From Caballeronia sp. SBC1 (GTDB taxonomy: Bacteria > Pseudomonadota > Gammaproteobacteria > Burkholderiales > Burkholderiaceae): 64,000 bases of DNA. The notes under the pieces were generated by a model, which saw only the letters and a list, made by a program, of their open reading frames with translations, did no database searches and had not been told where the DNA came from. The number at the start of each line of letters is the position of its first letter. Positions within the stretch are counted from its first letter, which is position 1. The stretch is taken from the NCBI RefSeq assembly GCF_011493005.1, contig NZ_CP049156.1, forward strand, positions 558,001-622,000, written 5' to 3'. Of the stretch, positions 1 through 64,000 are shown one piece after another. A program made the translations under genes and the position numbers.

Positions 1-597
1 CGGATGGCCGCTCCACTCGTTGAGCTTGCGCACGGCGTCGGTGTCGTTCATTTCGAACTTGAGCGTGGCTTCGGCGACGGGCTTCGGCAGCACTTTCACC
101 GATACCTCCAGGATCAGCCCCAGCGTGCCGAGAGAACCCGCAAGCAGCCGCGAGACGTCGTAGCCAGCGACGTTCTTCACTACCTGACCGCCGAAGTGCA
201 GCACGTGGCCCTGGCCGTTCATCACCACGGCGCCGAGCACGAAGTCGCGCGGCGCACCGGCCGCAGCGCGCCGCGGGCCGGCGAGGCCGGCTGCAATACA
301 GCCGCCGAGCGTGGCGTTTGGCCCGAAGTGGGGAGGTTCGAACGGCAGCATCTGGCCGCATTCATCCAGCCGCGCTTCGATCTCCCTGAGCGGCGTGCCG
401 GCTTTCGCGGTGATCACGAGTTCGGCCGGGTCATATTCGATAATCCCGCGATGCGCCCGCGTATCGACTATTTCGCCTTGCAGCGCCTGCCCGTACCAAT
501 CCTTCGTGCCGCCGCCGCGAATCCGTAGCGGGGTGTTGCTCGCCGTCGCGGCGCGTATACGCTCGGACCAGCTCGCGACAATATCTTCCTCTGTCAT
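1..597 (-). CDS. glcE: Glycolate oxidase FAD-binding subunit GlcE (partial, 3' end outside window)
   Basis: This is the N-terminal 199 codons of GlcE; the reading frame is still open at base 1, so the gene continues to the left. Translation from the ATG at 597-595 begins MTEEDIVASW and contains a PCMH-type FAD-binding fold: LRIRGGGTKDWYG near residue 25, then TLGGCIAAGLAGPRR and GHVLHFGGQVVKNVAGYDV, and SLGTLGLILEVSVKVLPKP. GlcE is the smaller flavoprotein of the membrane-associated GlcDEF complex that oxidises glycolate to glyoxylate. It follows glcD on the same strand after a 202-nt gap, so glcF is expected just off the left edge (family knowledge). The call rests on these motifs and on the neighbour. 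Confidence 0.9.
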   Translation of the reverse strand, partial: MTEEDIVASWSERIRAATASNTPLRIRGGGTKDWYGQALQGEIVDTRAHRGIIEYDPAELVITAKAGTPLREIEARLDECGQMLPFEPPHFGPNATLGGCIAAGLAGPRRAAAGAPRDFVLGAVVMNGQGHVLHFGGQVVKNVAGYDVSRLLAGSLGTLGLILEVSVKVLPKPVAEATLKFEMNDTDAVRKLNEWSGHP

Positions 598-799
598 GGT
601 GTCCCGCGTTTTTTATGGCTCTTGGGTCAGTGTATCGGCGTGTTCCCGCACGGCCACTCGTATAAACGTGGATACCTGCGGGGGCTTGAACGCCTGGAAC
701 CACCGCCGATGTTTCAAAGGGACATCAATGGGAATATTAAAGAGGCGTTATCCGCACGATCCGCACGCAACGTTTAGACGCGCCTCCTAAACACGCCGC

Positions 800-2293
800 T
801 TAAAAGCGTGGAATATCGGGATGCGGCAGCAAGCCGCCGCGAATATGCATTTTCCCGTACTCGGCGCAACGCGCGCGCGTCGGGATGCCTTTGTCGGGAT
901 TAAGCAGGCCGGGGGGATCGAAAGCACGTTTTATCGCGTGAAACGTATCGCGTTCTTCGGGCGAAAACTGGACGCACATGGAGTTGATCTTTTCGATACC
1001 CACGCCATGCTCGCCCGTCACCGTGCCGCCCAGTTCCACGCAGGTTTCCAGGATGTCACAACCGAATGCCTCTGCCCGGTGCCATTCGTCCAGATCGTTG
1101 CCGTTGAACAGGATCAGCGGATGCATGTTGCCGTCGCCGGCGTGGAACACGTTCATGCAACGCAGTGCATACTTTTTTTCCATCTCTTCAATACGCGCCA
1201 GCAGCGGCCCGATCTGGCGGCGCGGCACGGTGCCGTCCATGCAGTAGTAATCCGGCGAGATACGGCCAGCAGCCGGAAATGCGTTCTTCCGGCCGGACCA
1301 GAACTTCAACCGTTCGGCTTCCGAGCGCGAAATCTGGATGCGGTTCGCGCCGAATTCGCGCAGCACTGCCGTCATGCGCACGATTTCCTCCATGACTTCG
1401 TCTTGTGTACCGTCGGATTCGCACAAGAGGATCGCCTTGGCGTCGAGGTCGTAGCCCGCTTTCACGAATTCTTCCACGGCGCGTGTCGCGGGTTTATCCA
1501 TCATTTCGAGCCCGGCGGGGATGATGCCGGCCGCGATAATCGCTGCCACCGCATTGCCGCCTTTGACGACGTCGTCGAAGCTCGCCATGATCACTTGCGC
1601 CGTTTGCGGCTTCGGGATCAGCTTGACGGTGATCTCAGTGACGATGGCGAACATGCCCTCGCTGCCGATCAGCACAGCCAGCAGGTCGAGCCCCGGCGCG
1701 TCCAAACCGAGCGAACCGAATTCGAGGATGTCCCCTTCCATCGATACCGCGCGTACCCGCATCACGTTGTGACACGTAAGGCCGTATTTGAGGCAGTGGA
1801 CGCCGCCGGAATTCTCGCTGACATTGCCGCCGATAGTGCAGGCAATCTGCGATGACGGATCGGGCGCGTAGTAGAGCCCAAAGGGAGCGGCGGCTTCGGA
1901 TATGGCGAGATTGCGCACGCCCGGCTGGACCGTGGCGGTACGCGCGTACGGATCGACTTCCACAATCTTGCGAAAGCGCGCAAGCGACACCACGATCCCG
2001 TGCCGGATCGGCATGGCGCCGCCTGACAGGCCCGTGCCCGCGCCACGCGGGACAATGGGCACGTCGAGCCGCGCGCAGATCTGCACAACGCGCTGCACCT
2101 GCGCTTCGGTTTCCGGCAGCGCGACTGCAAGCGGCAGCCGCCTGTATGCCGCGAGCCCGTCGCATTCATAAGCGGCTGTGTCTTCCTCGCGATACAGCAA
2201 GCAGTGCGTTGGCAGCACGGCCATCAGCGCCTGGACCACTTCGCGCTGACGTTGCGCGAGCACTTCCGGCGAAAGCTCGGCGGGTGCGTTCAT
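800..2293 (-). CDS. glcD: Glycolate oxidase subunit GlcD (FAD-linked oxidase)
   Basis: A 497-residue flavoprotein that oxidises glycolate to glyoxylate together with GlcE and GlcF. The FAD-binding PCMH domain is in the N-terminal half (VPIVPRGAGTGLSGGAMP, then IACTIGGNVSENSGGVHCLKYG and GSEGMFAIVTEITVKL). The C-terminal FAD-oxidase domain contains VFHAGDGNMHPLIL and GGTVTGEHGVGIEK, hallmark segments of the GlcD/D-lactate dehydrogenase family. The frame is open upstream to 2344, but I place the start at the ATG 2293-2291 because a strong GGGAGGAGA ribosome site lies just before it and the product then begins MNAPAELSPEVLAQ. It is probably cotranscribed with glcE. A short inverted repeat (GTTTAG/CTAAAC, 772-792) sits just after the stop. 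Confidence 0.95.
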   Translation of the reverse strand: MNAPAELSPEVLAQRQREVVQALMAVLPTHCLLYREEDTAAYECDGLAAYRRLPLAVALPETEAQVQRVVQICARLDVPIVPRGAGTGLSGGAMPIRHGIVVSLARFRKIVEVDPYARTATVQPGVRNLAISEAAAPFGLYYAPDPSSQIACTIGGNVSENSGGVHCLKYGLTCHNVMRVRAVSMEGDILEFGSLGLDAPGLDLLAVLIGSEGMFAIVTEITVKLIPKPQTAQVIMASFDDVVKGGNAVAAIIAAGIIPAGLEMMDKPATRAVEEFVKAGYDLDAKAILLCESDGTQDEVMEEIVRMTAVLREFGANRIQISRSEAERLKFWSGRKNAFPAAGRISPDYYCMDGTVPRRQIGPLLARIEEMEKKYALRCMNVFHAGDGNMHPLILFNGNDLDEWHRAEAFGCDILETCVELGGTVTGEHGVGIEKINSMCVQFSPEERDTFHAIKRAFDPPGLLNPDKGIPTRARCAEYGKMHIRGGLLPHPDIPRF

Positions 2294-2488
2294 GTCTCCT
2301 CCCGGCGGTGTTTGTGCTCTGGAGCATTCCAAAAAGCAGAGCATTGATCTTGCACCTGCGCGCGGCTGCCGTCGATCGGGCTAATTACGGGGACGGAGCA
2401 TGTTTTTACGCCAGCGCGTTGTTCGCGCCGGACGCTCGCTGCTCAGTTGTCCGGGAGTAATCAGCCGGAGATTGCAACCTTCTTTGGA

Positions 2489-3904
2489 TCAAGCGTCGTA
2501 CGAGAAAATCTTGCCCGGGTTCATCAGGTTTTTCGGATCGAGCGCATGTTTGATCGAACGCATCACGCTGATTGCGTCCTCGCCGTGTTCCTCGATCATG
2601 AAACCCATCTTGTGCAGCCCGACACCATGTTCGCCGGTACACGTTCCACCCATGCGCAGCGCGCGCTCCACAATACGATGATTGATCCGCTCGGCTTCTT
2701 CGAATTCTTCCGGCTTGGCCGGATCGAGCAGCATGGCGACGTGGAAATTGCCGTCGCCTACATGGCCGACGATCGGGCAGGGCAGGGTGCTGGCCTTCAA
2801 GTCCTGCTCCGTTTCAATCACGCATTCGGCCAGCCGCGAGATCGGCACGCAGACGTCGGTTGTGACGGCGCGGCAGCCGGGCTTCAGTTGCAGCATCGCG
2901 AAATAGGCGTTGTGACGCGCGTTCCACAGTCGGCTGCGGTCTTCCGGGCGGCTGGCCCATTCGAAGTCCGCGCCGTTGTTTTGCGCAACGATTTCCTGCA
3001 CCGTTTCCGCCTGCTCCTTCACGCTGCTTTCCGTGCCGTGGAATTCGAAGAACAACATGGGCGATTCGCGGAACGTGAGGTTCGAATGGCGGTTGATCGC
3101 GCGCACAGCCAGCGAATCCAGGAACTCGACACGGGCCACGGGCACGCCCATCTGAATGGTTTCGATGGTGGCGCGCACGGCGTCGCCCATCGACGGAAAT
3201 GCGCACACCGCCGCCGATACCGCCTCCGGCTGCGGGTAAAGCCGCACGGTGATTTCGACGATCACGCCGAGCGTGCCTTCCGAGCCGACGAACAAACGCG
3301 TGAGGTCGTACCCGGCCGAAGATTTGCGTGCTCGCGTACCGGTCTTGATGACACGGCCATCGGCTAACACGACGGTGAGGCCCAGGACGTTCTCGCGCAT
3401 CGTGCCGTAACGCACGGCGTTGGTACCCGACGCTCGCGTCGCCGACATCCCACCAATGCTCGCATCCGCGCCGGGATCGATTGGGAAAAACAGCCCGGTG
3501 TCTTTCAGTGCTTCGTTCAACTGCTTGCGCGAAATGCCTGGCTGCACGGTAACCGTCAGGTCTTCAGCGTCGATCGACAACACCTGGTTCAAGCCGGACA
3601 TATCGATGGATACACCGCCTTGAACCGCCAGCAAATGACCTTCCAGCGACGACCCGTTGCCGTACGGAATGACCGGCACATTGTGTTCGGCGCAGAGCCG
3701 GACCACGGCCTGGACATCTTCCGTGCTGGTCACGAAAACGACGGCGTCGGGCAGTTGCGGATCGAAAGGCGATTCGTCGCGGCCATGGTGTTCGCGGACT
3801 GCAGTGGTGGTCGAGACGCGTTCGGCGAACGCAGCCTTCAGCGAGTCGAGCAGGGCGGCGGGGAAAGTGCGGCGGACGGCGAGCGGCGGGACGGGGTGGT
3901 TCAC
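2489..3904 (-). CDS. FAD-binding oxidase, D-lactate dehydrogenase (cytochrome)-like
   Basis: A 471-residue paralogue of GlcD with the same two-domain layout: PCMH FAD-binding (NVPVIPYGNGSSLEGH, ASIGGMSATRASGTNAVRYG, VGSEGTLGVIVEITVRLYP) and the C-terminal FAD-oxidase domain (CPIVGHVGDGNFHVAMLLD, GGTCTGEHGVGLHK). The SSLEGH and RASGTNA variants resemble the mitochondrial/bacterial D-lactate dehydrogenase (cytochrome) branch more than GlcD, so D-lactate or another 2-hydroxy acid is the likely substrate; this is inference from family resemblance. It lies 195 nt upstream of glcD on the same strand, suggesting joint 2-hydroxyacid oxidation. The ATG at 3904-3902 gives MNHPVPPLAV. I give no gene symbol because dld and lldD would both overstate what is visible. 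Confidence 0.85.
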   Translation of the reverse strand: MNHPVPPLAVRRTFPAALLDSLKAAFAERVSTTTAVREHHGRDESPFDPQLPDAVVFVTSTEDVQAVVRLCAEHNVPVIPYGNGSSLEGHLLAVQGGVSIDMSGLNQVLSIDAEDLTVTVQPGISRKQLNEALKDTGLFFPIDPGADASIGGMSATRASGTNAVRYGTMRENVLGLTVVLADGRVIKTGTRARKSSAGYDLTRLFVGSEGTLGVIVEITVRLYPQPEAVSAAVCAFPSMGDAVRATIETIQMGVPVARVEFLDSLAVRAINRHSNLTFRESPMLFFEFHGTESSVKEQAETVQEIVAQNNGADFEWASRPEDRSRLWNARHNAYFAMLQLKPGCRAVTTDVCVPISRLAECVIETEQDLKASTLPCPIVGHVGDGNFHVAMLLDPAKPEEFEEAERINHRIVERALRMGGTCTGEHGVGLHKMGFMIEEHGEDAISVMRSIKHALDPKNLMNPGKIFSYDA

Positions 3905-4108
3905 GGCATGTCTCCGGACATCGATGTGATGGGATGTTGGGATGCACGAAATCTCGCATCGAAATGCGGCAATCGTGCGTTTTATGTATTCATTTTACGC
4001 CGATAGCCCATATCGAACCTGCCGCGAACCTGCCCCCGGCCGACGCTCCCACGTTGCCTATAATGAGCGCGGGCGCTGACCGGCGTTCCGGGCTACCTGG
4101 AGAACATC

Positions 4109-4660
4109 ATGGGCAACCGCCTGAGCAAGATATCGACGCGCACCGGCGACGACGGCACGACCGGCCTCGGCGACGGCACCCGCGTGCAGAAGGACGACGC
4201 GCGGATCACGGCGATCGGCGACGTTGACGAACTCAATTCGCAGCTCGGCGTGTTGCTTTGCGAACCACTTCCGGACGACGTACGCGCCGCGTTGTCGGCT
4301 ATTCAGCACGATCTCTTCGATCTCGGCGGCGAGCTGTGTATTCCCGGCCATTCGATGATCGAGAAGTCGCATCTTGCTCGTGTCGATGAATGGATCGCGG
4401 AGTACAACGCAACCTTGCCGCCGCTCAAGGAGTTCATCCTGCCGGGCGGATCGCCCGCGGCGTCGCTTGCGCATGTCGGACGAACGGTGTGCCGGCGCGC
4501 GGAGCGATCGATTGTTGCGCTCGGCCGGGTGGACAAGATCAACGCGGCGCCGCGGCAGTATGTGAATCGGTTATCCGATTTGCTGTTCGTGCTGGCGCGG
4601 GTGTTGAATCGTGCCGATGGCGGAACGGACGTGTTGTGGAATCACGAACGGAAGGTCTAG
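4109..4660 (+). CDS. Cob(I)yrinic acid a,c-diamide adenosyltransferase (PduO-type)
   Basis: A 183-residue PduO-family ATP:corrinoid adenosyltransferase, which attaches the 5'-deoxyadenosyl group to cob(I)alamin to make adenosylcobalamin. The family signature is at the N-terminus: SKISTRTGDDGTTGLGDG (the TRxGDxGxTxL ATP-binding loop), followed by RITAIGDVDELNSQLG; the C-terminal part has VGRTVCRRAERSIVAL and NRLSDLLFVLAR, also typical. The length is normal. An AGG-rich ribosome site (CTGGAGAAC) precedes the ATG. A TATAAT hexamer lies at 4059-4064, 45 nt upstream, with no convincing -35. No cobalamin riboswitch is visible in the 200-nt upstream gap. It is transcribed away from the flavin oxidases. 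Confidence 0.93.
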   Translation: MGNRLSKISTRTGDDGTTGLGDGTRVQKDDARITAIGDVDELNSQLGVLLCEPLPDDVRAALSAIQHDLFDLGGELCIPGHSMIEKSHLARVDEWIAEYNATLPPLKEFILPGGSPAASLAHVGRTVCRRAERSIVALGRVDKINAAPRQYVNRLSDLLFVLARVLNRADGGTDVLWNHERKV

Positions 4661-4747
4661 GGTAGGGCGTGTTCTTCGGCACGGGTTGCGCTGCTGAACA
4701 ACAATCAGCATCGTCCTATGTCCCTGCGACAAAACGCGCGGACGTCT

Positions 4748-4790
4748 GGCTCCTTTAAAGATGTAAAATAAATGCATCTTTAAAGGAGCC
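4748..4790. promoter_or_regulatory. NsrR-type operator inside a 43-bp near-perfect palindrome that includes the hmp ribosome site
   Basis: The half-sites AAGATGTAAAA and AAATGCATCTT, separated by one T (4758-4780), form the 11-1-11 arrangement known for NsrR, the nitric-oxide-sensing repressor of hmp. The symmetry extends further: 16-nt arms at 4748-4763 and 4775-4790 are exact reverse complements around an 11-nt centre. The right arm contains AAAGGAG, the Shine-Dalgarno of hmp, 5 to 8 nt before its GTG start. The motif, position and target gene all agree. No nsrR gene is in the window. Confidence 0.8.
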
Positions 4791-4795
4791 CTGCA

Positions 4796-5998
4796 GTGAC
4801 GACCTTGACCGCCGACCAGATTGCCCGTGTAAAAGCCACCGCGCCCGTGCTCGCCGAACATGGCGAAACCATCACCAAACACTTCTACAAGCGGATGTTC
4901 AACCACCATCCCGAGTTGAAAAACGTGTTCAACCAGGCGCACCAACAAAGCGCCAGTCAGCCGCAGGCGTTGGCGCGAGCCGTGTACGCCTATGCCGCGA
5001 ACATCGATAACCTCGGCGCGCTCGGTTCGGCCGTCACGCATATCGCGCACAAGCACGCGAGCCTGAATATCCGGCCGGAGCAATATCCGATCGTCGGAGA
5101 AAATCTGCTGGCAGCCATATCCGAAGTGCTGGGCGATGCCGTCGATGAACCCACACTCAATGCATGGCGAGCCGCCTACGCGCAACTTGCGGAGATTTTG
5201 ATCGGCGCGGAAAAAGATCTCTATGCCCAAGCCGCGTGGAGCGGCTTCCGCCCGTTCGTGGTGTTTCGGCGCGAACAGGAGAGTGACGAGATCACATCGT
5301 TTTATCTGAAGCCATCCGACGGTGGTCCGGTCTGCCATTTCGAGCCGGGCCAGTACGTCAGCGTGAAGCGGTTCATAAAGGAAATTGGCGTTGACCAGCC
5401 GCGTCAATACACGCTCTCCGACGCCCCGAACGGTCAGTGGCTGCGCATTTCGGTGAAGCGCGAACGGTTCGAGGATTTGCCGCCTGGATACGTTTCCAAT
5501 CTGATGCACGATGGGATGGAAGTCGGCGGGATTGTTGAAGTCAGCGCGCCGATGGGCGAGTTCAAACTCGATCGAAGCAAGACCACGCCTGTTGTGTTGA
5601 TCAGCGGCGGCGTAGGTATTACGCCTATGGTGTCGATGCTCGCGTCGCTGACCGCGCAGAATAGCAAGCGGCAGATATCGTTTGTCCACGCTTGCCGCAA
5701 TGGCCGCACGCATGCATTTGGCCGGTGGCTGGACGCGATCGTCGCAAAACATCCGAACGTGTCGCGCACGGTCTTCTATGAAAAGACCCACGCCAATGAC
5801 CGCCCGGGAACGGATTTCGACTTCGCCGGACGGCTGGATTTTGCCCGCATCGCCGATAAAACCCTGCTTCCCGACGCCGATTATTATTTGTGCGGCCCCG
5901 TGCCCTTCATGCGCGCGCAGCAGGATGCGTTGATGGCGGCGGGGGTATCGAAGGCGCGAGTGCGCACCGAGATTTACGGTTCCGGCGAGATGGCGTAG
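4796..5998 (+). CDS. hmp: Flavohaemoglobin / nitric oxide dioxygenase
   Basis: A 400-residue flavohaemoglobin that converts NO and O2 to nitrate using NAD(P)H. The globin domain (about residues 1-140) shows KHFYKRMFNHHPELKNVFN and the proximal-histidine region HIAHKHASL. It is followed by a ferredoxin-reductase-like FAD domain (GQYVSVKRF, PRQYTLSDAP) and the NAD-binding domain (VVLISGGVGITPMVSML near 260, then YYLCGPVPFM near the end). The start is GTG at 4796, preceded by AAAGGAG. Upstream is a strong NsrR-type site, so induction by NO is expected. A rho-independent terminator at 6019-6047 ends the transcript before the convergent aroG. Length and domains are normal. Confidence 0.97.
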   Translation: MTTLTADQIARVKATAPVLAEHGETITKHFYKRMFNHHPELKNVFNQAHQQSASQPQALARAVYAYAANIDNLGALGSAVTHIAHKHASLNIRPEQYPIVGENLLAAISEVLGDAVDEPTLNAWRAAYAQLAEILIGAEKDLYAQAAWSGFRPFVVFRREQESDEITSFYLKPSDGGPVCHFEPGQYVSVKRFIKEIGVDQPRQYTLSDAPNGQWLRISVKRERFEDLPPGYVSNLMHDGMEVGGIVEVSAPMGEFKLDRSKTTPVVLISGGVGITPMVSMLASLTAQNSKRQISFVHACRNGRTHAFGRWLDAIVAKHPNVSRTVFYEKTHANDRPGTDFDFAGRLDFARIADKTLLPDADYYLCGPVPFMRAQQDALMAAGVSKARVRTEIYGSGEMA

Positions 5999-6018
5999 CG
6001 CCTTAGCGTTTGAAAGAG

Positions 6019-6047
6019 AGGGCCGCCAGATGTTGCGGCCCTTTTTA
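6019..6047 (+). terminator. Rho-independent terminator of hmp
   Basis: The stem AGGGCCGC (6019-6026) pairs with GCGGCCCT (6035-6042) around an 8-nt loop and is followed by a T-rich run. It lies 20 nt after the hmp stop. On the opposite strand there is no T run, so it serves hmp rather than aroG. Confidence 0.85.
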
Positions 6048-6064
6048 TCCCGTGCTCAGGCCAA

Positions 6065-7138
6065 TCAGTTCCCGTTCCCACGCGCCACGCGCCGTTGCTT
6101 CACGGCTTCGGCCAGCCCTTCCAGTACGTTCAAGCTATCTTCCCAGCCGATGCACGCATCCGTGACGCTCTGCCCGTAGGTCAGCTCGCAACCTTCCTTC
6201 AGATCCTGCCGTCCAGCGACCAGATTCGATTCCACCATCACGCCGATGATCCGCTCGTCGCCGCCTGCGATCTGCTGGCCGATATCGGCGCAAACCGGGA
6301 TCTGGTTCTCGTGCTTTTTGGAGCTGTTCGCGTGGCTCGCATCAATCATCAAACGTGCGGCCAGGCCGGCCTTGCCGATGTCGTTGCATGCGGCGTTCAC
6401 GCTTTCCGCGTCGTAGTTCGGCGTTTTGCCGCCGCGCAGGATGATGTGGCAGTCTTCGTTACCGGCCGTCGACACGATGGCCGAATGGCCGCCCTTCGTC
6501 ACCGAGAGGAAATGGTGCGGCTGCGACGCTGCCTTGATGGCGTCCACGGCGATCTTCACGTTGCCGTCCGTGCCATTCTTGAAACCGACCGGGCACGACA
6601 ACCCTGACGCCAGCTCGCGATGCACTTGCGATTCCGTCGTCCGCGCGCCGATCGCGCCCCACGAGATCAGGTCGGCAATGTACTGCGGGCTGATCATGTC
6701 GAGGTATTCGGTGCCGGCCGGCAGGCCCAGTTCGTTGATTCGCAACAGCAATTCGCGGGCGGTCCGCAGGCCGTCGTTGATCTTGAAGCTGTTGTCCATG
6801 TACGGGTCGTTGATCAGACCTTTCCAGCCGACCGTCGTACGGGGCTTTTCGAAATACACCCGCATCACGATTTCGAGTTCGCCGGCAAAGCGCTTGCGCT
6901 GCTCGACGAGACGCCCCGCGTATTCCAAAGCCGCTTTGGTATCGTGGATCGAGCACGGACCGACGATCACGATCAGGCGGTCTTCCATGCCGTGCAGGAT
7001 GCGATGCATCGACTGGCGCGAGTGGTAGATCAGCTCCGAAACGGTCTCGGCGCAGGCGAACTCACGGATCAGGTGAGCGGGGGGCGTCAGTTCTTTCAAT
7101 TCGCGGATTCGGACATCGTCGGTGTTGTGCGGGGGCAT
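6065..7138 (-). CDS. aroG: 3-deoxy-7-phosphoheptulonate (DAHP) synthase, class I alpha
   Basis: A 357-residue class I-alpha DAHP synthase, the first enzyme of the shikimate pathway, which condenses phosphoenolpyruvate and erythrose 4-phosphate. Visible signatures are RLIVIVGPCSIHD (about residue 55), MRVYFEKPRTTVGWKGLINDP, SWGAIGARTTESQVHRE, GFKNGTDGNVKIAVDAI, and LMIDASHANSSK, with ESNLVAG near the C-terminus. Length matches the E. coli AroG/AroF/AroH group; I cannot tell from sequence alone which amino acid feeds back on the enzyme. The ATG at 7138 has a CTGGAGAA ribosome site. Its leader holds an attenuator (7237-7362) with an F/Y/W-rich peptide, so expression probably responds to charged aromatic tRNAs. 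Confidence 0.97.
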   Translation of the reverse strand: MPPHNTDDVRIRELKELTPPAHLIREFACAETVSELIYHSRQSMHRILHGMEDRLIVIVGPCSIHDTKAALEYAGRLVEQRKRFAGELEIVMRVYFEKPRTTVGWKGLINDPYMDNSFKINDGLRTARELLLRINELGLPAGTEYLDMISPQYIADLISWGAIGARTTESQVHRELASGLSCPVGFKNGTDGNVKIAVDAIKAASQPHHFLSVTKGGHSAIVSTAGNEDCHIILRGGKTPNYDAESVNAACNDIGKAGLAARLMIDASHANSSKKHENQIPVCADIGQQIAGGDERIIGVMVESNLVAGRQDLKEGCELTYGQSVTDACIGWEDSLNVLEGLAEAVKQRRVARGNGN

Positions 7139-7236
7139 GCTGGTTCTCCAGGAACTCGTTTTCGATGCGGTGTTCGTTGGTCGCTACGTCCGACAGATCA
7201 CGAACAGTGCAAAAAGTCGTCAAAAAAAGTGGGCAT

Positions 7237-7267
7237 AAAAAAACCGCCAGGCTGCGCTGGCGGTTTT
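7237..7267 (-). terminator. Attenuator terminator (segments 3:4) upstream of aroG
   Basis: Read on the minus strand, AAAACCGCCAG (7267-7257) pairs with CTGGCGGTTTT (7250-7240) around the 6-nt loop CGCAGC, followed by seven T residues (7243-7237). It lies about 100 nt before the aroG start and 30 nt after the leader-peptide stop, so it acts inside the leader and not at the end of a gene. Confidence 0.85.
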
Positions 7268-7296
7268 TCGGGAAACTTGGGTTCTACACAAACGAC

Positions 7297-7362
7297 TCAC
7301 CCCTCTCGATCCGCCAGCGGCTTGAGATGCCAAAAAAAGTAAAAATAAAACTTGGCGGACAT
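7297..7362 (-). CDS. Aromatic leader peptide of the aroG attenuator (21 aa)
   Basis: A 21-residue ORF starting at ATG 7362-7360. It reads M-S-A-K, then seven consecutive aromatic residues FYFYFFW (codons 5-11; four Phe, two Tyr, one Trp), then HLKPLADREG and TGA at 7299-7297. All four Phe codons are TTT. Such a run is very unlikely by chance and matches the design of leader peptides that sense charged tRNA. The ORF sits between a promoter-like sequence (7431-7403) and the 3:4 terminator. No strong Shine-Dalgarno is visible before the ATG, which is the main weakness. The peptide is not expected to have a function after synthesis. Confidence 0.8.
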   Translation of the reverse strand: MSAKFYFYFFWHLKPLADREG

Positions 7363-7402
7363 GATGGTTTCGGTCGCGTTGGTAACAAATGAACGTCTGG
7401 CT

Positions 7403-7431
7403 TTATAACCCCAAACACGCGCGGTTGGCAA
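7403..7431 (-). promoter_or_regulatory. Probable promoter of the aroG leader transcript
   Basis: On the minus strand, TTGCCA (7431-7426) and TTATAA (7408-7403) are separated by exactly 17 nt and match sigma-70 -35/-10 elements. Initiation near 7396 would give a leader beginning about 35 nt before the aromatic peptide. Confidence 0.55.
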
Positions 7432-7583
7432 GTTGTCAGCCGGCAAAATGCGGACATTCCGCGTTGCAGCGCCGATTTTTGCAGTAAACGTGAGCATTCG
7501 ATGCGGATTTCCCGCGTGGCATGCTCGAAAGCTTCACTGAGCGCGGCGCGGGAAAATCACGGGTCAAATGGCGGACTACGCGC

Positions 7584-9050
7584 TCAAACCGTGCCGCCCA
7601 CCGTCATTTTTTCGATTCGCAAGGTAGGCTGGCCTACACCTACCGGCACACTCTGGCCTTCCTTGCCGCACACGCCCACGCCGCCGTCGAGCGCCATGTC
7701 ATTGCCGATCATGGTCACGTACTTGAGCGATTCCGGGCCGCTGCCAATCAGCGTTGCACCCTTCACCGGATACGTGATCTTGCCGTTCTCGATCATGTAC
7801 GCCTCGGACGCCGAGAACACGAACTTGCCGTTGGTGATATCGACTTGGCCGCCGCCGAAATTCACCGCGTACAAGCCGTTTTTCACCGATGCCAGGATCT
7901 CACCCGGGTCCTTGTCGCCGTTGAGCATGTACGTGTTGGTCATGCGCGGCATAGGCAGGGCGGCGTACGACTCGCGCCGCGCGTTGCCGGTTACCGGCAT
8001 TTTCATGAGACGCGCATTCAGCGAATCCTGAATGTAGCCCTTGAGAATGCCGTCTTCGATCAAGGTCGTGCACTGCGTAGGATTGCCTTCGTCGTCAATA
8101 TTCAGCGAGCCGCGCCGGTTCGGCAGCGTGCCGTCGTCGACAACCGTCACGCCTTTCGCCGCCACCCGTTCACCAATACGCCCCGCAAACGCCGACGAAC
8201 CCTTGCGGTTGAAGTCGCCTTCCAGCCCGTGGCCAATCGCTTCGTGCAGCAAGACGCCCGGCCAGCCCGGTCCAAGCACAACGGTCATTGCACCGGCAGG
8301 AGCCGGACGCGCATCGAGGTTAACGAGCGCCGCGTGCACGGCCTGATCGACATAGTGGGACAGGATTTCATCTGTGAAATAGGCGTAGTCGTAACGTCCG
8401 CCGCCGCCGCCGCTGCCCATTTCGCGGCGGCCGTCTTTTTCGGCGATGACCGTCACGGATACCCGCACGAGCGGCCGAATGTCCGCAGCCAGTGCGCCGT
8501 CGCTGCGCGCGACCAGCACGACGTCGTATTCGCCCGCGAGACCGGCCATGACCTGCACGATGCGCGGATCGCGGCCACGCGCCATTTTCTCGACACGTTC
8601 GAGCAATTTCACCTTCGCGGTGGCGTCGAGCGACGTGAGCGGATCGGACGGCAGGTACAGATCGCGGCCGAACACGCCCGTCAGCGAACTGGCCGACTTG
8701 ATCTTGTGCTTGCCGCCGCCGGCCTTTGCAATCGCGCGCGTGGCGATTGCTGCCTGACGGATGGAGTCTTGCGACAAGTCGTCCGAATAGGCAAACGCCG
8801 TCCGGTCACCCGACACGGCGCGCACGCCCACACCTTGATCGATGCTGAAGCTGCCCGATTTGACGATGCCTTCTTCCAAACTCCACGCTTCGCTGCGCGT
8901 GGACTGGAAATAGAGATCCGCGTAGTCCACGCGGTGCGTGAAGATCTCCGCCAGCGTGCGCGTAATCGTGGATTCGTCGAGGCCGTAGGGCGTCAACAGA
9001 ATCTCTTTCGCGGTGGCGAGATTTCGGATGCCGGGTTCGATGATGTTCAT
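7584..9050 (-). CDS. tldD: Metalloprotease TldD
   Basis: A 488-residue TldD protein, one half of the TldD/TldE(PmbA) zinc protease that degrades unfolded peptides and matures some peptide antibiotics. The zinc-binding HExxxH motif appears as LLHEAIGHGLEGDF near residue 267. Other family segments are LEEGIVKSGSFSIDQGVGVRA, GTLPNRRGSLNIDDEGNPT and VNFGGGQVDITNGKFVFSASEA. The length is normal and the start is ATG at 9050. The partner gene pmbA is not in the window, which is usual because the two are generally unlinked. It lies 101 nt downstream of the nitrilase-family gene on the same strand and may be cotranscribed with it. Confidence 0.96.
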   Translation of the reverse strand: MNIIEPGIRNLATAKEILLTPYGLDESTITRTLAEIFTHRVDYADLYFQSTRSEAWSLEEGIVKSGSFSIDQGVGVRAVSGDRTAFAYSDDLSQDSIRQAAIATRAIAKAGGGKHKIKSASSLTGVFGRDLYLPSDPLTSLDATAKVKLLERVEKMARGRDPRIVQVMAGLAGEYDVVLVARSDGALAADIRPLVRVSVTVIAEKDGRREMGSGGGGGRYDYAYFTDEILSHYVDQAVHAALVNLDARPAPAGAMTVVLGPGWPGVLLHEAIGHGLEGDFNRKGSSAFAGRIGERVAAKGVTVVDDGTLPNRRGSLNIDDEGNPTQCTTLIEDGILKGYIQDSLNARLMKMPVTGNARRESYAALPMPRMTNTYMLNGDKDPGEILASVKNGLYAVNFGGGQVDITNGKFVFSASEAYMIENGKITYPVKGATLIGSGPESLKYVTMIGNDMALDGGVGVCGKEGQSVPVGVGQPTLRIEKMTVGGTV

Positions 9051-9150
9051 TCGTTGCCTGTGGCGAAGTCTGTGGGGATTAAAAGCATTCTAACGTCAGG
9101 ATGTTCGTGCGACATTCTGACCAAATGGAGGGGGGCTCCGCAAAAACAAG

Positions 9151-9984
9151 CTATCCCAGCACGCGATGGCGATAAGCTGGCAGGCTTTGCCGGACCGACG
9201 TTATGCGTTTGGCATCAATTATTCCTGCCACTACGCCCACGCCTTCCGCCAGCACGGCCACGACTTCGCCCCACGGGTCGATCAGCATGCTGTGGCCCCA
9301 GGTCCGGCGGCCGTTTTCGTGTTTGCCGCCTTGCGCGGCGGCCAGCACGTAGCACTGGTTCTCCACTGCACGCGCCTTCAGCAGCGTTTCCCAGTGCGCC
9401 TCGCCAGTGGTGTAGGTGAACGCGGACGGCACGACCATCAACGCGCAATCGCCCATTTTTCTGTAAAGCTCGGGAAACCGCAGGTCATAACACACCGACA
9501 ACCCCACGCGTCCGAATGGCGCATCAAACGTACGCACTTCGCTGCCCGGACAGATTGTGCGGGCTTCCTCGAAGGATTCCGTGCCTTTCTCGAAATTGAA
9601 CAGATGAATCTTGTCGTAGCGCGCGACCTGCTTGCCGGTTGGATCGAAGACGAGCGTGGTGTTGAGCACGCGCGCCGCTTCAGGCGATTCCAGCGGCAGC
9701 GTCCCTCCGATCACCCATACGCGATGTTCACGCGCCGCGTCCGCCAGGAACTGCTGGATCGGACCGTGGCCGGGCGTTTCGCGGATCGCGAGCTTGTCCG
9801 TGTCCTTGAAACCCATGTAGCAGAAATATTCCGGCAGCAGCACAAGCTGCGCACCATCCCGCGCGGCTTCGGCAATCAGCCGTCCCGCCTCCGCGATATT
9901 GCGTTCACGATCCGGCGCACTCACCATTTGCAGCGCGGCTACACGGAACGTCCCGGGAGTGCCTTCGCTTGATTTTTCGCTCAT
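9151..9984 (-). CDS. Carbon-nitrogen hydrolase, Nit1/deaminated-glutathione-amidase-like
   Basis: A 277-residue nitrilase-superfamily amidase. The catalytic triad is visible: Glu in VLLPEYFCYMG, Lys in RYDKIHLFNF, and Cys in LSVCYDLRFPELYR; a second conserved Glu region is TGEAHWETLLKARAVENQ. The YDKIHLFN and CYDLRFPELYR forms fit the Nit branch, whose members hydrolyse deaminated glutathione as metabolite repair; that assignment is by family resemblance. In proteobacteria the gene commonly sits beside tldD and the yhdP giant, as here: it is 101 nt upstream of tldD and about 100 nt downstream of the yhdP-like gene on the same strand. Confidence 0.9.
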   Translation of the reverse strand: MSEKSSEGTPGTFRVAALQMVSAPDRERNIAEAGRLIAEAARDGAQLVLLPEYFCYMGFKDTDKLAIRETPGHGPIQQFLADAAREHRVWVIGGTLPLESPEAARVLNTTLVFDPTGKQVARYDKIHLFNFEKGTESFEEARTICPGSEVRTFDAPFGRVGLSVCYDLRFPELYRKMGDCALMVVPSAFTYTTGEAHWETLLKARAVENQCYVLAAAQGGKHENGRRTWGHSMLIDPWGEVVAVLAEGVGVVAGIIDAKRITSVRQSLPAYRHRVLG

Positions 9985-10081
9985 GTCAGCCTGCTAAAAA
10001 GGGGCGCGATCGCGATCGAAACGGTGATCGGAATCGCCTGCCGCTGGCCCGTGCGATCTTCGCCGAACGTTATCAAAACGC

Positions 10082-13000
10082 TCAGTTGGGCACGCTGTCA
10101 GCGGGAATTTCGATCTTACCCTGATCGCCTTTCACCCGCTTAATGACGGGTTTCGACCACGAACCGGTAATGGAATAGTCAATGGTGAACGCTTTTCCAA
10201 TCGACTTCGATAGCAGCAGGTCGGCCACCAGCGTGCCGAGCCCGAGCAAAGGATTGATCACGGCCGCGCCCAGCGCCACGGCGCCTGCGCTGATGGTCGG
10301 GATGATCTTGGCGTGCAGGTCCTGGGTTTCCTTCGGCAGATCGACCAGCCCTTTCAGCTCGACGCGTGCAGGCGCCGTGATCATCGTGAAATCGTTGGTG
10401 CGGCCGATTCCGTTCTGAACGGTGCCCGAGCCCGTGATCTTTTCGAACGGCAGCCCCTTGCCGACCACGTCCTCGAAATTCAGCGTGAGGAAGTGCGCGA
10501 GGCTTTGCAGACTGAGCACGCCCAGCAGCTTGGCCGCGCCCGGATTGACCTTGAGAATCTGACCGTGCTGCAAGTCGACATTCACGCGGCCGTTGAGCGT
10601 GGGCAGGTCGAGCGCGGCCGGACTGCCGTCCCAGCCAAACTGGCCCGTCACGGTGCCCTTGCCGTTCTTCACCGTACGCGGCAAGCCCAGCCGTTCAACC
10701 AACGCACCGGCATCCATGATGTCCAGCTTGAAATCCAGCGCGGTGCGGCGGGGGGCGTTGTCGTCGGCGTCGGCCGGGAAACCGACGGGACCGCTGATCG
10801 TGCGCCAGTTGGCTGTGGCCGAAAGCGTCGCGTCCGGGTTGCTCAGGTCCAGCTTGTCCAGATGCCAGACCGGCACGTTGTCTTCCACGTCGTTGTGCGC
10901 GTCCACCTCAAGGCGTCCGAGCGTGCGTCCGCGCACCACGAGTTCGTTCACGATCAGGTCGATGGACGGCATGTTGGCCGGCGGCTTGCGGATCATCTGC
11001 GTGACCAGGTCGGTTTCCTGTTTCCCCGGAATCACGACCTTCGTGAACCGCGCCTGCAACGCGCCCGGACTGCCCTTCGTTGCGCCTGGCATCCATTGCG
11101 CATTTCCAGTGATCTGATCCGACGCAATGTTCGCCTGCCACATGCGGTCATCGCCCAGATTTGCGCCGATCGCCACATCTTCCCAGCGCCGGTTGAGCAG
11201 CTTGATCGTGGCGAAATGCAGCGTGAAGCGCTTTGGGACGAACTGCTTCACCACCTGCGATTGCGTCTTCGGATCTGGTTGCGGAAGCGGTCCCAATTCG
11301 GCGATCAGCTTGCGCCACGCATCGGCATCGAGTTCGTCGATATCCACCGCCGCCGTCACGCCCTGCGCCGGCAGATCGGCCGGTTTGTTCACACCGATAG
11401 CACCGCGCTCCACGACCGGCGCTTCCTTGCCGGTCTGTTTGAGCAAGTAATGCGCTTTAACCGGCCCGAGCGTGAGTTTCGCGTCGTGTTCCTGAGGCGA
11501 GCCCGTGACCGGCATGAACGTGAACGAGACGGGCATGGGCGTGCCCTCGCTCTTGTTGAAAGGCGCCGGGAAGTCCAGGCCGAGGCCGGTCAAGTCGGAG
11601 TTGGCCTCGACTTGCGGCAACGTGTTTTTCACGCCGCGCACTCGCACGTCGTAAGGCGCGGTGCCGCTGATGTGCTTGAGAATCTGCGCGGCTTGCGCCT
11701 GATCGTGCGCGTTCAGCCCTTGGGCGGCGTCGGCGCCAATGCGGCCGCTAACGTCGAAGGCATAACTGCCGTCGGGTTTCACGCCACCGGTGCCGCGCAC
11801 ATTGCCGCCGAGGAATGTCGCCGTAAGGCCATCGAGCGATGCGGTTTTCTCACCGAACCGCACCCGCCCCTTGAGATTCGACAGCGGCGGCACCGCACCG
11901 TACGCAAGGTCGTTGTCATTGAAGGTGAGCGCGCCTTTGTACCCCACGTGCGGCCGAACGCCGGGCGGCGGCGCGACCCGCGGAATTTCCAGTTGCAACG
12001 CGAGCGCGGCGTTACCGGTTGCACGGATCTTCGTGGCCACGTGGTGTGAGAGCGCGCCGAGCGAGCTGTCTTCCACGTAATGAAGCATGTCGGTGACCGG
12101 GCCGTGCGCGTCGGCATCGATCAGCAGCTTCGATTCACGATTGCCCAGGTCCTCAATCCGTCCCGTTGTCTTGACCACGCTCACGCCGAGATAATGGCCG
12201 CGTGAAATATCGAAGCCGAGCTTGTTTTCGGCGAGATGAAACGTCCCGTCAATACCGTCAAAAGCCGGCCAAATGTTCGGCGTGCCGTTCGCCATGGTCC
12301 TGGGCGGATAGGGCGTTGGCTCGAATTTGCCCCCAGAGAAGGGCGCGACGATGCGGAACTGGCCGGCATCGGGGAACTTCGAATAGGGGAATTTCGTCAG
12401 GTCGCCATGGATCTCGATGGTGGCATTGCGCGAGATACCCGCTTGCAACGCGTGGCCCAGATACAGGCGCACTTTTTCGCTGATGCTGGTAGGCAGATAG
12501 TGCACGAGGCTCGTCACATTCAGGCGCGCGGCCTTTGCCTTGAGATCGAGCGAACCGCGGCCTTCGCCTTCGTTCTTGTAATCCGCCGTCGCACTGGCTT
12601 CCGCATCCGCGTTCTTGACGTGCAGCGTCTCCACGTGCGCGGTGATCGCCTTGTGCGGCTTGCCGGGCGCGTCGGCGAGAGTCCAGGTCACGCGGCCATT
12701 GATCTGGTCCAGCACGAGACGCGGGTTATCGAAGACGCCGGGCACGGTGATCGCAGTATTTTTCGTATCGATGACCGCGCTGCCATGATCCTGATCGGCG
12801 TCAATACTGCCCCACAGGTTTTCAACGCCCGGAATCCCGGCCCGCGGGTGGTTGTTGATCGTCAATCCCGGCGGCGGTTCCTGGGCCTGCACGCTCACGC
12901 CATGCAAGTCGCCCTTGACCGTGTAGCGCATCGGCGGTTCGGCGCCCGTCTGGCGCTGGGCCAGCATTTGAGCGTGAGTGGTTGGCCTGGGCCGCTCGGT

Positions 13001-14275
13001 TTGTAGTGTGTAGTTGGCAATCTGGCCACGCGGGTTGAAGCGGATCAGATCGTTTTGCAGCTTCGACGGCAACGGCAACGCTCGCAAGAATTCTCCGAGA
13101 ACACCGAGATCGACGACATCGCCCGCCACGCCGAACATTTGCCCGTGCTGCAAACTCGCCGCGCGGTAGTTTCCGGTCAGCGTATGCAAGGCCAGCAGGC
13201 GCGACACCGGCGTGCCGTCGGCGAGCGGCGGCTGGCCGAGTTCCGCGTGCAGGTTCGCGAGCTGCAACGTGTATTCGTCGTCCTTTTGTGCGAGATTCCA
13301 GCTGAAGTTCGCGATTGGCACGTCCAGACGCGGCTGCGTTGGACGCACGCGCAACGCGATCTCGGAACCGGTCAGGTCGCCGCCCGCTTTTTGCAGCTTG
13401 CCCTTCGCGAAGTCGATCCAGATGCGGTTGTCGAAACGTCCGCCGTAGGTCGCGAACGGCATCGTCACGTACTGGGAGAGTTTGGGCAGATCGACAGGAC
13501 CTGTCGACAGATAAGCCTCGCCCGTCCAGTTCGCCGGCCGGCCGGGCACGCTGAAACGCGGCGTGCGGAAGTCCGCGCGAAAATCGAGCGGTCCGTGCAG
13601 CAGGTCGCCGTCGGGAAGCGCCTGTAACGCCAGCCGATGATGCGGGCCGTCGTTGAGGATGGCGAGCTTGATACGCTTGAGCGCGAGTTCCGGCGCGTCG
13701 CGTTCGCCGTCGCGCCAGCGCAGCGTGCCGTCGCGCAGCACGATGGCTTGCTGTCTCAGCAGCCAGGTCATGAACGCGTCGTTGCCCGTGTGTTTCGCCT
13801 GGAGCGGCACGCCGGCTACGCTGAAGGTCCCGTCGGCAGCGCGCGAGATGACGACGTCAGGGCCATCGACGGTGAGATTCGCGAGCAGCGGAATAGGACC
13901 CAGCAGCGAGCGCCATGCGACGGTTGCGCTGGCATGCGGCACGGCGAGGCCTTGCGTGCCGTCGGCCGCGTCGATCCTGAGATTGTCGATATCGAATGAA
14001 GGCTGGAGGCCCGACCACTTCGCCGTGATGCGTCCTATGCGCAACTGGGCGTGGATCTTCGATGAGACCATTTGCTCGATGCGCGGCCTGAACGCATCAA
14101 TCTGCGGAAGCAGGGCGTAACGCAGCGTGAGATAGATGCCGGCAACCGCGAAATAAACCACGGCAACCAGCACCAGAAGGACTTTGAGCGCTCGCGACAA
14201 CGCGAGCTCGGCGCGACCACCTAGCTTCACGGGTACAGCTTCGGGTGGGTCGGCGAGTTCCTTTCGGTCGGACAT
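10082..14275 (-). CDS. YhdP family protein (AsmA-like, large envelope protein)
   Basis: A very large protein (1397 residues from the chosen start) of the YhdP/TamB/AsmA-like group. One N-terminal transmembrane helix (ALKVLLVLVAVVYFAVAGIY, about residues 28-50) is followed by a long periplasmic repeat-like beta-rich region. The C-terminal part contains NGRVNVDLQHGQILKVNPGAAKLLGVLSL, typical of the AsmA/DUF3971 C-terminal domain. E. coli YhdP is implicated in phospholipid transport to the outer membrane (family knowledge). The frame is open to 14362, but I prefer the ATG at 14275, giving MSDRKELADPP, because the upstream 29 residues look non-coding. It is divergent from glnE with about 200 nt between them. 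Confidence 0.88.
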   Translation of the reverse strand: MSDRKELADPPEAVPVKLGGRAELALSRALKVLLVLVAVVYFAVAGIYLTLRYALLPQIDAFRPRIEQMVSSKIHAQLRIGRITAKWSGLQPSFDIDNLRIDAADGTQGLAVPHASATVAWRSLLGPIPLLANLTVDGPDVVISRAADGTFSVAGVPLQAKHTGNDAFMTWLLRQQAIVLRDGTLRWRDGERDAPELALKRIKLAILNDGPHHRLALQALPDGDLLHGPLDFRADFRTPRFSVPGRPANWTGEAYLSTGPVDLPKLSQYVTMPFATYGGRFDNRIWIDFAKGKLQKAGGDLTGSEIALRVRPTQPRLDVPIANFSWNLAQKDDEYTLQLANLHAELGQPPLADGTPVSRLLALHTLTGNYRAASLQHGQMFGVAGDVVDLGVLGEFLRALPLPSKLQNDLIRFNPRGQIANYTLQTERPRPTTHAQMLAQRQTGAEPPMRYTVKGDLHGVSVQAQEPPPGLTINNHPRAGIPGVENLWGSIDADQDHGSAVIDTKNTAITVPGVFDNPRLVLDQINGRVTWTLADAPGKPHKAITAHVETLHVKNADAEASATADYKNEGEGRGSLDLKAKAARLNVTSLVHYLPTSISEKVRLYLGHALQAGISRNATIEIHGDLTKFPYSKFPDAGQFRIVAPFSGGKFEPTPYPPRTMANGTPNIWPAFDGIDGTFHLAENKLGFDISRGHYLGVSVVKTTGRIEDLGNRESKLLIDADAHGPVTDMLHYVEDSSLGALSHHVATKIRATGNAALALQLEIPRVAPPPGVRPHVGYKGALTFNDNDLAYGAVPPLSNLKGRVRFGEKTASLDGLTATFLGGNVRGTGGVKPDGSYAFDVSGRIGADAAQGLNAHDQAQAAQILKHISGTAPYDVRVRGVKNTLPQVEANSDLTGLGLDFPAPFNKSEGTPMPVSFTFMPVTGSPQEHDAKLTLGPVKAHYLLKQTGKEAPVVERGAIGVNKPADLPAQGVTAAVDIDELDADAWRKLIAELGPLPQPDPKTQSQVVKQFVPKRFTLHFATIKLLNRRWEDVAIGANLGDDRMWQANIASDQITGNAQWMPGATKGSPGALQARFTKVVIPGKQETDLVTQMIRKPPANMPSIDLIVNELVVRGRTLGRLEVDAHNDVEDNVPVWHLDKLDLSNPDATLSATANWRTISGPVGFPADADDNAPRRTALDFKLDIMDAGALVERLGLPRTVKNGKGTVTGQFGWDGSPAALDLPTLNGRVNVDLQHGQILKVNPGAAKLLGVLSLQSLAHFLTLNFEDVVGKGLPFEKITGSGTVQNGIGRTNDFTMITAPARVELKGLVDLPKETQDLHAKIIPTISAGAVALGAAVINPLLGLGTLVADLLLSKSIGKAFTIDYSITGSWSKPVIKRVKGDQGKIEIPADSVPN

Positions 14276-14481
14276 GCTGCGGCGGGTCGGCGATATGGTA
14301 GGTTTTCGAGATTTGACGTTGAAATGTAACACAGCGTGCAGTGCAAAAAAGCGCTGTAACACGCTACGATGCGCCCGCTAAGCCACGCCGGACGGCGTTC
14401 TGCGCAGCGCACGCGAATTTGCACAAAAGCCCCGGCATACTGCCGGACTTGTTTGTGAGCAATGACTGAGCCCGACTTTTC

Positions 14482-17280
14482 ATGACCGACGCCGTTTTGC
14501 TGAGTTCCAGCGCTTCCCACTACGCCGCGCGCGTGTATGCCGCGCGTCCCGAATTGCCGGCGCAAGTAGCCGAATGGTCCCGTGCGCCGATTCGCCGCGC
14601 GTGGATAGAAGCGCGGCTGAACGCCCTGTGCGACGCGTGTTCGGCGCGCTCGCCCGGTGGCCGGCTTGATGAAGCCGCGCTCAAGACTGCGCTCCGGCGG
14701 TTGCGCATCGAGGTCTTTTGCACGGTCATGGAACGTGATCTCGCCGGCCGCGCGCCTGTCGCCGAAGTCACGGGCGCCATGACCGATCTTGCCGAGCTGA
14801 CTATCCAGCGCGCGCTCGCGGTGTTATCGGCGGATCTGGAAGTCACGTTCGGTGAGCCACGCGGGCCTGACGGACAGCGCTTGACGCTGGGTGTGGTGGG
14901 AATGGGGAAGCTCGGTGGACGTGAGTTGAATGTGTCGTCGGATATTGATCTGATCTTCGTCTATGAAGAAGACGGTGAGACGACAGGCGGCGAACGCGCG
15001 GCGTTATCGACGCAGGAATATTTTACGCGGCTCGGCCGCAAGCTGATAGGCGCATTGGCCGAGGTGACGGAAGACGGTTACGTCTTTAGAGTCGATATGC
15101 GGTTGCGGCCGAACGGTGATGCCGGTCCGCTCGCTTGCGGGCTCGGCATGCTCGAAGAATATTTCTATGTGCAGGGCCGTGAGTGGGAGCGCTACGCGTG
15201 GATCAAGGGGCGGCTGGTCTCCGAAGGCGAGAGCGAAGCGGCGCAACGGCTCGCGAAGCAGCTCGACGCGCTCGCTATGCCGTTCATCTACCGGCGGTAT
15301 CTCGACTACGGCGTGATCAGCGCAATTCGCGCGTTGCATGTGCAGATCCGGCAGGAAGCGCAGCGGCGGGCGTCAATGCGACCAGATAAAGCCGACGACA
15401 TCAAGCTCGGCCGTGGCGGCATTCGGGAGATCGAGTTCAGCGCGCAGGTGTTTCAACTGATCCGTGGCGGCCAGATTGCCGATCTGCGGATTCGTCCGAC
15501 CTTGTCCGTGCTGAATCGCGCGGCGGCGCACGGGTTGATATCGGCGAATGTATGTAGCGAACTCACCGACGCGTACTTGTTCCTGCGCAAGCTCGAGCAC
15601 CGCTTGCAGTATCGAAACGACGCGCAGACGCACGCCATGCCGGTCGCGCCGCAAGACCGCGCGGTGCTTGCCGATGCAATGGGTTTCGCCAATTACCCGG
15701 CGCTGACCGACGCGCTGGAGGCGCATCGGGCGCGCGTGGAGCATCAGTTCGACCAGATTTTCGCCGATAAGGTGAACGGCGACGGCGGCTGTGCGGTCGC
15801 GGAAGATTCAGCGGCGTCCTGGGTCTGGAGCAGCGCGCTCGCCGACGACAGCGCCGAAGAACAGTTGGTCGAGCGCATGACCGAATTGGGTTTCACCGAT
15901 GCCACCGCTGTGCTTACACGTCTGCGCAACGTGTGGAAATCGACACGATACGAAGGTTTGCCCGAGCGCAGCCGGGAACGATTCGACATCGTCGCGCAGC
16001 GTGCGCTCGAAGCCGCGAAGGCCGTCGAGCCGCCCGAACGGCGGGGCGACACCATTGCCCGGCTGTTCGACCTGCTCGAAGCGGTCAGCCGCCGCGGCGC
16101 TTATCTCGCGTTGCTCACCGAATATCCGGCGGCGCTCGCGCGGGTGTTGTCGGTGCTTGGCGCGTCGCGTTGGGCGGCGGGATATCTGATCCGCCATCCG
16201 CAGCTTCTTGATGAATTGCTCGACGATGAAGCGATCGCGAGCCCCTTCGACTGGGCGCAATTTCGCGAATCCTTGCGCGCGCAGATTGCCGCCGCCGATG
16301 GCGCCGAGCAACAGATGAACTTGCTGCGCCATGCGCATCAGGCTGAAGTGTTCCGCATTTTGCTGATCGACCTGGGCGGCAAGCTCACGGTTGAGCATGT
16401 TAGCGACCTGTTGTCGGCGCTCGCTGACGCCGTGCTTGATGTCACTATCGAAACGGTGTGGTCACAGTTTCCGAAGCGTCACCGCGAGGTGCCGCGCTTT
16501 TCTGTGATTGCTTATGGGAAGCTGGGTGGGAAGGAACTGGGTTACGCGTCGGACCTGGACCTGATCTTCCTCCACGATGACCCCGACGAATCTGCAGCCG
16601 ATATCTACGCAACATTCGCGCGCCGGCTGATCACGTGGCTCACGACGGCAACGGGTGCAGGCACGTTATTCGACGTCGATTTGCGGCTGCGTCCGAACGG
16701 CGAATCGGGTTTGCTGGTGACGAGCCTGGAATCGTTCCGGCGTTATCAGATTCGTGAGGGCGATGCTGCGAATACCGCGTGGGTGTGGGAGCACCAGGCG
16801 TTGTCGCGGGCGCGTTATTGCGCTGGCGATGCCGAGATTGGCGAGCGCTTCGAGGAGATTCGCGCCCAGGTTCTCACTATGCCGCGAGATGCCATCGCCT
16901 TGGCGCAGGAGATTGTTGTCATGCGCGAGCGGGTGGATGCGGGGCATCCGAACCGGAGCAAGTTATTTGATTTGAAGCACGACCGCGGCGGGATGGTGGA
17001 TATCGAGTTCATCGTCCAGTACTGGGTGCTGCTGCACGCGCGGGAAGACGCTGAGTTTGTGCGAAATATGGGTAATATTTCGCTGCTGCGGCTGGCCGCG
17101 GGATTCGGGCTGATGAGTGCCGAGGAGGCGGAGACGGTGGCGGCTGCGTATCGGCGGTATCGGAAGTTGCAGCACACCTTGAGGCTCGACGGGATGGAGA
17201 AGGCACGGGTCGAACCAGATGTTGTGGTGGCGGAGAGGGAAGCGGTAACGGGGCTTTGGACGCGGGTATTTGGGAAATAG
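14482..17280 (+). CDS. glnE: Bifunctional glutamine synthetase adenylyltransferase/deadenylase
   Basis: A 932-residue GlnE, which adds AMP to glutamine synthetase or removes it in response to PII state and glutamine. Both nucleotidyltransferase domains are recognisable: the deadenylating N-terminal half has GMGKLGGRELNVSSDIDLIFVY near residue 140, and the adenylylating C-terminal half has YGKLGGKELGYASDLDLIFLH near 676, each with the GxxxxGGxE...DxD pattern. The linker helices and the KHDRGGMVDIEFIVQY segment near 830 are typical. The ATG at 14482 gives MTDAVLLSSSASHYAAR. It stands alone, divergent from the yhdP gene and convergent with recN; no clear terminator separates it from recN. Confidence 0.97.
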   Translation: MTDAVLLSSSASHYAARVYAARPELPAQVAEWSRAPIRRAWIEARLNALCDACSARSPGGRLDEAALKTALRRLRIEVFCTVMERDLAGRAPVAEVTGAMTDLAELTIQRALAVLSADLEVTFGEPRGPDGQRLTLGVVGMGKLGGRELNVSSDIDLIFVYEEDGETTGGERAALSTQEYFTRLGRKLIGALAEVTEDGYVFRVDMRLRPNGDAGPLACGLGMLEEYFYVQGREWERYAWIKGRLVSEGESEAAQRLAKQLDALAMPFIYRRYLDYGVISAIRALHVQIRQEAQRRASMRPDKADDIKLGRGGIREIEFSAQVFQLIRGGQIADLRIRPTLSVLNRAAAHGLISANVCSELTDAYLFLRKLEHRLQYRNDAQTHAMPVAPQDRAVLADAMGFANYPALTDALEAHRARVEHQFDQIFADKVNGDGGCAVAEDSAASWVWSSALADDSAEEQLVERMTELGFTDATAVLTRLRNVWKSTRYEGLPERSRERFDIVAQRALEAAKAVEPPERRGDTIARLFDLLEAVSRRGAYLALLTEYPAALARVLSVLGASRWAAGYLIRHPQLLDELLDDEAIASPFDWAQFRESLRAQIAAADGAEQQMNLLRHAHQAEVFRILLIDLGGKLTVEHVSDLLSALADAVLDVTIETVWSQFPKRHREVPRFSVIAYGKLGGKELGYASDLDLIFLHDDPDESAADIYATFARRLITWLTTATGAGTLFDVDLRLRPNGESGLLVTSLESFRRYQIREGDAANTAWVWEHQALSRARYCAGDAEIGERFEEIRAQVLTMPRDAIALAQEIVVMRERVDAGHPNRSKLFDLKHDRGGMVDIEFIVQYWVLLHAREDAEFVRNMGNISLLRLAAGFGLMSAEEAETVAAAYRRYRKLQHTLRLDGMEKARVEPDVVVAEREAVTGLWTRVFGK

Positions 17281-17437
17281 CCGCTTTGTTTGGCCTGAAG
17301 ATTGGAGATCGGCGGCGAGCCTAGGCGCCCTGCAAGACGACGCTTGAATCGCTTGAAGGTGCGTCCCCAGCGTCGCGGGCGTGTGCATGGCGAGGGGTGA
17401 CTGCCGCGAACAGCCGCGCTCCGCGCTGATTTACCGC

Positions 17438-19093
17438 TTACGCCGCAAGCATTTCCTTCGCGTGTTTGCGGGTCGTGGCCGTAATCTCAAGGCCCCCGAG
17501 CATCCGCGCGACTTCCTCCACCCGTTTTGATTTATCCAGCGGCGTGACGGTGCTAACCGTTCCGCCCACTGCGTCTCCGGCTTTAGCCACCTGGAAATGA
17601 TGATCGCCGCGCGCCGCGACCTGCGGCAAGTGCGTCACGCACAACACCTGCCGGTCGCGGCCCAGTTGATGCAGTAAACGCCCGACCACTTCCGCCACGC
17701 CGCCGCCAATCCCGGTATCCACTTCGTCGAAAATCAATGTGGGGGTCGGGCTCGCCGTACTCGCAATCACCGCCAACGCCAGACTGATCCGCGCGAGTTC
17801 GCCGCCGGACGCGACCTTCGCCAACGGCCGCAAGGTGACGCCCGCATGGCCGGCCACCCGGAACTCGATCTGCTCAAGCCCATTCGCACCGCCTTCCGCA
17901 AGCGGCACGAGCGCGACTTCAAAGCTGCCGCCTACCATCGATAATTCCTGCATGCCCTTGGTGACTGCCTTGCCAAGCGACTTTGCAGCTTTCCCGCGCG
18001 CCTTCGACAACACCGCCGCTTCCGCCAGATAAACCTCTTTCGCCTTGGCAACCGCCGCGCGCAGTGCGTCGAGATCAGCGGCGGCATCAAGCGCCGCTAG
18101 CTGTCTGCGCCGCTCGGCATGCTCCTCGGGCAACGCTTCAGGCTGCATGCGGAACTTGCGCGCGGCCGAATGCAGTTGCTCCATCCGATGCTCGACCTGC
18201 GCAAGCCGGTTCGGATCGAGTTCAAGCCGCTGCGCGTAGTGTGAGAGCGAATACGACGCTTCCTGCAATTGAATTTCGGCAGGTTCGAGCGAAGCCAGCA
18301 CATCGGCGAGCGCAGGGTCGATATCGACAAGACTGCGCAGCTTCGAGACGATTGCGGAAAGCTGCGTGATCATGGCTTCGTCCGACTCGGACAGCGCGTT
18401 GAGCGCACCTTGCACGCCGTCGATCAAACTCGCCGAATGCGACAGCCGATGATGCTCGGCGCTGACGTCTTCCCACTCGCCCGGCTGCGGCCCGAGTTTG
18501 TCGAGCTCGCTCAACTGCCACGCGAGTCGCTCGCGTTCCAGTTGCAATTCGCGATCGCGGTTTTGCGCCAGTTCCACTGCATGCGTGGCGTCGCGCCAGA
18601 CCCGGTGCGCCCGCGCCACTTTCTGTGCCGAGTCGAGAAGGCCCGCGTGGGTATCGAAGAGTTCGCGTTGAGCGTCCGGGCGCATCAGCAATTGATGGGC
18701 GTGCTGGCCGTGGATGTCGACGAGCATTTCGCTCAGCTCACGCAACTGCACGAGCGTGGCCGGCGTGCCGTTGATGAACGCCCGCGAACGCCCGCTTGAA
18801 TCGACTACGCGGCGGAGCATGACCGTATCGGTGTCGCCGATAGCCAGCGCGTGCTCGTCCAGCCAGCGCGAGACTTGTGCGTGGGTCGAAAATTCGGCCG
18901 TGATATCGGCCCGCGCTTCGCCGGTCCGCACAATGCTGGCGTCGGCGCGCGCGCCGAGCGTAAGCGCGAGGGCGTCGATAAGAATCGACTTGCCGGCGCC
19001 GGTTTCGCCCGAAAACACGGTAAAGCCGCGCTCGAACTCTAGGTCTAGCGCGGCGACAATGACGAAGTCGCGAATCGAGAGATGACGGAGCAT
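17438..19093 (-). CDS. recN: DNA repair protein RecN
   Basis: A 551-residue SMC-like ATPase acting in double-strand-break repair. The N-terminus MLRHLSIRDFVIV is diagnostic. Walker A is FSGETGAGKSILIDAL near residue 30, the central region is coiled-coil-rich (about 150-370), and Walker B is TLIFDEVDTGIGGGVAE with RQVLCVTHLPQVAARGDHH downstream. The frame extends to 19228, but the start at 19093 fits the family and lies only 7 nt after the nadK stop, so the two genes form an operon. No LexA box is visible directly upstream, as expected for an internal operon gene. Family members are 550-560 residues. Confidence 0.96.
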   Translation of the reverse strand: MLRHLSIRDFVIVAALDLEFERGFTVFSGETGAGKSILIDALALTLGARADASIVRTGEARADITAEFSTHAQVSRWLDEHALAIGDTDTVMLRRVVDSSGRSRAFINGTPATLVQLRELSEMLVDIHGQHAHQLLMRPDAQRELFDTHAGLLDSAQKVARAHRVWRDATHAVELAQNRDRELQLERERLAWQLSELDKLGPQPGEWEDVSAEHHRLSHSASLIDGVQGALNALSESDEAMITQLSAIVSKLRSLVDIDPALADVLASLEPAEIQLQEASYSLSHYAQRLELDPNRLAQVEHRMEQLHSAARKFRMQPEALPEEHAERRRQLAALDAAADLDALRAAVAKAKEVYLAEAAVLSKARGKAAKSLGKAVTKGMQELSMVGGSFEVALVPLAEGGANGLEQIEFRVAGHAGVTLRPLAKVASGGELARISLALAVIASTASPTPTLIFDEVDTGIGGGVAEVVGRLLHQLGRDRQVLCVTHLPQVAARGDHHFQVAKAGDAVGGTVSTVTPLDKSKRVEEVARMLGGLEITATTRKHAKEMLAA

Positions 19094-19100
19094 GGGCGTC

Positions 19101-20003
19101 TTAGAGTTTCGTGGCGTCTTCGTGCGAGGGATATTCGTTCCAGTGCAGCTTCTTGCGCAGCGTGGCGTAATGGCTATAGCCGACCGGATGCAACACGGGC
19201 ACGGTATGACGCGAACGCCGCACTTCAATGGTGTCGTTCAACTCGACAGCCGTAAACGACTGCATGTCGAAATTCACGTTCACGTCGCGCCCGCCAATAA
19301 TCTGGATATCTACCTGAGAGTCATCGGGCAAAACAATGGGACGATTCGACAGCGAATGCGGCGCAATGGGCACGAGCACAAAACCCTGCAACTGCGGATG
19401 CAGGATTGGCCCGGAAGAGGAGAGCGCGTATGCGGTCGAACCCGTTGGCGTGGCGACAATCAGACCGTCCGAGCGCTGGTTGTACATGAAACGTCCGTCC
19501 ACTGACACGCGCAGTTCCGCCATGCCCGAAAAGCCGCTCCGATTCACCACCACGTCATTGAACGCCAGCGCGTGATAGATCGGCCGGCCGTCCCGGACAA
19601 TGCGCGCTTCCAGCAAGGTCCGCTCTTCGCGCTCGAAACTGCCGGCGAGCATTTGCGGCACGAGCTCATGCATTTCGGCCAGCGTGATGTCCGTGATGAA
19701 ACCGAGCCGTCCGTGATTCACGCCAATCAGCGGCGTGCGATACGGCGCGAGCTGCCGCCCAATGCCGAGCATGGTGCCGTCGCCGCCGAGCACGACCGCC
19801 ACGTCCGCGCGCGCGCCAATTTCCGGCGCGGTCAAGGCGGGGTAGTCGGTTACGCCAACGTCATGCGCCGTTTCCGCTTCGAACACGACGTCGAAGCCGC
19901 GTTTCGCAATGCACGCGGCGAGCGCCGTCAGCGGCTCCCTGATGCCGGGCGTATTGTTGCGCCCCACGAGCGCGACAGTCTTGAATTGGGTACCAATTTC
20001 CAT
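19101..20003 (-). CDS. nadK: NAD kinase
   Basis: A 300-residue NAD kinase that phosphorylates NAD to NADP. The conserved motifs are present: [16 protein letters not shown] (the GGDGT catalytic loop), [22 protein letters not shown], and [22 protein letters not shown]. The ATG at 20003 begins [17 protein letters not shown]. It is followed after 7 nt by recN and is divergent from hrcA, with 234 nt between the two starts. The nadK/hrcA divergence and nadK-recN pairing are common in betaproteobacteria. Confidence 0.97.
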
Positions 20004-20237
20004 GCCGGCATTACACCATAGGTGAGTGTCGAAAAGAACCGCGCGCCATGTCCGTGACGCCCTGGGTCGTCCTCTGGGTTGTCCTGTATACGCTAAGCCT
20101 CGGGCGGGAGGGGGAATTGTCGCTAGAATGGGTATGGATCATGAATTGATGACCGGTGAATGACAAATTAACGTCAGCCGTCGTCGCCCTATTTGGTGTG
20201 CTCGCTGTTTCCTTACACGTTGAGCTAAAATTTCCCC

Positions 20238-21254
20238 ATGCTAGACCCACGTGCCCAGACCCTCCTCAAGACGCTGATCGAGCGTTACATCGCCGAAGGT
20301 CAGCCGGTCGGTTCCCGCACGCTGTCGCGTTATTCGGGACTCGAGCTCAGCCCGGCCACCATCCGCAACGTCATGTCGGACCTGGAGGACCTCGGGCTGG
20401 TGGTGAGCCCGCATACGTCGGCGGGGCGGATTCCCACGCCGCGCGGCTACCGGCTCTTCGTGGACACCATGCTCACCGTCGAAACCACCGACGACGAAGC
20501 CATGACCTCCGCCGTCAAGATCAAGCTGCAAGGCGGCGAGCCGGCGAAGATCGTGGCGGCCGCGGCGAGCGTGCTGTCGAACCTGTCCACCTTCGCTGGC
20601 GTCATTCTCACGCCGCGCCGCAGTCACATGTTCAAGCAGATCGAGTTCATGCGCCTGTCCGACAAGCGCATCCTGCTGATCATTGTGACGCCGGAAGGCG
20701 ACGTGCAGAACCGCATCATGGCGACCCAGCGCGACTACTCGCCGTCGCAGCTCACCGAGGCGTCGAACTATATCAACGGGAATTTCGCCGGTTTGTCCTT
20801 CGACGAAGTACGCCGCAGACTGCGCGAGGAAATCGACGCGTTGCGCGGCGACATGACCTCGCTGATGCAGGCAGCGGTGGCCGCGAGCGTCGACGAAACG
20901 GATCAAGGCGACACCCTGCTGATTTCGGGCGAGCGCAACTTGCTGGAAGTGGCGGATCTTTCCTCCGACATGGCGCGGCTGCGCAAGCTTTTCGACGTGT
21001 TCGACCAAAAGACGAGTCTCCTTCAATTACTCGATGTCTCGAGCCACGCGCAAGGCGTGCAGATTTTTATCGGCGGCGAGTCGAATCTCGTGCCGATCGA
21101 GGAAATGAGCGTGGTGACCGCGCCCTATGAAGTGAACGGGAAGATTGTGGGTACGCTCGGGGTGATCGGACCCACGCGGATGGCGTACAACCGCGTGATT
21201 CCCATTGTTGATATCACCGCGCGCCTGTTATCCCTCTCGCTCAGCCATCAATAG
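20238..21254 (+). CDS. hrcA: Heat-inducible transcription repressor HrcA
   Basis: A 338-residue HrcA, the repressor that binds CIRCE elements upstream of chaperone genes. The N-terminal winged helix is canonical: [44 protein letters not shown], then [19 protein letters not shown]. The GAF-like C-terminal part ends with a typical [15 protein letters not shown]. It sits upstream of hemH and near grpE-dnaK-dnaJ. I saw no CIRCE repeat upstream of grpE or dnaK here, so its target is probably elsewhere (groESL in this group, from family knowledge). The ATG at 20238 follows CTAAAATTTCCCC with a weak ribosome site. Confidence 0.96.
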
Positions 21255-21434
21255 GCCCGTGCGAGCGGCTTCCAGATTGGTTTCCAATCAGCCGCTCGCA
21301 TGAAGCCGTCCACATTGAGCCGTCCACATTAAGTCGTCTGCCGGGGCGGCCCGCAAAATGCTGCAAATCTGTTCGGCAGACAACCCATCTTGCCTTGCCC
21401 CAGCCCCGTGCACCACTCGGCCGTTCGGCCGATG

Positions 21435-21461
21435 TTGCGTTCCGAAACGCGCCGCTATAAT
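21435..21461 (+). promoter_or_regulatory. Possible promoter of hemH
   Basis: A perfect TATAAT (21456-21461) is preceded by TTGCGT (21435-21440) with a 15-nt gap, shorter than the ideal 17. It would start transcription about 36 nt before the hemH ATG. The -10 is strong and the -35 weak. Confidence 0.4.
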
Positions 21462-21503
21462 GGGTTTCACTTACTTACACAGGCTTCACAGCCCCTTTCC
21501 TCC

Positions 21504-22571
21504 ATGCGCTACGACCTCGAGTTGCCTTCGCAGCCATCCGCTTCGCATCGCGTCGCGGTGCTGCTGATCAACCTCGGAACGCCAGACGCGCCCACGCCCA
21601 AGGCCGTGCGCAAGTACCTCGCGCAGTTCCTGTCGGACCCGCGCGTGGTGGAAATTCCGGCGCTTGTGTGGCAAGTGATCCTGAGGCTGGCAATCCTGCC
21701 GTTTCGCAGCCGTGCGTCGGCGAAAAAATATGCCCAGGTATGGCTACCTGAGGGCTCGCCGCTGCGGGTCTATACGGAGAAACAGGTGGAGGCGTTGCGG
21801 CGCTTGTTCATGGTGAACGACTATCACGTGATCGTGGACTACGCCATGCGCTACGGAACGCCTGACATTCCGGCCATGATGAATCAACTCAAGCTGGAAG
21901 GCGCCGAGCGCGTGCTGCTTGTTCCCATGTACCCGCAATATTCGTCTTCGACCACGGCTACCGCGTTCGATGACGCGTTCAGCGCCTTGCGGCACGTGCG
22001 TAATCAGCCCGAACTGCGCACTATCCGTCAATACGCCGACCATCCGGCCTATATTGGCGCGCTGGCCGAGCAGGTGCGGGACTATTGGCGGCATCACGGC
22101 CAGCCGGACTTTGCGGCGGGCGACCGGCTGGTGCTGAGTTTCCACGGGGTGCCAAAGCGCACCATGGATCTTGGCGATCCGTATCATGATCAGTGTCAAC
22201 AGACCGGCTCGTTGCTCATGGCTGCGCTCGGCTTGTCGCCGGTCGAGTGCCGGGTGACATTCCAGTCTCGTTTTGGCCGGGCAGAATGGCTGCAGCCTTA
22301 TACCGCGCCCTCGCTCGCTGAACTCGGAGCGGCGGGCGTGAAGCGAGTAGACGTGTTCTGCCCTGGGTTTACGTCGGATTGCCTGGAAACGATCGAGGAA
22401 ATCGGTATGGAAGTGCGTGATGAATTCCTGCATGCAGGCGGCAAGGAGTTTCACCGGATTCCCTGCCTGAATGCATCGCCGGCCTGGATCAAGGCGCTGG
22501 GCGAAATTGTTGCGCAACACCTGCAAGGCTGGCCGGTTCAGGTGCCGCATACGCTGAGCGCAGTAGCATAG
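21504..22571 (+). CDS. hemH: Ferrochelatase
   Basis: A 355-residue ferrochelatase that inserts Fe(II) into protoporphyrin IX, the last step of haem synthesis. Visible motifs are [23 protein letters not shown] at the N-terminus, [24 protein letters not shown] (with the catalytic His in SFHGVP), [17 protein letters not shown], and the signature-like [17 protein letters not shown]. The frame runs from 21390, but the ATG at 21504 ([11 protein letters not shown]) gives the usual length and falls after the probable promoter. It is followed 19 nt later by hslR, so the two are probably cotranscribed. Confidence 0.96.
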
Positions 22572-22590
22572 ACCACCTTATTGACCACTC

Positions 22591-22998
22591 GTGAACTACC
22601 AGATATCAACCGACTCCAGCGCGCGCCTTCGTATCGATAAATGGCTGTGGGCAGCGCGCTTTTTCAAAACGCGCTCACTGGCGAGCGACGCCGTCGAGAA
22701 GGGCCGCGTGCGAATTGGCGGCGCGAATGTGAAGCCGTCCAAGGACGTACGCGTCGGCGATCTCGTGGAGATCGAGATTGAACACGTGCTCTGGCAAGTG
22801 AACGTCCTGGGAATTTGCGAAGTGCGCGGTCCAGCGCCGATTGCGCAGACGCTTTATGCGGAAACGGACACCGGACGGGAAAAGCGTGTTGCGGAGAGTG
22901 AGCGGAGGAAGACGTATCGCGAGCCAGCAGCCGCACTGCAGGGCCGCCCGACCAAGCGCGACCGCCGCATTATCGACAAACTTTCAGGCTCGGACTGA
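22591..22998 (+). CDS. hslR: RNA-binding S4-domain heat-shock protein Hsp15
   Basis: A 135-residue Hsp15-like protein. The S4 RNA-binding domain is at the N-terminus (RLRIDKWLWAARFFKTRSLASDAVEKGRVRIGGANVKPSKDV), followed by a basic tail (RPTKRDRRIIDKL). In E. coli Hsp15 rescues stalled 50S subunits carrying nascent peptidyl-tRNA. The start is GTG at 22591, giving MNYQISTDSSARLRIDKW; no better start is seen. It follows hemH by 19 nt. Its 3' end overlaps, on the opposite strand, a possible small membrane-protein gene (22970-23131). Confidence 0.93.
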   Translation: MNYQISTDSSARLRIDKWLWAARFFKTRSLASDAVEKGRVRIGGANVKPSKDVRVGDLVEIEIEHVLWQVNVLGICEVRGPAPIAQTLYAETDTGREKRVAESERRKTYREPAAALQGRPTKRDRRIIDKLSGSD

Positions 22999-23131
22999 AA
23001 AGGTGTTCCATGGTGGCCGAGATGCCACCGTACTCTGTGGTGTGGTCGTTGACCGCGCCAGACATGCAAATGGTCGTGGTGCCGCCAACAAGTACCAATG
23101 CGACGATCGCAATAGCAAAGGTCAGTTTCAT
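22970..23131 (-). CDS. Possible small exported or membrane protein (53 aa)
   Basis: This ORF begins at ATG 23131-23129 behind a good ribosome site (AGGGGGT, 5 nt upstream) and ends TAA at 22972-22970. The N-terminus is one hydrophobic segment, MKLTFAIAIVALVLVGGTTT, that reads as a signal peptide or membrane anchor with a single Lys before it. A short polar tail follows (SGAVNDHTTEYGG...). I do not recognise the family. The ORF overlaps the last 29 nt of hslR antisense. Evidence for a real gene is the ribosome site plus the coherent hydrophobic N-terminus; it is too short to be sure. Confidence 0.45.
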   Translation of the reverse strand: MKLTFAIAIVALVLVGGTTTICMSGAVNDHTTEYGGISATMEHLFSPSLKVCR

Positions 23132-23382
23132 GGGCACCCCCTGTAACAACGCAACAGCTCTGAAAAGCAGGCGCTAGAGCTACATTGAATCAAGCTTCAG
23201 CGATAAAAAAACCTTGGATTCGGGCATTCGTAAGATTAGGGTTAACTAGCGCTTCCGAAGACATGTTCGAAGTGTAGGCGAGCAAGTCGACCGGCTCAAT
23301 CTGAATCTGATGACAGGCCGAAAATGGTTGTAACCGGTCATTTCCACAGCCTAGAAACAGCCCCGGAAAGCGCATGCAACAC
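23132..23382. other. Intergenic stretch without recognised genes between hslR and the grpE promoter
   Basis: The sequence between the small minus-strand ORF and the grpE promoter is more AT-rich than its surroundings. It contains scattered short ORFs without ribosome sites. I found no convincing gene, repeat or terminator in it. Confidence 0.5.
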
Positions 23383-23410
23383 CTTGAAAACGCTCATCTG
23401 AGCCTCAAAT
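23383..23410 (+). promoter_or_regulatory. Sigma-32-like heat-shock promoter upstream of grpE
   Basis: CTTGAAA (23383-23389), a 13-nt spacer, then CCTCAAAT (23403-23410) resembles the sigma-32 consensus CTTGAAA / CCCCATNT (perfect -35; five of seven defined -10 positions). The leader to grpE would be about 170 nt. The first ten bases, CTTGAAAACG, recur exactly in the dnaK promoter candidate with the same spacing. Confidence 0.5.
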
Positions 23411-23588
23411 GCGTCTTTCAGAACGAACACAGGATGTCCCTCGCTTTACTCGCACTGCCCGCTGTTCCGGCAGTTGTGTTTTTGCAACGTTGAGTTGGCG
23501 GCTATCATCGGCAGCTTTTTGATGGGTCGAAACCGCAACGTTGCGTTCGATTTCATCCGTTTTCACCAATAGCAAAATCTTAAGCGAC

Positions 23589-24170
23589 ATGGAAAACACG
23601 CAAGACAATTCCGCGAGCCAGAACTCCACGCCCGTCGACAACACCGCGGCGGCCCAAACTATCCAGCAGCCCGGCATGCCGGACACGAATTCCGTACCGG
23701 AAGCCGTCGACGCGAACGAAACCGAAGCATTGCTCGCCGAAGCGCAAGCTCGGGCAACGTCGTTGCAAGAGGAGTTCTTGCGCGCGAAGGCCGAGACCGA
23801 GAATGTGCGGCGCCGAGCCCAGGAAGACGTGCAGAAGGCGCATAAATTCGCGATCGAAAATTTCGCGGAAAACTTGCTGCCGGTGCTCGACAGCCTGGAA
23901 GCCGCGCTGACGCATTCGTCCACCGACTTGGCAAAAGTCCGCGAAGGCGTTGAACTGACGCTGCGCCAACTGACCGCCGCGCTCGAAAAGGGCCGTGTGA
24001 TTGAGGTCAATCCGGTTGGCGAGAAATTCGATCCGCACCGCCATCAGGCAATTTCGATGGTGCCGGCCGAGCAAGACGCGAACACGGTGGTCTCGGTGCT
24101 GCAAAAGGGCTATGTGATCGCGGACCGCGTTCTGCGCCCGGCGCTCGTCACGGTCGCCGCGCCGAAATAA
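23589..24170 (+). CDS. grpE: Nucleotide exchange factor GrpE
   Basis: A 193-residue GrpE, the DnaK nucleotide-exchange factor. An acidic/polar N-terminal tail (to about residue 60) is followed by a long helix ([43 protein letters not shown]) and the beta domain with [19 protein letters not shown] and [24 protein letters not shown], the GrpE signature. The frame is open from a TTG at 23541, but the ATG at 23589 ([10 protein letters not shown]) fits the family better. It is followed by a thioredoxin-like gene (26 nt) and dnaK, and is preceded by a sigma-32-like promoter. Confidence 0.96.
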
Positions 24171-24196
24171 GCGTTTCAGCCAAAGACGCTGCTGTC

Positions 24197-24592
24197 ATGG
24201 CCAATATTCCTGTCGACGCCACGGCGTTTGCCGTTTTCGGCATGCAGGAATTGAGCGCCAAGACGTTCGATGCCGGCCTCGAGTCGGCGGCGGACGAACT
24301 GGCCGTCGTGTTCTTCTGGGGTTTCGAGTGTTTCAACTGCGAAATTGCGAAGAAGGCGATGCTCGCACAACCGGGCGAGATCCGGGCGCTCGGGCTGAGG
24401 TGGTTTCACAGCAACGTCTACGAGCATCGCGATCTTGGCCGCCGTTTCATGCTGCATGGCGTGCCAACGTGGTTCTTCTTCTACCGGGGCAAGCGCCTTG
24501 GACGAGCAACCGGCTGGCATGGGCTTGGCCAGTTTGAAGCCGCAGTCGCAGCCGCCCGCGAGAAAATCCGGTTACTCGAAGCGAAGGCGTGA
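24197..24592 (+). CDS. Thioredoxin-like protein with CFNC active site
   Basis: A 131-residue thioredoxin-fold protein. The CxxC motif is C45-F-N-C48 within VVFFWGFECFNCEIAKKAM, in place of the usual WCGPC. The cis-proline is P90 in LHGVPTWFFFYRG, as in thioredoxins. There is no signal peptide, so it should be cytoplasmic. It lies between grpE (26 nt upstream) and dnaK (about 200 nt downstream), so a role alongside the chaperones, such as a holdase or redox partner, is plausible but inferred from position only. The Phe-Asn dipeptide between the cysteines would change the redox potential relative to thioredoxin. The ATG at 24197 lacks a strong ribosome site and overlap with grpE is absent. Confidence 0.85.
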   Translation: MANIPVDATAFAVFGMQELSAKTFDAGLESAADELAVVFFWGFECFNCEIAKKAMLAQPGEIRALGLRWFHSNVYEHRDLGRRFMLHGVPTWFFFYRGKRLGRATGWHGLGQFEAAVAAAREKIRLLEAKA

Positions 24593-24656
24593 GCGGTGAG
24601 CCCCAAGAAAAGTTTCAGATCGGCTGAAAAAAAGCGGGGAAGCGTCAGTTTTTGGT

Positions 24657-24684
24657 CTTGAAAACGATGCGAACGCTCTTATTT
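24657..24684 (+). promoter_or_regulatory. Sigma-32-like heat-shock promoter upstream of dnaK
   Basis: CTTGAAA (24657-24663), a 13-nt spacer and TCTTATTT (24677-24684) resemble a sigma-32 promoter; the -35 is perfect and the -10 keeps the AT-T part. A transcript starting about 24692 would have a 100-nt leader to dnaK. Confidence 0.5.
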
Positions 24685-24791
24685 GGCGTACAGGGTTAAA
24701 TTTTGGGCATCCGGCTAGCGGATTTGACCGTCAACCACGGCGAAAACGCGAAAACGGACCTGCTGCAATCAAAGTCAGGAGAGTGATAAAA

Positions 24792-26747
24792 ATGGGCAGA
24801 ATCATTGGTATCGATCTGGGCACGACGAACTCGTGCGTAGCGATCATGGAAGGCAACACGGTCAAGGTGATTGAGAACGCGGAAGGCACGCGCACCACGC
24901 CGTCGATCATCGCTTATGTGGACGACAACGAAATTCTCGTCGGCGCGCCGGCGAAGCGTCAGTCGGTCACGAACCCGCGGAACACGCTGTACGCGGTCAA
25001 ACGGTTGATCGGTCGCCGTTTTGACGAAAAAGAAGTGCAAAAGGACATCGCACTGATGCCTTACAAGATCGTGCGCGCCGATAACGGCGACGCCTGGGTT
25101 GAAGCCCGCGATCAAAAACTGGCACCGCCGCAAATCTCGGCCGAAGTGCTGCGCAAGATGAAGAAGACCGCTGAAGACTATCTCGGCGAAGAAGTCACGG
25201 AAGCCGTCATTACGGTTCCGGCGTATTTTAACGACAGCCAACGTCAGGCGACGAAAGACGCGGGCCGTATCGCCGGTCTGGAAGTGAAGCGGATCATCAA
25301 CGAACCGACCGCAGCCGCGCTCGCGTTCGGTCTGGACAAGAACGAAAAGGGCGATCGCAAGATTGCGGTGTACGACTTGGGCGGCGGCACGTTCGACGTG
25401 TCGATCATCGAAATCGCGGACGTCGACGGCGAGAAGCAGTTCGAAGTGCTTTCCACGAACGGCGACACGTTCCTCGGCGGCGAAGATTTTGACCAGCGCA
25501 TCATTGACTACATCATCGCCGAGTTCAAGAAGGATCAAGGCGTTGACCTGTCGAAGGACGTGCTCGCGCTGCAACGCCTGAAAGAAGCCGCTGAAAAGGC
25601 GAAGATCGAGTTGTCGTCGGCTGCTCAGACCGAAATCAACCTGCCGTACATCACGGCGGACGCGTCGGGTCCGAAGCACTTGAACCTGAAAATTACGCGT
25701 GCGAAGCTGGAGTCGCTGGTTGAAGACCTGATCGAACGCACGATGGAACCGTGCCGTATCGCTATTAAAGATGCAGGCGTGAAGGTCGGCGAAATCGACG
25801 ACATCATCCTGGTCGGCGGTATGACGCGTATGCCGAAGGTGCAGGAAAAGGTTAAGGAATTCTTCGGCAAGGAACCGCGCCGTGACGTGAACCCGGACGA
25901 AGCCGTGGCTGTTGGCGCCGCGATTCAAGGCCAGGTTCTGTCGGGTGATCGTAAGGACGTGTTGCTGCTGGACGTGACGCCGTTGTCGCTGGGTATTGAA
26001 ACCCTTGGCGGCGTGATGACGAAGATGATCAACAAGAACACGACCATCCCGACCAAGCACGCACAAGTCTATTCGACCGCTGACGACAACCAGAGCGCCG
26101 TGACGATCAAGGTGTTCCAGGGCGAGCGCGAGATGGCAGCCGGCAACAAGCTGCTGGGCGAGTTCAACCTCGAAGGCATTCCGCCGGCAGCACGCGGCAC
26201 GCCGCAGATCGAAGTGAGCTTCGATATCGACGCGAACGGCATTCTCCACGTCGGCGCGAAGGACAAGGCGACCGGCAAGGAAAACAAGATCGTCATCAAG
26301 GCGAACTCGGGCTTGTCGGACGCCGAGATCGACAAGATGGTGAAGGACGCCGAAGCGAACGCGGAAGAAGATCACCGTCTGCGTGAACTGGCCGACTCGC
26401 GCAATCAGGGCGACGCGCTGGTGCACAGCACGAAGAAGGCCGTAGCTGAATACGGCGACAAGGTTGAAGCGGCTGAGAAGGAAAAGATCGAAGCGGCATT
26501 GAAGGACTTGGAAGAAGCGCTGAAGAGCACGGCGAGCGACAAGGCTTCGATCGACGCGAAGATTGAAACGCTGGCAACGGCGTCGCAGAAACTCGGCGAA
26601 AAGATGTACGCCGACATGGCTGCAGCGCAAGGTGCGGCGGGCGCGGCAGGTGCAGAGGGCGCAGCAGGCGGCCCCGGTGCGCAAGCGGCGCCGGAGCAGC
26701 ACGATGATGTTGTCGATGCCGACTTCAAGGAAGTGAAGAAGGACTAA
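24792..26747 (+). CDS. dnaK: Molecular chaperone DnaK (Hsp70)
   Basis: A 651-residue Hsp70. The actin-like ATPase domain carries [34 protein letters not shown] and the C-terminal phosphate motif [15 protein letters not shown]; the substrate-binding domain begins near residue 390 ([16 protein letters not shown]). The lid ends in a Gly/Ala-rich linker and the conserved [11 protein letters not shown] tail. The start is ATG at 24792 behind an AGGAG ribosome site (an earlier ATG at 24783 is in frame but too close to it). It has its own sigma-32-like promoter; dnaJ follows after 332 nt. Confidence 0.98.
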
Positions 26748-27079
26748 GTCGATTGAACCGCGTCAGCGATTCGTCGATGAACGAACCGGTCCTGTGCAGC
26801 CTGGGTGTTGCGCGGGACCGCGACGAAAAATGTCCAGCGAGAAGTTGAGCGCACGGACGAAGAGCGCGCCTGGCGAGCCAAATGGCTTTCCGGGCACGTT
26901 GTTTTTTTAGAGGGCGCTGTGCTTTGTGCGGGTTGATTTGCGTGCCGGTCACTTATTGATCGCGCGAATCATGCATGTATGCCAGACGTCGACGAACCAC
27001 ATGAGTCGCGAGACTCCAGGCATCCAAGAGGGAGCTGCCGCACCTGATCTCTGATCAGCCGCGGTGGCGCTGAACCGAT
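26748..27079. other. dnaK-dnaJ intergenic region
   Basis: These 332 nt hold no recognisable gene. A run of eight T residues occurs near 26910 without a clear stem before it, so I cannot call a terminator. Nothing else in this stretch stands out. Confidence 0.5.
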
Positions 27080-28222
27080 ATGGCGAAACGGGATTACTAC
27101 GAGGTTATGGGCGTCGCGAAGAATGCGAGCGACGACGAAATCAAGAAGGCTTATCGCAAGCTTGCGATGAAGCATCACCCCGACCGCAATCCGGATAACA
27201 AGGATTCGGAAGCGCGTTTCAAGGAGGTCAAAGAGGCCTACGAAATGCTCTCGGATCCGCAAAAGCGCGCGGCCTACGATCAGTACGGCCATGCCGGCGT
27301 CGATCCGAACATGGCCGGTGCAGGTCAGCAAGGCTTTGGCGGATTCGCCGATGCGTTCGGCGATATTTTCGGCGACATCTTCGGCCAGGCCGCCGGCGGT
27401 GGCGCGGGAGCCAGCCGTGGGCGGGCGGGTCCGCAGGTTTATCGCGGTGCGGACTTGCGCTACAGCATGGAAATCTCGCTGGAGCAGGCGGCACACGGCT
27501 ACGACACGCAAATTCGCGTCCCGAGCTGGGTAAATTGCGAGATTTGCAAGGGCTCGGGTGCGAAGCCCGGTACCAAGCCGGAGAGCTGTCCAACGTGTCA
27601 GGGTCAAGGCACCGTGCGCATGTCGCAAGGCTTTTTCAGCATCCAGCAGACTTGCCCCAAGTGTCACGGAACCGGCACTTACATTCCTGAGCCGTGCGGA
27701 CATTGCCACGGCGCGGGCAAGGTGAAGGAAACGAAGACGCTGGAAGTGAAGATTCCGGCGGGTATTGACGACGGCATGCGCATTCGTTCGTCGGGCAACG
27801 GCGAGCCGGGCATCAACGGCGGTCCGAGCGGTGATTTGTACGTCGAGATTCACATCAAGCAGCATTCGGTGTTCGAACGCGACGGTGACGACCTGCATTG
27901 CCAGATGCCGATTCCGTTCACCACGGCGGCGCTTGGCGGTGAGATCGAAGTACCCACGCTGGCTGGCCGCGCGAGTTTCACCGTGCCGGAAGGCACTCAG
28001 TCGAGCAAGACCTTCCGGCTGCGTAGCAAGGGTATCAAGGGATTGCGCTCGAGCATTGCCGGGGACCTATATGTGCATGTGCAGGTCGAAACACCGGTCA
28101 AGCTCACTGACCAGCAACGCGATCTGCTCAAGCAGTTCGAGCGTTCGCTGACGGAAGGCGGCGCTCGTCATAGCCCGCAAAGCAAGAGCTGGTTCGATCG
28201 GGTGAAGAGTTTCTTCGACTGA
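27080..28222 (+). CDS. dnaJ: Co-chaperone DnaJ
   Basis: A 380-residue type I J-protein that stimulates DnaK ATPase and delivers clients. The J domain occupies residues 1-70 with HPD at [11 protein letters not shown], followed by a Gly/Phe-rich linker ([18 protein letters not shown]). The zinc region has all four CxxCxGxG repeats: [24 protein letters not shown] and CGHCHGAG. The C-terminal client-binding domain is complete. The ribosome site before the ATG at 27080 is weak. Order dnaK-dnaJ is normal for the group. Confidence 0.98.
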
Positions 28223-28241
28223 GCAATCTTCGATTAAGGCA

Positions 28242-30035
28242 ATGATCATGCAGCAACGCAGCGAGGTTTTCGCGCTGCTCGACGATTGCGACTCGACCGC
28301 CGAAAGGCGGTCGAGTCGCCTTTACGCCAGCTTCCTGCGCGAACGGTCATGTCATGACGCCGCCGAACTCGACGCAGTGTGCGCGAGTGTTGCAGCAGAC
28401 CTGCGCGACGGATTGCACGCCGTCGTGCTCGCAGACTATGAATTTGGCCGTAACCTCCAGTTAGCGCAGCCCGGCGATGCCGCGCTGCGCTTTTTGTTGT
28501 TCCGCGAGTGCACGTTGTTATCGCGTGAAGAGGCCGAAGGTTGGCTCGCCTCGCGCGATAACGGCCTGGCCGACCAGCCGTCGGTGGCGGGTGTAGCGAA
28601 CATTGAAGCGAGTGTGTCGCGGGATGCATTCGAGCAAGCCATTACGGCCGTCCAGGAAGCGTTGCTGGCGGGCGATTCCTATCAGGTCAACTACACGTTC
28701 CGTCTCGCCTTCGATGTGTTCGGCTCGACCGTTGGGTTATATCGGAGGCTGCGGGAGCGGCAGCCGGTGCAATACGGCGCGCTGATTGCGCTGCCCGATG
28801 GGCGCGATGTGCTGTCATGCTCACCCGAGTTGTTCATCCGCCGCGAGGGCGACGTGCTGCGCGCACGGCCGATGAAGGGCACCGCGCCTCGCAGCGCGGA
28901 CCCAGAATGGCTACGGCTCGATCCGAAGAACCGAGCTGAAAACGTGATGATCGTCGACCTGCTGCGTAACGATATGTCGCGTGTCGCGGTCACGGGAAGC
29001 GTGCACGTACCGCACTTGTTTTCGGTTGAGGCATACACCTCGATTTGGCAGATGACATCGACGGTCGAAGCGCGGTTGCTTCCCGGCGCCACCTTCGCGC
29101 CCATTCTTCGGGCGCTTATGCCGTGCGGTTCGATCACGGGCGCGCCGAAGCACAAGACGATGCAACTGATCGACGCGCTGGAAGCCACGCCGCGCGGCAT
29201 TTATACAGGCGCAATCGGCTGGCTCGACACTCACCAGGACTTCTGTTTGTCGGTGCCGATCCGGACGCTGGAAATAGAGCATGGCAGAGGCAAGATGGGC
29301 GTGGGCGCAGGCATTGTGCTGGACAGCGTTGCCGCCGATGAATTCGAGGAGTGCCAATTGAAGGCTCAATTCCTGACCGGCTCGGATCCGGGTTTCCAGC
29401 TATTCGAGACAACTTTTGCTACGCGGGAACAACGCGTTCGGCATGGAGATCGGCATCTTGCGCGACTTGCCTCTAGCGCCGAGTGGTGCGGCTTTCCGTT
29501 TGATCCGGTGAAGCTGCAGGAACGTATCGATGAAACATGTGCGAGCTTCGAAGCGAAAGCGGGTTATCGGTTGCGGATTGCGTTGAGCAAAAGCGGCGAG
29601 ATTGCCGTGACGAGTGCGCCGCTCGCGCCGTTGGCGGCGTCAACGGTCGACGTTTTACTGGCATCGGAATATGGCTTTGCGCCGCGATCGTCGGATGATC
29701 CGTTGCTCAGGCACAAGACAACGTCGCGTGAAGAATACGATCGTGCGTGGCGCAAGGCCGAAGCGCAAGGCGCATTTGACATGCTGTTCTTCAACGAGCG
29801 CGGAGAGCTGACGGAAGGCGGGCGATCGAACGTGTTCGTGCGACTCAACGGCCGTTGGAGCACGCCGCCGCTCGATGCAGGATTGTTGCCGGGCGTGATG
29901 CGTGGCGTGTTGATTGAAGAGCTGGAGGCTGAGGAACGCACGCTGACGCGTGAGGACCTGGACCGCGCGGAGTCGCTGATGATTTGCAACGCGCTTCGCG
30001 GCGCGATGCCGGCGCGATTGAAGCGGTTGAGCTAA
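28242..30035 (+). CDS. pabB: Aminodeoxychorismate synthase component I fused to aminodeoxychorismate lyase (PabB-PabC)
   Basis: A 597-residue fusion making p-aminobenzoate for folate. The N-terminal part is the chorismate-binding PabB module (about residues 1-385), with YGALIALPDGRDVLSCSPELF, ARPMKGTAPRS, NVMIVDLLRNDMSRVA, CGSITGAPKHKTMQLID and GVGAGIVLDSV. The C-terminal part (about 390-597) is a class IV aminotransferase fold typical of PabC lyase, with the PLP lysine probably in LLRHKTTSREEYDRAW and ERGELTEGGRSNVFV near the end. It would need a PabA glutaminase, not found here. The first ATG (28242) and a second one (28248) are both possible. The coding sequence contains a 14-bp perfect hairpin at 28288-28319. 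Confidence 0.92.
   Translation: MIMQQRSEVFALLDDCDSTAERRSSRLYASFLRERSCHDAAELDAVCASVAADLRDGLHAVVLADYEFGRNLQLAQPGDAALRFLLFRECTLLSREEAEGWLASRDNGLADQPSVAGVANIEASVSRDAFEQAITAVQEALLAGDSYQVNYTFRLAFDVFGSTVGLYRRLRERQPVQYGALIALPDGRDVLSCSPELFIRREGDVLRARPMKGTAPRSADPEWLRLDPKNRAENVMIVDLLRNDMSRVAVTGSVHVPHLFSVEAYTSIWQMTSTVEARLLPGATFAPILRALMPCGSITGAPKHKTMQLIDALEATPRGIYTGAIGWLDTHQDFCLSVPIRTLEIEHGRGKMGVGAGIVLDSVAADEFEECQLKAQFLTGSDPGFQLFETTFATREQRVRHGDRHLARLASSAEWCGFPFDPVKLQERIDETCASFEAKAGYRLRIALSKSGEIAVTSAPLAPLAASTVDVLLASEYGFAPRSSDDPLLRHKTTSREEYDRAWRKAEAQGAFDMLFFNERGELTEGGRSNVFVRLNGRWSTPPLDAGLLPGVMRGVLIEELEAEERTLTREDLDRAESLMICNALRGAMPARLKRLS
28288..28319 (+). repeat. 14-bp perfect inverted repeat with a GAAA loop inside the start of pabB
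   Basis: GCGACTCGACCGCC (28288-28301) and GGCGGTCGAGTCGC (28306-28319) are exact complements around GAAA. It falls 46 nt after the pabB ATG and encodes part of DCDSTAERRSSRL. Only CCTTTAC follows, so it lacks a terminator T run. Confidence 0.85.
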
Positions 30036-30129
30036 TGCTAAGAGAACACAAGAGAAAAGAAGAGAAACGGCCGGCTACGTTACCGCGCAACGTAGCCCTC
30101 CATGCACACCCTCTCGCTTCACGCATCGG

Positions 30130-30567
30130 CTAATCCGGGTAAAACGCTTGAGAGAGCGCCTGCTGCATGCTCCACGGACAGGCGTCAGGGAAGATTGCAA
30201 ACCCGATCTCTGTTTCCTGGCTGGCTGTCTGGCGCGCGTCGGCCCACATATCCATGATCCACTCCGGATCCACCAGCATCGGCGCCAGACTTGGCGTTTT
30301 CTTCAGCCGCAGCTCGATGCGCTCGCGCTGAACGTCAATTGTGCGCCTCCAACTGCTGCCGCGCCTGTCTGGTTGATATCGCCACTTGAGCAGATGGGCC
30401 TACAGCGCAGCCATGCGGCTGGCCAACTCGCGTTGTTCGCTCTTGCCCACGTCCTCAATCTCCTCGGCGATGTGTCCAATGTCGATGGCTGACAGCTTGC
30501 CCGCACGCAGCAACGCCGCCTGCTCGGTCGCCCAGGCCACCACGTCTTCTTCGTAAGTCGTTCCCAT
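30130..30567 (-). pseudogene. DUF29 family gene interrupted by an in-frame amber codon
   Basis: Read on the minus strand from ATG 30567, behind a GGGGGAT ribosome site, 145 codons show a DUF29 protein: TYEEDVVAWATEQAALLRAGKLSAIDIGHIAEEIEDVGKSEQREL, then AHLLKWRYQPDRRGSSWRRTI and, near the end, FAIFPDACPWSMQQALSQAF, before TAG at 30132. At codon 56 (30402-30400) the frame has TAG where family members have a hydrophobic residue such as Leu (TTG would need one base change). Both sides stay in the same frame and match the family, so this is a single nonsense mutation, a recent pseudogene or a rare readthrough case. The function of DUF29 is not known to me. No sequence error can be excluded. Confidence 0.8.
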
Positions 30568-30673
30568 GACATCCCCCAGCTTTCGGGTGAACTTATGTCA
30601 GCTCGTAACGCGAAGTGGCTCAACGAAGCTAGATGCGTAGAATGCTGCCCCTGACAGAACCGCAAAAAGCCCC

Positions 30674-31489
30674 TTAAAACGTATGCTCCGGTCCCGGAAA
30701 GGTCTTCTCCCTAACGGCGTGAACATACGCCTCGACGGCGGCAAGAATACTCGGTTGCCCTTGCATGAAGTCTTTAACAAAGCGCGGCCGTTTGCCTGGG
30801 AAAATCCCGAGCATATCGTGCAGCACCAGCACTTGGCCCGAACACTCGATCCCCGCGCCAATGCCAATTGTCGGGATAACCAACTGTTGCGTGACCTCGC
30901 TAGCCAGCAGCGTAGGCACCGCTTCGATCACCAGCAGCTGCGCGCCGGCATCTTGGAACGCCTGCGCATCGCGGCGCATTTGCTCGGCACCAGCATCGGT
31001 TTTCCCTTGCACCTTGAAGCCGCCAAACGCATGCACCGATTGCGGCGTCAAACCCACATGCCCGCAAACCGGAATTGACCGGTCGACGAGAAACTTGACC
31101 GTATCGGCGACCCATTCTCCGCCTTCGATCTTGACCATCTGCGCGCCCGCCCGCATCAATTGCACGGCGTTCGCATAGGTTTCCTCACGAGAACCGACCG
31201 TACCAAACGGCATATCGGCGACAACCAGCGCATTCTTGTTGCCTCGCGCGACTGCCGCAGTGTGATACGCGATATCGGCCAGCGTGACGGGTAATGTTGT
31301 GCCGTGCCCTTGAAGCACGTTTCCAAGTGAATCGCCAATCAACAAGACATCGACGCCCGCGCGATCCAGCAACGCGGAAAAACTCGCGTCGTAACACGTC
31401 AGCATCGTGATTTTTTCGCCGGCTTCGCGCATGGTCCTGAGTTTCGGGACAGTGATCGCGGAGCGGCTGGTTTCCTGCAAATACGCCAT
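30674..31489 (-). CDS. panB: 3-methyl-2-oxobutanoate hydroxymethyltransferase
   Basis: A 271-residue PanB, which makes ketopantoate from 2-oxoisovalerate and methylenetetrahydrofolate in pantothenate synthesis. Motifs are [80 protein letters not shown] and [20 protein letters not shown]. The frame extends to 31600, but the ATG at 31489 ([18 protein letters not shown]) gives the family length. It is the last gene of the minus-strand run hda, HAD, pcnB, folK, dNK, panB and starts 58 nt after the deoxynucleoside kinase stop. panC is not in the window. Confidence 0.97.
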
Positions 31490-31547
31490 GGCAATTTCCA
31501 CATCGACTAGATAAGAGACGGCACGCCTGCGCGCAAGCCGGACGGAC

Positions 31548-32255
31548 TTAAAGTGACGTGCCCTTGACAAAGAATTCCTTGCGCCCACGCATGGTTTCAA
31601 TGCGGTCTACCAGCAGCGCCAGATCGGCGTCCGATTCCAGCGGATTCAAATGCTCGGCGTTCACCGTCAGCAGCGGCGTAGCGTCGTAATGATAGAAGAA
31701 GTCATTGTAGGCGTCGCAGAGGGCGCGCAGGTACGTGTCGGGAATCTGCAGTTCCATCGGCAGCGCGCGCTTTTGAATGCGCGCGAACAATACCTCGGGA
31801 CTGGCCTGCAAGTACACGACCAGATCCGGAGCGGGTGCGGAAGTATCAATACGCTTGGCGATCTCCCGGAACAACTCGAATTCGTCGTCGGGAAGCGTGA
31901 GACGCGCGAACAGCGCGGTTTTATCGGTGATGAAGTCGGTGATGAGCGGCGCGCTGGCGCTTTGCCCCGGATGCCCGGGTGCGCCCAATAGCGCCGCTGC
32001 GACCTCCTGCGTTTGCTGCGCGCGCTGTAACGCGAACTGCAACTGCGTGGGTAGCGCGTAACGCGTGTTGTCACGATAAAACCGTTCGAGAAACACGTTC
32101 TCCTGCGGACGCTCGAACAGCGTGCGCATTGACCAGCGTTCGGCGAGCAGCCGCGCCAGCGTGGTCTTGCCGACGCCAATGGGCCCTTCAATCGCAATAT
32201 ACCGATGCGGCGGGCGCAACTGCGGCGCGGTGACGGTCAGGGGCGAGATGCTCAT
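31548..32255 (-). CDS. Deoxynucleoside kinase family protein (deoxyadenosine/deoxyguanosine kinase-like)
   Basis: A 235-residue P-loop kinase of the dNK group. Walker A is [18 protein letters not shown] near residue 25. [34 protein letters not shown] matches the substrate loop, [15 protein letters not shown] the DRS-like region, and [11 protein letters not shown] closes the protein. It phosphorylates deoxynucleosides, perhaps deoxyadenosine or deoxyguanosine; specificity cannot be read here. It begins at ATG 32255; a GTG at 32267 is in frame but has a poorly placed ribosome site. It directly follows folK and precedes panB, the usual order in this family of genomes, which suggests an operon without a common pathway. 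Confidence 0.87.
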
Positions 32256-32270
32256 GGGGCTATTCACCTT

Positions 32271-32798
32271 TCAAGCTTCGCGTCGCGAAGTACAGCGGGA
32301 AGCGAATAGCGGGCACTGATGTGTCGCCACTTTTTCAATACGTTGATTCTGAACCGAAGCGAGAAACGCATCGGCGCGGCCAAGTTGTGCGATGACTACA
32401 TCGCGGTCGAGTTCGACCAGCGGCACGAGTGTAAACGCGCGCTCGGTGAGACGGGGGTGGGGCACGACAAGGTCGGCTTCCTCGATGCAGGAATCGCCGT
32501 ACAGCAGGATGTCGATATCAAGTGTACGCGGCGCGTTTCTATATGGCCGCTCGCGTCCGAAATGGCTTTCTATGCCGTGACACAGCCGCAGCAACTGGCG
32601 TGCGGGCAGCGTGGTATCGATCTTGACGACACAATTGAAGTAGTCGTCGCCACCGGCGTCGATGGGCGCGGTGCGATAGAGGCTCGATTTCGCGAGCACG
32701 GTGATCGTGTGTTGCTGAGCAAGACACACCACTGTGTCTTTCAGGGTCTGGCGCGCGTCACCAAGGTTTGCGCCCAGGCCCAGATAAGCTACCGTCAT
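32271..32798 (-). CDS. folK: 2-amino-4-hydroxy-6-hydroxymethyldihydropteridine pyrophosphokinase
   Basis: A 175-residue HPPK, which pyrophosphorylates 6-hydroxymethyl-dihydropterin in folate synthesis. The family segments are VAYLGLGANLGDARQTL, SSLYRTAPIDAGGDDYFNCVVKIDT, FGRERPYRNAPRTLDIDILLYGD (the HPPK signature RTLDIDILLY) and VVPHPRLTERAFTLVPLVEL. The frame is open to 32840; the ATG at 32798 gives the usual MTVAYLGLG start. It lies between pcnB, about 80 nt upstream, and the deoxynucleoside kinase, 15 nt downstream. pabB about 2 kb away on the other strand is in the same pathway. Confidence 0.96.
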   Translation of the reverse strand: MTVAYLGLGANLGDARQTLKDTVVCLAQQHTITVLAKSSLYRTAPIDAGGDDYFNCVVKIDTTLPARQLLRLCHGIESHFGRERPYRNAPRTLDIDILLYGDSCIEEADLVVPHPRLTERAFTLVPLVELDRDVVIAQLGRADAFLASVQNQRIEKVATHQCPLFASRCTSRREA

Positions 32799-32881
32799 GG
32801 CATGAATCCTACAACTGTCGTTCGGCGAAACACGACTCACGCGTGTTGATCGAAATGATCAAAACACGCGCACGGTCCGTG

Positions 32882-34477
32882 TCAATCGTCGCGCTGGCCA
32901 CCGCTTTCGTCGCCATACCGCACATCACGCACGTCACGCTCTTCGCGAGCTGACCCTTCTGCGGTGCTCGCGCCGCCCTCCATTCCGTCACCCGGCCTGC
33001 GGCTTTTGGCGTTGCTGCTACGCCGCCGTCGTTTCTTGGTGGGTGCCCGGTCCTTCCCGCCTTGCGAGAGCAGTGACTCGCGCGCGGCAGTGTCCCCTTC
33101 GATGAAATCCGTCCACCACTGACCAACCGATGCATCCAGTTCGCCGGATTCGCATCGCAGCAGGAGGAAATCATAACCCGCCCTAAACCTTTGGTGTTCC
33201 AGCAGCTTCATCGCGGTTCTGCCCGAGCGTTTTTCGAGCCGATGTTGCAGACCCCATATCTCGCGCATATCCGATGAAAAGCGCTTATGGATAGCAAGCT
33301 TTTCGGTCTGCATGTCGAGTACGTCGTCCATCGCTCGATGCATCGCGGGCACGGGGAATTCGCCGGCCAGTTCGTATTGCTGCCAACGCGTCTGCATGTC
33401 GTTCCAGAGCAGCGTGGCGAACAGGAAGCCCGGCGACACACCTTTGCCGGCGCGCACACGTTCGTCGGTGTTGGTCAACGCGAGCGTGATGAATTTCTCG
33501 CCGTGCTGTGATTCGAAAATCACGTCGAGCAGCGGCAGCACACCGTGGTGCAGACCTTCCGCGCGCAGCCGAGTCAGGCACGCGAGCGCGTGGCCTGAGA
33601 GCAGCAGTTTGAGCATTTCGTCGAAGAGACGGGCGGCCGGGACGTTGCTAATCAGGTCGGCCAGTTCCGCGATCGGCGCGCGCGTGGCAGGCTCGATCTC
33701 GAAGCCGAGCTTCGCTGCAAAACGCACGACACGCAGCATGCGCACCGGATCTTCGCGGTACCGTGTGGCAGGGTCGCCAATCATGCGCAGCAAACGCGCA
33801 CGGATGTCGGACATACCGTCGTGATAGTCCAGCACGGTTTGCGTGGCCGGATCGTAGTACATGGCGTTGATCGTGAAGTCGCGACGCGTGGCGTCTTCAT
33901 GCTGCTCGCCCCACACGTTGTCACGAAGCACGCGGCCGCTGGCATCTACCGCATGCGTGCGCGTGTCCATCTCGCCGCGTCGCAGACGCGGTGGAGGCGG
34001 CGAGGGCGGTGCGTCGACGGGGGTATCGACGAGCGCGCGAAACGTAGATGTCTCAATGATGTCCTGCCCGAACTGCACGTGCACGATCTGGAATCGCCGG
34101 CCAATGATGCGCGCGCGGCGGAACAGCTTCTGCACCTGGTCGGGCGTGGCGTCTGTTGCAACGTCGAAATCCTTCGGCGCCACGTTCAGCAGCAGGTCGC
34201 GCACGGCGCCGCCCACGATAAACGCACGATGCCCGCCTTGCTGCAGGCCATCGGTCACGCGAATCGCGTTCTTCGAGATCAGCGACGGGTCGATGCCGTG
34301 CACGTCCGCCGCCAGGATCACCGGCACGTTGGGATCACGCTTCGCTGCGGCGGGCGCGGCTTTCTTGCGTGTGCTCTTGCGGGCGGGTTTTACATCGTCG
34401 GAGAGCGGGGCGGTTGCCGGGGTCTCTTCTTTGGCGCTTTCCTGGCCGAACAGCTTGCGGATAAGTTTTTTAATCAC
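32882..34477 (-). CDS. pcnB: Poly(A) polymerase I
   Basis: A 531-residue PcnB, which adds poly(A) tails to RNA 3' ends to promote decay. The nucleotidyltransferase domain is clear: GHRAFIVGGAVRDLLL, APKDFDVATDATP (catalytic Asp pair), RRFQIVHVQFGQDIIETSTFR, and DATRRDFTINAMYYDP. The RNA-binding helices follow, and the last 60 residues are a basic, disordered tail (APTKKRRRRSSNAKSRRPGDG). The start is GTG at 34477 (VIKKLIRKLFGQ); an upstream ORF extension to 34522 looks non-coding. The GTG overlaps the last 8 nt of the HAD gene, so coupling is likely. Confidence 0.95.
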   Translation of the reverse strand: MIKKLIRKLFGQESAKEETPATAPLSDDVKPARKSTRKKAAPAAAKRDPNVPVILAADVHGIDPSLISKNAIRVTDGLQQGGHRAFIVGGAVRDLLLNVAPKDFDVATDATPDQVQKLFRRARIIGRRFQIVHVQFGQDIIETSTFRALVDTPVDAPPSPPPPRLRRGEMDTRTHAVDASGRVLRDNVWGEQHEDATRRDFTINAMYYDPATQTVLDYHDGMSDIRARLLRMIGDPATRYREDPVRMLRVVRFAAKLGFEIEPATRAPIAELADLISNVPAARLFDEMLKLLLSGHALACLTRLRAEGLHHGVLPLLDVIFESQHGEKFITLALTNTDERVRAGKGVSPGFLFATLLWNDMQTRWQQYELAGEFPVPAMHRAMDDVLDMQTEKLAIHKRFSSDMREIWGLQHRLEKRSGRTAMKLLEHQRFRAGYDFLLLRCESGELDASVGQWWTDFIEGDTAARESLLSQGGKDRAPTKKRRRRSSNAKSRRPGDGMEGGASTAEGSAREERDVRDVRYGDESGGQRDD

Positions 34478-35156
34478 GTGGGGAGAAGATTTCCAGGATG
34501 CGCCAGCCGCGGGCTTGCGCATGCGCGCGCAAGGTGGCGTCGGGATTGGTCGCGATCGGGTCGGTGACTTTCTCTAGTAGAGGAATGTCGTTGTGCGAGT
34601 CGCTGTAGAAGTAGCTGTGTTCGAAGTCGTTCAGGTTTTTTCCCATGGACGCGAGCCACGCTTCGGTGCGCACGATCTTGCCCTCGCGATAGCTTGGCGT
34701 GCCCGTTGCGCGGCCGGTCAGCTCGCCGTTGGGGACATTGTCGACCGTTTCGACCTCGCACGCGATCAACGCTTCAATCCCGAACGCCCGGCCGATCGGC
34801 GCCGTGATGAACGCGTTCGTGGCGGTTACCAAACAGCAGAGATCACCTGCTTCCTGGTGTTTGCGCACGAGTTCCAGCGCGGCTGGAGCGATGGCCGGCG
34901 TGATGATTTCGCGCATGAATTGCGCATGCCAGTCGTCCAGTTGAGCGCGCGGGTGCTGGGCCAGCGGCGAAAGCTGGGCGCTCAGGTACGCGTGGATATC
35001 GAGCGTGCCGGCTTTGTAATCTTCGTAGAACGCGTCGTTTTGTTTCGCGAACTTCTCGGCATCGACAATGCCGAGCTTCGCCATGAAGCGACCCCATTCG
35101 TGGTCGCTGTCTGTCGGGATGAGCGTGTGATCGAGATCAAATAGGGCTAGGTTCAT
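34470..35156 (-). CDS. HAD-superfamily phosphatase (SerB-like, HAD-IB)
   Basis: A 228-residue HAD hydrolase. Motif I is LALFDLDHTLIPTDSD near residue 5 with the DxDxT nucleophile and acid/base, motif II is LVTATNAFITAP, and motif IV is YFYSDSHNDIPLLEKV near the C-terminus. The cap domain lies between 15 and 85. It resembles HAD-IB phosphoserine-phosphatase-like proteins. Substrate is unknown. It overlaps pcnB by 8 nt and follows hda by about 75 nt on the same strand. Confidence 0.9.
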   Translation of the reverse strand: MNLALFDLDHTLIPTDSDHEWGRFMAKLGIVDAEKFAKQNDAFYEDYKAGTLDIHAYLSAQLSPLAQHPRAQLDDWHAQFMREIITPAIAPAALELVRKHQEAGDLCCLVTATNAFITAPIGRAFGIEALIACEVETVDNVPNGELTGRATGTPSYREGKIVRTEAWLASMGKNLNDFEHSYFYSDSHNDIPLLEKVTDPIATNPDATLRAHAQARGWRILEIFSPRD

Positions 35157-35231
35157 GGGAGCGCATTTTACTTGAAGCGGGTGGAAGCGTTCGCTGGCTG
35201 CTTGCGGCGGAGTGCCAGACTACTAGTCGGG

Positions 35232-35969
35232 CTAAAAAAGCTCGTTCTGCGGACGGGGCGCGTTGTCTGCCGCGTTGCCTTCTTTTGCGGCGAGCATCGT
35301 GCGCAATAACGGCAGTGTCACGGCGCGCTTTTGTTCCAGCGAAAAGCGGTCGAGCTCATCGAGCAAGGTCATCAGGCTGGGCATGTCGCGGCGAAAATGC
35401 GTGAGCAAATAGGCGGGGACGTCGTCGGCCAGCGCGATGCCGCGCTCGCGCGCCGCGTGTTTCAGCGCGCTGGCCTTGCTTTCGTCGGAGAGCGGCGTGA
35501 GCTGGAACACGAGTCCCCAGCCGAGGCGCGTGCGCAAATCTTCCCTCACCGATAAACCCAGCGGCGCCACGTTACCCGTTGCTACCAACGCGCTGGCCGG
35601 ATGCGCGCGCACCTCGTTGAACAGGTTGAAGAGCGCGATTTGCTGCGCGCCTGAAAGTTGCTCGCAGTCGTCGATTGCGTAGACGCTGGCTTTCGGGTCG
35701 AATGTGAAGGCGGCCAGCGGCGCCTGCGGGCTCAGAAACCGCGCCCGGCCGTTCGCTTCGTGCACCAGCGCCTGCAGCAGATGGCTGCGGCCGCTGCCCG
35801 CTTCCCCCCAGACGTAGAAGGTCCGGTCGGCTACGGGGCCGGCTGCGAGCGCACCGTCGAGTTCGCGCAGACGGGTCACCAGTTCGTGGTTGCCGGCGGC
35901 GAAAAAATTATCGAAGGTGGCGAGCGGCGGCGTGCCGAGATCGAGCGTCAGTTGGCGTTGCACGGGCAA
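35232..35969 (-). CDS. hda: DnaA regulatory inactivator Hda
   Basis: A 245-residue DnaA-like AAA+ protein that, with the beta clamp, stimulates DnaA ATP hydrolysis after initiation. The N-terminal clamp-binding region is RQLTLDLGTP, Walker A is YVWGEAGSGRSHLLQAL (Arg where other AAA+ proteins have Lys, as also in E. coli Hda), and Walker B is SVYAIDDCEQL. Sensor regions follow (LRTRLGWGLVFQL). The start codon is uncertain: TTG at 35969 gives MPVQRQLTLDLG and GTG at 35963 is an alternative; no ribosome site settles it. It is divergent from purM. Confidence 0.93.
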   Translation of the reverse strand: MPVQRQLTLDLGTPPLATFDNFFAAGNHELVTRLRELDGALAAGPVADRTFYVWGEAGSGRSHLLQALVHEANGRARFLSPQAPLAAFTFDPKASVYAIDDCEQLSGAQQIALFNLFNEVRAHPASALVATGNVAPLGLSVREDLRTRLGWGLVFQLTPLSDESKASALKHAARERGIALADDVPAYLLTHFRRDMPSLMTLLDELDRFSLEQKRAVTLPLLRTMLAAKEGNAADNAPRPQNELF

Positions 35970-36201
35970 TCGGTTCCGTCAGGGCGTATCTTGAAAAGCG
36001 GCGCGCTCAGCGGGCCGATGCCCGGTTTATGCCGTGGCGAAAGGCGTTGAGCGCAGGGTCGAGTTTCCAGCCGGATGGGCGTGAGTCTCGAAAAGGGTTT
36101 GGTGCGGTCTTTCTGAGTCAGGGCCGCGAACTGCGAGAAATCCGGCCGGGCGGCTGGCATCGGTTAAAATCTCATTTTACCGACCTTCTCGCCGATCCCC
36201 C

Positions 36202-37257
36202 ATGAATCAACCGAAATCCGCCCCAGACGCCCAAGGTTTGTCCTATCGCGACGCGGGCGTGGACATCGATGCCGGCGACGCGCTTGTCGACCGGATCAAG
36301 CCCTTTGCCAAGAAAACCATGCGCGACGGCGTGTTGGGGGGAATTGGCGGATTCGGCGCGCTGTTCGAAGTGCCTAAACGATACAAAGAGCCGGTGCTGG
36401 TATCCGGCACGGACGGCGTGGGCACGAAGCTGCGTCTGGCTTTTCAACTGAACAAGCATGACACGGTTGGCCAGGATCTGGTCGCCATGAGCGTCAACGA
36501 CATCCTGGTGCAGGGTGCCGAGCCGTTGTTTTTCCTCGATTATTTCGCTTGCGGCAAGCTGGACGTGGATACGGCGGCGACCGTGGTGCAGGGGATTGCG
36601 CAGGGTTGCGAGCTGGCCGGGTGTGCGTTGATCGGCGGTGAAACGGCTGAAATGCCGGGCATGTACCCGGACGGTGAGTACGATCTGGCCGGGTTTGCGG
36701 TGGGTGCGGTCGAGAAGAGCAAGATTATCGATGGCTCGACCATTCAGCCGGGCGACGTCGTGTTGGGCCTTGCTTCTTCCGGCATCCATTCGAACGGGTT
36801 TTCGCTGGTGCGCAAGATTATTGAGCGTGCGCAGCCTGATCTGAATGCCGATTTCGATGGCCGTTCGCTTGCCGATGCCTTGATGGCGCCTACGCATATT
36901 TACGTGAAGCCGTTGTTGTTGCTGATGTCGCAGATGGCTGTGAAGGGCATGGCGCATATCACCGGCGGCGGGCTGGTTGAGAATATTCCGCGGGTTCTGC
37001 GCGATGGCCTGACGGTTGAGCTGGATCACCGGGCGTGGCCGCTGCCGCCGTTGTTCTCGTGGCTGCAGAAGCATGGCGGTGTGGCGGATGCCGAAATGCA
37101 TCGGGTGTTCAACTGCGGAATCGGCATGGTCGTGGTGGTGGCCGCTGCCGACGCTGAAGCCGCGACGGGTCTTTTGTCGGCTGCCGGTGAGCAGGTTTGG
37201 TCGATCGGTGTGGTGCGGGAATCGCTTGCCGGTGAAGCTCAGACTGTAGTGGTGTAA
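36202..37257 (+). CDS. purM: Phosphoribosylformylglycinamidine cyclo-ligase
   Basis: A 351-residue AIR synthetase, the fifth step of purine synthesis. The family shows as [44 protein letters not shown], then [55 protein letters not shown] and [13 protein letters not shown], with [13 protein letters not shown] and a C-terminal [12 protein letters not shown]. The ATG at 36202 follows a weak ribosome site. The -10-like TAAAAT at 36165-36170 lies 30 nt upstream. It is divergent from hda, a common arrangement in this family, and converges on the SNF2 helicase. Confidence 0.98.
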
Positions 37258-37375
37258 GTTTTTGACCGCGCCGGCGGACCGAAAGGGGTCGCTGGCGCTG
37301 GGCGGAAGCGGTCAGGGGCAAAAGCCCAGTCCCCGCCGCCCGATGATCCCTCCCGATCCACCGGTGCGAACGAAC

Positions 37376-40300
37376 TCAAACCGCCGGCATTGGCGCCAGT
37401 AACGCCTCAATATCCTCGGCAGAAAACTTCGCTGCTCCGGCCGCGTCCTCACGCAAAATACTATCGGCGAGAGCGGCTTTGCGGCCCTGCATGGCCACAA
37501 TCCGTTCTTCAATACTCCCCGCCACAATCAGCTTGTAGACAAACACCGGCTTCAATTGCCCAATCCGGTGCGCCCGGTCCGTCGCCTGATTCTCCGCCGC
37601 CGGATTCCACCACGGATCGTAATGAATCACCGTGTCCGCAGCGGTCAGATTCAATCCCACGCCGCCCGCCTTCAGACTGATCAGGAACAACGGCACCTCG
37701 CCGTCCTGAAAACGCGTCACCGGCGTAATCCGGTCAGTCGTATCGCCCGTCAATGTGACGTAGGGAAGCCCGGCTTTATCGAGCGCGGCAGCAATGATTG
37801 CCAGCATCCCGGTGAACTGCGAAAACAGCAGCACCCGACGCCCTTCCTCAAGCAACTCCGGCAGCATGTCGAGTAGTAAATCGAGCTTCGCCGATTCCTC
37901 CACACGCCCTGCCCGCGCCAGCTTCACCAACGCCGGATCGCAGCAAACCTGCCGCAACTTGAGCAACGCCTCGAGCACGACAATATGGCTGCGCGCCAAA
38001 CCCTGGTCGGCCACCGCCATCCGCACTTTTTCCTGCATCGCGATCCGAACGGTCTCGTAAAGATCACGTTGCGCGCCCTCAAGCGCCACCGTGCGCACAA
38101 TGGTCGTTTTCTGCGGCAATTCCTTCGCGACCTCATCCTTTCTTCGACGCAGCATGAACGGCCGAATCCGGCGCACCAGCAAATCGCGCCGCACCGGATC
38201 GTCGTATTTTTCGATCGGTGTACGCCAACGCTTCGTGAAATCTTTCTGCGTCCCGAGGAAACCGGGCAGCAAGAAATCGAATTGCGCCCACAGCTCACCC
38301 AGGTGGTTTTCCAGCGGCGTGCCAGTCAGGCATAGCCGATGTCGCGCGCGCAAATCGCGGATACCCTTCGCGGCCTTGGTCGCGACGTTCTTCACTATTT
38401 GCGCTTCATCGAGGATCAGCAGGTGGTACTCGTGCAGCGACAACATTGCCTGATCGCGCCACAGCAGCGGGTAGGTGGTCAGCACGAGATCGTGCTCGCC
38501 AATCTGATCGAACCGTTCCTTGCGCTGTGGTCCATGCAGGTCCAGCACCCGCAGATCAGGCGCGAACTTTTTCGCTTCCTCACGCCAGTTGTGAACCAGC
38601 GTGGTCGGCAATACAACGAGCACCGGCCGGTCCAGCCGTCCGGACTCCTTCTCGACCAGGATATGCGCCAGCGTCTGCACGGTTTTGCCGAGACCCATGT
38701 CATCGGCGAGAACGCCGGACAAATTGCGCTCGCGCAAATACTGCATCCAGTTGAGCCCTTCGCGCTGATACACCCGAAGCTCGGCATGCAAGCCGCGCGG
38801 CACGGGCACTTCCCGCAAGCCTGGCCCTTCCTGCAAACGCTGAGCAAGCTCGCGAATGGAAAGGTCGCCGTGAAACTCCCAGCGGCCTGTGTCGCTGAGC
38901 GCTTCCAGCCGCCCGGCGTCCTGCTCGGAGACACGCAGCGGATGCGTGCCGATGGTATCGAAGAGATCGATCAGTACGCGCACCACCGGCTTGATCCGCG
39001 CCGCCCGCACCCGCAGCCGCTCGCCAAGATCGGTCTTCAGCTCAATGCCTTCTTCGTCGGGGATTGAATCGATAGCGCCTGCCAGCCAGCGCCGGTCACG
39101 CTGGAACAGATCGGCCAAAAGCGGTTCGAGCCGAACGCTCCGATCACCCACGGCAATGCCGAGTTCCAGGTCGAACCAGCCGTCGTTTCCCTGGCGTGCG
39201 GTGCCCTGAATATCGTCGATCTCAATAAAGTCGAAGCGAAATTCCGGCGACATGCTCACGCGCCAGCCGTCCTCACGCAACGCGGGCAGCGCGTCGTTGG
39301 TGAACACGGCCCATGCGTCGGGCACGGGCAAGCCGAGCACGCCGCTGGGAATGGGCTTGGGACCAAAACGTTGATTCGATGGAATCTGGCGGAAGCCAAG
39401 ATCGTAGAGCGAGGCCAGGTAACGCGCTTCCACGTCGTGACGGCGCCTGACCTGAACCATCTCGCCTGACGCGGCGCGCATGACCGTGGTGGCGCGCGTG
39501 GGGTCGATGCTGAAACCGTCGTAATCGAACGTCACGAGGGCAAAGTCGAGCACGTTCGCGGCGGTGCGCTCGTCGCGGGGACGCCAACTGCTGTTGACGG
39601 GCCGTGTATCGAGCGCGAGCGTTGGCACGGGCTCCGTATCGATAATGCGCACGTTCAGCGTTTCCGGCTCGGGCGGCGGGGGCAGGTCGGAATCGACTTC
39701 ACGCAGCATGGCGCTGACCAGCGGCGCTTCGGCGAGCGAGATGGGCGGCATCGACAAATAATCGGCCAGTTGCCGCGCGGGTTGCGGCATATCGACAATG
39801 CCCGCTTCACGCGTTTGCGCGTCGGCGAACCACAGCGGTTCGGTGGGAATGACCAACGTGGCGGGCGGCTCGGTTTGCAGCACGGGGTGCACGCGATCAT
39901 CCGCGTCCGGCGTCCATTCGATTCGTCCTGGCCGTTGCTCACCTTCGCGCAGCGGCCGGCGCGGCTCCGAGGCATCGTGGTCGGCCGGCATGGCGCTGAA
40001 CAACCGTCCTGTCGCCAGCATGCGCTTCACCAGATCCGCACCATCTTCGCCGTGTAGCCCGAAACCGCCGAAATCGTTGCGAGTACGCCCAATGACGAGC
40101 CCCCGCACAATGGTCATGTCTTCATCGCTGACGAACTTCGGCTGCTTGACAAGCGCCGCGTCCAGATTGGTCCAGGGCCGGTCGAGGGTCTGGAACGAAC
40201 CGTCCGGACTGAGCCGCACTTTATGCAGTGCGACTTCCGGGGTGCGCATGATGCGTGACGCTCCCAGCACATAAACGAGCGCAAGCGCACCGCTCGTCTC

Positions 40301-40681
40301 GCCGGGCTTTTTCGCGGAGTTGCTGCGAGTGGAGGCGAACCTCGAGCGGAATCCTTCAAGCCAGCCCGCCACTTCCGGGCGCACGGTTTCGGACTCGCGC
40401 GGCCTGTCCGCGGCGCTCGCGAGCAATACGGCGGCGGCGTGCTTGCAGCCGAATCCGACCGGGCACGAACAATGGCCTTGCGCGGAAAGCTTGCCGTGCT
40501 GCTCGCCAAACATCACCTCCACGGTATACGGCTGGCGTTGCGTTCCTTGAACGTTGGCGCGCAGCACGTCTTCGTCCCAGTGCAGACGCGTCACCTCGTC
40601 TACATAGCCGCGCGCCTTGGCAACGGTATGCGAGCCGAGCCATTTGATGATTTGAGCCGTGTCGTACACAAACGCCGGCAT
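37376..40681 (-). CDS. SWIM-zinc-finger SNF2 family helicase
   Basis: A 1101-residue Swi2/Snf2-type ATPase. The N-terminus has a SWIM zinc finger, CSC-x5-CKH (C71, C73, C79, H81), in HCSCPVGFGCKHAAAVLLA. The middle is poorly conserved to me. The ATPase begins near residue 625: GVLADDMGLGKTVQTLAHIL (Walker A about 661), LLILDEAQIVKNVATK (DEAQ box about 756), LTGTPLENHLGELWAQFDFL. The helicase C domain has LLFSQFTGMLAII, SLKAGGVGLNLTAADTVIHYDPWWNPAAENQATDRAHRIGQLKPV. Such proteins remodel DNA-protein complexes. The frame opens with a TTG two codons earlier; the ATG at 40681 is preferred. It is the last minus-strand gene after thiL-pgpA-pncC. Confidence 0.92.
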   Translation of the reverse strand: MPAFVYDTAQIIKWLGSHTVAKARGYVDEVTRLHWDEDVLRANVQGTQRQPYTVEVMFGEQHGKLSAQGHCSCPVGFGCKHAAAVLLASAADRPRESETVRPEVAGWLEGFRSRFASTRSNSAKKPGETSGALALVYVLGASRIMRTPEVALHKVRLSPDGSFQTLDRPWTNLDAALVKQPKFVSDEDMTIVRGLVIGRTRNDFGGFGLHGEDGADLVKRMLATGRLFSAMPADHDASEPRRPLREGEQRPGRIEWTPDADDRVHPVLQTEPPATLVIPTEPLWFADAQTREAGIVDMPQPARQLADYLSMPPISLAEAPLVSAMLREVDSDLPPPPEPETLNVRIIDTEPVPTLALDTRPVNSSWRPRDERTAANVLDFALVTFDYDGFSIDPTRATTVMRAASGEMVQVRRRHDVEARYLASLYDLGFRQIPSNQRFGPKPIPSGVLGLPVPDAWAVFTNDALPALREDGWRVSMSPEFRFDFIEIDDIQGTARQGNDGWFDLELGIAVGDRSVRLEPLLADLFQRDRRWLAGAIDSIPDEEGIELKTDLGERLRVRAARIKPVVRVLIDLFDTIGTHPLRVSEQDAGRLEALSDTGRWEFHGDLSIRELAQRLQEGPGLREVPVPRGLHAELRVYQREGLNWMQYLRERNLSGVLADDMGLGKTVQTLAHILVEKESGRLDRPVLVVLPTTLVHNWREEAKKFAPDLRVLDLHGPQRKERFDQIGEHDLVLTTYPLLWRDQAMLSLHEYHLLILDEAQIVKNVATKAAKGIRDLRARHRLCLTGTPLENHLGELWAQFDFLLPGFLGTQKDFTKRWRTPIEKYDDPVRRDLLVRRIRPFMLRRRKDEVAKELPQKTTIVRTVALEGAQRDLYETVRIAMQEKVRMAVADQGLARSHIVVLEALLKLRQVCCDPALVKLARAGRVEESAKLDLLLDMLPELLEEGRRVLLFSQFTGMLAIIAAALDKAGLPYVTLTGDTTDRITPVTRFQDGEVPLFLISLKAGGVGLNLTAADTVIHYDPWWNPAAENQATDRAHRIGQLKPVFVYKLIVAGSIEERIVAMQGRKAALADSILREDAAGAAKFSAEDIEALLAPMPAV

Positions 40682-40753
40682 CAGCAAACCCGTCCGTGCA
40701 TGGCCGTTCCTGTCTCAGCCCGTATTGCCGCCATCCTTTCGATCACCGTCTAC

Positions 40754-41254
40754 TCACCGTTCCCTTCGTTCCAATAGTTCCAGCAAGCCGCGCAGCGCGT
40801 ACGCTGCCGCTTGCGTGCGAATCTGCGCGCGGTCGCCCTTGAATTGCTGCGTCTCCACGGTCGTGTGCAAGCGGTTGCTCCACGCAAAAGACACCATGCC
40901 GACAGGCTTCGTTTCCGTGCCGCCGCCCGGTCCGGCCACGCCGGTAATCGACAACGATACCTGCGCCCGGCTATTCCTCAGCGCGCCTTCTGCCATGGCT
41001 TTGGCGACCGGTTCGCTGACCGCGCCGTGGCGCTCGATCATGTCGGCTGGCACGCCGATCATCTCGGTTTTCGCCAGGTTCGAATAGGTGACAAAACCGC
41101 GCTCGAACCATGCGCTGCTGCCGGAAATATCGGTCATGGCTGCGGCGACCAAGCCGCCGGTGCACGACTCGGCGGTCGCGAGCATCAGCCGCTCGTCGCG
41201 CAGTTTGTTGCCGGCACGGATGGCGAGCTGGTGGACGACGTTATCGGTAGCCAT
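40754..41254 (-). CDS. pncC: Nicotinamide-nucleotide amidohydrolase (CinA C-terminal family)
   Basis: A 166-residue stand-alone CinA C-terminal domain, the NMN deamidase PncC that recycles nicotinamide mononucleotide. Family motifs are LMLATAESCTGGLVAAAMTDISGSSAWFERGFVTYSNLAKTEMIGV, HGAVSEPVAKAMAEGAL, and VSLSITGVAGPGGGTETKPVGMVSFAW. The length is normal, and the start at 41254 (MATDNVVHQLAIRAG) is the first ATG. It lies 54 nt downstream of pgpA and upstream of the SNF2 helicase. Confidence 0.95.
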   Translation of the reverse strand: MATDNVVHQLAIRAGNKLRDERLMLATAESCTGGLVAAAMTDISGSSAWFERGFVTYSNLAKTEMIGVPADMIERHGAVSEPVAKAMAEGALRNSRAQVSLSITGVAGPGGGTETKPVGMVSFAWSNRLHTTVETQQFKGDRAQIRTQAAAYALRGLLELLERRER

Positions 41255-41308
41255 GGCAAAGCCTCGAGTGGGGGCGGTCGGAAACGTGAGATGCGAGCAA
41301 GACGGAAA

Positions 41309-41845
41309 TCAAATGGTCATGCGCCACAACGCAATCACGAGCAGCGTGAAGAACGCAGCGGCAATGTCGTCGAACATGATGCCGAAACCACCTTTCAACC
41401 GGCGGTCGAAATAACTGATGGGCGGCGGTTTCACCATGTCGAAGAAACGGAACACGATGAACGCCCACAATTGCCCGGTGAACGTGGCCGGCGTGACGAA
41501 CAGCAACACCAGCCAGAACGCGATGATCTCGTCCCACACCACCGGCGACGGATCGGCAATGCCCATTTTTTTTGCCGTGAAACCGCAGAACCAGCAGCCG
41601 GCCACGAACCCCACGGCGATCAGCGCTGCCCATTCGGCGACTGTCAGGTGCGGGTTGAACACCACGAACGATACCCACGCGAACAAAGTGCCGACCGTGC
41701 CGGGCGCGATCGGCGACAAGCCGCTGCCGAAGCCGAGCGACAGGATATGCAGCGGATGCGACAGCATGAATCGCACGCTCGTCCGGCGTGGAGGCTTCGG
41801 GGGTGGCGTCTCGTCGATTGTGTCGATGATTGGATCAGTCTGCAT
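41309..41845 (-). CDS. pgpA: Phosphatidylglycerophosphatase A
   Basis: A 178-residue membrane enzyme that dephosphorylates phosphatidylglycerophosphate to phosphatidylglycerol. The N-terminus is a Pro-rich cytoplasmic stretch; LSHPLHILSLGFGSGLSPIAPGTVGTLFAW is the PgpA signature, with FWLVLLFVTP, FIVFRFFDMVKPPPISYFDRRLKGGFGIMFDDIAAAFFTLLVIALW further on. Three or four hydrophobic segments are visible. It overlaps the end of thiL by 11 nt, so the two are translationally coupled. Order thiL-pgpA-pncC is classical in proteobacteria. Confidence 0.95.
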   Translation of the reverse strand: MQTDPIIDTIDETPPPKPPRRTSVRFMLSHPLHILSLGFGSGLSPIAPGTVGTLFAWVSFVVFNPHLTVAEWAALIAVGFVAGCWFCGFTAKKMGIADPSPVVWDEIIAFWLVLLFVTPATFTGQLWAFIVFRFFDMVKPPPISYFDRRLKGGFGIMFDDIAAAFFTLLVIALWRMTI

Positions 41846-42890
41846 GAAAATGGTCGAAGCCCGTGTCTGGAAAATAAACCGGACCAGTGTTGTCGCGCCA
41901 GTCGATAGCCGGCAGGTCGTGATGCTCGCCCGTCGGGGCCGCGCTGGACGTGCCGGAAGCCGCTTGTTCCTCGGCGGCCGGACCCTCGATTGTACCGATA
42001 CGCGTCAACAAAATTTTCTGCGCCGTTCCTATCTGCTCGATTTCAGCCCGCGCGGCGACGGGCGCGGTGAAGCAGAGTTCGTAGTCGTCGCCGCCCGCCA
42101 GGATGCAATGCACTTGCGCGGTTTCGGTCAGCGTGGCGAGCGTGCCGGAGCGCGGTATCTGATCGATATTCACTGTCGCGCGCATCTTCGAGCGCTCCAG
42201 GATGTGCAGCAAGTCGCCGGCGAGACCGTCGGAGATATCGAGCGCGGCGTGCGCGATTCCCCGCAATGCGATGCCGAGCGCCACGCGCGGTTCCGGTTGT
42301 TCGAGTGCCTTGATTGCGATGGCTTCGTCGGCAGGATCTTTCATCGACCATTCGTTGCGGCGCAGGCCGAGCCCGGCACGCGCACCCCCCAGGACGCCGG
42401 ACACCCAAATGTCGTCGCCTGGGCACGCAGCGTCGCGCCGCAGCGCCTGCGCAGCCGGGACATCGCCGAACACGGTAATGCTGATGCACACGTGCGGGCC
42501 GCTGGTTGTATCGCCGCCAATCAGCTCGCAGCCGTACTGGTTCGCCATCTGGAACAGACCGCTGCTGAACGCTTCGAGCCAGCTTTCATCGGCTTTCGGC
42601 ATCGACAACGCCAGGGTGAACGCACGCGGCTTCGCGCCCATGGCTGCGAGGTCCGAGAGGTTCACTGCCAGCGCCTTGTAACCGAGCGCCCACGGGGAGA
42701 CATCCGGGAAAAAATGGCGGCCTGAGACCAACATGTCCGTGGAGATTGCCAGATGCTGACCGCGCTTCGGTGCGAGCAGCGCACAGTCGTCACCAATGCC
42801 GAGCGTTGCCTTCGGCTCGTCGTCCGTTGCCGGAAATGCGGCGGCGGGCTGGGAGAAATATCGTTCGATCAGGGAAAACTCTGAGAGCAT
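41835..42890 (-). CDS. thiL: Thiamine-monophosphate kinase
   Basis: A 351-residue ThiL, which phosphorylates thiamine monophosphate to the diphosphate. The N-terminal metal-binding loop is ATLGIGDDCALLAPKRGQHLAISTDMLVSGRHF, followed by LGYKALAVNLSDLAAMGAKP, GCELIGGDTTSGPH and ALDISDGLAGDLLHIL, and AGGDDYELCF in the C-terminal half. It is about 20 residues longer than E. coli ThiL, with an acidic Ser/Ala-rich insert near residue 310. The start at 42890 gives MLSEFSLIERYF. It is divergent from maeB. No TPP riboswitch is visible upstream. Confidence 0.96.
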   Translation of the reverse strand: MLSEFSLIERYFSQPAAAFPATDDEPKATLGIGDDCALLAPKRGQHLAISTDMLVSGRHFFPDVSPWALGYKALAVNLSDLAAMGAKPRAFTLALSMPKADESWLEAFSSGLFQMANQYGCELIGGDTTSGPHVCISITVFGDVPAAQALRRDAACPGDDIWVSGVLGGARAGLGLRRNEWSMKDPADEAIAIKALEQPEPRVALGIALRGIAHAALDISDGLAGDLLHILERSKMRATVNIDQIPRSGTLATLTETAQVHCILAGGDDYELCFTAPVAARAEIEQIGTAQKILLTRIGTIEGPAAEEQAASGTSSAAPTGEHHDLPAIDWRDNTGPVYFPDTGFDHFHAD

Positions 42891-43135
42891 CGGCGATCCG
42901 GCAATGTCGAGGGAGAGTTAAGGACGATGCGCGCCTGTTGACGCGCGTTTCATCTCAATAAGGGAATTTTGCGGCGTGAACCGGCTGCCGGCGTGCGGCT
43001 CATGCTGCTTTTCCAGGTCTTGTCCAAATGGGCTATGTACCGCGTCTGGCCGGTATTGCCGGTCGGGACGGCCTTTGATTGGCGCTACAATGCATTCGAA
43101 CTTCTATTCTAATCTTGCCTTTAGACCGACGCCTC

Positions 43136-45442
<2,307 letters not shown>

Positions 45443-45560
45443 GGGTTTTTGAAGCCTGGGTTCAAAGCCCGGGTTCGAAACTCGCGGCGCTAAATTCGTG
45501 GGACCTGACCCGCGCGGGGCTGGCGGGTTCGAGCAGAACTCCGGGAAGAGGGATTGCAGA

Positions 45561-45600
45561 AAAGAGGGATTGCGACTTCTCGTCGCAATCCCTCTTTTTA
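45561..45600 (+). terminator. Strong rho-independent terminator of maeB
   Basis: AAAGAGGGATTGCGAC (45561-45576) pairs perfectly over 16 bp with GTCGCAATCCCTCTTT (45582-45597) around a 5-nt loop, then T residues. The unit AGAGGGATTGC is also present just before it as a direct repeat (45547-45557). It lies about 120 nt after maeB. Confidence 0.88.
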
Positions 45601-45685
45601 CTTCTGCGATCTTTGCCCGGCATGGACGGAGTGCCTGCTCGACTTAGTGACCTGAACCTTGCGGCTTACTGTGTTTCCCTGGACG

Positions 45686-45716
45686 AAAAAAAAGCGTGCC
45701 GGATGATCCGGCACGC
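45686..45716 (-). terminator. Minus-strand rho-independent terminator of an unannotated transcript
   Basis: On the minus strand GCGTGCCGGA (45716-45707) pairs with TCCGGCACGC (45703-45694) over ten perfect bases with a 3-nt loop, followed by eight T residues (45693-45686). No annotated minus-strand gene lies to the right before the plus-strand RNase gene. Confidence 0.85.
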
Positions 45717-45880
45717 CACGAGGCATGCAAGGGGATTTGCTTTGTCCTCCAAACAGCAATGGTGCCGACTTTGCGCCGTGGGAGCTTCGCGAGAGAGGCG
45801 ACGCTGGTTCCACTCCCCAAACCATGCATGAAGCCATTATTCATCTATGTGGGATAAAAATATCTCAGACTGATCTTAAA
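45717..45880 (-). ncRNA. Candidate small RNA ending at the 45686-45716 terminator
   Basis: The strong minus-strand terminator implies a transcript coming from the right, but the 330 nt between it and the RNase start holds no protein gene I can defend. An AT-rich segment around 45845-45900 could carry the promoter. The right boundary of this entry is a guess. I do not recognise a known small-RNA family. Confidence 0.3.
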
Positions 45881-46073
45881 TATGATCGAGGCCTATTTTT
45901 TTGACCATCAACGAAAAAGTGCTGGCGAACCGCATGTAACGGTCAAATGCGAGGCAAAAATCGCCTGAAAAATGGGCATCTTCCGAACCAACATTGATTC
46001 CCGGTGTCATTAGCGATACCCTTACGTCTTTCATGGTCGTCATATTTCTGGGTTCAAAGCGGGGACAGGTTTC

Positions 46074-46592
46074 GTGAAGCGCGCATGGTTTTGTGGATTC
46101 ATCGTGGCGCTTTCTTTGGTGGTAAGCGGCTGCGGGAAGAGCGGGCCGGATTCCCACAGCCCGGCCGCGAATACCTCAGCAGGAGCGTCGCAGGCGGAAT
46201 CGCCGCACGTGTTGCAAGACAAGGACAAGCTGAAAAGCGATCCGCGCGCAGAGAGCTGGCGCGATACCGCATCAACGGGTTCGGAACCGTCGCAGACTAC
46301 CGTCGACGCCGCGCAATTGCCGAAACAGGCCATTGTGACGCTGCGGCGGATTGAGGCTGGCGGGCCGTTTCCGTATGAGAAAGACGGCATCGTGTTTGGC
46401 AATCGCGAGCGTATGCTGCCGCCGCACCCGCGCGGCTTTTACCACGAATACACCGTTCCTACGCCGCGCGCCCGCGATCGCGGCGCACGTCGGATTGTAT
46501 GTGGCGGGCCCCGTCGGCAGATCGACAACTGCTTCTATACCGACGACCATTACGTGAGTTTTAAACGCATTGCGGGATTAACTTCGGGATGA
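46074..46592 (+). CDS. Lipoprotein ribonuclease, RNase Sa/T1-N1 family
   Basis: A 172-residue protein with a lipoprotein signal peptide (MKRAWFCGFIVALSLVVSGC, lipidated C20), a disordered stretch to about 85, and a guanyl-specific microbial ribonuclease domain. The domain aligns with RNase Sa: GGPFPYEKDGIVFGNRERMLP, then FYHEYTVPTPRARDRGARRIVCG and FYTDDHYVSFKRI. Catalytic residues correspond as E125 (Sa E54), R136 (R65), R140 (R69) and H159 (H85), and the base-binding Glu is E112. The start is GTG at 46074 with GGGGACAGG upstream. The barstar-like inhibitor gene starts inside its stop codon (ATGA, 46589-46592), so this is a secreted or envelope-anchored nuclease with its immunity partner. 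Its target and export are not shown. Confidence 0.85.
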   Translation: MKRAWFCGFIVALSLVVSGCGKSGPDSHSPAANTSAGASQAESPHVLQDKDKLKSDPRAESWRDTASTGSEPSQTTVDAAQLPKQAIVTLRRIEAGGPFPYEKDGIVFGNRERMLPPHPRGFYHEYTVPTPRARDRGARRIVCGGPRRQIDNCFYTDDHYVSFKRIAGLTSG

Positions 46593-47155
46593 ACGGCATG
46601 AGCGACAACATCTACGCGCACGACAACGGTGTCGCGGGTGATCTTTTCGCCGGCGATGGCAACATGTTCCAGCGAGTTTTGCGACTCCGCACGACAGACG
46701 AAAATCGACCCGACGACGAACAGAGCGCGGCGCTGTCATCATTGAACGAGGGGTCTATGAGTCTTTTCAAGACGGTACGATCGAATATCGTGCAGTCGAT
46801 CCGCGCTTTCAGGGTCCAGGATCTCGCCGACGAAGCGAGCAAGCTGGGCCAGCATTTTCTTTACGCGTATTGCGGCCAGGCCCAGAGCAAGCAGGAAGTG
46901 CTCGAAACCATCGCCACGTCGTTTCTGTTTCCGAAGCACTTCGGGAAGAACTACGACGCGCTGTACGACAGTCTGACCGACCTCGTACACAAAGCCGGTT
47001 CGCAGCCGGGGTTCGTGATCGTGCTGGAAGCGTTGCCCGTCGCTCAGAAATTTGACAAGGAAGGGCGCGAGACCCTGCTCGACGTGTTTCGCGAAGCAGC
47101 GGAATTCTGGGCGGAACGGCGTGTGGCGTTCAGGGTGTTTTACTCGTTCGCCTGA
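46589..47155 (+). CDS. Barstar-family RNase inhibitor with a long N-terminal extension
   Basis: A 188-residue protein whose last 100 residues match barstar: HFLYAYCGQAQSKQEVLETIATSFLFPKHFGKNYDALYDSLTDLV. The barnase-binding aspartates of barstar (D35 and D39) correspond to D123 and D127 in NYDALYD. Classical barstar is about 90 residues, so roughly 90 N-terminal residues are extra; an internal ATG at 46757 (MSLFKTV) could give a shorter form. The first ATG overlaps the RNase stop by 4 nt, implying coupled translation. It has no signal peptide, so it should stay in the cytoplasm and protect against uncleaved or misrouted RNase. Three 17-bp repeats and two terminators follow. Confidence 0.88.
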   Translation: MNGMSDNIYAHDNGVAGDLFAGDGNMFQRVLRLRTTDENRPDDEQSAALSSLNEGSMSLFKTVRSNIVQSIRAFRVQDLADEASKLGQHFLYAYCGQAQSKQEVLETIATSFLFPKHFGKNYDALYDSLTDLVHKAGSQPGFVIVLEALPVAQKFDKEGRETLLDVFREAAEFWAERRVAFRVFYSFA

Positions 47156-47204
47156 ACCGTTTGCCTGCCTGAGCCGTTCGCCTGCGTGAGCTGTTCGCCT
47201 GAAC
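47154..47204 (+). repeat. Three tandem 17-bp repeats after barstar
   Basis: Units GAACCGTTTGCCTGCCT, GAGCCGTTCGCCTGCGT and GAGCTGTTCGCCTGAAC run without gaps from the base after the first T of the barstar stop codon. A partial copy (CTCGTTCGCCT) forms the last codons of barstar. The repeats therefore probably arose by duplication of the gene's 3' end. Confidence 0.8.
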
Positions 47205-47214
47205 GTAAGCGGTA

Positions 47215-47265
47215 AGCGCCCAAGTTCGGGGCCATGTTCCCCGCGCCGGGCGCTGCGTTTTTTTT
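47215..47265 (+). terminator. Terminator after the RNase-barstar pair
   Basis: AGCGCCC (47215-47221) pairs with GGGCGCT (47248-47254), and an inner GGGG/CCCC adds to the stem; eight T residues follow (47258-47265). Confidence 0.75.
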
Positions 47266-47282
47266 CGGTGCAAGGCGGTTAG

Positions 47283-47328
47283 AAAGCCGGTCGTCGTCTG
47301 TTGAACACGGGCGCTGACCGGCTTTTTT
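47283..47328 (+). terminator. Second terminator upstream of the rsmE 3' end
   Basis: AAAGCCGGTC (47283-47292) pairs perfectly with GACCGGCTTT (47316-47325), followed by T residues. It backs up the previous terminator; both precede the convergent rsmE. Confidence 0.75.
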
Positions 47329-47369
47329 GCGTTTATTTTGGGATGGATCGTGGCGCGGCGGCGGCTAAT

Positions 47370-48107
47370 TCACCACCCGCCCCAGCGCGCGGCGAGCGCA
47401 GCAAGGACGGCCATGCCGGCCGTCTCGGTGCGCAAGACGCGAGGTCCGAGACCAAGGGTGGTAAAACCGGCATCCACAATGGCCGCTTCCTCTGCCGGCG
47501 AAAACCCGGCTTCTGGCCCGATCGCGATGGTCACGGGTGCGCTGGGCGCGCTCGCTGGCAAAGAGGCAAACCCAAGCTGCGCTCGCGGCGACAGCAGCAG
47601 CCGCAACTCGCCATCTTCGGCGGGCGGTAGGTTACCGAGCCATTTATCCAGGACCTGAGGCGCCGCTACATCCGGCACCCGATTTCTTCCGCATTGCTCG
47701 CATGCGGCTTGCACCAACGCCTGCCAATGCCCTTGCCGACGCGCCGCACGTTCGCCCGATAGCCGCACCACGCCGCGCTCGGCAGTGAGCGGAACGATGG
47801 ACGTGACGCCCAGTTCGACCGCTTTTTCGATCAGCCAGTCCATCTTGTCGCCACCCGCCACGCCTTGCGCCAGCGTGATGCGATAAGGCGGCTCCGTTTC
47901 GCGGTCGGTGAATTGATCGAGTTGCACGGTCGCGGTGCGCTTGCCGATTTCAACCAGACGCGCGCGATATTCACCGCCCGAGCCGTTGAAGAGATGGACG
48001 GTGTCCTCAGTTTGCAGGCGCAGAACGTGAACATGGCGGACGACCTCGTCCGGCAAGGGCATGATTTCGCCCGCGACGAGCGGGCTGGCTACAAAGAAAC
48101 GTGGCAT
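47370..48107 (-). CDS. rsmE: 16S rRNA (uracil-1498-N3)-methyltransferase RsmE
   Basis: A 245-residue SPOUT methyltransferase of 16S rRNA U1498. The N-terminal PUA-like part has RFFVASPLVAGEIMPLPDEVVRHVHVLRL; the knot contains PVTIAIGPEAGFSPAEE and LGLGPRVLRTETAGMAVLAAL, the RsmE signature. Other conserved parts are GGDKMDWLIEKAVELGV and EQCGRNRVPDV. The ATG at 48107 is standard. It converges on the RNase-barstar pair and lies about 107 nt after the VOC gene on the same strand. Confidence 0.96.
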   Translation of the reverse strand: MPRFFVASPLVAGEIMPLPDEVVRHVHVLRLQTEDTVHLFNGSGGEYRARLVEIGKRTATVQLDQFTDRETEPPYRITLAQGVAGGDKMDWLIEKAVELGVTSIVPLTAERGVVRLSGERAARRQGHWQALVQAACEQCGRNRVPDVAAPQVLDKWLGNLPPAEDGELRLLLSPRAQLGFASLPASAPSAPVTIAIGPEAGFSPAEEAAIVDAGFTTLGLGPRVLRTETAGMAVLAALAARWGGW

Positions 48108-48213
48108 GAAGTGACTCGCCCGGGCGCTAAAAAGCGCGGGCAGGGAAGTGATGGGTGCTTGAGCTATATCCGTTCAGCCAACGACCAACAACGTAGAACG
48201 CGACAGACCCAGC

Positions 48214-48627
48214 CTAATTCAAATGCCGGGCGATTGCCCAGCGATACCCGTCCGGGTCTTCGAACTGCGCAAAACGATCGCCCCAGTACTGGTCTTGCGG
48301 TTCGATCAGCGGCTTCGCGCCAACCGCGATTGCACGTGCGAACGCGGCGTCTACATCGTCGACATAGAGATAGAACGATTGCGGCGCCATCAGGCCCGTG
48401 CTTTTCGGCGTCTTCGCGTGCGAGCCGTACGCGCCTTCAGGGGCGAACATCAGGATCAACTGTCCGCGATACGTCATCTCGACATGAATCACGGCGCCGT
48501 CGTCGTTGACGCTGTCACGCACCGCAAAACCTAGCGCCTGTTCGTAGAAGCCCGTGGAGACACGGGCGTCGCGAACGGTCAGGTAAGGCGTGAGCCACGG
48601 CACATCGGCGGGGCGGGGGTCGGACAT
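48214..48627 (-). CDS. VOC/glyoxalase-fold protein
   Basis: A 137-residue vicinal-oxygen-chelate protein (glyoxalase/bleomycin-resistance/dioxygenase superfamily). The first half has TPYLTVRDARVSTGFYEQALGFAVRDSV and the second SFYLYVDDVDAAFARAIAVGAKPLIEPQDQYWGDRFAQFEDPDGYRWAIARHL, the classical pattern ending in DPDGYRW. The ATG at 48627 has a GGAGAAG ribosome site 7 nt upstream; an earlier ATG at 48663 is less likely. The reaction is unknown: VOC proteins of this kind range from lyases to antibiotic-binding proteins. Confidence 0.9.
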   Translation of the reverse strand: MSDPRPADVPWLTPYLTVRDARVSTGFYEQALGFAVRDSVNDDGAVIHVEMTYRGQLILMFAPEGAYGSHAKTPKSTGLMAPQSFYLYVDDVDAAFARAIAVGAKPLIEPQDQYWGDRFAQFEDPDGYRWAIARHLN

Positions 48628-48985
48628 AAGGGCTTCTCCTCGAGCTTGGCTTGATCGGTGCATTGTGCCATGGCGCCTTTTGGCAGAAGGGCTGCGCGGA
48701 TTTCTGTTGCTGCGCTACGTCGCGCTGGCGCGATATGTCGATGCAGGGAGCGTGCCCGCGCGAAGCTTTCGTTATGATTTACGTTTCCGGCGGACAATCC
48801 CCTTCGGCGCCGCTCGCTACTGCGCTGCCCTCGCGCCAGCGCTCCAAAGTCGTCTGCTAGAATAACCGGCTTCCGATCCTCTCCGTTTCTCGTCGCTCCG
48901 GGTGTTGAAAACGTGGTTTCATCGTTCGCTCCGGTGCGTCGCCCAGAATCATCCCAGGATCTTTTCAGGACCTACCGGACTCGAC

Positions 48986-51016
48986 ATGACCACCCCGACT
49001 TCCAGCCAGACCACCCTGATGGCCAACGCAATCCGTGCGCTGGCAATGGACGCCGTTCAACAAGCCAACTCCGGCCATCCGGGCATGCCAATGGGCATGG
49101 CGGAAATCGGCGTCGCGCTCTGGTCGCGTCACCTGAAGCACAACCCGAGCAACCCGCACTGGGCTGACCGCGATCGTTTCGTACTGTCGAACGGCCATGG
49201 TTCCATGCTGCTGTACTCGTTGCTGCACCTGACCGGCTACGACCTGCCGATCAACGAACTCAAGAACTTCCGCCAACTGCATTCGAAAACGCCGGGACAC
49301 CCGGAATACGGCATCACGCCGGGCGTTGAAACGACTACCGGTCCGCTTGGCCAGGGTCTGGCGAACGCGGTCGGCATGGCGCTCGCCGAAGCGCTGCTTG
49401 CAGCGGAATTCAACAAGGACGGCGCGAAGATCGTCGACCATCACACGTACGTGTTCCTCGGCGACGGCTGCATGATGGAAGGCATCTCGCACGAAGCCTG
49501 TTCGTTCGCGGGCACGCTCAAGCTGCACAAGCTGATCGCGCTGTACGACGACAACGGTATTTCCATCGACGGTCACGTTGAACACTGGTTCCACGACGAC
49601 ACCCCAAAGCGCTTCGAAGCGTACGGCTGGAACGTGATCCGTGCGGTAGACGGCCACAACGTGGACGCAGTGGACGCAGCCATTGCGCAAGCGAAGAACT
49701 CGGATAAACCCACGCTGATCTGCTGCCGTACGACTATTGGCAAGGGTGCGCCGACCAAGCAAGGCAGCCACGATTCGCATGGCGCGCCGCTGGGCGCCAA
49801 GGAAATTGCCGACGCTCGTGCGGGCATGGGCTGGACCTGGGAACCGTTCGTGATTCCGCAGGAAGTCTATGGGGCGTGGGACGCGAAGGAAGCCGGTGCC
49901 CGTGCTGAAGCGGAATGGAACAAGCAATTCGATGCCTACCGCGCAAAGCATTCGGCCGAAGCCGCCGAATTCGTCCGTCGGATGAACGGTGAACTGCCGG
50001 CCAAGTGGGCGCAGGACGCGAAGGACATCATTGAAGCCGCGAATCAGAAGGGCGAAACCATCGCGACCCGCAAGGCTTCGCAGCAGACGCTCGACGGCCT
50101 CGCTGCTGCGCTGCCTGAGCTGCTTGGCGGTTCCGCCGACCTCACGGGTTCGAACCTGACCAACTGGAAGGCATCGAAGCCGGTGCGCGCTGGTGAGAAC
50201 ACGAACGAAATCCAGTGGGGCAACCACATCAACTACGGCGTGCGCGAATTCGGCATGAGCGCGGCCATCAACGGCATCGTGCTGCATGGCGGCTATCGGC
50301 CGTTTGGCGGCACTTTCCTGACCTTCTCGGACTACAGCCGCAACGCGCTGCGCGTGGCTGCACTGATGAAGGCACCGTCCATCTTCGTGTTCACGCACGA
50401 TTCGATCGGCCTTGGCGAAGACGGCCCGACGCACCAGTCGGTGGAGCAAACGTCGAGCTTGCGGCTGATTCCGCACTTACAAGTGTGGCGTCCGGCGGAT
50501 ACCGTCGAGACCGCTGTGGCATGGACGTACGCCATTGAGCACAAAGGACCGTCGGCGCTGATTTTCACGCGTCAGAACCTGTTGTTCTCGCCGCGTAACG
50601 ACGTGCAGATCGCGAACATTGCGAAGGGCGGCTACGTGCTGCGCGACTGGAACGACGACATTCCGGCACGCAAGATCATCTTGATCGCCACGGGTTCGGA
50701 AGTCGAACTGGCGCTGAAGGCCGGCGAGAAACTGGCGCAAGAAGGCATTGGCGCACGCATCGTGTCCATGCCGTGTACGAACGTGTTCGATCTGCAAAAT
50801 GCGGAATATCGCGACCGCGTGTTGCCGAAGGGCGTCGTGCGTGTGGCAATCGAAGCCGGCGTGACCGATTTCTGGCGTAAGTACGTGGGTCTCGAAGGCG
50901 GCGTGGTGGGTATTGATTCGTTCGGCGAATCCGCGCCCGCTGGCGAGCTTTTCAAGTATTTCGGCTTCACCGTCGAGCATGTTGTGGAAACGGCGAAAGC
51001 CGCGCTCGCGGGCTGA
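48986..51016 (+). CDS. tkt: Transketolase
   Basis: A 676-residue thiamine-diphosphate transketolase of the pentose phosphate and sugar-phosphate pathways. Signatures are [91 protein letters not shown] (the GDG...N ThDP motif) and the C-terminal [18 protein letters not shown]. The ORF opens at 48902, but the ATG at 48986 ([18 protein letters not shown]) is the family start. It is followed after 85 nt by gapA in the same direction. Confidence 0.97.
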
Positions 51017-51101
51017 TATCGGGCGCTTCGCAAGCGTTGCTAAACCAGCGAACCCGGAAGCAGCGAACTGGAACTTTTTTTCAGCCATCAGGAGATTGAC
51101 C

Positions 51102-52112
51102 ATGACGATTCGCGTTGCAATCAACGGCTACGGCCGGATCGGCCGCAATACGCTGCGCGCCTTGTACGAAAACGGCAAGAAGCACGACATCGAGATCGTT
51201 GCCATCAACGACCTTGGAGACGCCGCCACGAACGCGCACCTGACGCAGTACGACACCGCGCACGGCAAGTTCCCGGGCGAAGTGTCGGTGGACGGTGATT
51301 ACCTCGTGGTCAACGGCGACCGCATCCGTGTGCTGGCTAACCGCAACCCGGCCGAATTGCCGTGGGGCGAGCTGAAGGTCGACGTCGTGCTGGAATGCAC
51401 GGGCTTCTTCACGACGAAGGAAAAGGCCAGCGCGCACATCAAGGGCGGCGCGAAGAAGGTCATCATCTCGGCACCGGGCGGCAAGGACGTTGACGCAACC
51501 ATCGTCTACGGCGTGAATCATCACGTGCTGAAAGCCTCGGATACGGTGATCTCGAATGCATCGTGCACGACGAACTGCCTGGCGCCGCTCGTCAAGCCGC
51601 TGAACGACAAGATTGGCCTGGTGAACGGCCTGATGACGACCATCCATGCGTACACGAACGACCAGGTTTTGACGGACGTTTATCACGAGGACCTGCGCCG
51701 CGCGCGCTCGGCCACGCATAGCCAGATCCCGACGAAGACCGGTGCGGCATCGGCGGTTGGCCTGGTGTTGCCGGAGTTGAACGGCAAGCTGGACGGTTAC
51801 GCTATTCGTGTTCCGACGATCAATGTGTCGATCGTCGACCTGTCGTTCATCGCTGCACGCGACACGACGGTGGACGAAGTGAATTCGATCATGAAGGAAG
51901 CATCGGAAGGTTCGTTGAAGGGCATTCTGGGCTACAACACTGCGCCGCTGGTGTCGATCGACTTCAACCACAACCCGGCTTCGTCCACGTTCGACGCTAC
52001 GCTCACGAAGGTGTCGGGCCGTCTGGTGAAGGTCTCGAGCTGGTACGACAACGAGTGGGGCTTCTCGAACCGCATGCTGGACACGGCTGTGGCGTTGGCT
52101 AACGCGAAGTAA
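51102..52112 (+). CDS. gapA: Glyceraldehyde-3-phosphate dehydrogenase (type I)
   Basis: A 336-residue phosphorylating GAPDH of glycolysis and gluconeogenesis. The NAD-binding fold starts [19 protein letters not shown], the active-site Cys is in [19 protein letters not shown], and [39 protein letters not shown] and [13 protein letters not shown] follow. The frame extends upstream to 50913; the ATG at 51102 has a CAGGAGATTGACC ribosome site. A bidirectional terminator follows at 52159-52194. It is cotranscribed, or nearly so, with tkt. Confidence 0.96.
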
Positions 52113-52158
52113 AACGGGGAGACGGAGCCGCGAAGTAACGCGGTGAAATCAAGCTGAA

Positions 52159-52194
52159 AAAAAGCCGCCGGTTTGCAAGAACCGGCGGCTTTTT
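52159..52194. terminator. Bidirectional terminator between gapA and fur
   Basis: AAAAAGCCGCCGGTT (52159-52173) pairs perfectly with AACCGGCGGCTTTTT (52180-52194) around TGCAAG, giving T runs in both directions. It separates convergent gapA and fur. Confidence 0.9.
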
Positions 52195-52240
52195 CACGCT
52201 GGGCGCGCGAACATCACGCGCCAGGAACGGTCTTTCGAAA

Positions 52241-52669
52241 TCAGTTTTTCCTGTGCGGGCAATGCTCCTTCGTGCAGGTGCCATACAGCGCGAGGGCGTG
52301 TTCGTGCAGCTTGAAGCCACGGTCCTTGGCTATATCCTGCTGACGGCTTTCAATTTCAGCGTCGAAGAATTCTTCCACCATGCCGCAGTCCAGACACACC
52401 AGATGATCATGATGGGTCCCTTCGTTGAGCTCGAACACGGCTTTGCCCGACTCGAAGTTACTGCGCGACAGCAGCCCCGCTTGCTCGAACTGCGTGAGCA
52501 CGCGGTAGACGGTGGCAAGACCGATGTCGAGTTCCTCGTGCAACAGGTTTCTATATACGTCTTCTGCAGTCAGGTGACGCACAGGACTATGCTGGAAAAT
52601 CTCAAGTATCTTGAGCCGGGGCAAGGTTGCCTTCAGCCCGATATTTTTCAGATCGGCGGGATTGGTCAT
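52241..52669 (-). CDS. fur: Ferric uptake regulator Fur
   Basis: A 142-residue Fur, the Fe(II)-dependent repressor of iron acquisition. The winged helix is [18 protein letters not shown] ... [37 protein letters not shown]; metal ligands are in [42 protein letters not shown]. Length and motifs are typical. It lies convergent with gapA and divergent from bamE with 200 nt between the starts, the usual fur-omlA arrangement. I do not see a convincing Fur box in that interval. Confidence 0.97.
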
Positions 52670-52869
52670 CGCTAGGCATCCCTAGAGTACAATTCAAGGT
52701 TCTCATAGTAATGCGTTTTTACCGTTCCGGTCACCATCCGAACGAAATGGCGCGATCTCCGAAAGACTCCGAAATTCTTGCGCCCCCACGGGCGATGGGC
52801 CAGGCGAAGGGTGAAATGAAGGGTGAAATGTTTCTAAAATCTTTATTGAATAGCCGGGAGAGCCGTCGT

Positions 52870-53703
52870 ATGCGCGGAACTTTGATCGCTGCCGCCACTA
52901 TGACCGTCCTGGCCGGTTGTTCCACTTACGATAGCGTTACGCAGAGCTTCGCGCAGCACATCACGCCGTATCGGATTACGGTTGTACAGGGGAACTTCGT
53001 TTCGGCGGAAGCAGCGAGCCAGATGAAGGTCGGCTTGACGCGCGACCAGGTGAAGACGCTGCTCGGCACGCCGTTGCTGGCAGACATGTTCCATGCGAAC
53101 CGCTGGGACTACGTCTTCTACTTCAAGCGCGGTTCCACGTCGGTCGTGCAGCAACGTGATTTCGTCGTGCTTTTCGAGGGCGATCACGTGGCGAGCTGGT
53201 CAGGCGGCGAGAATTTGCCGTCCAACCTGGAATTGCTTGCTGAAATTGACGGCGACAAGGGCCGTAAGCTGACCGCCGCTACGGCTGCGGCCACGGCTGC
53301 AGCAGCCAGCGCAACGGCGGCAGCGGGTACGTCCGCCAACGGTGCTGCTGTTGCGGGAGCGGCCGGTGCGTCGGGCGTGCAGCCGGACGCATCGAATGCG
53401 GCGAACGCATTTGCTGGCGACGCCAACCAGCAAGCCGCCCAGGCCGCGAATCGCGCGACTGACGCCGTGCAGACGCCAACGGGCCGCGCCCGGTCATCGG
53501 CCATGCCGACCGTGCCGGGTAATCCGGGATTACCGCCGAACGTCAACGCCGCAGGCAACTCGCAGATCCAGTTGCAGCGTCGTCCGACTACGGTCACGGT
53601 TCCGGACAGCAGTGCCGTGGGCCCGCAGGGCATGTCGCCCGCCCCGGCGGACACCAGCAATGGTCTAGGCGCGTCCTCCGTGCCGGCGACAAGCACCAAC
53701 TAA
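52870..53703 (+). CDS. bamE: Outer-membrane assembly lipoprotein BamE/OmlA with long Ala-rich tail
   Basis: A 277-residue lipoprotein of the BAM outer-membrane protein assembly machine. The signal peptide is [17 protein letters not shown] with lipidated C17. The SmpA/OmlA domain (about 30-125) shows [41 protein letters not shown] and [17 protein letters not shown]. The tail (132-277) is rich in Ala, Thr, Ser, Pro and Asn and looks disordered; family members normally end soon after the domain. The start is ATG at 52870 with GGGAGAG upstream; an ATG at 52828, after two copies of a 12-nt repeat, is in frame. It is divergent from fur. Confidence 0.9.
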
Positions 53704-53842
53704 GCATAGCGGCAGGCTTTGTCCTGCCCGTTTCACTTGGGTGCGTCGGGTCCTATCCTGTTCAAGCGGCCGTGCGCAGGCGGCCGCCGTATATCGCTTC
53801 CACGCTTCTGACTTCGTAGCCCCAACTCACGCGAGACACGCC

Positions 53843-54646
53843 ATGAAAATCGCCATCGCTGGCGCATCGGGCCGCATGGGCCGCATGCTCATAGAAACCG
53901 TTCTCAAGGACGCCAACGCCACGCTGGCCGGCGCGCTTGACCGAACCGGATCGCCGCAACTCGGCCAGGACGCAGGCGCGTTCCTCGGACAAGAGACAGG
54001 CGTTTTGCTGACTGACAATATTGAGAATGTTTTCGCCAACGCGGACCTGCTGATCGACTTCACGCGGCCCGAAGGCACGCTCGTGCATCTGGAAGCGGCG
54101 TTGCGGCATAACGTGAAAATGGTCATCGGCACGACGGGTTTTGACGATGAACAGAAAGCCCAGTTGCGTGCCGCCGGTGAAAAAATCGGGATCGTGTTTG
54201 CGCCGAACATGAGCGTGGGCGTGAACGTGACGCTCAAGCTGCTCGAGTTCGCGGCCCGGCATTTCGCCGAAGGTTACGACATCGAGATCATCGAAGCGCA
54301 TCACCGGCACAAGGTCGACGCACCGTCGGGCACCGCGCTCGCAATGGGTGAAACCATTGCCCACGCGCTCGGCCGCGAGCTGAAGGACTGCGCCGTGTAC
54401 GGCCGCGAAGGCGTGACGGGCGAACGCGATCCGTCGACTATCGGTTTCGCGGCGATTCGCGGCGGCGACATTGTCGGCGATCACACTGTGTTGTTCGCGG
54501 GCCTTGGCGAGCGGATCGAAATCACGCACAAATCGGCTAACCGCTTGTCTTACGCGCAGGGATCGTTGCGCGCCGCGCACTTTCTTGCGGGCCGCGAGCG
54601 CGGTTTCTTCGACATGCAGGACGTGCTCGGGTTGCGCGTGGCCTGA
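53843..54646 (+). CDS. dapB: 4-hydroxy-tetrahydrodipicolinate reductase
   Basis: A 267-residue DapB of the lysine and diaminopimelate pathway. The NAD(P) motif is [91 protein letters not shown] (catalytic His and Lys) and [20 protein letters not shown] complete the pattern. The frame extends to 53741; the ATG at 53843 is the family start. It is followed by exbB after 57 nt. Confidence 0.97.
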
Positions 54647-54703
54647 GTTTGAGCCTGATCCTGAGTCTGCTCCTGAGCCACCCAAACCCGGGGTTTTTTT
54701 CCG

Positions 54704-55408
54704 ATGGCAACAACCGGCATCATTCATTACTTGCAGAGCGGCGACGGCATCACGCATGGCGTCGCGGGCGTGCTTCTGGCCATGTCGGTGGCGAGTTGGT
54801 GTTTTCTCATCGTGAAAGCGTGGGTCCTGGTGCGCGCGAAGCGTCAGGGACCGCGCGCCGTGCAGCGTTTCTGGCAAGCGCCAACGCTCGCCGAAGGCAT
54901 CGCGGAGTTGCGCAAAGCGGATAAGGAACGCGTGTATCTGCCGCTTGCGGTCGCTGCGTGGCGTGCGTCGGAGGCGGAAATGCCCGGCGCGTTGATCGCG
55001 CATGTGGAGCCCGGCGAGCGTGTGTTGCGCGCGTTGCGGCACGCGTTGCTCGCGTCGCAACGGCGGCTTGAATTTGGGCAGGTTTTGCTGGCATCGGTGG
55101 GGAGTACCGCGCCGTTCGTCGGTTTGCTCGGCACCGTATGGGGCATCTATCACGCGCTGGGCAGTATTGCCGCGAGCGGGCAGGCAATGATCGAAAATGT
55201 GGCCGGCCCGGTCGGCGAGGCGCTCATCATGACGGCGTTCGGCCTGGTCGTCGCTATCCCTGCGGTGCTTGCGTACAACGTGCTGGGACGGCTGGTGCGG
55301 CAGATTTCGGAAGAACTCGACGGCTTCGCCCACGACCTGCACGCGTACACGAGCGGCGTGGCGCCGCGCCGCGTCAAGAGCGCGCCCGTTCAGGACCGCG
55401 TGGTTTAA
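54704..55408 (+). CDS. exbB: MotA/TolQ/ExbB proton channel family protein
   Basis: A 234-residue inner-membrane protein of the ExbB/TolQ group. Three membrane segments are visible: near residues 18-40 (GVAGVLLAMSVASWCFLIVKAWVLV), 130-150 (VLLASVGSTAPFVGLLGTVWGIYHAL) and 170-195 (GPVGEALIMTAFGLVVAIPAVLAYNVL), with the conserved STAPFVGLLGTVWGI and GEALIMTAFGL motifs. With ExbD it powers TonB-type outer-membrane transport or the Tol system; ExbB versus TolQ cannot be settled from sequence. It lies between dapB and exbD. Confidence 0.9.
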   Translation: MATTGIIHYLQSGDGITHGVAGVLLAMSVASWCFLIVKAWVLVRAKRQGPRAVQRFWQAPTLAEGIAELRKADKERVYLPLAVAAWRASEAEMPGALIAHVEPGERVLRALRHALLASQRRLEFGQVLLASVGSTAPFVGLLGTVWGIYHALGSIAASGQAMIENVAGPVGEALIMTAFGLVVAIPAVLAYNVLGRLVRQISEELDGFAHDLHAYTSGVAPRRVKSAPVQDRVV

Positions 55409-55457
55409 TCAACGCGCCAGACGGCCCTCTAATACCCCGTACCCGGACGAGCACATC

Positions 55458-55883
55458 ATGGCATTCGGCGGACTGGACAAGAAATCGAACGGCGCTCCAA
55501 TGGCCGAGATCAACATGACGCCGTTGATCGACGTCATGTTGGTGCTCCTGGTGATTTTCATCATCACGGCGCCGTTGTTCACGCATGCTATCCGGCTGGA
55601 TTTGCCGAAGGTCGCGTCGCAAGTGGCGCGCGAGACGCCTGAGACCATCACGCTTTCCATCGACGATACGGGCAAGATCTACTGGAACGACAAGCCGATT
55701 GCGCTCGAGCAAATGCAGGCGCAATTCGCTGCGGAGGGGAAAAAGCCGGTACAGCCCGAGATTCATCTTCGGGCGTCGAAGGAAACGCGTTACGACGTCA
55801 TTGCGAGAGTAATGGGTGCGGCGCAAAGCGCGGGCTTAAGCAAAATAGGATTTGTGACGGATCCATCGACGCGCGCCAAATAA
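55458..55883 (+). CDS. exbD: ExbD/TolR family protein
   Basis: A 141-residue partner of ExbB. A cytoplasmic N-terminus (GGLDKKSNGAPMAEINMTPLIDVMLVLLVIFIITAP) leads into one membrane helix with the conserved Asp (D25 in MTPLIDVML). The periplasmic part has LPKVASQVARETPETITLSIDDTGKIYWND and EIHLRASKETRYDVIARVMGAAQSAGLSKIGFVTDP. The ATG at 55458 follows exbB by 49 nt; an upstream ORF extension is non-coding. It ends the block, since the next gene is on the other strand. Confidence 0.93.
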   Translation: MAFGGLDKKSNGAPMAEINMTPLIDVMLVLLVIFIITAPLFTHAIRLDLPKVASQVARETPETITLSIDDTGKIYWNDKPIALEQMQAQFAAEGKKPVQPEIHLRASKETRYDVIARVMGAAQSAGLSKIGFVTDPSTRAK

Positions 55884-55925
55884 AATCAGACGAGTGCGGT
55901 CGAGTTCAGCGAGGCCACTGTCGGC

Positions 55926-57035
55926 CTACTGATACGACATGGTGAACGTGGCCAACGCCTTGACCGTGCCGGCTTTCACCACACCGGTACGAATGTATTG
56001 CGCAGTCAGCGGCACCTGAAGTAGCCCGTTCGGCGATCCACCAATCAACCACTGATTCGCAACGCTCGGACCGGATGCATCCGGGCCGAATGCCACCAGC
56101 GTGTTCGCATTTCTCAGAAGCTGAATACCAATCCCTGTAGCGGTCGACTCGGGCTTAAGCGTGAGGGCGGTAGTCCGGTTCGATGGCGTCACAGCGTCGG
56201 TGATGACAATCGATACCTGGGCACCCGTCGTGCAAGCGAACCCCAGGTTGAACGTCTGACTGCCGGCGATCGCCCCAACGCCGCTCTCAAACGAGCGAGT
56301 GGCGACCGTCGGACGCGTGATGCTGTTAGCGACCGTCTGTACGGAACATGTAGCGGTGGTGAGCGTGCCGCTCGTGGCGCCTGTGTATACGGGCGACGCG
56401 GGCCATGATCCACCCACGTTTTTGATTGTGTAGGTGAATGACACAATGGGCGAACTCGACAGTGTGGTGACACCTCCCTGCGTCGGACCCGTCACCACGA
56501 GACTGGGCGTCACGATCACTTTCGCATAGACGTGAGCGCCTCCGGGGACACCATTGATCAAACACGAGACACTGATCGCTTTGTTCTTCATCGTCTGGTT
56601 GGTCGTGTCGCAGATTGCATCGCTATCGAAGGTGTAGCGGATGCCCAAGCCGTCGATGTTGGTCGGATACACGTCGGTGAATCCTGCTGCGGGCGCGGTG
56701 ACGGTGGCCATATTGGCAATAATGGTTCCGGACGTCGTAGTTTCGTTTGTCGTGAGCCAACAGTTATTTGTAATCGTATTCGACGGTAGGGTGAGCACGG
56801 TTGAACCGGCTACAGCGCCAGCAGGGATCGAAATCGAACCTGCAGCGATCGTAAAGTTGAGGGTGCCAGCGTTACAGCTCAAATTATTCGCATGTGCCGG
56901 CGCGGCCACGAGCGCAGCGAACGCGAGCAACCACAGCCCGATTATTCGTCCGGCAGACCGCCGGGCGGCCCTCGTTTCCAAGGTGTTGTTCTTGCGCCCG
57001 TACGTTGCACACGTCTGCTGGAAGGAATGCGTCAT
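55926..57035 (-). CDS. Fimbrial adhesin-like protein (type 1 pilin C-terminal domain), orphan
   Basis: A 369-residue exported protein. The N-terminal signal peptide ends about residue 49 (LWLLAFAALVAAPAHA then NN). Residues about 50-210 form a Thr/Ser/Asn-rich domain with few recognisable motifs and paired cysteines (NNLSCNAG, NNCWL, DAICDTT, VSCLING). The C-terminal 150 residues match type 1 fimbrial subunits (TTATCSVQTVANSI, LGFACTTGAQVSIVI, IGIQLLRNANTLVAFG, and the final VKALATFTMSYQ with an aromatic penultimate residue). This is how a tip adhesin is built, but there is no chaperone, usher or major pilin nearby. It looks more AT-rich than its neighbours. The ATG at 57035 is preferred over a TTG at 57077. 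Confidence 0.75.
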   Translation of the reverse strand: MTHSFQQTCATYGRKNNTLETRAARRSAGRIIGLWLLAFAALVAAPAHANNLSCNAGTLNFTIAAGSISIPAGAVAGSTVLTLPSNTITNNCWLTTNETTTSGTIIANMATVTAPAAGFTDVYPTNIDGLGIRYTFDSDAICDTTNQTMKNKAISVSCLINGVPGGAHVYAKVIVTPSLVVTGPTQGGVTTLSSSPIVSFTYTIKNVGGSWPASPVYTGATSGTLTTATCSVQTVANSITRPTVATRSFESGVGAIAGSQTFNLGFACTTGAQVSIVITDAVTPSNRTTALTLKPESTATGIGIQLLRNANTLVAFGPDASGPSVANQWLIGGSPNGLLQVPLTAQYIRTGVVKAGTVKALATFTMSYQ

Positions 57036-60107
<3,072 letters not shown>

Positions 60108-60145
60108 GCCAGAGACCGCGCGCCGTGAAAATCCTGGAGGACGTT

Positions 60146-60751
60146 GTGAGCAGGGACGCTGTCAGCCCAAGTTTGACGAACACGAAGACGAAGCGCGCGA
60201 TCAGCCGGCGCTCGCTCCTGACGCTTGCGTGCAGCGCGGTGCTGTTGTCCGCATGCGGTTTCCAGTTGCGTGGCCAGCAGGACTACGCGTTCAAGCGCCT
60301 CGCCATTGTCGGGGGCTCGCCGGAAATGCTCGGACGCCTCCAGCGCGTGGTGGAAGGCGGCAGCGACACCGTGGTCGTCAAGGCGACCGAAAAGCCCGAC
60401 GCTGTCCTTACTCTGGGCGGCGGCACCGGCATGAAGACCTTGAGCCTGAATGCGCAAGGTGTCGTGCAGGAGTACGAACTCGACTACAACCTGACTTACT
60501 CAATGGTGGGTGCCGACGGTACCTTGCTGATTCCGCCTAGCGTGATTTCGCTGAATCGTGCGCTGACGTATAGCGATCAGTACACGCTGGCGAAGGGTAT
60601 TGAAGCGCAGACGCTGTATCGCGACATGCAGTTCGACGCCGTGGACCAACTGACGCGCCGGCTTGCTGTCGTGCGTTCGCTGCATCCGGCGCCGAATGAA
60701 GCGCTACCGGGTATTGCGCCACGTGCACCGTTGCCTGTGCCGCCGCTCTAA
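60146..60751 (+). CDS. lptE: LPS-assembly lipoprotein LptE
   Basis: A lipoprotein that plugs the LptD outer-membrane channel during LPS export. The lipobox is in RSLLTLACSAVLLSACGFQLRG, the CGFxLRG start that is diagnostic of LptE. The mature part has FKRLAIVGGSPEMLGRLQRVV and YELDYNLTYSMVGADG. I chose GTG at 60146 (201 residues) because TGGAGG lies 5 nt upstream; the ATG at 60104 overlapping the leuS stop (215 residues) is an alternative, which would give an unusually long leader. The signal contains SRRSLLTL, resembling a twin-arginine motif, although LptE is normally Sec-exported. It lies in the leuS-lptE-holA order typical of proteobacteria. Confidence 0.9.
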   Translation: MSRDAVSPSLTNTKTKRAISRRSLLTLACSAVLLSACGFQLRGQQDYAFKRLAIVGGSPEMLGRLQRVVEGGSDTVVVKATEKPDAVLTLGGGTGMKTLSLNAQGVVQEYELDYNLTYSMVGADGTLLIPPSVISLNRALTYSDQYTLAKGIEAQTLYRDMQFDAVDQLTRRLAVVRSLHPAPNEALPGIAPRAPLPVPPL

Positions 60752-60778
60752 GCGCACAAACACGCCACGCCACAAACC

Positions 60779-61903
60779 ATGCAACTTCGACTCGACGCGC
60801 TCGACGCGCACCTCGCGAAAGGGCTGAAAGGCTTGTACGTCGTTTATGGCGACGAGCATCTGCTCGCGCAGGAAGCGTGCGACAAGATTCGCGCGAGCGC
60901 CCGGGCGCAGGGTTTCACGGACCGCTCGGTGTTTGTAGTCGATCGTTACTTCGACTGGAGTTCGCTGCTCGGTGCGAGCCAGTCGATGTCGCTCTTCGGC
61001 GACCGCCAACTGGTCGAGTTGCGCATTCCCACGGGCAAGCCCGGCAAGGAAGGCGGCGAGGCGCTGAAAACGCTGGCCGGCGCCGATAACCCCGACGTTC
61101 TCACGCTCATCACCTTGCCGCGGCTCGACGCCGCTACGCAAAAGTCCGCGTGGTTCACCGCGTTGAGCGGGCCGGGCGTGATGATGAAAATCGACCCGGT
61201 TGAACGCGCGCAGTTGCCCATGTGGATCGGGCAGCGGCTGAGCGCGCAAAACCAGCGTGTCGCGCCGGGCGAAGACGGGCGGCGCGCGCTGGTGTTCATC
61301 GCGGAACGGGTGGAAGGCAATTTGCTCGCCGCGCATCAGGAAATCCTGAAGCTTGGGCTTTTGCATCCGGCGGGCGTGCTCACGTTTGAACAGATCCACG
61401 ACGCCGTTCTCAACGTCGCGCGCTACGACGTGTTCAAGCTCAACGAAGCCATGCTGACCGGCGACGTCGGGCGTCTGACGCGCATGCTCGACGGCCTGAA
61501 AGGCGAGGGCGAAGCCGGGACGCTCGTGATCTGGGCGCTCGTCGAAGAAATACGTACGTTGCTGCGAATGAAACGCGGTGTCGCAGCGGGCAAGCCGCTC
61601 GCCACGCTGTTGCGCGAGAACCGTGTCTGGGGGCCGCGCGAACGTCTGATCGGGCCTGCACTCTCGCGCGTGACCGAGGCGGCGCTTGAAAAGGCGTTGT
61701 CGCTGGCGGCGAAGCTGGATCGGCAAGTTAAAGGCCTGTCCGGCGGCGGTGGTCCGCGAGGCAGCACGAACCCCGGAGATCCGCCGCCCAATCCATGGGA
61801 CGGCATGTTCGAGCTCGCGATGACCGTCGCGTCGTCGGGCAGTCCGCTGCAGGGCAAAGTGCCCGGCACTCCGCCAACGCCCGCTGGCAAGCGCCCGGCC
61901 TGA
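60779..61903 (+). CDS. holA: DNA polymerase III subunit delta
   Basis: A 374-residue delta subunit, the clamp-opening wrench of the clamp loader. Conserved parts are [90 protein letters not shown], and in domain [51 protein letters not shown] Gly/Pro-rich tail of about 60 residues ([27 protein letters not shown]...) extends past the usual end. The start is ATG at 60779, 28 nt after lptE. Confidence 0.95.
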
Positions 61904-61988
61904 CAACGGCTTAAAATCGATGTTCTTCGGCGACGAAAGCCGAACACCGCGTCCGATCAAGCGCCGAACGAACCCCAAGAGAATGACG

Positions 61989-63266
61989 ATGACCCACATC
62001 GACGAATACATGACCGACCTCGGCCGCCGCGCGCGCCGGGCTTCACGCGCGATGGCGCGTGCATCGACGGCTGCGAAGAATGCCGCCCTCGAAGCCATAG
62101 CGAACGCTATTGAACGTGAGCGCGCTGCGTTGAAGGACGCGAACGCGCGGGATCTCGCCCGCGCCCGCGACAAAGGCCATGACGCGGCGTTCATCGACCG
62201 CCTGACGCTCTCCGATAAAGCCCTGAACACCATGATCGAAGGTTTGCGGCAAGTCGCCGCGCTGGCCGATCCCATTGGTGAAATAAGCGGTTTGAAATAT
62301 CGGCCGAGCGGGATTCAGGTCGGGCAAATGCGCGTGCCGCTTGGTGTGATTGGCATCATTTATGAGTCGCGGCCGAATGTGACTATCGACGCCGCCGCGC
62401 TGTGTCTGAAGTCGGGCAACGCGGCCATTCTGCGCGGCGGTTCCGAGGCGCTGGAATGCAACGCGGCGCTGGCGAAATTGATCGGTGAGGGATTAGAGGC
62501 AGCCAGCTTGCCGCAAGACGCGGTGCAAGTTGTCTCCACGGCCGACCGCGCGGCGGTGGGCAAGTTGATCACCATGACCGAGTTCGTCGATGTGATCGTC
62601 CCGCGCGGCGGCAAGGGCCTGATTGCGCGGCTCATGGAAGAGGCGCGCGTGCCGATGATCAAGCATCTCGATGGCATCTGCCACGTCTACGTGGACGATC
62701 GCGCTGACCTCGTGAAAGCGTTCAACGTGTGCGACAACGCCAAGACGCATCGGTACGGTACCTGCAACACCATGGAAACGCTGTTGATCGCCAAAGGCAT
62801 CGCGGCCGAGGCGTTACCCATGTTCGCACGCGAGTTCGTGGCCAAGGACGTGGAGCTGCGCGTTGACGGCGCCGCGCGGGCTGTTCTTGAAGCAGCAGCG
62901 TTCGAAGGACCGCTTACCGACGCCACCGATGCCGACTGGAGCACGGAATACCTCGCGCCCATCTTGTCGATCAAGCTGGTGGAAGGGTTGGACGAAGCTA
63001 TCGAGCACATCAACACCTTCAGTTCGAATCACACTGACGCCATTGTCACGGAAGACCACGACCGCGCCATGCGCTTTCTTCGCGAAGTCGATTCAGCGAG
63101 CGTGATGGTCAATGCATCGACGCGTTTCGCCGATGGTTTCGAATTTGGCCTTGGTGCGGAGATCGGCATCTCGAACGACAAGTTGCACGCGCGCGGACCG
63201 GTTGGACTGGACGGTTTGACATCGTTGAAATACGTGGTGTTAGGCCACGGTGAAGTACGTCAATAA
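61989..63266 (+). CDS. proA: Gamma-glutamyl phosphate reductase (glutamate-5-semialdehyde dehydrogenase)
   Basis: A 425-residue ProA, the second step of proline synthesis. Family segments are [91 protein letters not shown] (catalytic Cys) and [47 protein letters not shown]. Two ATG codons are close: 61983 and 61989. The second ([19 protein letters not shown]) is better spaced from AAGAGA. It begins 85 nt after holA on the same strand. Confidence 0.96.
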
Positions 63267-63296
63267 AGCACGCCAATAAGCGAGAAAACACCCCCG

Positions 63297-63713
63297 ATGC
63301 TCTGGATCAAATCGCTGCATATAGTATTAGTGGCCTCGTGGTTTGCTGGCCTGTTCTACCTGCCGCGCATTTTTGTGAATCTCGCGATGGAAACCGAGCC
63401 GGCGGCCACCGCCCGCTTGCTTGTCATGGCGCGCAAGCTGTTTCGGTTCATGACGTTCATCGCGGTGCCGGCGCTGGCGTGCGGCCTGTGGCTGTTCTTG
63501 GTTGTAGGGATTGGGCAAGGTCAGGGGTGGATGCATGCCAAGCTCGGCATAGTTGTCCTGATCATTATTTATCATGCGTATTGCGGCGTTTTGCTGCGTA
63601 CGTTCGCGCGTGGTGAGAACAAGCGCTCGGACAAGTGGTACAGAATGTTCAACGAGTTGCCGGTTCTGGGCTTGCTTGGCGCGACCTTATTGGTTGTGAT
63701 CAAGCCGTTCTGA
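63297..63713 (+). CDS. hemJ: Protoporphyrinogen oxidase HemJ-like membrane protein (CopD family)
   Basis: A 138-residue integral membrane protein. Four hydrophobic stretches are visible: WIKSLHIVLVASWFAGLFYL with the conserved His8, FMTFIAVPALACGLWLFLVV, HAKLGIVVLIIIYHAYCGVLL, and PVLGLLGATLLVVIKPF. HemJ oxidises protoporphyrinogen to protoporphyrin in haem synthesis, upstream of HemH, which is present at 21.5 kb. It follows proA by 30 nt and is followed by a terminator at 63742. Confidence 0.9.
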   Translation: MLWIKSLHIVLVASWFAGLFYLPRIFVNLAMETEPAATARLLVMARKLFRFMTFIAVPALACGLWLFLVVGIGQGQGWMHAKLGIVVLIIIYHAYCGVLLRTFARGENKRSDKWYRMFNELPVLGLLGATLLVVIKPF

Positions 63714-63741
63714 ATCTCATCAGCGTGTTGCAGTAACAGAA

Positions 63742-63769
63742 ATGCCGGCCACCAAGTGCCGGCGTTTTT
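63742..63769 (+). terminator. Rho-independent terminator after hemJ
   Basis: ATGCCGGC (63742-63749) pairs with GCCGGCGT (63758-63765), with one wobble, around an 8-nt loop, and five T residues follow. It lies 28 nt after the hemJ stop. Confidence 0.8.
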
Positions 63770-63907
63770 GCATCTGGACTAAACGCACGTATTTGCCGCG
63801 ATTTGCCGCGTTCGGGATCGAGTTCCTGCAGAGAGGGTCCGCACGGTCACCGTGGTGCCGGAATTTGCTTCGGGATATGGGCGCACCGAACCCAAGCTGC
63901 TGCGCGC

Positions 63908-64000
63908 TCAATCTACTCGGCCCACTTGTTCCCACGCTTCATTCGCCTCGGCGATGATCTGTCTGACCAGGTCAGCCGAAGTCTCCACGATCGCGTATTC
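63908..64000 (-). CDS. C-terminal end of an unknown gene (partial)
   Basis: A minus-strand frame is open from the right edge of the window to TGA at 63910-63908. Its last 30 residues include ETSADLVRQIIAEANEAW and end GRVD. They read as a plausible amphipathic helix but are too short to identify. Confidence 0.35.
   Translation of the reverse strand, partial: EYAIVETSADLVRQIIAEANEAWEQVGRVD

Follow-up and report, generated by a model that had tools for sequence, protein, structure and literature searches.

A predicted ribosome-mediated attenuator with an aromatic leader peptide in front of aroG in Caballeronia and its relatives

The attenuator of the trp operon, trpL, is laid out according to a four-segment logic of 1:2, 2:3 and 3:4 pairings, and E. 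coli aroG is under end-product control of the TyrR type. Attenuators in proteobacteria are reportedly treated by Panina 2001 and Vitreschak 2004, both cited in PMC1262725. In Corynebacterium glutamicum, the aroR-aroF system places a Phe-Tyr-Phe leader peptide before a DAHP synthase operon, and stalling raises transcription (Neshat et al. 2014, as related in an excerpt of PMC11802643); in the same excerpt, the aroR attenuator is reported to respond to Phe and not to Tyr. An earlier sequence-only reading of the DNA studied here had called a mixed leader on a DAHP synthase unusual and knew of no published case in this lineage; the aroR attenuator is a precedent for such logic. The excerpt of PMC11802643 further describes attenuation via a leader peptide, governed by charged tRNA-Phe, for E. 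coli pheA (pheL) and pheST, as well as end-product control of the expression of the DAHP synthases aroF and aroH by enterobacterial TyrR and TrpR. According to an excerpt of PMC5343134, many gammaproteobacteria have conserved the repressors TyrR and TrpR, which other classes are reported to lack. The reported absence of these textbook controls raises the question of how such bacteria adjust entry into the shikimate pathway.

The whole window gave 0 matches at the gathering score to Rfam release 15, the Phe_leader family (RF01859) reaching 15.2 bits (E 6.2) against a gathering score of 55. The window's own genome gave no match to the TyrR-type HTH model TIGR04381, whereas the E. coli control was positive, in line with the contrast to TyrR control in E. 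coli that had been drawn from the sequence. The open-licence PMC literature that was searched yielded no description of an attenuator acting on aroG in any proteobacterium. A study of Burkholderia cenocepacia attributes 82 short 5'UTRs to processing or attenuation (excerpt of PMC5688073), and experimental evidence on the aroG leader may already exist in that set.

The aroG leader and its competing pairings

The window, that is, the whole stretch of 64,000 nucleotides from Caballeronia sp. SBC1 that was analysed, carries aroG on its minus strand (7138-6065). The gene encodes a 3-deoxy-7-phosphoheptulonate (DAHP) synthase of 357 aa, which is matched by NCBIfam NF006723 at 597.3 bits (cut-off 568) and also by TIGR00034, and which is 99% identical to that of the nearest named relative, Caballeronia udeis (L031). 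It is preceded on the same strand by a leader ORF of 21 codons, MSAKFYFYFFWHLKPLADREG (7362-7297), with its ATG at 7362 and its TGA at 7299-7297. The regulatory codons TTT TAT TTT TAC TTT TTT TGG (F Y F Y F F W; 7350-7330, minus strand) are contiguous and gapless. A GC-rich terminator hairpin then spans 7263-7244 and is followed by a T7 tract (7243-7237), which ends 98 nt before the ATG of aroG. The leader ORF, the complementary segments and the hairpin with its T7 tract, all of which the sequence-only reading had placed in front of aroG, were read back base for base at their coordinates. The ORF upstream of aroG (7584-9050, minus strand) is presumably TldD-like, and the gene order upstream of aroG seems to be old. 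DNA similar to the 7584-9050 region also precedes aroG in leaderless relatives.

A run of at least six aromatic codons occurs once in the six frames of the window, as the leader run itself, and one additional run of five was found on the plus strand. The leader is likewise the sole ATG-initiated ORF of 10-60 aa in the window with at least six aromatics in eight residues, while 30 dinucleotide shuffles of the window yielded 0 runs of at least six and 0 such aromatic-dense ORFs. The locus thus possesses a short leader ORF dense in end-product codons, with a run that is unique in the window and conserved. The leader peptide matched none of the NCBIfam and Pfam models, and a plasmid search with the leader region as query gave no match.

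The antiterminator arm, segment 2, is CGCTGGCGG (7319-7311, minus strand) and belongs to a segment 2 region that extends over 7304-7319 and also contains two arms of the proposed 1:2 hairpin, CGG (7313-7311) and GAGA (7307-7304). Segment 3, CCGCCAGCG (7263-7255), can pair either with segment 2 over 9 bp or over 7 bp with segment 4, the CTGGCGG of the predicted intrinsic terminator (7250-7244, minus strand). These segments, together with the 9-bp 2:3 pairing and the 3:4 terminator proposed for them, are exact in the window, and the pairings are conserved in relatives. The calculated energies are -18.3 kcal/mol for the 2:3 duplex, -11.9 for the 3:4 hairpin and -6.4 for the local 1:2 hairpin, although the energy of a duplex and that of a hairpin are not on strictly the same footing.

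A hairpin followed by a T tract was found downstream of the leader in 153 of the 154 leaders scanned, the exception being L075. This count and the covariation of 3:4 indicate an intrinsic terminator between leader ORF and gene. Pairings were scored on two alignments, A1 with 44 leaders and A3 with 54, the latter including genomes outside the order and the class. The 3:4 pairing was kept in 97.0% of the cells with 16 double changes on A1, and in 97.9% with 29 double changes on A3; the corresponding values for 2:3 were 81.5% with 9 and 84.9% with 14. For both pairings and on both alignments, more cells were paired than in all 500 shuffles, a control that leaves relatedness in. When the 2:3 pairing was slid by +1 column on A1, 10 double changes were counted instead of 9, yet 42.8% of the cells were paired instead of 81.5%. 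On A3, two of the five measures for 2:3 did not clear the shuffles: the number of changed pairs was reached by 97 of the 500, and the number of pair types by 115.

Concerted changes in all three segments were also observed. At position k6, a triple change from U-A-U to C-G-C in segments 2, 3 and 4 occurs in the families labelled f1, f3, f39 and f49, and is shared by f10, for which k5 is unpaired at the anchor; at k5, G-C-G is replaced by A-U-A in two sequences, L151 and L155. The cleanest evidence for the 2:3 antiterminator is base k8, which follows the CCGCCAG of segment 3 and lies in the terminator loop. Among the 185 leaders scored, which correspond to 157 distinct leader regions, this base is paired within 3:4 in 31 and with segment 2 in 148. 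An antiterminator explains the latter pairing, which a terminator alone would not. Along with the pairing counts on A1 and A3, k8 thus points to a 2:3 antiterminator that excludes the terminator.

The spacing is constrained as well: in 180 of 185 leaders, the GCGG of segment 2 begins 9-19 nt downstream of where the aromatic codons end. In L038, L050 and L055, frame shifts inside the aromatic run leave segment 2 and the RNA on either side of it unchanged, which indicates that the sequence after the run is conserved as RNA. The parts of the leader, their conservation, their covariation and their spacing are therefore established by sequence and comparison. A variant layout is seen in L151-L155 and L159, which may be Sutterella-like: a CGAAC/GTTCG stem frames segment 2, and the terminator reads CCGCTAA...TTAGCGG.

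The candidate promoter on the minus strand consists of TTGCCA (7431-7426) and either TTATAA (7408-7403), with a spacer of 17 nt, or TATAAA (7407-7402), with a spacer of 18 nt. A strict consensus scan of the window called neither a promoter nor a terminator at the leader, and both sides of the hairpin were free of promoter calls. By our reading, it missed both sites because the sixth base of the -10 element must be T and because the hairpin stem extends into the A/T tract. A looser rule asks for TTG and a -10 element that together match 8 or more of the 12 consensus bases and lie no farther than 110 nt from the leader ATG; it was satisfied in 118 of the 157 distinct leaders, whereas shuffled upstream DNA gave a mean of 19.1. 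A promoter is thus likely to lie upstream of the leader ORF. The 17-nt-spaced promoter of the sequence-only reading holds insofar as the site is present and its kind enriched upstream of leaders, but the strict scan does not bear it out.

The start of the window leader is devoid of a Shine-Dalgarno sequence (anti-SD duplex of -0.1 kcal/mol), and 5 of the 157 distinct leaders show pairing at -4 kcal/mol or better. That level is reached for aroG at 89 of the 89 loci whose match starts with ATG, and the Shine-Dalgarno sequence of the window aroG is strong, at -6.4 kcal/mol. As Shine-Dalgarno pairing is almost absent from the leaders, their rate of translation is uncertain. Leader starts of this kind (7380-7362 in the window; 157 distinct leaders), next to a strong aroG Shine-Dalgarno sequence, are an odd and unexpected feature.

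Proposed mechanism and rival readings

Taken together, aroG is very probably under ribosome-mediated transcription attenuation. We infer promoter use, leader translation, stalling and the effect of the individual amino acids as follows. RNA polymerase would start 5' of the leader, and a ribosome would translate its 21 codons. When charged tRNA-Phe or tRNA-Tyr, or tRNA-Trp where the codon is present, is scarce, the ribosome would wait in the aromatic run and cover the arm at 7327-7324, so that segment 2 would stay free. Segments 2 and 3 would then form their 9 bp before segment 4 exists; no terminator would arise and aroG would be transcribed. When aromatic amino acids are abundant, the ribosome would reach the stop codon and sit over or beside segment 2, whereupon 3:4 would form and transcription would end at the T7 tract. 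If no ribosome is on the leader, the 1:2 hairpin and 3:4 would both form, and aroG would remain off.

Folding of the 157 distinct leaders, with an assumed ribosome footprint reaching 9 nt downstream of the A-site codon, is consistent with this scheme. When a ribosome was placed on the final aromatic codon, at a stage before segment 4 is made, 2:3 was predicted in 152 leaders, whereas 3:4 was predicted in 138 without a ribosome and in 156 with the ribosome at the stop codon. The last figure is nearly built in, the RNA upstream, including segment 2, having been omitted, and the footprint of a ribosome so placed extends as far as the end of GCGG in 125 of the 157 only. For the stalled state, the covered stretch was trimmed in 23 of the 157 to leave segment 2 free; the folding test thus favours the attenuation model in part by construction. 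When segment 4 was present at equilibrium in the stalled state, 2:3 was predicted in 66 and 3:4 in 89 of the 157. Since this equilibrium leaves the choice open, the order of synthesis and the kinetics must decide, as in the published attenuation model.

Among the 157 distinct leaders, the peptide contains Phe, Tyr and Trp in 105, Phe and Tyr only in 49, Phe only in 2, and Phe with Trp in 1. Phe and Tyr are thus, as judged from leader composition, the core of the signal, and Trp is common and optional rather than the general part of the signal that the sequence-only reading had made of it. Mixed codons do not prove mixed sensing, because aroR of C. glutamicum has Phe-Tyr-Phe codons and Tyr is reported to be without effect there. 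Phe is encoded by TTT in 506 of 665 leader codons, as opposed to 55 of 586 in 93 aroG genes. This predominance of TTT and the gapless regulatory codons of the window point to tuning.

The part of the model most in need of discussion is segment 1. The proposed segment 1 lies directly 3' of the aromatic run (7327-7318, minus strand) and consists of UCUC (7327-7324) and CCG (7320-7318), which pair from U7327-A7304 to C7324-G7307 and from C7320-G7311 to G7318-C7313; support for it is moderate. This local hairpin was kept in 85.9% of the cells with 19 double changes on A1 and in 75.1% with 28 on A3, although on A3 neither the number of changed pairs nor that of pair types exceeded the shuffles. Its outer arms vary with the lineage, as UCUC/GAGA, UUCC/GGAA, UCCC/GGGA, UUUCU/AGAAA and CUAC/GUAG, and as CGAAC/GUUCG in the L151-L155 group. 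In 35 of 41 pieces, folding predicts a local stem that has segment 2 on its 3' side, a figure without a control; the minimum-energy fold of the window's own short piece differs from the local hairpin. RNAalifold returned no consensus pair for 31 local-hairpin pieces (of 41 made), the shuffle z-scores were near zero (mean -0.28, n=41), and flank-swap tests across lineages were weak (92/2000, and 483-853/5000 in five draws). The hairpin fits the stall nonetheless, as a ribosome on the last aromatic codons would cover its 5' arm and free segment 2. On these grounds, the local hairpin after the aromatic codons is fairly probably the 1:2 pairing.

The sequence-only reading had instead followed the classic layout, with segment 1 as CCGCCA (7358-7353, minus strand; codons 2-3), located 5' of the aromatic codons and pairing with the TGGCGG of segment 2. 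In the window this pairing is an exact 6 bp with a duplex energy of -9.9 kcal/mol, and on A1 it was kept in 75.4% of the cells and showed 9 double changes, both figures being higher than in any shuffle. On A3, however, it was kept in 68.4% of the cells with 12 double changes, compared with 75.1% for the local hairpin. CCGCCA lies within codons 2-4 in 61 of the 157 distinct leaders, including 49 of the 73 with PLADREG or PLADREE, and all 61 belong to the window's own family, where they make up part only (61/125). It is missing there in the other 96, of which 64 come from that same family, and a ribosome stalled at the last aromatic codons would already be past this arm. The margin between CCGCCA and the local hairpin is modest, and both exceed the shuffles in cells paired, which makes the choice a matter of degree; we regard CCGCCA as an unlikely segment 1. 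The attenuation of aroG as claimed from the sequence is thus strongly supported by comparison as regards a leader with competing 2:3 and 3:4 pairings, but not as regards CCGCCA, a general role of Trp and the lack of precedent.

Two other readings would dispense with attenuation or add to it. The hairpin could be the terminator of the upstream gene, with the aroG promoter downstream of it and the leader ORF incidental; the gap between the T7 tract and aroG in the window and the strict scan, which was empty on both sides of the hairpin, would allow for this. Yet the T tract is 28, 33 and 41 nt from the start of the AroG match in L107, L102 and L098, which leaves scant room for a promoter, promoter-like sites are enriched upstream of the leader, and an incidental ORF gives no reason to conserve the aromatic codons, their distance to segment 2 or the pairing of k8 with segment 2. 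We consider this reading very improbable. A role in trans of the leader peptide or of the terminated leader RNA, besides or instead of attenuation, is slightly easier to entertain and still quite improbable. The residues after the run are well conserved in many leaders (PLADREG, PLAEGEG, PLAEEG), and a trans function has been reported for an attenuator peptide, peTrpL of Sinorhizobium meliloti (excerpt of PMC7298713). Nevertheless, it is the RNA that conservation tracks after the run: the peptide changes along with it (SPKAVEKR, FTRTGG), and in L038, L050 and L055 the peptide passes into another frame while the RNA is kept. Attenuation by a ribosome on the leader is thus the reading that we retain.

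Distribution of the leader and its possible transfer

Up to 450 nt upstream of aroG were inspected at 258 loci (L001-L259 minus the paralogue L171), some genomes being represented twice owing to overlapping collections. The closest loci, L001-L110, are made up of the 30 top-ranking matches within the family, among them the window's own genome, and of the 80 top-ranking named records, with genera including Burkholderia, Paraburkholderia, Caballeronia, Trinickia, Pandoraea, Cupriavidus, Ralstonia, Collimonas, Herbaspirillum and Undibacterium. An aromatic leader ORF precedes aroG in all 110 of them, the window's own included. In 60 further regions picked among the same-family matches, the ORF was called in 46, of which 2 were spurious by eye, leaving 44, and none was found in 14; the leaderless regions include all ten genomes of the genus label g12. 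In L145-L147, L157 and L161-L170, which are genomes of approximately 1.7-2.8 Mb (g18, g9 and g12), aroG is present and no leader was found. The absence from the g18, g9 and g12 genomes is possibly due to secondary loss. Altered or decayed leader remains stand before aroG in L075, a named symbiont, and in L115, a genome of 1.2 Mb.

The order-wide set of 88 regions comprised L172-L199 and 60 regions picked among the further matches of a search that, at E 1e-140, reached 127 of its 200 genomes. After removal of six spurious ORFs by eye, a leader was present in 37 of the 88, in 14 of 32 families, and 45 regions were without one. The sequence-only reading had proposed to look for relatives lacking the run or the pairings: close relatives keep both, but the leader is lacking from 14 of the 60 more distant same-family regions and from 45 of the 88 order-wide ones. 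The automated ORF calls rejected by eye as spurious were those in L115, L160, L225, L229, L231, L242, L257 and L259; the real leader of L160 is likely to be farther upstream, as its hairpin stands 5' of the called ORF. Within the window's genome, the leader covariance model gave one significant copy (E 5.5e-17, the next best being 2.48). The second aroG-type gene of this genome (L171, G000 C3:1489540-1490577), located on another contig (1.8 Mb), encodes a 59% identical DAHP synthase and has no aromatic leader.

Covariance models were also used for wider searches. Model R1 matched 90 of 399 genomes of the order at E 0.01 or better; of four weak matches inspected, L290-L292 were due to chance and L294 was real. 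The model matches L286, L290, L291 and L292 were set aside as terminator-like chance matches. Model R2, whose construction drew on some of these very sequences, matched 49 of 398 genomes of a phylum sample at 43 bits or more, including 28 outside the order: f57 in the same class, and f81, f85, f88 and f92 in other classes. In a class sample, 5 of 274 genomes reached at least 43 bits, f57 being the only family outside the order; R2 matches under about 37 bits were taken as noise without one-by-one inspection. All 18 of the 28 outside-order matches that were inspected have an aromatic leader ORF, and the AroG match starts 39-73 nt after the model match. These genomes may be alpha- and gammaproteobacteria in the older sense.

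In an AroG tree of 50 rows, the rows that lie outside the order, 16 in number, fall into a single clade (100/95), which is joined to f4 rows within the sequences of the order (94/86). The tree was midpoint-rooted, and its rows comprise AroG of other classes from leader-bearing genomes only. This topology suggests that leader and gene were transferred together. The leader-bearing aroG of L279 (f43) is placed, on long branches, together with L171, the paralogue that has no leader. The leader may therefore not be tied to one orthologue and may have moved between paralogues, or the placement of f43 may be an artefact.

In its fullest form, our proposal is tentative, and we would put it somewhat below an even chance: the aroG leader would be an undescribed RNA family that forms a transferable cassette with its gene, reads the joint charging of tRNA-Phe and tRNA-Tyr, often also of tRNA-Trp, by means of a dense run of mixed codons, begins at a start devoid of a Shine-Dalgarno sequence, has its 1:2 pairing inside the ORF, acts as a main end-product control of shikimate entry where TyrR is absent, and has been transferred from the order into one further family of its class as well as into additional classes of the phylum. 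A conserved aroG RNA switch that is absent from Rfam and also occurs outside the order would answer part of the question of how entry into the shikimate pathway is controlled. The leader would also be a natural target in strains producing aromatic compounds.

Comparison with known systems

With regard to the systems described at the outset, aroR-aroF of C. glutamicum shares an aromatic leader peptide ahead of a DAHP synthase, the two being compared by function. It belongs to another phylum, and the seven contiguous aromatic codons are a feature of the window leader. The E. coli pheA and pheST attenuators have leader-peptide attenuation in common with aroG, but act on other target genes, whereas the leaders described here mix in Tyr and often Trp codons, and that of the window has no Shine-Dalgarno sequence. 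The trp operon attenuator shows the same four-segment logic; the aroG leader differs from it in its mixed aromatic codons, in a proposed 1:2 pairing inside the ORF and after these codons, and in a target at the entry of the pathway. Control by TyrR and TrpR likewise subjects the expression of DAHP synthase to its end products, but does so through protein repressors, whereas the aroG leader is predicted to be an RNA switch. The mechanism proposed here is thus that of classic ribosome-mediated attenuation, and the main surprise is the wide and apparently mobile distribution of the leader.
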